Origin: a virus
Length of the DNA: 27,537 nucleotides
Strand: one strand, 5' to 3'
Virus record (IMG/VR): IMGVR_UViG_3300032287_000441
Coordinates: 1-27,537 of that record
Below the pieces are notes generated by a model. The model made no database searches. It saw only the letters and a program-made list of their open reading frames with translations, and was not told the origin of the DNA. Made by a program: the position numbers and the translations under genes. Positions 1 through 27,537 of this stretch are shown piece after piece; positions within the stretch are counted from its first letter, which is position 1, and the number at the start of each line of letters is the position of its first letter.

Positions 1-1
1 C

Positions 2-643
2 AAGATTGCTATCGCAATGGAGAAAGCGTATTGGGGTTCCAGCCCGAAGTCGTTCTTTATCCCTGGCATGAACGGCGGAATCAAGGATTACACGCCGAAC
101 AAACTGTGGGAAACCGACTTCCACTATGTCGCATACTCCGCGTCGGGTTCTGATGTGAACAGCCTCATTGTCGGGTTGGGTCAGCGTCTCGGTACGGGGC
201 TGATGTCGAAGGAATCTGCCCGTGAAGCAGACCCGATGATTGCCGACCCGGAACTGGAAAAGGACCGTATCGTTGCCGAAGGTATCGAGGCTGCGTTGCT
301 GTCGTCGATTCAGACACAGGCTGCTGATCCGAATGGGCCGTACCAGCCGGACGATTTGGCGTACATCGCTAGCCAGGTGCAGTCTAACAAGATGACGCTT
401 TCTGAGGCGATCATGGCGGCACAGAAGCGGGCGCAGGAACGTCAGGCTACTCCTGCCCCGGCGGGTGCGCCTGAGACGATGCCTGGTTTGGCGATGCCTG
501 GGATGGGTGCCGAACAGCCTGCTGCTGCTCCGCCTGCTGGGATTGACGGGTTGTTGTCGCAGTTGGGTGGTGGCGGTGCTGCTTCCGCCCAGCAGCCGAC
601 TAGCCCTGGTGGTGTGTTGAGTCTTGCTAACAGGTTGGGTTGA
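2..643 (+). CDS. Portal protein, C-terminal part (partial at left edge)
   Basis: The reading frame is open from base 2, so the gene starts outside the window; the ATG at 17 is probably internal. About 213 residues are visible. They contain a compact segment (visible residues about 1-60, with WGSSPKSFFIPGMNGG), a helical part rich in Ala, Gln and Glu, and a low-complexity Ala/Pro/Gly/Met tail ending in SLANRLG. A Gln/Ala-rich helical tail after a core domain, placed upstream of the internal proteins, scaffold and capsid, fits the end of a portal protein, the dodecameric ring through which DNA enters and leaves the head. The diagnostic core is not in view, so the name rests on position and tail character. 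It could instead be another head protein. The next gene begins 2 bases after the stop. Confidence 0.5.
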   Translation, partial: KIAIAMEKAYWGSSPKSFFIPGMNGGIKDYTPNKLWETDFHYVAYSASGSDVNSLIVGLGQRLGTGLMSKESAREADPMIADPELEKDRIVAEGIEAALLSSIQTQAADPNGPYQPDDLAYIASQVQSNKMTLSEAIMAAQKRAQERQATPAPAGAPETMPGLAMPGMGAEQPAAAPPAGIDGLLSQLGGGGAASAQQPTSPGGVLSLANRLG

Positions 644-645
644 TC

Positions 646-1038
646 ATGGCTGCGAAGAAGTATTCGAACAGGTCAGATTTGGCTAACCCTGCACAGAAGA
701 TTGCTGCGTCTGCTGCGAAGGGACAAACTTATGGTGAGGCTGGGAAGCAGATTGCTGCACAGAAAGCGGTGCCGATGGCTGCTGCGCCGACCGATACTGT
801 TCAGCAGGCCCCACAGGTTCAGCCTGGTCAGCTTGGCGCGTTTAATCGCCCTACGGAGCGACCCGCTGAGCCTGTGACGGCTGGTGCGTCGTTCGGTCCG
901 GGACCGACACCGAGTACCGCGTTTGCTGTTCCGCGTGACAATGACCCGGTGTTGAACGAGTTGCGGGCGTTGTATCAGGCGTACCCGTCTGATGATTTGG
1001 CTGACCTGTTGGAGTCGTATGTTCGTGAGGGGTATTGA
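646..1038 (+). CDS. Small virion-region protein with MAAKK start
   Basis: Product of 130 residues from ATG 646; a TTG at 640 overlaps the previous stop, but the ATG gives the start MAAKKYSNRSDL that recurs in three other genes here. The N-terminal half is Ala/Gln/Lys-rich and probably helical, the middle is Pro-rich and flexible, and the last 30 residues (NELRALYQAYPSDDLADLLESYV) look like a short helical hairpin. The stop shares one base with the next start (TGATG), so translation is probably coupled. I do not recognise the family. Its place between portal and the giant internal protein suggests a minor head or internal virion component (inference). Confidence 0.7.
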   Translation: MAAKKYSNRSDLANPAQKIAASAAKGQTYGEAGKQIAAQKAVPMAAAPTDTVQQAPQVQPGQLGAFNRPTERPAEPVTAGASFGPGPTPSTAFAVPRDNDPVLNELRALYQAYPSDDLADLLESYVREGY

Positions 1039-4000
1039 TGCCTTTTTCGGCGTTTGATCCTGTTGATGAGGAACGCTCGAACAGTGATGCTGTCAACACG
1101 TTGGCAGAAATTGAAAAACTGAAGAAGTCAGCAACCCCTGATGTTGCTGTTCGTGTCGCAGAGATTTACAAGTCTGCACCGTATATTCCCCCTGCTGTGA
1201 TTCTGTCTATGGCGAAGGCAGGGACATCCAATCAGGTTGTTGACGCAACAAAGAAAGTTGCGGCACAGAAGTATGCGCGTGACAATGACCCGAACAAGCC
1301 GCAGGATCGTGGCTGGTTTTCGAAGATTATTGGTGACCCGGCGAAGACGGTGACACGTTGGACATTTGCTGGTTTGCAGTTGCTTCCTGATTTGGCGCAG
1401 AACGTCGGTGCTGAGGTGTTTTCGTCAAACGATCCGCAGGGGATGAATGGCTGGTTTAAGTCAACCCAGCTTGGTTCTTTGATTGATGATCCGGGCGGGG
1501 CTGGTTCAGGGTTTTTTGTTGGTGGTGCGGTAGCAGAATCACAGGCTGAAAGGGCGCGACGGTTCCGTGGGACCATTAACGGCCATGCTTGGACTGTCGG
1601 TCGTGGGGCGGCACAACTAGCTTTCACTCCCGGATCAAAGCCTTACAATGTTTTGTCGGGCTTTTTTGATGCGGCAGTCCAGTTGGGTGCTGACCCGACA
1701 GTGGTGTTCGGTAAGCCTATTGCTGCGGCCCGCATAGCGAAAGCAGTTATCCCGGGTTTGACTGGTGCTGATGCTTTGATTGCGGCAGAGAAACTGTCCC
1801 GTGGGGCGGCAGGGTTGAACGATGCTGAATCTATTGCGTTCAACGCATCAAAGTTCGGTAACTGGGTGACAAGTGACGCAAGGGCTGTCAGGGTCACAAA
1901 CCAAATTGTTGACATTGCCAAGAACGCTGACTTGACAAAAGAAGAACGGGTTCTTGCCGTCCTTGAAAAGTTCAACTACAACATTAGCCCTGATATCGCG
2001 GCCCAGTTCGCTGACGCAGATGAAGTCGGCAAGGTTCACGGTCTGCTCGGGATGGCATCTTCCCGGTTGAAGGGTTCCCCTGATGAGATTCTTCTGCCGA
2101 AAGACATCCGTGATGTCAAGGGTGCAACATGGCTTGATGAACAAACAGAACGTCTTCCGCTTTTCCGTTCTGTTCGAAACAACCGGTTCTTCAGTCAGGT
2201 GCCAAAAAGCCAGGTTGTGATCAACGGGTCAGGTATTGACAAGGCCCAAGCAATCAAGAACTACAGTAACTACCTCAAGGGAATCGGGTTCGGCGTTGAC
2301 TCAACCGAATATCGCGGTGTCATGGAGAAGGTTGTTTCTGCTTATTCGTTGTCTGACCCTGGCGCAGCGCGTCAGTCAACACAGGCCGCGTTTGATGAAG
2401 TGCTGAAACTGGTTGCTGTGAAAGCTGCCGGTAAGCGCGGCAACACCGAAGATGTTTGGAAGCGGATGGTTGCCGCAAAAAATGCCGAACTTGCCAAGGC
2501 TCGCGTGTTCAATTCTGATGGTATCGGCTGGGCTGACGACGGTGGTTTCATGCAAAGCCTCCGCCAATACATCCCTGACGAGGTTTTGAATCAGTTCAGC
2601 TTTGACACATGGGATCGTCTTGTGTTGACTGGTCCCGGTGCGCTGAACGAGTTGGCTGACGAAGTAGCAATCCTTCCTGATTTCAGGACTGTCCGCAAGT
2701 TTGCTGGTGCTTTGTCGCGTGTTTCCACGAAGCAACCAGTGGAAAAGGTGTCTGCTCTTATTGAGTCAGCACAGAACGAGTTGTGGAAACCGCTGGCATT
2801 GGCGACCGGTGGCTACATCATGCGTAACATGATTGATGCTCAGACCCGTATCGCCATGAACGGTATGTCCGGCGTGTTCCGTCACCCGCAGGATTTCATT
2901 CTGTGGGTTATGAACAAGAAGGGTTTTGAGGACATCCGTGGCGACAAGTTTGACGATGTTCTCCGTCAAACAGTTGATGAATGGGAAACCAACCAGCAAG
3001 AGTTCCAAGAAGCACTTACTTTTGACACCTACAAGAACCTTGATCGGCCACGTGATGCAAAAGTCAACCAATTGCGTAACGGTAACTGGACTGAGGTGAA
3101 CCGGGCGCAGGACGCAAATGCTCACACAACTGGTTATGTGGACAACTTGGCTCAGATCAACACGGATGTTGTCACGGGTCAGATTGCCCGTTTCTCTTTG
3201 ATGAATGTGTCCCAGGAAAGGCAGACGGAACTTATTGTTGAGTGGTTGCGTCAACCTGAACAGGCAAAGATTCTTAAGTCTTTGAATCAGTACGCCCAAC
3301 TTGGGTTGAAGATAACCGACCCGGAAGGCACGGGTCAGGCTGTTGTCCAGTTGGGTGAAAGCGCATTGGATGATTTCGTTGCGTCTTGGGTGAACAAGTT
3401 GTCCCAGTTCAAGGTACAGAACATTGTCAATGCTGACAAGGATCTGAATGTTGTTGCTGCTTACAACCGTGTTCCGCTTATCACCACCGAAAACGGGGTG
3501 CGGGTAATTGCACCAATTGAGCGTGTCAAAGCTGATGACTTGTCCAACATTGTTGACACCCGCCCGGGAACGATTATTGACTTGGGTAACAACAATCAGG
3601 CTTTGATTGTCAACCGTTTTGATGCTGCTGGGAATCAGTTGGATCCGTTCACGGGTGAAATGGTGACCAACACAATTCTTGATATCCAGCCGATTTTCCC
3701 TGATGTCGCCATTGATATCCCTCGCGCCCGGTTTGCCCCTGCAACTTTGGGTGAAAGTTTTGGTTCGACACAGTTGAGGGAACTGATTGATATAAAGGGG
3801 ACCCAAGGGAAACTTGCTTTGAAGGTTAAGCGGGCAGAACGTGGTGCTGGCCAAGCTGGTGGGCGCAGGTTCGGTGCTGCTGGCGAAGCAATGGATTATT
3901 TTGTTGACAAGTTCTTTGTTGGTTTGTATGGGCGTGGAACACAAATCTTGGAGAAGTCGCCGGTGTTCCGTCAATACTATTTCCGTGAGATTCTCGGGAC

Positions 4001-5675
4001 AGCGGATGAGTTGGCTCCTGTCGAGGCGCAGAAGATTCTTGATCGTGTGATTGCTTCTGCTGCGGATGATGGCATCAACCCGGACAGGTATGTCGGCGGT
4101 AAGGATGTTCTTGCCAAGCTTCGTGAGGTTGCTGGGTCGTCATCTGATGCGACTGGGACGGTTGACGAATTGGATGCGTACGCGAAAGCGGTTGCGGTTC
4201 GTGAAACCAAGAGCCTTTTGTACAACGCTACTGAGCGTAATAACCTGGAAGACATTCTTCGTGTTGTGATCCCGTTTGGTTCAGCATGGAAAGAAGTGTT
4301 GGGGACCTACGCCGGGGCAATTCTTGAAGACCCGACAAGGGTTCGACGCGCACAACTGATTTTTGATGGTGCAAGAAAGTTTGACCCGGACGGCGACGGC
4401 CAAGGGTTCTTTTACAAGGATGCCACGACTGGGGAGTATTCGTTCAATTTCCCGTTGTCAGGCGAAATTGCCCAGTTGTTGACTGGTATTGAAACCCCGT
4501 TGCAGGCCCCTGTGAAGCGGTTGTCAATTGGTCTTGGTGTTGTCCCATCAATTGGACCTGTTGCACAAATTGCGGCGTCCAAGTTGATTCCCGACACCCC
4601 ACGGACTGACTTCATCGTGAAAACCTTGTTGCCATATGGACGCAAAACAGGATTGGATATTGTTCCTAAATGGGTTGATCGTTTGAACCAGGTCGTTGAG
4701 GCCAACACATCAAACCTTGAATCTGTGTACGGCAACACCTACATTGAAACCTTGCGGGCGTTGTCATCGTCCGGGGAATACGACTTGGCTGACCTTAATG
4801 ATCAGGAACGTCTTTATTCTGATGCCCGGAACAAAGCCCGTGTTATTACAGCGATGCGGGCTTTGGGGCAGTTCTTTGGTCCTACTAGCCCTGCTCCTGA
4901 GTTCAAGATTGAAACTGCGTCGGGGGATATGTACGCGACCCAGTTGGTTAAAGAGTTTCAAAAGTTGCAGGCAGACAACTACGACACTGCCGTGCAACGG
5001 TTCCTGGAAATTTATGGCAACGACGCACTGTTGTACCTGTCAAACAAGACCGAATCTGTTGCTGGAGGTCTTGAAGCAACCGAAGAATTTGGGGACTGGG
5101 AACGCAACAACGGTGGCCTGTTCAACAAATACCCTGATGTCGCAGGTTTCATGGCTCCCGGTGGGGACAACTTCTCGTTTGAGGTGTGGTCACGTCAGGT
5201 GAAAAGTGGGCAACGCCGCCGTTTGACTGATCGGGAAATTGTTGAGCTGGCTCAGTACCGTGCTGCTTCTGCCCAGTACCGGGAAATGCGCGACAAACTT
5301 CCTGCGAAGCCGTCTGCACAGCAGAAAGCATGGTTGCGTCAGTGGCGTGTCCAGTTGAACAAGGAATACCCTGGGTTCCCGGTTGTTGCAGAGTTCAACC
5401 CTGGTGAGTATCCCGCCAAAATTGTGCAGTTGACCCGCATGGTGAACGAACCGTCGCTGGTTGACAATGAGGTTGCTCAGGCCGTGAAACTGTACTTGTC
5501 GAAGCGTGATGCGGCATTGGGTTCTGCTGCCAGTGCTGGCTTGTCTACGTTGTCGTCTGATCGGGCGGCCCCGTTGCGTGACTGGTTGGCGAACACCGCA
5601 AAGGCCATCACGGTGGAAACGCCGGAGTTCGCCCGTATTTATGACAGACTGTTGGCTGCTGAAATTGAGGATTAG
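1038..5675 (+). CDS. Giant putative internal / DNA-ejection virion protein
   Basis: A single 1545-residue protein starting at ATG 1038; an in-frame TTG at 1035 is less likely. It is mostly soluble and mixed alpha/beta. An Ala-rich N-terminal segment around residues 90-250 contains RGWFSKIIGDPAKTVTRWTF, a segment near 582-625 contains WKPLALATGGYIMRNMID, and one near 1074-1095 contains VIPFGSAWKEVLGTYAG. Phage proteins of this size next to portal and capsid genes are usually injected internal proteins (compare T7 gp16 and the N4 virion RNA polymerase in size and role) or polyvalent proteins. I see no convincing lytic transglycosylase, metallopeptidase or polymerase motif. It lacks the hydrophobic heptad character of a tape measure, and the rest of the window looks podovirus-like. 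The ejection role is inference. Confidence 0.6.
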   Translation: MPFSAFDPVDEERSNSDAVNTLAEIEKLKKSATPDVAVRVAEIYKSAPYIPPAVILSMAKAGTSNQVVDATKKVAAQKYARDNDPNKPQDRGWFSKIIGDPAKTVTRWTFAGLQLLPDLAQNVGAEVFSSNDPQGMNGWFKSTQLGSLIDDPGGAGSGFFVGGAVAESQAERARRFRGTINGHAWTVGRGAAQLAFTPGSKPYNVLSGFFDAAVQLGADPTVVFGKPIAAARIAKAVIPGLTGADALIAAEKLSRGAAGLNDAESIAFNASKFGNWVTSDARAVRVTNQIVDIAKNADLTKEERVLAVLEKFNYNISPDIAAQFADADEVGKVHGLLGMASSRLKGSPDEILLPKDIRDVKGATWLDEQTERLPLFRSVRNNRFFSQVPKSQVVINGSGIDKAQAIKNYSNYLKGIGFGVDSTEYRGVMEKVVSAYSLSDPGAARQSTQAAFDEVLKLVAVKAAGKRGNTEDVWKRMVAAKNAELAKARVFNSDGIGWADDGGFMQSLRQYIPDEVLNQFSFDTWDRLVLTGPGALNELADEVAILPDFRTVRKFAGALSRVSTKQPVEKVSALIESAQNELWKPLALATGGYIMRNMIDAQTRIAMNGMSGVFRHPQDFILWVMNKKGFEDIRGDKFDDVLRQTVDEWETNQQEFQEALTFDTYKNLDRPRDAKVNQLRNGNWTEVNRAQDANAHTTGYVDNLAQINTDVVTGQIARFSLMNVSQERQTELIVEWLRQPEQAKILKSLNQYAQLGLKITDPEGTGQAVVQLGESALDDFVASWVNKLSQFKVQNIVNADKDLNVVAAYNRVPLITTENGVRVIAPIERVKADDLSNIVDTRPGTIIDLGNNNQALIVNRFDAAGNQLDPFTGEMVTNTILDIQPIFPDVAIDIPRARFAPATLGESFGSTQLRELIDIKGTQGKLALKVKRAERGAGQAGGRRFGAAGEAMDYFVDKFFVGLYGRGTQILEKSPVFRQYYFREILGTADELAPVEAQKILDRVIASAADDGINPDRYVGGKDVLAKLREVAGSSSDATGTVDELDAYAKAVAVRETKSLLYNATERNNLEDILRVVIPFGSAWKEVLGTYAGAILEDPTRVRRAQLIFDGARKFDPDGDGQGFFYKDATTGEYSFNFPLSGEIAQLLTGIETPLQAPVKRLSIGLGVVPSIGPVAQIAASKLIPDTPRTDFIVKTLLPYGRKTGLDIVPKWVDRLNQVVEANTSNLESVYGNTYIETLRALSSSGEYDLADLNDQERLYSDARNKARVITAMRALGQFFGPTSPAPEFKIETASGDMYATQLVKEFQKLQADNYDTAVQRFLEIYGNDALLYLSNKTESVAGGLEATEEFGDWERNNGGLFNKYPDVAGFMAPGGDNFSFEVWSRQVKSGQRRRLTDREIVELAQYRAASAQYREMRDKLPAKPSAQQKAWLRQWRVQLNKEYPGFPVVAEFNPGEYPAKIVQLTRMVNEPSLVDNEVAQAVKLYLSKRDAALGSAASAGLSTLSSDRAAPLRDWLANTAKAITVETPEFARIYDRLLAAEIED

Positions 5676-5677
5676 GA

Positions 5678-6424
5678 ATGGCTGAAGAAACACAGACTGG
5701 CACCGTGGGTGATGTTCCTCCCCCGCTGACTTCTAGTGGGTCAAGTAATTCTTTGACTCCTTCTGTTCGGCTGCGTCCTCGTAAGGTGACCAGCGTTGCT
5801 GAGGGTGTTGTTGCTCCTACTGAAACCGAGTACACGCCTCAAGGCTATGTGGGACAAGGGCTTGTCAATAGTCAGGGTGTTTTGGCGCGTACCCAGTACG
5901 GCGAAGACGAAGCGTACAGCGAGATTGCAAAGTTTGGGACGCCAACAGAGCGCGGTATTTTTCTGAACCGTCTTGCAACTGTTGGCTTGTACGGGAACAG
6001 CAAACCGGGTTCGGGTTTCTCGAACAAGGATTTGTCTGCTATGCGGGAAGCGTTGCGATATGCGAATGCTGAGGGTGTGACTGTTGATGTTGCAGTTAAT
6101 TTGATGGCTGCTGATCCGAATGTGAAAACAAAGATTGCTGGTTCTGCGCGTTTAAGGACGACCCCGAAGCAGGATTTGAGGGCTGTGTTCAAGCAGGCCG
6201 CTGGGTCGGTGCTGGGTCGCCAGTTGTCTGATGCTGAGGTCGAAAAGTTTGTGCGGTCCTACAACCAGGCTGAAGTTGTTGAGGCTATGGGCGGGGCTGC
6301 TGCCCCGTCTGTTCAGACCGCCGCATTGCAGGCAGTTGAGGCTGCTTCTCCGGATGAGGCAGCGGCGATGGGTGCGTTGCAGTTGGCGAATATCATGGAT
6401 AAGAAGATAAAGGCGTTGGGCTGA
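5678..6424 (+). CDS. Putative internal virion protein
   Basis: A 248-residue protein starting two bases after the giant gene, with AGGA overlapping that gene's stop as ribosome site. Residues 1-45 are Pro/Ser/Thr-rich and disordered. Residues about 60-190 look mainly helical (FGTPTERGIFLNRLATVGLYG, then LSAMREALRYANAEGVTVD), and the C-terminus is Ala-rich helix (DEAAAMGALQLANIMDKKIKALG). No known catalytic motif is visible. It sits between the 1545- and 589-residue proteins with one-base overlaps, so I read it as part of the same ejected or core-protein set. The family is not recognised. Confidence 0.65.
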   Translation: MAEETQTGTVGDVPPPLTSSGSSNSLTPSVRLRPRKVTSVAEGVVAPTETEYTPQGYVGQGLVNSQGVLARTQYGEDEAYSEIAKFGTPTERGIFLNRLATVGLYGNSKPGSGFSNKDLSAMREALRYANAEGVTVDVAVNLMAADPNVKTKIAGSARLRTTPKQDLRAVFKQAAGSVLGRQLSDAEVEKFVRSYNQAEVVEAMGGAAAPSVQTAALQAVEAASPDEAAAMGALQLANIMDKKIKALG

Positions 6425-8193
6425 TGGCAGCAAAGAAAGACACTGATAAGACGAAGAAGAAGCCTGCTCGTAAGTCGCCGCCTAGTAGCACGTCAACGTC
6501 TTCGCCAACTACGTCTTCTACTGTCCCTCGTCCCCGTGAAACTGTTGGACCGTACACGAACACGTTCCCGCAGTCACCGCCTACCGGGACTGCTGTGCCT
6601 CGTCCAGCGTCAAATACTGTGCCTAATGTTCAGGGTGGTGTACTTGGCGGTGTAGGTCGTATCCCTGGCGGGTCGTATGTCCCGCAGACGCAAAGTGTTG
6701 CGCCGACGACTACGACCACTGTCGCGCCCACAACAACCACGACGATGGCTCCAACCACAACGGTTGCGCCAAAGCCGTCCACACCTGCTGCTACTCCGAG
6801 CCAACAGACAGCACCTGCAAACACAAGCAGTAAAACGCTTAGCAGGCTCATTGATTTGAAGCGTTTGATTGACGCAGCAACAGCGGAAGTCCAGGGGAAC
6901 CCGCAGTTCAGCAGCCGTGAAGAGTCCGCTATAAAGGACCGAAAGAAACTGGTTTCGGAATATCTGTCTGTTCTCTCGACGTACGTGTCTGAGGTTGGTG
7001 TCAATAAGTTTGATGCCAAGACAAAAACATTCTACAAGGATTTCACTGTCCCTAAGCAAATCACCGATTTGAAGAAAGTCGTTGATAATCCTAAGACTGC
7101 TGAGAACGGTGTCCAAAGCGTGTTGCCAGCTCTTGATGCTGTCAATGTGAACGCTGCTAATCGTCCGGATGTGTGGGTCGCCCCGTTCGGGAATGTTGTT
7201 GTGACAAAAGGGAAGGTTGGCCAGCCTGCTGCTGCGCCGAAAGAACCTGTTTCTACTCAGCCGACTGGGACAACGGGTGGAACCACTACGGCCCCGGTGT
7301 CGGGAACTGGTCGTAGGACTGTTGCTGGCGGCAAACTGGACAAGGCGAAAGTGCCGGTAAATTGGGAAGCGAAGTTCCGGGAGATGTTCCCGGCTAGTTC
7401 GTGGCTTCTTGATATTGACCCAGCGAAATATCCTGATCTTCGCAAGGTGTTGCAGGATGCGGTCAAGAATGAGGCGTGGAAAACCACAGAAAGTCAGACC
7501 AGGTTCTCAGCCCAGCTTGATGGCACCACATTCTTTAAGGAACTGAAGACGAACAACATTGTCCGGGACATCAAGACTGCTGTCGGTGACCTCGGTTTTG
7601 ACTCGGTTCCGTTCAACGCTTTCCTGACGACAGCCATGAACATGGGTTGGAAGGGCGACACACTCAAGCAGGAAGCGTACAAAGAAGCATTCCGAACCGA
7701 CGACAACGGTATGTATGTCAACCCGACTGCCGTTGAGCGAGTGAAGAAGTCCACTCCGTATCTGTCTGTTGCCAAGATTGGCACCGACTTTTTCTCGCAG
7801 GTATCAGACAAGACCATTGCTGGTGTTCTGACCGGCGGGATGACCCAGGATGACGTGGTGCGTCAGCAACGCGAACTGGCCAAGACCAAGTACGGGCATC
7901 TGTCAAATCTAATTGATCAGGGTTTTTCAATGGCTGACCTTGCCGCCCAGTTCCAGTCCCGCGCTGCGACTCTCCTGGAAGTTGACCCTGCCACGATTGA
8001 CATGAGCCAAGCCAAGTTTGAGACGGCCTACAACTATGGTGAGGAAGGCAAGAAGCGGATGATGACCACCGGGGAGTGGGACCGTCTTCTGCGTACTGAT
8101 AAACAGTTCAACTGGGATCAGACAGAGAACGCTAAGCAGGAAGCGCGGAAGTTGGCTGACACAATTTCGCAGGCATTTGGGAGGGTCATGTAA
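6424..8193 (+). CDS. Putative internal virion protein with Thr-rich linker
   Basis: A 589-residue protein; its ATG shares a base with the previous stop (TGATG). Residues 1-30 are Lys-rich (MAAKKDTDKTKKKPARK). Residues about 95-125 form a Thr/Pro/Ala linker built on TTTTTVAPTTTTT units. A helical segment follows at 135-190, then a second flexible Pro/Thr stretch near 270-300, then a C-terminal helical region of about 280 residues with GMTQDDVVRQQRELAKTKYG and FQSRAATLLEVDPATIDMS. The layout, folded parts joined by flexible linkers, suits a protein that is packaged and then unfolded through the portal, but this is inference. Thr-rich linkers of this type are common in actinobacterial secreted proteins. 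No enzyme motif seen. Confidence 0.65.
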   Translation: MAAKKDTDKTKKKPARKSPPSSTSTSSPTTSSTVPRPRETVGPYTNTFPQSPPTGTAVPRPASNTVPNVQGGVLGGVGRIPGGSYVPQTQSVAPTTTTTVAPTTTTTMAPTTTVAPKPSTPAATPSQQTAPANTSSKTLSRLIDLKRLIDAATAEVQGNPQFSSREESAIKDRKKLVSEYLSVLSTYVSEVGVNKFDAKTKTFYKDFTVPKQITDLKKVVDNPKTAENGVQSVLPALDAVNVNAANRPDVWVAPFGNVVVTKGKVGQPAAAPKEPVSTQPTGTTGGTTTAPVSGTGRRTVAGGKLDKAKVPVNWEAKFREMFPASSWLLDIDPAKYPDLRKVLQDAVKNEAWKTTESQTRFSAQLDGTTFFKELKTNNIVRDIKTAVGDLGFDSVPFNAFLTTAMNMGWKGDTLKQEAYKEAFRTDDNGMYVNPTAVERVKKSTPYLSVAKIGTDFFSQVSDKTIAGVLTGGMTQDDVVRQQRELAKTKYGHLSNLIDQGFSMADLAAQFQSRAATLLEVDPATIDMSQAKFETAYNYGEEGKKRMMTTGEWDRLLRTDKQFNWDQTENAKQEARKLADTISQAFGRVM

Positions 8194-9053
8194 TGGCTGA
8201 TTCAGCGGTAGACATCATCAAGAACACCCTAAAGTTTTACGGTTTGACTGATCAAGCGTTTCTTGACCAAGTGGACGCATCGTGGCGTGATCAGACAATT
8301 TCTGCTGACGACGACATCAACACCATCGGCATCAAGTTGAAAGACACCGACGCGTTCAAGAAGCGTTTCCCAGCAAACGAACTTTTGAAGCAGCGCGGTC
8401 AGCAACAGTTCACTGTGTCCCAGTATTTGACTTTGGAAGCTGACTTCAAGCGCACCCTCCAGTCCCGTGGTATGCCCACCGGATTCTATGACGACCCGAC
8501 TGACTTTCAGAACTGGATAGCGACCGACACCTCCCCCGACGAGGTGGCTGCCCGTATCGATCAGGGGTACCAGGCAGTCCGTAACGCCCCGAAGAATGTG
8601 GTGGCAGAATTCCAGCGTTTGTACGGGGCGACCGAAGGTGACCTTGCCGCTTACTTCATTGACCCGCAACGCGCCCGCCCCCTGTTTGACCGGTACGAGG
8701 CGGAACGTCAGGCCCGGGCTGCACAGATTTCCGCGCAGGCCCAGCAGCAGGCACAGATGCAGCTCGATGTTCAACAGTCAGAGGCTCTTGCCCGTGCTGG
8801 TATCACCGCAGAACAGGCCCAGGCAGGGTTCTCCCAAATCAGCCAGCAGGAACAACTGTTCCAGGCGCAGATGGTTGGGGAGCAGGCAGTCAGCCAGGAA
8901 CAGCAGATTGCTGGCACGTTCGGCATCAACGCTGAAGCCCGTAAAGCCATCGAAGCGCGTCGTCGTCGCCGTCAGGCCGCGTTTGAAACCGGGGGTGGAT
9001 TTGCTGGTCAGGGTCAAGCATCCGCGACAGGTCTCACCACCGTCGGTCAATGA
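8193..9053 (+). CDS. Putative internal virion protein, Gln-rich helical tail
   Basis: A 286-residue protein whose ATG overlaps the previous stop (TAATG). The first about 160 residues are helical with conserved-looking aromatic positions (DIIKNTLKFYGLTDQAFLDQ; DPTDFQNWIATDTSPDEV). Residues about 165-260 form a long Ala/Gln/Glu-rich helix or coiled coil (AQAQQQAQMQLDVQQSEALA), then a basic patch (RRRRRQ) and a Gly/Ala/Thr tail. It is the last large member of the portal-proximal group. A structural or ejected role is inferred from position and from helices with a basic tail; no enzyme motif is visible. The stop overlaps the start of the 35-residue gene that follows (ATGA). Confidence 0.65.
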   Translation: MADSAVDIIKNTLKFYGLTDQAFLDQVDASWRDQTISADDDINTIGIKLKDTDAFKKRFPANELLKQRGQQQFTVSQYLTLEADFKRTLQSRGMPTGFYDDPTDFQNWIATDTSPDEVAARIDQGYQAVRNAPKNVVAEFQRLYGATEGDLAAYFIDPQRARPLFDRYEAERQARAAQISAQAQQQAQMQLDVQQSEALARAGITAEQAQAGFSQISQQEQLFQAQMVGEQAVSQEQQIAGTFGINAEARKAIEARRRRRQAAFETGGGFAGQGQASATGLTTVGQ

Positions 9054-9157
9054 CCTGCGAAAACTGCGAAGCCGTATTTGATCCAGTCGCCTGCCGATGG
9101 CGATGCCCCGCCTGCGGCTACAAAGCACACTGCTGTGAGGGTGCTTGCAATAGTTAG
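9050..9157 (+). CDS. Tiny zinc-ribbon-like protein (35 aa)
   Basis: Starts at ATG 9050 with a four-base ATGA overlap on the preceding stop. Product of 35 residues with Cys at 3, 6, 15, 19, 22, 28, 29 and 33; the pairs C3-x2-C6 and C19-x2-C22 (CPACGY) are the arrangement of a zinc ribbon. Eight cysteines in 35 residues is far above chance and argues that the frame is real despite its length. Zinc ribbons of this size in phages may bind nucleic acid or a partner protein; no specific function can be given. It ends just at the edge of the regulatory gap, so it could be expressed as the last gene of the portal-internal protein operon. Confidence 0.6.
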   Translation: MTCENCEAVFDPVACRWRCPACGYKAHCCEGACNS

Positions 9158-9167
9158 CATCATGCTA
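9155..9167. promoter_or_regulatory. Operator-like inverted repeat
   Basis: TAGCAT, one base, ATGCTA: a perfect 6+1+6 inverted repeat starting at the stop of the zinc-ribbon gene, at the head of the only long gap before scaffold and capsid. Such short symmetric sites often bind dimeric repressors. Binding is inference; the stem is too short and has no U-tract to be a terminator. Confidence 0.35.
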
Positions 9168-9178
9168 GCGAACAGCAA

Positions 9179-9192
9179 ATAGTTATGTAATA
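9179..9192 (+). promoter_or_regulatory. 14-base repeated AT-rich element, copy 1
   Basis: ATAGTTATGTAATA occurs here and, identically, at 12714-12727. The first eight bases of its context (AATAGTTA, 9178-9185) also occur at 9149-9156. It lies 123 bases upstream of the scaffold start in the only long intergenic region. A promoter core or regulator site is the likely reading, unproven. Confidence 0.4.
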
Positions 9193-9219
9193 ATTTCTGT
9201 CGAGGCCGATGGCCGGACT

Positions 9220-9243
9220 CTCATAGCGTCCCCCGACTATGAG
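9220..9243 (+). promoter_or_regulatory. Leader stem-loop
   Basis: CTCATAG at 9220-9226 pairs with CTATGAG at 9237-9243 across a 10-base C-rich loop. No U-run follows, so it is not a classical terminator. It may shape or stabilise the scaffold/capsid leader RNA. Confidence 0.35.
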
Positions 9244-9270
9244 TTGTAACAGGGGTGTAAATCAAGTAGC

Positions 9271-9295
9271 CACCAGGTTTCCTCCAAGCCTGGTG
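9271..9295 (+). promoter_or_regulatory. Leader stem-loop next to scaffold ribosome site
   Basis: CACCAGG at 9271-9277 pairs with CCTGGTG at 9289-9295 over an 11-base loop, ending seven bases before the AAGGAG ribosome site (9302-9307). The position suggests mRNA protection or translational control of the scaffold gene. The loop contains CCTCC, which could pair with the GGAG of the ribosome site. Confidence 0.35.
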
Positions 9296-9315
9296 TGGAC
9301 ACAAGGAGTGTGCCA

Positions 9316-9777
9316 ATGTCAGATTTCGCAGAAGATTTCTACGAGGAAGACGACCAGCCCGAACCGCGCAAGGATCCAGTCCGAGCAAGGCTCAAGCAGT
9401 TGGAAAAGCAGAACGCAGAACTGCTCAAGCAGATTGAGCAGACCAGCGAAGCCCAAAAGAAACTGACCTTCATGGAAGCTGGAATCAACGCCAGCGACCC
9501 GAAGTTCAAGTATTTCGTCAAGGGTTACGACGGCGAATTCTCCGCAGAAGCAATCCGACAGGCAGCTGAAGAAGCACAACTGATTGCACCCCAGCAGACA
9601 ATTCCGCAGGAAGACAAGTCGGCGTGGCAGCAGTCCAACCGGATTGCCGCAGGCGCAGAGACAGCCTCCGAAGGACCGTCGTGGATCAAGCGAATCAAGG
9701 ATGCGTCGTCCGCCCAGGAAATTGAGTCGATTTACGCAGAGGCACAAGCTCAGGGCATCGACCTGAGCGAACTGTAA
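9316..9777 (+). CDS. Scaffolding protein (putative)
   Basis: Starts at ATG 9316, eight bases after AAGGAG; the longer frame from GTG 9295 would run through the stem-loop and is unlikely. The product has 153 residues and is strongly acidic at the N-terminus (MSDFAEDFYEEDDQPEP). A coiled coil at about 25-60 contains LKQLEKQNAELLKQIEQ. A conserved-looking GINASDPKFKYFVKGYDGEF segment follows, then a flexible Gln/Ala/Ser part and a final short helix (QEIESIYAEAQAQGIDLSEL). Small acidic coiled-coil proteins directly before the major capsid gene are typically scaffolds that template prohead assembly and leave before DNA packaging. No protease is visible here, so removal would be by exit or by an enzyme encoded elsewhere. 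Confidence 0.8.
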   Translation: MSDFAEDFYEEDDQPEPRKDPVRARLKQLEKQNAELLKQIEQTSEAQKKLTFMEAGINASDPKFKYFVKGYDGEFSAEAIRQAAEEAQLIAPQQTIPQEDKSAWQQSNRIAAGAETASEGPSWIKRIKDASSAQEIESIYAEAQAQGIDLSEL

Positions 9778-9807
9778 ACAAACCTCAACCCGTAAAGGAA
9801 ACCCAAA

Positions 9808-10785
9808 ATGGCTGATTACTACGCAGCAACAACGGGTACGTCCGCTCTCACCACCGACCAGGTGGCATTTGAGAAGTTGGCGTACTTCGCACTCCGCCCC
9901 GAGATGTACTACGACCAGTTCGCAGATGTCCAGGCAACCAACGCCACCAACCCTGGCGCGTCCGTCAAGTTCACCGTCTTCGCAGACCTCGCTGCCGCAA
10001 CCACGGCACTGGGTGAGGCAGAGGATGTGACCCCCGTCGCAATGAGCGATAGCCAGGTCACCGTCACCCTCGCTGAGTACGGTAACGCAACGGTCACGAC
10101 CGCCAAGTTGCGCGCGTCGTCGTTCCTCCCCGTGGACCCCGTGGCAGCGAACGCTGTCGGTTACAACGCTGGTCTGTCGATCGACACCATCTGCCGTAAC
10201 GTCCTTCAGGCTGGCGACAACGTGATTTACGCAACGGGTGGTGCAACCGACCCGTCCAGCCGTACGACCATCAACTCGGATGACACCCTCGCAGCGAACG
10301 ACGTTCGCCGTGTGGTTGCCCAGTTGCGCGGTGCCAACGTCCCGACCATCGGTGGTTCGTACGTCGGCTTCATTCACCCTGACGTTTCGTACGACTTCCG
10401 TTCGGCAACCGACGCAGCAGCGTGGCGTACGCCCGCTAACTACGTTGACCCGACGGGAATCTACAACGGTGAAATCGGAATGTTTGAAGGTGTCCGCTTC
10501 ATGGAGTCGTCACGCGCTCCGCTGTTTGCGAACGCCTCCAACAACAGCGGTTCCACGGGTACGATTGATGCTTACGGCACCCTCATCATGGGTCGTCAGG
10601 CTCTCGCCAAGGGTGTGTCCCTCGGCGGTGAGTACGGCGCACAGCCGACCATCGTGTACGGCACGGTCACGGACCTGCTCAAGCGTTTCCGCCCTGTGGG
10701 TTGGAAGCACTTCGTGGGCTACGGCGTGTTCCGCCAGGAAGCACTGCGCCGCATTGAGTCGGCGTCGTCCATCGGCACCAACTGA
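9808..10785 (+). CDS. Major capsid protein, N4-gp56-like
   Basis: A 325-residue protein after an AAAGGAAA ribosome site, 30 bases downstream of the scaffold stop. The N-terminal arm (MADYYAATTGTSALTTDQVA) is followed by a helix (FEKLAYFALRPEMYYDQFAD). Then comes the stretch with EAEDVTPVAMSDSQVTVTLA and EYGNATVTTAKL typical of the N4-gp56 type of HK97-fold capsid protein. A C-terminal GWKHFVGYGVFRQEALRRIE segment completes it. Length and position after a scaffold agree with the family. It builds the icosahedral shell. Its codons are mostly C- or G-ending and even in use, as expected for a very highly expressed gene, and it is followed directly by a strong terminator. Confidence 0.85.
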   Translation: MADYYAATTGTSALTTDQVAFEKLAYFALRPEMYYDQFADVQATNATNPGASVKFTVFADLAAATTALGEAEDVTPVAMSDSQVTVTLAEYGNATVTTAKLRASSFLPVDPVAANAVGYNAGLSIDTICRNVLQAGDNVIYATGGATDPSSRTTINSDDTLAANDVRRVVAQLRGANVPTIGGSYVGFIHPDVSYDFRSATDAAAWRTPANYVDPTGIYNGEIGMFEGVRFMESSRAPLFANASNNSGSTGTIDAYGTLIMGRQALAKGVSLGGEYGAQPTIVYGTVTDLLKRFRPVGWKHFVGYGVFRQEALRRIESASSIGTN

Positions 10786-10816
10786 TTCCATTCCCGCTAG
10801 TCGGGATTGATGAGCG

Positions 10817-10846
10817 AACCCCCTGCCTTCGGGCGGGGGGTTTTGC
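10817..10846 (+). terminator. Rho-independent terminator after capsid gene
   Basis: CCCCCTGCC (10819-10827), loop TTCG, then GGCGGGGGG (10832-10840) form a nine-pair stem with one G-U pair and a very stable UUCG-type loop, extended by two A-U pairs and followed by TTTTGCTTTG. This is a textbook intrinsic terminator 34 bases after the capsid stop. A weaker hairpin (TCCCG/CGGGA, 10792-10806) precedes it. It would separate the scaffold/capsid transcript from the following accessory genes or let through only part of the transcription. Confidence 0.9.
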
Positions 10847-10893
10847 TTTGTGTTATTGTCGGTTTTAGGCGAATGTTCTGTAAGGAGAAAATG

Positions 10894-11127
10894 ATGGCCG
10901 CAAAGAAGAAGCCGATGACGGGCGGGACTTCCGGTTCGTCCAACGCAAAGATTGACCGTCAGGCTGTTTCTAAGCAGATGTCTATGAACAAGGAAACGAT
11001 GAAGAAGGCTCAGGCTGCTGCTGATGCTGGTTACACGGTGTCTTTGCAGTGGAAGAACGGCATCCTTTCTGCTCAGTCAATGGGTGACGCACCGAAGCCG
11101 AAGCCGAAGCCGAAGAAGAAGCCGTAA
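10894..11127 (+). CDS. Small basic protein with Lys-Pro tail
   Basis: Starts at ATG 10894, six bases after AAGGAG (10882-10887); ATG 10891 is an alternative adding one Met. The frame stays open back through the terminator, but a start there would be untranslatable in practice. The product has 77 residues: MAAKKKPMTGG, a central amphipathic helix (KQMSMNKETMKKAQAAADAG), a short beta-like stretch (YTVSLQWKNGILSAQ) and a KPKPKPKPKKKP tail. First gene after the capsid terminator. The strongly basic ends suggest binding to DNA or to an acidic protein surface. Family not recognised. Confidence 0.75.
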   Translation: MAAKKKPMTGGTSGSSNAKIDRQAVSKQMSMNKETMKKAQAAADAGYTVSLQWKNGILSAQSMGDAPKPKPKPKKKP

Positions 11128-11142
11128 CTAATACTTCTCGTT

Positions 11143-11397
11143 ATGGCGAATTTTCGTCCTCCTACAGACCCGTTTGTACGGTTCGACGATGGAAGCGGTG
11201 GCGGCATTTTTTCGTATCTGCGAGGCTGGCCCCGTGGACGGAACGTGTACAAGTTGACGGACGGGACGTTCACTGAGGATCAACCGGGGAACATGGATTC
11301 GGTTGCCAAGATTTATCATGGTGGGCATATCCATCCGTTGACTGCTGCTGAGGAAGCCGATTTGATTGAGGCTGGATACGAGGATTACATCGAATGA
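11143..11397 (+). CDS. Small conserved-looking phage protein
   Basis: An 84-residue protein, ATG 11143, with no clear Shine-Dalgarno sequence in front (TAATACTTCTCGTT). It has a Gly-rich hydrophobic start (FDDGSGGGIFSYLRGWPRGR) and then a small beta-like domain (NVYKLTDGTFTEDQP ... VAKIYHGGHIHPLTAAEEAD). It ends in LIEAGYEDYIE. Proteins with this NVYKLTDGTFTE / YHGGH pattern occur near the capsid gene in other actinobacterial and aquatic phages as far as I recall, but without assigned function. Its stop overlaps the next start (ATGA). Head-completion or connector roles are possible from position only. Confidence 0.75.
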   Translation: MANFRPPTDPFVRFDDGSGGGIFSYLRGWPRGRNVYKLTDGTFTEDQPGNMDSVAKIYHGGHIHPLTAAEEADLIEAGYEDYIE

Positions 11398-11693
11398 AAC
11401 ACGCGGAAACGCATCCGTCGCTGGATGTGGAGGGTTGTTTCGGGTGTCGTGTTGCGGGGGTGTCGTTTGGTGCTAATTCGACGACGACCCGGGGTGCGCG
11501 GGTGGCTGAGACTGAACGCACTGCCCGGAACTGGGATAAGGATATGCCTGCCTATAAGCGGTTGAGGAAGAACGGTTTGCAGCCTCGCGGGATTGATGGG
11601 GCTGCTGCTGTTGAGGCTAAGGCTGAGACTGCTGCTCAGGTTGAGGGCCGGGTTGATGTTGACAAGCTGGTTGCTCGGGGTATTGCTGAGTGA
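11394..11693 (+). CDS. Hypothetical protein with His/Cys N-terminus
   Basis: A 99-residue protein overlapping the previous gene by ATGA. The start MKHAETHPSLDVEGCFGC carries two His and a CxxC pair (C15, C18) that could bind one metal ion. The middle is basic (TERTARNWDKDMPAYKRLRKNGLQPRG) and the end is an Ala/Glu/Val helix (VDVDKLVARGIAE). Short proteins with an H-P-x6-GCFGC start are familiar from actinobacterial phages, but no function is known to me. A four-base GTGA overlap leads into the glycosyltransferase, so the two are probably translated together. Confidence 0.7.
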   Translation: MKHAETHPSLDVEGCFGCRVAGVSFGANSTTTRGARVAETERTARNWDKDMPAYKRLRKNGLQPRGIDGAAAVEAKAETAAQVEGRVDVDKLVARGIAE

Positions 11694-12781
11694 ATGTTCA
11701 GTCGTGGACGGGTTACACCGATCCACTGTTTGGTTATGGGGCCATGTTTCATGGGTTCAAGGATGCGTTGCCTAAGACTGTGACGTTGGATCCGCAAGGG
11801 TCTGTCAATGTTCATATGTCGGTGCCAAACTTTTGTATGGGTTGGCTGGCTGGTCAGCACCGGGTGTCGTTCACGATGTGGGAAACAACGGTGTTGGACC
11901 CTGGGTTTGTTCGCTGGTTGGGGCAGTACGATCAGATTCTTGTTCCGTGTGAACAGAACGTTGAACTGTTCTCTCAGCATCATCAGGATGTGCGGTTGGT
12001 GCCGTTGGGGGTGGACCACAAGTTTTGGCGGCCCCAACCCCGGGTGGTGGACGGTCCGTTCAGGTTCCATGCTGGCGGGTCGCTGTGGCGCAGGAAGGGC
12101 CTAGATGTTGTTGTGAGGGCTTTTGAGGCTCTCAAATTGCCGGACGCGGTTTTGCATATCAAAGCGGCTCCACACGCCTCAGACACGCCGAAAGGGGGCT
12201 TTCCGCCGAATGTGGTGCTGCACCGTGAGTGGATGTCGTTGGAGGAGCAGCGGGACTGGTTCAACCAGGCGGATTGTTTCATTGCTGCGAGCCGGGGTGA
12301 GGGGTTCGGGTTGATGCCGTTGCAGGCGATTGCGTTGGGGGTGCCGACGATTGTGTCGGAGACGACGGGCCAGGTGCAGTTTGCGGATTGTGCGTGGGGT
12401 CGGGTGCCTGTGTCGAAGGTCCGGGCGGACACGATTGGGGAGTGGGATGAACCGGATCAGGGGGTGTTGGAGGAGTTGATGATGCTCGCCTACAAGAACC
12501 GTGACACGATTCGGGAGGAAGCTGAACTGAACATCCCGAAAACGGAACGGTTCGCGTGGAAGCACTCCACCAAGAAACTGTTGGCTGCTGTCCCCACGGG
12601 TGTCATGCTTGATCATGCTGACCGGGTGACCCCATCTGTAGAACTTTCTGTGCGGGTGCGGCGCAAGGTCAACGCCACCATCGGAAACGATACCTACAAA
12701 ATGGAACCTGGTTATAGTTATGTAATACCGGAACACGTCTTTGAGGTACTATCAGCCTCGAACGCATTGGAGACAGCATGA
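11690..12781 (+). CDS. GT4-type glycosyltransferase with C-terminal extension
   Basis: A 363-residue protein with GTG start at 11690 (GTGA overlap). Residues about 1-100 form a short N-terminal Rossmann-like half. LVPLGVDHKFWRP near 103-115 and the GGSLWRRKGLDVVVRAF segment near 128-144 are the donor-side landmarks of GT-B fold family 4. AASRGEGFGLMPLQAIALGVP near 197-217 is the E-x7-E-like nucleotide-sugar motif (EGFGLMPLQA, with the second Glu replaced by Gln). The last about 50 residues (SVRVRRKVNATIGNDTYKME, GYSYVIPEHVFEVL) are not part of a normal GT4 enzyme and look like a small appended beta module. It would transfer a sugar in the host cytoplasm; the target is unknown, with virion fibre or capsid proteins the natural candidates. 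Composition is very G-rich (28 G, 10 C in 12301-12360). Confidence 0.85.
   Translation: MNVQSWTGYTDPLFGYGAMFHGFKDALPKTVTLDPQGSVNVHMSVPNFCMGWLAGQHRVSFTMWETTVLDPGFVRWLGQYDQILVPCEQNVELFSQHHQDVRLVPLGVDHKFWRPQPRVVDGPFRFHAGGSLWRRKGLDVVVRAFEALKLPDAVLHIKAAPHASDTPKGGFPPNVVLHREWMSLEEQRDWFNQADCFIAASRGEGFGLMPLQAIALGVPTIVSETTGQVQFADCAWGRVPVSKVRADTIGEWDEPDQGVLEELMMLAYKNRDTIREEAELNIPKTERFAWKHSTKKLLAAVPTGVMLDHADRVTPSVELSVRVRRKVNATIGNDTYKMEPGYSYVIPEHVFEVLSASNALETA
12714..12727 (+). promoter_or_regulatory. 14-base repeated AT-rich element, copy 2
   Basis: Identical to 9179-9192 but inside the end of the glycosyltransferase gene, where it encodes YSYVI with the AT-rich codons AGT, GTA and ATA, unusual for this genome. 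It lies 51 bases before the next start at 12778, so it may be a promoter for the 12778-onward fibre operon. Confidence 0.4.
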
Positions 12782-13026
12782 TCGAGTACCGAGGCGAAAA
12801 GTTCGCGGGATACAACAAACCGAAGCGGACCCCGAACGCCAGCAAGTCACACGCTGTTCTCGCCAAGGAAGGCGACAAGGTGAAGTTGATTCGTTTCGGT
12901 CAGCAAGGTGTCCAGGGTTCCCCGGATGGCACCGCCCGCAACAAAGCGTTCAAAGCTCGTCACGCTGCGAACATCGCCAAAGGGAAGATGTCTGCCGCGT
13001 ACTGGGCCAATAAGGTAAAGTGGTAG
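12778..13026 (+). CDS. Small basic phage protein (IRFGQQG / AAYWANKVKW)
   Basis: An 82-residue, strongly basic protein, ATGA overlap with the glycosyltransferase. Visible landmarks are SHAVLAKEGDKVKLIRFGQQ, then FKARHAANIAKGKMSAAYWA and a final NKVKW. I recall this pattern as a widespread small protein in aquatic phages, without a known role; the even spacing of Lys/Arg suggests contact with DNA or RNA. It is the first gene downstream of the second 14-base element and precedes the fibre genes by a five-base gap. Confidence 0.75.
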   Translation: MIEYRGEKFAGYNKPKRTPNASKSHAVLAKEGDKVKLIRFGQQGVQGSPDGTARNKAFKARHAANIAKGKMSAAYWANKVKW

Positions 13027-13030
13027 GGCT

Positions 13031-14333
<1,303 letters not shown>

Positions 14334-14334
<1 letters not shown>

Positions 14335-14678
14335 TGGCTGTCAATGATGTTTTCCCGAAGATGCTTGCCACGCCAACTGCTGTGTCGGACGGTAGTGCGT
14401 CCACTGTGTTTACTGTGTCAACCGGGTATCAGTGGACTGTGAAGCAGATCATTATTTGCAATACGGATTCGGTGGACCGCTGGTTTTCGTTGGGGTTTAA
14501 CGCTACGTCTACGACTGCCGGGAATTGTTTTGTGTATCGGATGCCGATTGCGGCGAATGACACGATTGTGTTGGATACGGCGTTGGTGTTTAATGCGGGT
14601 GAGAAGTTGTATGGGGATGCTGATACGGCTTCTAAGGTGAATGTGTCTGTTACCGGGTGGGAGAGGCAGACGGCCTGA
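14334..14678 (+). CDS. Virion beta-sandwich protein
   Basis: A 114-residue all-beta protein, ATG overlapping the collagen gene's stop by one base. It has WTVKQIIICNTDSVDRWFSL, ANDTIVLDTALVFNAGEKLY and ASKVNVSVTGWERQ. The sequence IIICNT followed by an IAANDTI / NAGE pattern is that of a common small structural domain found in phage tails and fibres (my recollection of the family; no name assigned). It may cap the collagen fibre or bind sugars. The stop overlaps the next gene's start (TGATG). Confidence 0.75.
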
Positions 14679-15190
14679 TGGCTATTTCGTCGGGTTTGGG
14701 TGGGTATACGCCACCTGGTTTGGTGCTGGTTAAGTCGCAGACGATTGGGTCGGCCGTGTCTAGTGTGACGGTGACTAATGCGTTCAGCGCAAACTGGGAG
14801 AACTACAAAATTGTGTGGAATGGTGGGTATTGTTCGGCTGGCAACGAAATCGGGTTGAAGTTTGGGTCGTCAACCGCTAATTATTTTGGTTTTTTGAATT
14901 ATGCCTATTACACGGGGACAACAGTTTACGGGGCAAATGACAACAACCAAAGCAGTTTCAGATATGTAGGCGGTGCCGACCCTTACTATTGTTCGTTGAA
15001 TGTTGATGTATTTGGTCCTTATTTGGCGCGGGTAACAACTATCAATTCGGCAGGGAACTTTAGCAGTAGCGCATTTGGGACCTATTCGGGGCGACACGCA
15101 GTAGAAACGTCGTACACTGATTTCACTTTGACTCCAGGTGCAGGGACTATGACGGGTGGCGTGATTCGGGTGTACGGGTACAGGAACTAA
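14678..15190 (+). CDS. Tail-fibre module protein, C-terminal type A
   Basis: Starts at ATG 14678 (TGATG overlap); the upstream GTG at 14657 would lie in the previous gene. The product has 170 residues: a short MAISSGLGGY leader, then type A module (PPGLVLVKSQTIGSAVSSVT ... SYTDFTLTPGAG, GGVIRVYGYRN). The same module, clearly divergent, forms the C-terminal two thirds of the gene at 15825. It is Ser/Thr/Tyr/Asn-rich and all-beta, like the host-binding tips of tail fibres. Lack of the N-terminal RPGVCT attachment module seen in its neighbours suggests that it either adds to another fibre or has lost that part. Confidence 0.75.
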   Translation: MAISSGLGGYTPPGLVLVKSQTIGSAVSSVTVTNAFSANWENYKIVWNGGYCSAGNEIGLKFGSSTANYFGFLNYAYYTGTTVYGANDNNQSSFRYVGGADPYYCSLNVDVFGPYLARVTTINSAGNFSSSAFGTYSGRHAVETSYTDFTLTPGAGTMTGGVIRVYGYRN

Positions 15191-15192
15191 AC

Positions 15193-15825
15193 ATGGGTAT
15201 CAGTCAGCAACTTGCAGCTTCGCGTTTGATCCAACCGGGAGTGTGTACGTCTTCGACCCGGCCAGCATCACCGTACGAAGGTCAATGCATCTACGAAACC
15301 GACACGGACATGATGGCTTTGTGGAATGGGTCTGCGTGGCGGTACATCGCATCAACTACCGCGACCAGTGGGACCGTGCTGCAAGTTCAGTCAACAACGG
15401 TGACGGCTCAAACAGCATCAACAAGTAGTTCATCCTGGGCCGACATAACTAACTTGTCTGTTTCAATTACCCCCAAGTCGTCAACCAGCAAAGTGTTTGT
15501 GATGGTCAACATGGAAGTGGGCGGAAATGGAAGTGCCGACGATACTTATTATGGTTTGTATCGGGATAGCACAATTCTTGGTCAGGGTTCGGGTGGTTCA
15601 AACAACGCAACAATGGTGTACAGATTTACGTATGACGGTGCTGGATATCAAACGTATCAAACGGTGAATCTGTCAACGAACTATTTGGATTCTCCGGCGT
15701 CAACAAGTTCGCTTACTTACAAAATGCGGTGGTGGACGAGAGTTGGAACAATTTATTTGAATCGGCGTGGGGATACTACTGTTGGTGCGTCGTCAACAAT
15801 TACGGTGATGGAGATTGCTGGCTGA
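15193..15825 (+). CDS. Tail-fibre module protein, C-terminal type B
   Basis: A 210-residue protein after an AGGA site. Residues about 1-52 carry the shared attachment module (PGVCTSSTRPASPYEGQCIY, ETDTDMMALWNGSAWRYI), also found at the start of the gene at 15825. The remaining residues form a different beta-rich tip, type B (LQVQSTTVTAQTASTSSSSW, SVSITPKSSTSKVFVMVNME, STITVMEIAG) that has no counterpart in the other two genes here. Probably a receptor-binding fibre or a trimeric tip. The stop shares a base with the next start. Alternating N- and C-terminal parts with the neighbours imply module exchange. Confidence 0.8.
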   Translation: MGISQQLAASRLIQPGVCTSSTRPASPYEGQCIYETDTDMMALWNGSAWRYIASTTATSGTVLQVQSTTVTAQTASTSSSSWADITNLSVSITPKSSTSKVFVMVNMEVGGNGSADDTYYGLYRDSTILGQGSGGSNNATMVYRFTYDGAGYQTYQTVNLSTNYLDSPASTSSLTYKMRWWTRVGTIYLNRRGDTTVGASSTITVMEIAG

Positions 15826-16481
15826 TGGCTATTTCTAATAACAACACTGGTTTGCGTCCAGGTGTTTGCACCAGCACCACACGCCCGACCAGCCCGTATA
15901 ACGGTCAGGTGATTTACGAGACTGACACGAAGCAGACCCTGGTGTATCAGGGATCAAGCTGGGTGATGCTGACCGACGCAGACACCCCACCAGGACTGGA
16001 ACTAATCAAGACACAAACGGTCGGCTCAGGTGTGACAAGCGCAAACCTCACCAACGTCTTCAGCAGTAATTACGATTCATATCGCATAACCTGGAACGAC
16101 GGTGTGTCTAACGGTCTTGGCGACATGAGATTAAAACTTGGTTCCACCACAACGGGGTATGCTTACAACCTTATTTACACGATTTATGGCTCTACTACTG
16201 TTCAATGTGTAACAAGTACAAATGATTCATCGTGGAAATACATTGGTGGGATGTCAAGCGATTCCGTTGCTGTTTCTTTTGACCTACACAACCCATACAA
16301 AACGTATAAAACATTTGTTTCAGGCAGTTATATGGGCGTTACAACTGGTAACGGGGCTGGTCAGTTTATTGGGTTTTTGAATAACACAACTTCCTATACA
16401 GATTTCACTTTGTATGTGGATTCCCCAAGCACTTTGACTGGAGGTACAATCCGTGTCTATGGATACAGAAACAGCATCTAA
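15825..16481 (+). CDS. Tail-fibre protein: shared N-module plus type A tip
   Basis: ATG 15825 overlaps the previous stop; the longer frame from 15729 is within that gene. The product has 218 residues. Residues about 1-50 carry the attachment module (RPGVCTSTTRPTSPYNGQVI, YETDTKQTLVYQGSSWVML). Residues 55-218 carry a type A tip (PPGLELIKTQTVGSGVTSAN ... SYTDFTLYVDSPSTLTGGTI, RVYGYRNSI). It is thus a composite of the N-terminal half of the 15193 gene and the C-terminal half of the 14678 gene, at protein level. Likely role: host recognition. Base composition is more A/C-rich than the collagen gene. The 3' end overlaps a 41-residue gene in another frame. Confidence 0.8.
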   Translation: MAISNNNTGLRPGVCTSTTRPTSPYNGQVIYETDTKQTLVYQGSSWVMLTDADTPPGLELIKTQTVGSGVTSANLTNVFSSNYDSYRITWNDGVSNGLGDMRLKLGSTTTGYAYNLIYTIYGSTTVQCVTSTNDSSWKYIGGMSSDSVAVSFDLHNPYKTYKTFVSGSYMGVTTGNGAGQFIGFLNNTTSYTDFTLYVDSPSTLTGGTIRVYGYRNSI

Positions 16482-16584
16482 CCCCGAACGACCCAACATC
16501 CAAATTGATGACCTGGTGCGCCCAATGACCGACGAGGAATACGCCGAATGGCTTGCTCGTCCTGCGTCTGAGCCGCTCGCCTAG
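16459..16584 (+). CDS. Small gene after the tail-fibre cluster (41 aa)
   Basis: Starts at ATG 16459 (or GTG 16453), 23 bases inside the end of the fibre gene, and ends at TAG 16584, filling the space before the GT2 gene. Product: MDTETASNPERPNIQIDDLV, RPMTDEEYAEWLARPASEPL, A. The MTDEEYAEWLA helix is the kind of short motif seen in small proteins that follow tail-fibre genes, some of which help fibres assemble; that role is inference. Acidic, no Cys, no membrane segment. The frame is otherwise unexplained and has consistent phage codon use. Confidence 0.6.
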   Translation: MDTETASNPERPNIQIDDLVRPMTDEEYAEWLARPASEPLA

Positions 16585-16602
16585 CAACACCCAGGAGGGG
16601 AC

Positions 16603-17643
16603 ATGAAAATTGCTGTCTACGCAATCGCAAAAAACGAAGAACAGTTCGTTCAACGCTGGGCCGACAGCTGCGCTGAAGCCGACTACCGGTTCATCCTGGA
16701 CACCGGATCAACGGACGACACAGTGCCGCTGGCAATCGACAACGGTGTCGCCGTCAAGGTCCGCACGTTTGATCCGTGGCGATTCGATCTTGCACGGAAC
16801 ACTGCCCTTGCCCTGCTACCTACTGAGATCGATTACTGCATCGCCCTAGACATGGACGAAACACTCCAACCCGGCTGGAGACAAGCCCTTGAAGCCTTCC
16901 TCACCAACAACCCGACCGTCACCCGACCCCGCTACAAATACGTGTGGTCCTGGAACCCCGACGGAACAGAAGGCTTGGTGTACGGCGGAGACAAAATCCA
17001 TCACCGCGACAACTACACCTGGCGGCACCCCGTCCACGAAGTCCTCACCCCGTTAGACGGCGAAACCCAAGGATTTGTTCCCGGACTGGAAATCCACCAC
17101 CACCCCGACCCCGCCAAGTCACGCGCCCAATACCTGCCCCTGCTTGAATTGGCCGTCAAAGAAGACCCGAGCGATCCCCGTAACCAGTTCTATCTCGGAC
17201 GCGAATACTTCTACCAGGACGACAAACAAGCCGCCATCAAACATTTGGTGTCTGCCACCCTCCTCGGCAAATGGCCACCCGAGAAAGCAGCGGCGTACAG
17301 GATGCTGCACAAACTGTCCGGCAACCTGATTGACCTGTACCGCGCCCTCCTCCAAGACCCGTGCCGCCGGGAAACCCTCGTCGCTCTTGCCCAGCACTAT
17401 CACGACCATGCCCAGTGGCAGGCTTGCTACCAGTACGCCAACGCTGCACTGCTCATCACCGTGAAACCGTTGGATTATCTGTGTGAAGCCGACGCATGGG
17501 GATGGCTCCCATACGATTTGGCGGCTATCTCCAGCTGGCATTTGGGGTATCGGCATGAAGCCAAAACCTATGGTGAACAAGCAGCCCTGTTGAACCCTGG
17601 CGATGATCGGCTTCGGGCGAACCTTGCATGGTATGGGGTATAG
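16603..17643 (+). CDS. GT2-type glycosyltransferase with TPR-like tail
   Basis: A 346-residue protein with a strong GGAGGGG ribosome site. Residues 3-15 (IAVYAIAKNEEQF) and the LDTGSTDDT motif at about 32-40 bind the nucleotide sugar; the ALDMDE motif near 84-89 is the DxD metal-binding motif of GT-A fold family 2. HHRDNYTWRHPVHEVL near 132-147 and the EIHHHPDP motif near 160-167 complete the catalytic domain. From about 175 onward the sequence becomes helical with TPR-like repeats (EDPSDPRNQFYLGREYFYQD; LGYRHEAKTYGEQAALLNPG), which often hold a protein or peptide substrate. This architecture (GT2 plus TPR) is known in protein glycosylation contexts. The gene is unusually C-rich (27 C, 11 G in 17101-17160), opposite to the other glycosyltransferase, hinting at separate origin. 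Confidence 0.85.
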   Translation: MKIAVYAIAKNEEQFVQRWADSCAEADYRFILDTGSTDDTVPLAIDNGVAVKVRTFDPWRFDLARNTALALLPTEIDYCIALDMDETLQPGWRQALEAFLTNNPTVTRPRYKYVWSWNPDGTEGLVYGGDKIHHRDNYTWRHPVHEVLTPLDGETQGFVPGLEIHHHPDPAKSRAQYLPLLELAVKEDPSDPRNQFYLGREYFYQDDKQAAIKHLVSATLLGKWPPEKAAAYRMLHKLSGNLIDLYRALLQDPCRRETLVALAQHYHDHAQWQACYQYANAALLITVKPLDYLCEADAWGWLPYDLAAISSWHLGYRHEAKTYGEQAALLNPGDDRLRANLAWYGV

Positions 17644-17674
17644 TCTCGGGTAGCCCCGCCTAAAGGAGAACCCC

Positions 17675-17794
17675 ATGAAGAAGGCTCAGAAGTCGATGCA
17701 CGGCAAGAAGCACGAAAAGATGGAAGGTCCGAAGGAACGGATGATGGAGTACGGCAAGAAGAAGGCTGCTCCGAAGAAGGCCAAGAAGAAGTAA
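17675..17794 (+). CDS. Tiny Lys-rich protein (39 aa)
   Basis: ATG 17675 follows AAAGGAG by six bases. The product has 39 residues, about 17 of them Lys or Arg: MKKAQKSMHGKKHEKMEGPK and a KKKAAPKKAKKK tail. Its stop codon overlaps the next ATG (TAATG), so the two tiny genes form a pair. The tail resembles actinobacterial histone-like and DNA-binding tails; DNA condensation or a role in the virion is possible but unproven. TATAGT at 17639-17644 upstream resembles a -10 box but lacks a good -35. Confidence 0.65.
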   Translation: MKKAQKSMHGKKHEKMEGPKERMMEYGKKKAAPKKAKKK

Positions 17795-17955
17795 TGGCCG
17801 CTAAGAAGAAGTCCAAGACCGAAAAGGTCATGCACGAATTCAAGACTGGCACCCTGCACTCAGGCAAGGGTGGCCCGGTTGTGAAGTCCCGCAAGCAGGC
17901 GATTGCTATCGCATTGTCTGAAGCTGGTAAGGCGAAGAAGGCTAAGAAGAAGTAA
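17794..17955 (+). CDS. DUF6496-like small basic protein (53 aa)
   Basis: Starts at ATG 17794 and ends directly before the ATG of the next gene (TAAATG). The product MAAKKKSKTEKVMHEFKTGT, then LHSGKGGPVVKSRKQAIAIA, then LSEAGKAKKAKKK shows the MHEFK-x-GTLHSG ... GGPVVK-x-RKQAIAIALSEAGK pattern of a very widespread small family that I know as DUF6496, present in bacteria and phages. Its function is unknown. The pattern is strong enough that the gene is certain despite its size. Lys-rich ends again suggest nucleic-acid contact. Confidence 0.9.
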   Translation: MAAKKKSKTEKVMHEFKTGTLHSGKGGPVVKSRKQAIAIALSEAGKAKKAKKK

Positions 17956-18843
17956 ATGTCTACTGGTGCGACTGTCATAAATCGTACCCTGAGGCAACTG
18001 CTGTCGGGAACTGTTGAACAGAAGAACAAGCTGTCTGCCAACATCACTGCCACCGCCACCAGCGTCGTCACCACCTACGACCCTGACGGTTTGCGTCCCG
18101 GAACCGTGTTCGAAATTGACTCCGAAATGATGTACGTGTGGGCTGTCAACACCGGGTCAAAGACGGTGACAGTGGAACGCGGATTCAACGGCACCACCGC
18201 CGCCACCCACACCGCTGGGGCAATCATCACGGTGAACCCGAAGTTCCCCCGATCCCAAATCCTTGAAGCCTTGAACGATGAACTGGCTGACCTGTCATCC
18301 CCGATGCATGGCCTGTTCCAAATCAAATCGTTCGATGCGGACTACAACGGGTCAGACACATTCCTGAACCTTGCCCAAGTGCAGAACATTATTGACATTG
18401 TTTCTGTACACGTGCGGTACACCTCCGATGAGTACCTCCAGGTCCGCAAGGTGAAACTGGTTCGTGACCTCCCAACCGATGATTTCTCGTCCGGGTACGC
18501 CCTCAAGTTCGAGCAGGGCTGCCGTCAAGGTCGGCTCCGTATCGTCTACAAGGCCCCGTTCACTGCGTTGACAAACGAAACCCAAAACCTGTTGAATTAT
18601 TCCGGTTTGCCTGCCACCTGTGAGGACATCGTGAACCTGGGTGTGCAGATTCGTATGATGGCTCCCCGCGAAATCAAGCGTAACTTCACCGAATCACAGG
18701 GCGACACCCGCCGTGCCGAGGAAGTGGGGGCTGGGGCTGTCACGAACTCTGTGCAGAACCTGATCCGTTTGAGGCGTGACCGTATCACCGCTGAGTCAGC
18801 TCGTTTGAAGCGTGAGTACCCCACCTTTTTGACAAAGGATTGA
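17956..18843 (+). CDS. Putative tail/connector protein with small beta domain
   Basis: A 295-residue protein, ATG immediately after the previous stop. Residues about 25-92 (ITATATSVVTTYDPDGLRPG, TVFEIDSEMMYVW, VERGFNGTTAATHTAGAIIT) form a small beta domain that also opens the collar fibre gene at 20699. The remaining 200 residues are alpha/beta (RSQILEALNDELADLSSPMH; YLQVRKVKLVRDLPTDD; NLLNYSGLPATCEDIVNLGV) and end in a basic helix. By size and by its place before a 614-residue beta protein, it could be the equivalent of a tail-tube A or head-tail adaptor protein of podoviruses. That assignment is inference, and the order relative to the capsid is unusual. Confidence 0.6.
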   Translation: MSTGATVINRTLRQLLSGTVEQKNKLSANITATATSVVTTYDPDGLRPGTVFEIDSEMMYVWAVNTGSKTVTVERGFNGTTAATHTAGAIITVNPKFPRSQILEALNDELADLSSPMHGLFQIKSFDADYNGSDTFLNLAQVQNIIDIVSVHVRYTSDEYLQVRKVKLVRDLPTDDFSSGYALKFEQGCRQGRLRIVYKAPFTALTNETQNLLNYSGLPATCEDIVNLGVQIRMMAPREIKRNFTESQGDTRRAEEVGAGAVTNSVQNLIRLRRDRITAESARLKREYPTFLTKD

Positions 18844-18846
18844 TCC

Positions 18847-20691
18847 GTGGGTCTGATTGATTTCAGTACCGCCTACACGGGTGGCCCGTCGTTTTATACG
18901 GGTACTGGTACGACTGCGTTGGTGCCGGACATTTTCCCGGTTGCTATCAATGGTCGCCCGTATTTGATTGATACGAAGTCGGGTCGGTTCACTCGCCAGT
19001 TTGATTCGCGTGTGCGTGACTCGCAGGACAATTCGACCGCACCGGGTGAGGCTGCTATTAACCCGCAGGGGTTGTGGCGGCGTGGGCAGATGTCATGGCA
19101 TTTTGGTGCGGGGCAGAAATACGCTGATGATGCGGCGGCACAGGATTACCGGTTCTACAAGTCTAAGGGTGTGAATCCGTGGACGAAGGGCCAGTTGACT
19201 TTGTTGAACGGTACGTTGTTGTCGAAGTCGTCTTCTGCGACGGCTTCGCATATGGTGGTGCAGGACGGCAGGGTGTACGCCTCGTTGAACGGTGATGTTT
19301 TCTATAGCACGAACCCGTTTTCTACATCAGCTACTTGGACTGCGTGTACTGGTGAGCCTGGTGGTTCGTGTCAGGCGATGGCTACGGACGGCAACGATGT
19401 GTATTTGGCGTTCCCGTCTGATGGTGTCCGCAGGATTGACACCAGTGCTGACCCTGCTGTCATCAGCGGAACAAAGTATGTCAACAGCAACGACAACTAC
19501 TATATGTTGGGTTTCGCCAAGAACTTCATGTGGGGCGCGTACAACCACAAGCTTGCAACCATCTCGTCCGGTGGTTCCAAAACCGACCACATCACCCCCG
19601 ATGACCTCACGTTCACCTGGGTTGGGGTAGCCACAGGTCAGAACGCTGTCTACGCCGCAGGCTACTCAGGCAAGAAGTCGCTCATCTACAAGATCACCAT
19701 CACATCCGCTGGTGTTCTTGACGCAGGTATCGTCGCTTTGGAACTGCCCACCGGGGAAGTTGTGTCTGCCATCAGTGGTTACCTCGGTGGCATCCTGCTC
19801 GGCACCAACAAAGGTGTTCGGTACTGCACCAGCGACAGCAACTCAAACCTGGTTGCTGGGGCATTGATCCCGACATCAGGCTCGGTGTACAAGTTTTCGT
19901 CCAACGACAAATACTCTTGGTTCACTTGGTCAAACTATGACGGTGTGTCGGGTGGGTTGGGCCGTCTTGATCTGTCGTCCTACACCGCTGCGAACACCCC
20001 CGCGTTCGCTACCGACCTGATGTACACATCCACTGCTGACGTGAAAAACCTGGTCATCTACAACGACAAAGCCGTGTTCACCATCTCCGGTGTCGGTGTG
20101 ATCGCGGAAGACTCCGCCAACCTGGTCACTTCAGGCACAATCGAAACAGGTATCTACCGTTGGGGTATCCCGGACCGCAAGTTCGCCCCCAGGTTCGACA
20201 TCCGTGTCCAGCCCCTCACCGGGTCCGTCACCGCAGAAACCAGTCTTGACGGCGGCGCATACGAAGGGATCGGAACACACGACGACACAGGCGACACCGA
20301 ACACACCTTCCTCGCCCCCGAAGACAAGTTCATTGAAACCAGTTACCGTCTCACCTTGACCCGCCAGTCAGCTCTTGTCGGCCCGACTTTCAACCGGTGG
20401 ATGTCCCGCGCCTACGCAGCCCCGACCCGCAGCCGAATCATCAGCGTCCCTGTCCTGCTTCACTCGGTTCTCCGCCCGAACAACGGCAAAGAGTATTACC
20501 TGGATGTTGAAGCGGAACGGGACCTGCTGGACAACCTTGTTGCCAACCCCCGCATTGTCACCTACCAAGAAAAAGGTGACGTGTATTCGGTGATTGTGGA
20601 AGACATCGAATGGCAAGCCCATGATTCGGCAAGTTATGACTGGCTGTGGGAAGGCACAGCAGTTGTTATGATGAGAACCGTTACTGACTAG
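18847..20691 (+). CDS. Large beta-propeller-like tail protein
   Basis: A 614-residue protein from GTG 18847 with AAAGGA ahead. Residues about 1-90 form an N-terminal domain (FSTAYTGGPSFYTGTGTTAL). Residues about 130-430 consist of repeated four-strand-like units with alternating polar turns (MVVQDGRVYASLNGDVFYST; QAMATDGNDVYLAFPSDGVR; NAVYAAGYSGKKSLIYKITI; ISGYLGGILLGTNKGVRYCT), the look of a beta-propeller. The C-terminal 150 residues are a separate beta domain (SRIISVPVLLHSVL ... GKEYYLDVEAERDLLDNL ... WLWEGTAVVMMRTV). It may be the tail-tube B / nozzle equivalent of a podovirus, or a central tail protein. The base composition changes from G-rich (24 G, 11 C at 19081-19140) to C-rich (23 C, 11 G at 20281-20340) inside the gene. 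Confidence 0.7.
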   Translation: MGLIDFSTAYTGGPSFYTGTGTTALVPDIFPVAINGRPYLIDTKSGRFTRQFDSRVRDSQDNSTAPGEAAINPQGLWRRGQMSWHFGAGQKYADDAAAQDYRFYKSKGVNPWTKGQLTLLNGTLLSKSSSATASHMVVQDGRVYASLNGDVFYSTNPFSTSATWTACTGEPGGSCQAMATDGNDVYLAFPSDGVRRIDTSADPAVISGTKYVNSNDNYYMLGFAKNFMWGAYNHKLATISSGGSKTDHITPDDLTFTWVGVATGQNAVYAAGYSGKKSLIYKITITSAGVLDAGIVALELPTGEVVSAISGYLGGILLGTNKGVRYCTSDSNSNLVAGALIPTSGSVYKFSSNDKYSWFTWSNYDGVSGGLGRLDLSSYTAANTPAFATDLMYTSTADVKNLVIYNDKAVFTISGVGVIAEDSANLVTSGTIETGIYRWGIPDRKFAPRFDIRVQPLTGSVTAETSLDGGAYEGIGTHDDTGDTEHTFLAPEDKFIETSYRLTLTRQSALVGPTFNRWMSRAYAAPTRSRIISVPVLLHSVLRPNNGKEYYLDVEAERDLLDNLVANPRIVTYQEKGDVYSVIVEDIEWQAHDSASYDWLWEGTAVVMMRTVTD

Positions 20692-20698
20692 GAGCGTC

Positions 20699-21790
20699 AT
20701 GGCTAAGACACGCAGAAAATACAAGGGCAACGCAACCCCTACGACTATCGCAGGTGGTTTGTCGTCCGGGGTGACTTCGTGTGTGATCGGGTCTGCCACG
20801 GGTTGGCCTACTTCGGGTCCGTTCTACGCTGTTGTTGACCCGGGTTTGTCGTCCGAGGAGAAAATCCTTGTCGGTTCTATTTCGGGTACGACCATTTCGT
20901 CTATTACCCGTGGCGTGGATGACACCACTGACCAGTCCCATTCGGCTGGTTGTGCGATTTACCCGGTGTTCACTGCGGTTGACGCGGACGAGGCGAACGA
21001 GCTGACTTCGACGTATGCGAACCAGGGTGGGATTGTGTATCAGGGTGCGTCTACTTTTGCTCAGTTGGCGATTGGTACGGCTGCTCAGGTGTTGAAGGTG
21101 AACAGTGGTGCTACCGCCCCGGAGTGGGGTCAGGTTGCCACGGCAGGTATCGCTGATTCGGCTGTCACATCTGCGAAGATTGCGGACGGCACGATTGTGT
21201 TGGCTGACTTGGCTGCCGCTTTGCAAGCGTTCCTTGTCCCTGTCGGCACTATCGCCATGTGGGGTGGCGCGTCTGCCCCGACCGGGTGGCTTCTGTGTGA
21301 CGGTACATCCACGACGGGGTACACCGCCCTGGCCGCCATTGTCGGTTCGACCACCCCCGATATGCGTGGGCGTTTCCCGATCGGTGACAACTCCACCCTG
21401 ACTCTGCTCGGCACGGGTGGTTCAACCACGATTGCTGAAGGCAACTTGCCGTCCCACACCCACACGTTCTCCGCCACCTCCGGGGCAATGTCCGCCAACG
21501 CAACGCTGTCCCACAGCATCACCGACTCGGGGCATAGCCACACCATCAACGGCGAAACAGCAACTCGCGGTCTTGACGGTCCCTCCTATGACCTGGGTGC
21601 GTTGTACGACGATCTCGGCAATACCGCCTATACAGAATCCACCGCTACAGCGACGACGGGAATCAGTATTTCCAGCCACGATGTGTCGCACACACACACG
21701 GTTTCAGGCACCACAGGTGGCGGTTCAGGCTCCGGCACCGCCTACTACCAGCCGTACCTTGTGGTAAATTACATCATCAAGCACGACTGA
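20699..21790 (+). CDS. Tail fibre with phage collar domain
   Basis: A 363-residue protein with AGGAG four bases upstream. Residues about 12-92 repeat the small beta domain of the 17956 gene (TIAGGLSSGVTSCVIGSATG, KILVGSISGTTISSITRGVD, DTTDQSHSAGCAIYPVF). Residues 110-180 form a helical or repeat linker. Residues about 180-230 (PVGTIAMWGGASAPTGWLLC, DGTSTTGYTALAAIVG, PDMRGRFPIGD) are the phage tail collar domain. After it come three HxH motifs (SHTHTF near 252, GHSHTI near 276, SHTHTV near 334), known in T4-type short tail fibres to bind metal in the fibre tip. The protein ends with YQPYLVVNYIIK, the standard collar C-terminus. Adhesion to the host surface is the likely job. The gap to the holin is 23 bases. 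Confidence 0.9.
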   Translation: MAKTRRKYKGNATPTTIAGGLSSGVTSCVIGSATGWPTSGPFYAVVDPGLSSEEKILVGSISGTTISSITRGVDDTTDQSHSAGCAIYPVFTAVDADEANELTSTYANQGGIVYQGASTFAQLAIGTAAQVLKVNSGATAPEWGQVATAGIADSAVTSAKIADGTIVLADLAAALQAFLVPVGTIAMWGGASAPTGWLLCDGTSTTGYTALAAIVGSTTPDMRGRFPIGDNSTLTLLGTGGSTTIAEGNLPSHTHTFSATSGAMSANATLSHSITDSGHSHTINGETATRGLDGPSYDLGALYDDLGNTAYTESTATATTGISISSHDVSHTHTVSGTTGGGSGSGTAYYQPYLVVNYIIKHD

Positions 21791-21813
21791 CAGGGGAGAA
21801 CAGAGGAACCCCC

Positions 21814-22134
21814 ATGATGTCACTGAAGATCGCCAAGGACGTACTCGGGCGTATGATCGCCCTGTTCCTGGTGTCCTCGCTTGGCATCATCACCGGTTCG
21901 TCCGTGATCAACGCCATCAACCCGGACCAGTCAATGCCGTTGTGGTACGCCGCCGCACTTGCCGGTTTCACTGCTGTCGCCAACGTCATCACCAAGCTCG
22001 CGCAGGCATCTCTCGACGGGTCTTTGAGTGCTGCCGAGGTGGACGAGGCGTTCGGTGTGAAGTCCGAAACCCGTGCTGCTGTGAACGAAGCGAAGGGTAC
22101 AGCCGAAGCCCCCGTTGAAGACCCGGCTCTCTAG
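21814..22134 (+). CDS. Holin (putative)
   Basis: A 106-residue protein; ATG 21814 and ATG 21817 both follow GAGGAA at workable spacing. Two hydrophobic segments are visible: about 12-31 (MIALFLVSSLGIITGSSVIN) and about 41-63 (MPLWYAAALAGFTAVANVIT). A short polar turn separates them, and a charged C-terminus follows (SLDGSLSAAEVDEAFGVKSE). Two transmembrane segments, small size and a position opening a block that contains a peptidoglycan hydrolase support a holin that forms lesions in the cytoplasmic membrane. The SLDGSLSAAEVDEAFG tail resembles that of r1t-type actinobacterial phage holins. The next gene overlaps its end by 20 bases. Confidence 0.8.
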   Translation: MMSLKIAKDVLGRMIALFLVSSLGIITGSSVINAINPDQSMPLWYAAALAGFTAVANVITKLAQASLDGSLSAAEVDEAFGVKSETRAAVNEAKGTAEAPVEDPAL

Positions 22135-23140
22135 GGTCGCGTTACTTCTGATAGGGGCGGTCCTGCTGTTGGCAGGATCACAAGCACAGGCTGACACAAT
22201 CCGCGTCACCAACGTGACGGACTATTGGTTCACGTTCGAGGAACCAACCCAGTTCACTGCCCGGACCTACATGGTGGATGGCCACCCGTCAGACCCGCAT
22301 CTATGGTTCTACAACGCGGACAACCAGTTGATCACCGCCAACGATGACTGGTTCGGGTTGCAGTCGTACATTTCTGTGCAGGTTCAGCCTGGTATGTACC
22401 GTCTCCGGGCTGGTATTTGTTGCGGTGATCCGAACCGTTGGGGTGGTGGCAACGGCTGGAACATTGACTATGACTTGGAATCCAGCCAAACTTTGGTGGC
22501 TACTTCAGGATCATCCACGACAACAACATCAGTCCTCCCGTCAACCACAACAACGGAGACTCCAACCACCACGACAAGCACGACAACATCTACGACCACC
22601 ACAACAACAACGACAACAGTGCCACCGACAACGACAACACTGCCAGCAACGACCACAACTGTTGAACCGTCCACGACTGTCGTGACCACCACAACTTCAA
22701 CGGTGCCGCCCACGACTGTCGTTCAAACCACCACGACATCTTCAACTTCCACCACCACATCTTCTACCTCCACAACGACAACCGTTGCACAAACTACTAC
22801 GACTGTTCCAATTCCGCCGACAGTCACCCCGGAACAAGCCACCGCCCTTGCCACCAATCCCGAAGTCCTGGCAACCGTCACCGCTGAACAAGCCACCGAA
22901 ATCTTTGATGCCCTCGATGTGGACACCCTGACCGATGACCAGCTGGTGGAACTGGTGGCCGCAGTCCAAGACGCACCCCCCACCGTTCGGGCCGCGTTCG
23001 AGGAAGAAGTAGACATCTTCTCCGGGGCAACCGACACCTACGTCCCGCTCGGTTCCACGGTCCCTGTGTCCACCCGTCGCGCCCTGATTGTCATCACCAC
23101 CATCTCCGCTATCGCCGCTGTCGCGGTGCGACGCAAGTGA
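22115..23140 (+). CDS. Secreted surface protein with Thr-rich stalk and C-terminal membrane anchor
   Basis: A 341-residue protein from TTG 22115, chosen because the frame then begins with MKTRLSRV, a perfect signal-peptide n-region, followed by a hydrophobic core and a likely cut after GSQAQA (residue 26). Residues about 27-125 form a beta domain resembling pre-peptidase C-terminal folds (TDYWFTFEEPTQFTART; DPHLWFYNADNQLITANDDW). Residues about 130-233 are almost only Thr, Ser, Val and Pro, a rigid stalk likely to be glycosylated. Residues 239-300 are acidic helices (EQATEIFDALDVDTLTDDQL). A final hydrophobic segment at about 323-338 with RRK behind it anchors the C-terminus in the membrane. 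The phage therefore places a stalked protein on the infected cell. Role unknown: receptor masking, superinfection exclusion or help in lysis are options. The start lacks a near Shine-Dalgarno sequence and overlaps the holin. Confidence 0.8.
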   Translation: MKTRLSRVALLLIGAVLLLAGSQAQADTIRVTNVTDYWFTFEEPTQFTARTYMVDGHPSDPHLWFYNADNQLITANDDWFGLQSYISVQVQPGMYRLRAGICCGDPNRWGGGNGWNIDYDLESSQTLVATSGSSTTTTSVLPSTTTTETPTTTTSTTTSTTTTTTTTTVPPTTTTLPATTTTVEPSTTVVTTTTSTVPPTTVVQTTTTSSTSTTTSSTSTTTTVAQTTTTVPIPPTVTPEQATALATNPEVLATVTAEQATEIFDALDVDTLTDDQLVELVAAVQDAPPTVRAAFEEEVDIFSGATDTYVPLGSTVPVSTRRALIVITTISAIAAVAVRRK

Positions 23141-23146
23141 TAATCT
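23141..23146 (+). promoter_or_regulatory. Possible -10 box for leaderless start
   Basis: TAATCT fits the actinobacterial TANNNT -10 consensus and ends six bases before the GTG at 23153, so transcription would begin at the start codon itself. No Shine-Dalgarno sequence precedes that GTG. The -35 region has no recognisable TTGAC. Confidence 0.35.
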
Positions 23147-23152
23147 GACCCC

Positions 23153-23317
23153 GTGAAGAAGTACCTGACCGCCCTCTACGCCCTCCTCATGTGGGCTTCA
23201 GGCACCGGGTTTATCCTCATCACGCTGTCCGGCGAAACCCTCAACAAAGCCCTCGTACTGTCCGGTATTACCTTGTTTGTGATGCTTGTGGCGTTGGCGT
23301 TCGGCCTGGAGGAATAA
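23153..23317 (+). CDS. Small membrane protein, two segments (54 aa)
   Basis: GTG 23153 to TAA 23317. The product, MKKYLTALYALLMWASGTGF, ILITLSGETLNKALVLSGIT, LFVMLVALAFGLEE, has two hydrophobic stretches (about 4-24 and 33-51) joined by a short GETLNK turn. There is no Shine-Dalgarno sequence, but TAATCT lies six bases upstream, compatible with leaderless translation. Between the holin region and the endolysin, it may be a second holin, an antiholin or another lysis-timing protein; the choice cannot be made from sequence. The next gene begins two bases later, with this gene's GGAGGAA end serving as ribosome site. Confidence 0.7.
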   Translation: MKKYLTALYALLMWASGTGFILITLSGETLNKALVLSGITLFVMLVALAFGLEE

Positions 23318-23319
23318 CC

Positions 23320-23706
23320 GTGGGCGACTGGGATGCTGATCCGCAACGCGAGGCATACCAGCGGGCAATGGGCGACTACATCGAATTCGCCAAAATCGTG
23401 CAACACTACGACAAGACGGCACGACCCGCCCATGACGACATTGACTTTGAGGCTGGCGACCTGACCCAACTGGACGGTCAAGAACTTGACATGGACGGGA
23501 ACCCCGTCATCCAACTGTCAATCCTGTTCATCGCTATCGCAGACGCAATAGAAGATTTCGGGTCATGGGACGACATCCCGGACGACTACGAATTCACCGA
23601 CGAGGACTACCCCGAAGACGCTAAAACAGTCCTGTTTTTTGATGACTATGATGAGTACGCTAAGCACAAGAAGCGGTGCCGCCGAAAGCCAAAGGACAAC
23701 GAATGA
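23320..23706 (+). CDS. Very acidic protein with basic tail (128 aa)
   Basis: Starts at GTG 23320, eight bases after GGAGG (23308-23312); an upstream in-frame ATG at 23191 would run through the 54-residue gene and is unlikely. Of 128 residues, 35 are Asp or Glu, grouped in the second half (SWDDIPDDYEFTDEDYPEDA, FFDDYDEY), followed by a basic end (KHKKRCRRKPKDNE). A hydrophobic strand or helix (VIQLSILFIAIADAIEDFG) is probably buried. The family is not recognised. Acidic phage proteins can act as DNA mimics against host enzymes or as binding partners of basic proteins, but the place in the lysis block argues for neither. The stop overlaps the endolysin ATG (ATGA). Confidence 0.7.
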   Translation: MGDWDADPQREAYQRAMGDYIEFAKIVQHYDKTARPAHDDIDFEAGDLTQLDGQELDMDGNPVIQLSILFIAIADAIEDFGSWDDIPDDYEFTDEDYPEDAKTVLFFDDYDEYAKHKKRCRRKPKDNE

Positions 23707-24227
23707 GCAAGTACACCGGGTTTGACAAGGTTGCCACAGCAAAGCTGCCTGCTGTGGAACGGTTCGTGGTTCTGTGCGGTCGCCGTTGGGGTTTCAAGAA
23801 CCTGGGGACACTGAACGTGCGTCTGATGCGATCAGCTCCGAAGGGTATGACTGTTGATTCGCCTGGTGCTGAGAAGTGGATGAGCGTCCACGGCACGGGC
23901 AGGGCTGTTGACCTGGGCTTCTCGTACGATCGTCAGGGTATTGACGCAGCGAAGCAGGCAATCGCATGGCTGACCTCGCCTGAGGTTGTCAAGGCTTTGG
24001 ACATTGAGGAAGTACACGATTACTCCGCCGTCTCCAACCCGACTGGCACCGCCAAGAAGTGGGGTAGGGGCTGGAGAATCGGGCGCGGATGGAAGGAATG
24101 GTCTGAATCGGATAACGGTGGAACGCCGATGGGTCGCTGGATCCATGTAGAGGTCGGGCCGGACACCGCACACCTAGACCAAGATGCGTTCGAAGCCAAG
24201 TGGCGCGCACTGCCGAAGCCTGCGTGA
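23703..24227 (+). CDS. Endolysin, M15-like zinc peptidase
   Basis: Starts at ATG 23703 with ATGA overlap; the upstream alternative at 23676 is inside the previous gene. The 174-residue protein shows SVHGTGRAVDLGF (H63, D70), the SxHxxGxAxD zinc site of peptidase family M15. It ends the fold with GRWIHVEVG (H148, third ligand). Between them lies DIEEVHDYS (about 100-108). M15 phage enzymes cut D-Ala-D-Ala or L-Ala-D-Glu bonds in peptidoglycan. The catalytic Glu three residues before the last His in many members is here R145, so another Glu (E150 or E102/E103) would have to serve, as in subfamilies with a WxHxE end. No separate cell-wall-binding domain and no signal peptide, so export would depend on the holin. 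Confidence 0.8.
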   Translation: MSKYTGFDKVATAKLPAVERFVVLCGRRWGFKNLGTLNVRLMRSAPKGMTVDSPGAEKWMSVHGTGRAVDLGFSYDRQGIDAAKQAIAWLTSPEVVKALDIEEVHDYSAVSNPTGTAKKWGRGWRIGRGWKEWSESDNGGTPMGRWIHVEVGPDTAHLDQDAFEAKWRALPKPA

Positions 24228-24328
24228 AGTATGCAGCCGTGGCGTTGGGGTTTCTTTGTGGCATCTGCGCTTCTGTATCTGCTTTTCTTTGTCTCGTTTA
24301 TAGCGAAGTGAAAAGGATCGAAAAATGA
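24224..24328 (+). CDS. Tiny single-pass membrane protein (34 aa)
   Basis: GTG 24224 overlaps the endolysin stop (GTGA) and its own TGA overlaps the next ATG (ATGA), so it is tightly tied to both. Product: MKYAAVALGFLCGICASVSA, then FLCLVYSEVKRIEK. One hydrophobic segment at about 4-26 with three Cys (12, 15 and 23), then a short charged tail. Size and place after the endolysin fit a lysis accessory such as an antiholin-like or spanin-like peptide. A true spanin would not be needed in a Gram-positive-type envelope. Double coupling makes it likely to be real. Confidence 0.65.
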   Translation: MKYAAVALGFLCGICASVSAFLCLVYSEVKRIEK

Positions 24329-24579
24329 ATCTTGCACAGTGGATCATCACAGCTGGTGGCGTTGTGACAGCATTGGCTGCGATGGTGCAGTTCGTTGTTC
24401 GTCCGGTGGTGAAGTGGGCAACACGGATTGAGAAGGCCGTCACCCTCGTCGAAATGAATATGTTTAACAACGGTGGTGCATCGTTGCGTGACGCGATTGA
24501 CCGCATTGAATCACGTCTTGAAAACCTCGAAAAGAAATCTCAAAGTTCTACGGTTCGAAAGAAAAGTACAACGAAATAA
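24325..24579 (+). CDS. Membrane-anchored coiled-coil protein, lysis region
   Basis: An 84-residue protein, ATG 24325 with ATGA overlap. One hydrophobic segment at about 3-26 (LAQWIITAGGVVTALAAMVQ) is followed by a basic hinge (RPVVKWATRIEK). Next is a segment containing MFNNGGASLRDAIDRIESRL, and then a coiled-coil helix and a Ser/Lys-rich tail. The NGG-x-SLRDA-x-DRIE pattern is familiar from small membrane proteins near lysis genes of actinobacterial phages, as far as I recall; some are annotated as holins. It is the third or fourth membrane protein in this block, so it may be the second holin component rather than the pore itself. Confidence 0.7.
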   Translation: MNLAQWIITAGGVVTALAAMVQFVVRPVVKWATRIEKAVTLVEMNMFNNGGASLRDAIDRIESRLENLEKKSQSSTVRKKSTTK

Positions 24580-24585
24580 CGGTGG

Positions 24586-24591
24586 TACTCT
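24586..24591 (+). promoter_or_regulatory. Possible -10 box, near-leaderless start
   Basis: TACTCT (TANNNT) ends ten bases before ATG 24602, which lacks a Shine-Dalgarno sequence; the expected transcript would have a leader of about four bases. No -35 is evident. Confidence 0.25.
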
Positions 24592-24601
24592 CGGTCTTCC
24601 T

Positions 24602-24736
24602 ATGACCGAGCAAGACATCCAAATCCTGTTGAAGTACCTCGTCAAAGCCACGGTGATCCCCACCGAACATGACGAATTCATACGTGCTGTTGAACGGTTG
24701 GAATCCTTGCTGCGTAAGGCTCAGCGAGTCGCATAA
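24602..24736 (+). CDS. Small helical protein (44 aa)
   Basis: Starts at ATG 24602; the same frame is open further left but only within the preceding gene. Product: MTEQDIQILLKYLVKATVIP, TEHDEFIRAVERLESLLRKA, QRVA, which reads as two amphipathic helices joined by a turn. No ribosome site is visible, and TACTCT upstream may be a -10 box. Function unknown; helical pairs of this size often make dimers. It lies in the transition between lysis genes and the recombination module, where small host-directed proteins are common. Confidence 0.6.
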   Translation: MTEQDIQILLKYLVKATVIPTEHDEFIRAVERLESLLRKAQRVA

Positions 24737-24745
24737 CTCGTTGTC

Positions 24746-24751
24746 TACAAT
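24746..24751 (+). promoter_or_regulatory. Possible -10 box for leaderless zinc-ribbon gene
   Basis: TACAAT is close to the ideal TATAAT and ends six bases before ATG 24758, the same spacing as the box before 23153. The start codon would be the first base of the transcript. No -35 at 17 bases; an imperfect GAGT/ACTC inverted repeat overlaps the region (24727-24739). Confidence 0.45.
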
Positions 24752-24757
24752 GCCGGT

Positions 24758-24874
24758 ATGGACCCGAAGAACTGGTTGACCTGCCCGGACTGTGGCAATT
24801 CATGGCCCGTGGGCGACGGTCAATACTGTGCCGTGTGTCGCACCAAGGGAGAACAAGATGAGCGAGAAGCCTGA
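24758..24874 (+). CDS. Small zinc-ribbon protein (38 aa)
   Basis: ATG 24758 to TGA 24874. Product: MDPKNWLTCPDCGNSWPVGD, GQYCAVCRTKGEQDEREA. C9-x2-C12 and C24-x2-C27 form a classic four-cysteine zinc ribbon with a rubredoxin-like knuckle (CPDCG). It overlaps the start of the next gene by 17 bases. Zinc ribbons of this type in phages can touch RNA polymerase or nucleic acid; the precise role is unknown. Together with the 35-residue gene at 9050 this makes two unlinked mini zinc ribbons in the window. Confidence 0.7.
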   Translation: MDPKNWLTCPDCGNSWPVGDGQYCAVCRTKGEQDEREA

Positions 24875-25163
24875 AAGCTTCCCTGTTGTTCTCGTACGCT
24901 GGGCTGACGCACACGCAGGGGACGGTGGATGGCTCCCGCTAGACGACTACGAGGACGACGGTGAGGTCATCGTCACTACGGTCGGCTATCTCGTACCGGC
25001 TGACACGCCAGGAGGCAAGAAAGATCACGTCACAGTGTGGCAAACCATCACCGACGGGGAAGGTATCCACCCGTTCCACATCCCCAGTTTGATGGTTCGT
25101 TCCATGACGGTTGTGCCGGTCACAGAAAACTCTGTGCCTGACCTTGACACACCCCCTGTTTAA
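24858..25163 (+). CDS. Hypothetical beta-rich protein (101 aa)
   Basis: ATG 24858 follows AAGGGAG by six bases; the same frame runs further left, but the ribosome site decides the start. It reads as an all-beta domain (FPVVLVRWADAHAGDGGWLP, EVIVTTVGYLVPADTPGGKK, DHVTVWQTITDGEGIHPFHI, SLMVRSMTVVPV). The last 15 residues are Pro/Asp/Thr-rich. Small phage proteins with VTVWQT...G.G...IP...V occur widely with no function attached that I can name. Its 3' end contains the -35 of the promoter that drives the recombination genes. Confidence 0.7.
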   Translation: MSEKPESFPVVLVRWADAHAGDGGWLPLDDYEDDGEVIVTTVGYLVPADTPGGKKDHVTVWQTITDGEGIHPFHIPSLMVRSMTVVPVTENSVPDLDTPPV

Positions 25164-25173
25164 CCTGTACCGT
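25144..25173 (+). promoter_or_regulatory. Promoter for recombination operon
   Basis: TTGACA at 25144-25149 is a perfect -35; 18 bases later TACCGT at 25168-25173 fits the TANNNT -10 consensus. Transcription would begin near 25180, leaving a leader of about 23 bases with the GGAGGGGG ribosome site (25192-25199) before ATG 25203. The -35 lies in the end of the preceding gene. This is the clearest sigma-70-type promoter in the window, apt for early or middle genes. Confidence 0.6.
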
Positions 25174-25185
25174 ACCTAACCGTAC
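25170..25185 (+). promoter_or_regulatory. Operator-like direct repeat CCGTAC x2
   Basis: CCGTAC occurs at 25170-25175 and again at 25180-25185, exactly 10 bases apart, about one turn of DNA. Each is preceded by TAACC-type sequence (25161, 25177). The repeats overlap the proposed -10 and start site, where a repressor would act. A ribbon-helix-helix protein, which often reads tandem sites, is encoded at 26827. Confidence 0.4.
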
Positions 25186-25202
25186 AACGAAGGAGGGGGC
25201 CG

Positions 25203-26186
25203 ATGGCTCTACACAGGTATCGCATCAACAAGCCGGAACACGGCGGCCAAGACTGGCTGAACATCAGGTTCCGGGACGACCACGGCAACAAGCGTGTGTC
25301 CGCCTCAGCAGTCGCCGCGATCTACGGGTTGCATCCGTTCGTGAAGCGTGACGCATACGCAGCTGAACTGCTCGGTGACATCGCACCAACCCCGATCCCA
25401 CCGAACCCTGCGATGGAACGCGGCAACCGTCTCGAACCGTTCGTGTTGGAATGGGCAAGCGACAAACTGAACCTGAAGTTTGACACCCCGGACGAAATGT
25501 TCGCAGCCGATTCGGACAACGGCGCACGAATGGTGTCCACCCTGGACGGTTTCTTTGAGGCTGAAATGCAGGACGAGGACGGCAACACACAACTGGTTCG
25601 CAAGGTGCTGGAAATCAAGACCACCACCCGCAAGTGGGAAGGTCGTCTGCCGGACTATTGGCGCATCCAAGGAATCCAGCAGGCCATCTGCGCTGACGTG
25701 AACCAAATCCTGTGGGCCGTGTTCGACCCGTCCATGATTCTGCACATCCATGTCCAGCACGTCACCCAGGCAGAAATGGACGAACACATCGCAGCGGTGG
25801 AAACCTGGCTGAACAGCATCGAGCTGGGCATGGTCCCGGACGGTGTGAAGTGGTCGTACGAAACGGTCGCTACCCGCTACCAGCAGTCGTTGGAGAAGAC
25901 GACACGCATCGACCCCGAACACGCCGAACTGTTCAACCGTTACCGTCATGTGCGAAACGAACTTGACTCGTACCGCGCATTGGAACTAGAACTCAAGGCA
26001 GAGATTTGCGAACTGATCGGGGACGCAGACACAGCAGTTCTCAACGGGACAACCGTTGCGACTTGGAAAACACAGACACGGGAAACCTTCAACAGCAAAG
26101 CGTTCAAGGTTGCACACCCGGAACTGGCCAAGCAATTCATCAAAGAGTCAACGACTCGCTCATTCCTTTTGAAAGGGGACAAGTAA
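25203..26186 (+). CDS. YqaJ-like viral recombinase / exonuclease
   Basis: A 327-residue protein with a strong ribosome site. The lambda-exonuclease/YqaJ nuclease core is visible in order: SASAVAAIYGLHPF (about 33-46), AMERGNRLEPFVLEW (70-84, with G74 and E78), STLDGFFEAEM (112-122, catalytic D115), KVLEIKTTTR (134-143, catalytic E137 and K139) and the QGIQQA helix (156-161). Such enzymes resect one DNA strand from double-strand ends and hand the remaining strand to an annealing protein, here the next gene, whose ATG overlaps the stop (TAATG). The C-terminal 110 residues (long helix around LDSYRALELELKAEI) are typical of phage members. Role: recombination and possibly genome concatemer processing. 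Confidence 0.9.
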   Translation: MALHRYRINKPEHGGQDWLNIRFRDDHGNKRVSASAVAAIYGLHPFVKRDAYAAELLGDIAPTPIPPNPAMERGNRLEPFVLEWASDKLNLKFDTPDEMFAADSDNGARMVSTLDGFFEAEMQDEDGNTQLVRKVLEIKTTTRKWEGRLPDYWRIQGIQQAICADVNQILWAVFDPSMILHIHVQHVTQAEMDEHIAAVETWLNSIELGMVPDGVKWSYETVATRYQQSLEKTTRIDPEHAELFNRYRHVRNELDSYRALELELKAEICELIGDADTAVLNGTTVATWKTQTRETFNSKAFKVAHPELAKQFIKESTTRSFLLKGDK

Positions 26187-26824
26187 TGGAAAACAAGGAA
26201 ACCGCAGAACTGTTGAAGGTTCTGCACAACTACGCGGTGCCGGACCCGAAGATCGTCGGCAAACTGCCCAAGGGCGGAAATTTCCTGTCCTTCGTGGGTC
26301 ACGCTGACATCACCCGCATCCTCATCGAGGTCGACCCGCACTGGCGACTCGTCCCCATCGCATGGGAGAACGGTCGCCCCGCAGTCAACATCGTCAACGA
26401 CATGGCCACCATGTGGTTCGAGATGACCCTGCTCGGGCAGGCACGTCTCGCTATCGGCACAGCCAAAGCGAACAGCATGGACTTGGACAAGGTGCTGTAC
26501 GGTGACGCGCTCCGCAACGGGGCAATGCGTTTCGGTATCGGCCTCAGCCTGTGGACGAAGCAGGAATGGGAAGACCTGGACCACCACACCCCGGCACCAG
26601 CACCACGGCCCGCAGCTAAGCCCGCTGCAAAGCCCGCCGGGAAAGCATCCCCGACAAAGGAACTGACCGAAGAACAGATTGCCCAGTTCAAGGCAGCCTG
26701 CGATAACGTCGGTCTCAACATTGTTGATGTCATCGCACACGCAGGCATCGACGCAAACCGTCCGCTGATTGAAGCTGACCTTGCCGGTCTGCGGGCATCG
26801 TTCAAGGAAATGAAGGGAGCCTGA
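26186..26824 (+). CDS. Rad52-like single-strand annealing protein
   Basis: Starts at ATG 26186 (overlap with the exonuclease stop); the upstream frame is within that gene. The 212-residue protein shows FLSFVGHADITRILIEVDPH, MWFEMTLLGQARLAIGTAKA and VLYGDALRNGAMRFGIGLSL, the order of a Rad52/Sak-type annealase core (VGHADIT ... VDP.W ... GDALRNGAMRFG). A Pro/Ala linker at about 133-153 leads to a C-terminal helical tail (EEQIAQFKAACDNVGLNIVD) that may bind a partner. It pairs complementary strands exposed by the exonuclease. The adjacent exonuclease confirms the assignment. Assignment to Rad52-like rather than Erf or RecT rests on the core pattern and is not tested by search. Confidence 0.8.
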   Translation: MENKETAELLKVLHNYAVPDPKIVGKLPKGGNFLSFVGHADITRILIEVDPHWRLVPIAWENGRPAVNIVNDMATMWFEMTLLGQARLAIGTAKANSMDLDKVLYGDALRNGAMRFGIGLSLWTKQEWEDLDHHTPAPAPRPAAKPAAKPAGKASPTKELTEEQIAQFKAACDNVGLNIVDVIAHAGIDANRPLIEADLAGLRASFKEMKGA

Positions 26825-26826
26825 TC

Positions 26827-27018
26827 ATGGCTAACAAGAGAACCGTTGACCCGTCTGCATCGGAAGCGTCATCTCACATTGTCGGTATTCGTATGACGAC
26901 ACGCCAGTTGGCGGAGATTGCGGAACTGTGCGAGGCCCGTGGCGTGAAGCGTTCTACGTTGATTCGTGACTTGGTGCGTCATGCGTACATTGTTGAGTTC
27001 AGCCCGGAGCAGTTCTGA
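26827..27018 (+). CDS. Ribbon-helix-helix DNA-binding protein
   Basis: A 63-residue protein with a GGGAG site upstream, two bases after the annealase stop. The sequence HIVGIRMTTRQLAEIAELCE, ARGVKRSTLIRDLVRHA is the strand-helix-turn-helix of MetJ/Arc/CopG-type proteins (IRMTTRQL as the DNA-reading strand, KRSTLIRDLVRHA as the second helix). It acts as a dimer in the host cytoplasm and could control the operon it sits in; tandem CCGTAC repeats at 25170-25185 are candidate sites. Its stop overlaps the next ATG (TGATG). Confidence 0.8.
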   Translation: MANKRTVDPSASEASSHIVGIRMTTRQLAEIAELCEARGVKRSTLIRDLVRHAYIVEFSPEQF

Positions 27019-27206
27019 TGGGTTGGATGGAACTGAACGCGATTGAGTCAAACCGCCGGTTGAAGGATCAGGCTGACCAGTTGCAGCATCAGGCGATGGG
27101 TCGCACGTTGGAGGAGATTCGTGCCGAGGTGATTGAGATTCGCCGCCAGGTGGATGACTTGAAGATGGTGTTGTTGTTGGTTCAGGACAATGTTGGCCAT
27201 GTCTAA
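27018..27206 (+). CDS. Small coiled-coil protein (62 aa)
   Basis: A 62-residue, almost fully helical protein (NRRLKDQADQLQHQAMGRTL, EEIRAEVIEIRRQVDDLKMV, LLLVQDNVGHV) with heptad spacing through most of its length and hydrophobic residues at the C-terminus. It is coupled to the ribbon-helix-helix gene (one-base overlap) and overlaps the nuclease gene by eight bases. It probably makes a dimer or trimer; nothing more specific can be read. Confidence 0.65.
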   Translation: MGWMELNAIESNRRLKDQADQLQHQAMGRTLEEIRAEVIEIRRQVDDLKMVLLLVQDNVGHV

Positions 27207-27534
27207 ATCGAAGGCGAAAGGCACCGCTGCCGAGACAGCCGTGGTCAAATACCTGCGTGAGCATGGTTTCCCGTACGCGGAACGTCGAGCATTGCACGGC
27301 ACCGCCGACAAAGGAGACATCACCGGGTGCGGACCCATCGTGTTCGAAGTGAAGAACCACGCCAAAATGGATTTGGCTGGCTGGATCAAAGAACTGGAAG
27401 CTGAGATGGTGAACGCCAAAGCAGATACCGGGGCCGTCATCGCCAAGAAGCGTGGCACTACCGACCCTGGTGAGTGGTACGCCATCCTCCCAGCACGGGT
27501 GCTGATCGGTCTACTGGTGGAGGCAGGGTACTGA
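27199..27534 (+). CDS. PD-(D/E)XK nuclease, Holliday-junction-resolvase-like
   Basis: ATG 27199 is preferred over TTG 27190 because the latter lies deeper in the previous gene. The 111-residue protein has KGTAAETAVVKYLREHGFPY (first helix with Glu), GTADKGDITG (catalytic Asp) and the PIVFEVKNH strand (E and K of the ExK motif), in the order of archaeal-type resolvases and related small nucleases. The next segment GWIKELEAEMVNAKADTGAV, IAKKRG completes the fold. It would cut branched DNA during recombination or packaging. Other small PD-(D/E)XK nucleases (VRR-Nuc type) cannot be excluded. The stop shares its last base with the next ATG. Confidence 0.75.
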   Translation: MSKSKAKGTAAETAVVKYLREHGFPYAERRALHGTADKGDITGCGPIVFEVKNHAKMDLAGWIKELEAEMVNAKADTGAVIAKKRGTTDPGEWYAILPARVLIGLLVEAGY

Positions 27535-27537
27535 TGG
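27534..27537 (+). CDS. Start of a further gene (cut by right edge)
   Basis: ATGG at 27534-27537 begins with the last base of the nuclease stop (TGATG), the same overlap seen through the operon. Only the start codon and one base are present, so nothing can be said about the product. Confidence 0.4.

Follow-up and report, generated by a model that had tools for sequence, protein, structure and literature searches.

A predicted stalked surface protein and its neighbours

The window analysed here is the whole 27,537-nucleotide stretch of viral DNA deposited in IMG/VR as IMGVR_UViG_3300032287_000441 (positions 1 to 27,537). The region around its stalk gene comprises the following genes and features.

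21814..22134, +: holin-like protein with two hydrophobic segments; in most relatives with both genes, it is encoded 5' of the stalk gene
22115..23140, +: stalk gene, TTG start, 341 residues, product predicted to be exported and membrane-anchored, with 67 homologues of the head and at least 556 of the anchor
22115..22192, +: signal peptide (residues 1-26) with an A-x-A site, AQA-D, from hydropathy; A-x-A-like site in relatives
22193..22486, +: head domain with the PPC/collagen-binding-domain fold, from AF2 model, Foldseek and alignment
22487..22834, +: Thr/Ser/Pro/Val stalk (about residues 125-240), single-coding here and double-coding in relatives
22835..23080, +: conserved C-terminal domain (IFDALDVDTLTDDQ...FEEEVDIFSGATDTYVPLGSTVPVSTRR), from alignment, on at least 556 viral contigs
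23081..23137, +: short hydrophobic anchor, its tail RRK positively charged, from hydropathy, in a pattern kept family-wide
23153..23317, +: small two-TM protein of 54 residues, present beside the stalk gene more constantly than any other neighbour
23320..23706, +: gene for an acidic protein, standing separately, with GTG start and Shine-Dalgarno GGAGG; its homologue in relatives is nested in the stalk gene
23703..24227, +: probable endolysin, M15-like motifs seen by eye (HGTGRAVDLG, RWIHVEV)
24325..24579, +: small membrane protein adjoining the lysis genes, from hydropathy, with a weak Phage_holin_6_1 hit (E 0.018) and conserved order

The signal peptide of the stalk protein consists of an n-region KTRLSR, an h-region LSRVALLLIGAVLLLAG (17-residue Kyte-Doolittle mean 2.28) and a c-region AQA-D, and each of the 64 family members checked has an A-x-A-like site ahead of its head. 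For the ensuing head (residues 27-124), of which the sequence-only reading had asked for a structure prediction, AlphaFold returns a high-confidence model of a beta domain with eight strands (pLDDT 91.3, pTM 0.84). Foldseek analysis against the PDB reports hits with 5sv5 (TMq 0.70, E 1.4e-3), 1nqj_A (0.69) and 3afg (0.66). The head thus has a beta-sandwich fold in common with PPC and collagen-binding domains (5sv5; ColG CBD, 1nqj; TMq about 0.7), although it differs from them by its low identity (11-16%), the absence of a Pfam match and its probable role as a displayed domain rather than an enzyme accessory. Indeed, the stalk protein of the window matches neither the Pfam PPC profile at gathering score nor Pfam PA14 (PF07691), and Pfam, PHROGs, NCBIfam, INPHARED and the PDB searched by sequence return no named family at threshold; the head has no match among INPHARED phage records. 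The stalk (residues 126-240) is 89% T/S/P/V, 63 of its 115 residues being Thr. At the C-terminus, a hydrophobic stretch of ~16 residues (ALIVITTISAIAAVAV, mean 2.16) is preceded by RR and followed by RRK, a pattern that recurs across the family. Since this stretch is short for a membrane helix and bears Arg on both sides, membrane anchoring is likely, yet uncertain. Direct reading of the sequence reveals no LPXTG motif before this hydrophobic segment.

The stalk gene shares 20 bases with the upstream holin-like gene. Its TTG start is supported by relatives, in which the first codon after the in-frame stop is TTG (L002, L003, L006, L007, L055) or GTG (L013). This start and this overlap had been proposed in the sequence-only reading, as had the succession of signal peptide, beta domain, Thr/Ser/Pro/Val stalk and C-terminal anchor with positive tail, and the analysis bears all of them out. 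Sequence and conservation across the family give good support to export, stalk and membrane anchor of the predicted product.

The same reading placed the gene between holin and endolysin genes, which holds in that a two-TM gene lies upstream and M15-like motifs downstream, whereas the holin and endolysin assignments themselves remain weak by profile. The 21814-22134 product has a weak hit with phrog_443 (holin, E 0.025) and a stronger one with phrog_26427 (E 6e-22), whose "nuclease" label is doubtful given the two hydrophobic segments. The 23703-24227 product matches no Pfam or PHROG entry at threshold, and Pfam analysis of the corresponding neighbour elsewhere reports a weak hit with Peptidase_M15_4 in L013 (E 0.093) and none in L119. 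Elsewhere in the window, a collagen-like protein with GPTGPTGAT repeats over ~230 residues is encoded among the virion genes (13378-14334), two glycosyltransferase genes lie amid the structural genes (11690-12781, Glyco_trans_1_4; 16603-17643, Glycos_transf_2 with a TPR-like tail), and 6424-8193 encodes another product that has short Thr-rich repeats in its N-terminal part (SVAPTTTTTVAPTTTTTMAPTTTVAP) and is devoid of a signal peptide by eye.

Exchangeable heads, conserved linkage and possible function

Homologues of the head were found on 67 viral contigs and homologues of the C-terminal region on at least 556, which puts the protein well outside the range of chance. Among the best 80 anchor loci, 44 possess a PPC-like head, while the others with a complete N-terminus carry either PA14-type heads or heads of a third type. 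The PA14 Pfam profile scores above cut-off in three heads tested, including those of L113 (PF07691, 8e-7) and L093 (1.6e-5), and below it in a fourth, divergent one. The third type (L163, L160, L172 and similar; LGEWTYSQSC...HGPDQGGC...DTCCAPGHLTISNLSLW) has no Pfam match and shares an adjacent Cys-Cys pair with the PPC-type head. The anchor type of the window is also present in the PA14-headed L113, L115 and L116, and other PA14-type heads (L089-L095, L100) are followed by a different anchor (VGIGPIxxTLTxTExQRRTVVAAAIVQIT). With PA14 heads on two anchor types, recombination of heads and anchors is independent. The genomic neighbourhood is more constant: within the flanks of the best 80 anchor loci, a homologue of the 54-residue two-TM gene is found in 74 and the holin-like gene in 49. 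Where the head is of the third type, the holin-like gene follows the stalk gene instead of preceding it. Constant neighbours despite a changing order suggest a shared function, most simply lysis and release.

Captured host sequence had been suggested as the source of the stalk, from an actinobacterium, and a homology search of host genomes had been proposed. Hundreds of viral contigs carry the family, and in the scan of the genome collection the sole close relative lies on a phage contig (L119) binned into an Acidimicrobiaceae MAG, with one further, weak match in a Proteobacteria MAG, which leaves the capture unsupported. The host of the phage is probably actinobacterial and Acidimicrobiia-like, judging from this one binned contig.

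The stalk protein would be exported by the Sec pathway and held by its short C-terminal hydrophobic segment, a topology read from the sequence, with an exchangeable beta-sandwich head on a flexible stalk of ~100 residues that could cross the cell wall. Together with the small two-TM and holin-like proteins, it may form a lysis or release cassette in which the head binds the wall or a surface polymer. The interchangeable PPC-like, PA14 and third-type heads fit the binding of variable surface polymers, and the head might have some target besides wall polymers. For the stalk protein we tentatively favour participation in lysis or release, for which linkage is the argument, at somewhat under an even chance.

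Alternatively, the displayed head might mask a receptor glycan, on the cell or on debris, from sister phages or progeny, and thus serve superinfection exclusion or prevent readsorption. The surface-display anatomy would suit such a role, as would the three exchangeable head types, which are expected if the target varies between hosts; the literature on phage PA14 domains and superinfection exclusion yielded a loosely related report, in which the secreted variable PA14 cargo of another phage is speculated to act in this manner (PMC7468147). However, the stalk gene is tightly linked to the two-TM and holin-like genes, unlike a freely moving moron, and its lysis-gene neighbourhood suggests late expression, late for exclusion. 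This explanation is possible and, on balance, rather unlikely.

Two known lysis proteins invite comparison with the proposed lysis or release component. LysZ of Corynebacterium phages is a single-TM lysis-cassette protein of 177 residues, proposed to adopt an N-in/C-out topology and to act on envelope glycans (PMC13056207). Compared with LysZ as it is described there, the stalk protein is longer (341 residues), with a cleavable-type signal peptide, a C-terminal anchor (N-out/C-in) and a long T/S/P stalk, and so departs from that description in both size and topology. Likewise, the N-terminal lipobox cysteine that characterizes spanins, whether u-spanin or o-spanin, is absent from the stalk protein, the signal peptide of which ends in AQA-D without Cys.

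An acidic gene nested in the stalk of relatives

The 23320-23706 product is strongly acidic, bears no export signal and yields a poor structural model (pLDDT 60), and the libraries searched contain no relative outside its own family. Homologues of its gene (41-46% identity, E 1e-13 to 1e-17) were identified inside the stalk gene itself, in another frame, in L013, L048, L049, L054, L055, L063 and L065-L067. A scan for the acidic family reports 52 loci, 40 of which (two of them cut by contig ends) are wholly nested in the stalk gene, in its -1 frame and over the T/S/P stalk, and encode proteins of about 116-161 residues. The nested arrangement is also found in L119. Separate copies are present in the window, in its near twin L087 and in the L001-L003/L006/L007 group, while L070 and L071 possess the acidic gene and no stalk frame. 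In the window, stops break the nested frame of the stalk, which contains no TANNNT-N6-RTG. The 22 contigs with a stalk gene devoid of a nested gene, many of them fragments, returned zero acidic-protein matches, as compared with seven of eight records in a control run, the eighth being a non-nested record. As the stalk is kept in some contigs without the acidic gene and the acidic gene in others without the stalk, the two products can act independently.

An open nested frame carries no weight by itself. Each -1-frame codon takes its third base from the second position of a stalk codon, and a -1-frame stop would need A or G at that position; codons for T, P, V and A and TCN serine codons never provide it, and an open frame rich in D/N/H/Y is expected in any such stalk. 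The distribution of substitutions is more telling. Over stalk codon positions 1/2/3, it amounts to 25/40/36% in the overlap. The corresponding values are 25/18/57 and 20/16/64% for the parts of these genes that flank it, and 25/14/61% for control stalks devoid of a nested gene. The shift is plainest in close pairs: L109 and L110 show 0/7/0 differences by position within the overlap, as compared with 20/12/49 within the N-terminal part. The omega value of the nested loci is 0.55 for the acidic frame (binomial p 7e-6) and 0.84 for the stalk, whereas the controls give 2.86 for the virtual frame and 0.32 for the stalk. Changes silent in the acidic frame and not in the stalk relate to the reverse as 92:88 in nested loci and 21:149 in controls (Fisher p 2e-15); the nested comparison comprises nine sister pairs with each locus used once, three of them from one close group (L072-L081), and its diverged pairs carry alignment noise. 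The nested loci share kinship, so that neither these nine pairs nor the 15 upstream sequences considered below are fully independent. The nested frame in relatives is under purifying selection.

Upstream of the nested start, TANNNT lies at exactly 6 nt in 15/15 distinct sequences (below 85% identity to one another) and at spacings of 0-5 or 7-10 in 0/15. The background of TANNNT-N6 at ATGs is 2.0% on the plus strand, nested ones included, and 0.45% on the minus strand, and the nested frame of non-nested stalk genes displays TANNNT-N6-RTG in 0/58 cases. The nested start reads ATGG or GTGG, and the stalk frame hence reads TGG, a lone tryptophan. Leaderless genes, which are frequent in Actinobacteria, are recognized by a TANNNT element ~12 bp ahead of their start (PMC3160421, PMC3898074), and all 15 nested upstreams fit this sequence definition (PMC3160421). 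In the separate copy of the window, GGAGG precedes the GTG in place of TANNNT. The motif TANNNT-N6-ATG was also observed at other small genes (L072:3420, L109:6037, L110:6121), which suggests leaderless promoters elsewhere in these related phages.

Alternatively, ribosomes initiating internally on the stalk mRNA might produce the nested protein, TANNNT being incidental or a by-product of the in-frame TAG stop found just upstream of the nested start in most lineages. This TAG was considered as the key element and rejected, since L105, L109 and L110 lack it and keep TANNNT, which is universal. The invariant spacing of TANNNT and the lack of a clear Shine-Dalgarno sequence at nested starts also speak against internal initiation, which we regard as improbable. 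Most likely, the nested gene would be expressed as a leaderless mRNA from a TANNNT promoter inside the stalk coding sequence, probably by the host polymerase and possibly before the lysis operon.

Proposed birth and escape, and comparison with known nested genes

The tree of a linked exonuclease, midpoint-rooted and with several open forks, groups the window clade in a nine-row set with the nested L089, L090, L109 and L113 (97/97) and places L070 as sister to the nested L013 (99/96). The separate copy of L070 retains a stalk-type upstream sequence, TACCAT-N6-ATG. With separate-copy and stalk-less lineages lying inside nested lineages, the acidic gene most likely arose in the stalk and then escaped twice; owing to the midpoint rooting and open forks, we infer this order rather than read it directly from the tree. 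In the window lineage, the gene would have become separate and Shine-Dalgarno-led, two genes downstream of the stalk gene, and L070/L071 would have lost the stalk gene while retaining the acidic one, with a start of the embedded type.

The opposite order, in which the acidic gene was originally separate and became covered by an extension of the stalk frame, draws on that same rooting, on the open forks and on the extension route proposed for embedded spanins (PMC6139136). It would require repeated independent nestings in the same frame, at the same start position and with the same promoter spacing, while the separate copies fall inside nested clades and that of L070 has its stalk-type upstream, and is distinctly improbable. 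That the nested frames are no genes, their similarity reflecting stalk homology and composition in an always open, D/N/H/Y-rich frame, is extremely improbable and in our view already refuted: the code does explain the openness and control stalks do show N/H/D-rich frames, but homologues exist as separate genes outside any stalk, the acidic gene is retained where the stalk gene is lost, constraint has moved to the nested frame and TANNNT-N6-RTG is present in 15/15 versus 0/58 (four points on which a chance opening is also rejected), and the 22 non-nested contigs have zero matches versus 7/8 control records.

The reading that we favour with fair confidence is that of a modular surface protein, most likely of the lysis cassette, the stalk of which hosts an acidic gene, probably leaderless, in relatives, this gene being separate in the window. 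A T/S/P/V/A stalk is always stop-free in the -1 frame whatever codons are used, assuming TCN serines, and relatives maintain the acidic gene there. The Thr/Ser/Pro stalk may thus be viewed as a gene nursery, in which a gene was born in a stop-free frame with its own leaderless promoter, spread in the nested state to many phage lineages and escaped by relocation in the window and by stalk loss; we lean towards this broader view.

The nested loci resemble the embedded Rz/Rz1 spanins, where a lysis-cassette gene is also wholly embedded out of frame and separated versions exist elsewhere (PMC6139136). Unlike Rz/Rz1, they involve no lipoprotein, the nested product has no export signal and the probable hosts are not Gram-negative. 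Moreover, in the spanin survey embedded members never share a family with overlapped or separated ones (PMC6139136), whereas nested and separate members occur here within one acidic-protein family. Another parallel is the hidden HNH gene (ShiLan domain) described in 2025, which lies out of frame in an actinophage methylase gene and for which leaderless initiation was proposed (PMC11855218); it is, however, an inserted homing element of a recognisable family, while here the stalk protein itself supplies the hosting segment and the -10-like element is conserved. As in overprinted viral genes (PMC8227390), the new frame is hosted in the disordered region of an older protein, and the second frame, by which overprinting is recognized, is under purifying selection in relatives; in the stalk of the window it is broken by stops and has no start signal. 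In contrast with the overprinted genes reviewed there, the present case concerns a tailed dsDNA phage with a low-complexity ancestral frame, and it displays both escape from the overlap and host-frame loss. The system differs from known embedded genes by its low-complexity stalk host, its embedded -10-like element and the coexistence of three states in one family.

As a rule, a nested gene is observed in a single state. The present family displays the nested, separate and host-gene-lost states, so that the birth and escape of an overprinted gene become traceable in sequence and testable. The -10-like element within coding DNA offers a concrete explanation, open to testing, of the way in which nested genes could be expressed. 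Genes of this kind will escape gene-calling programs that do not allow overlaps. As for the stalk family itself, its presence on at least 556 viral contigs makes it an abundant, unnamed component of the lysis region of these environmental phages.
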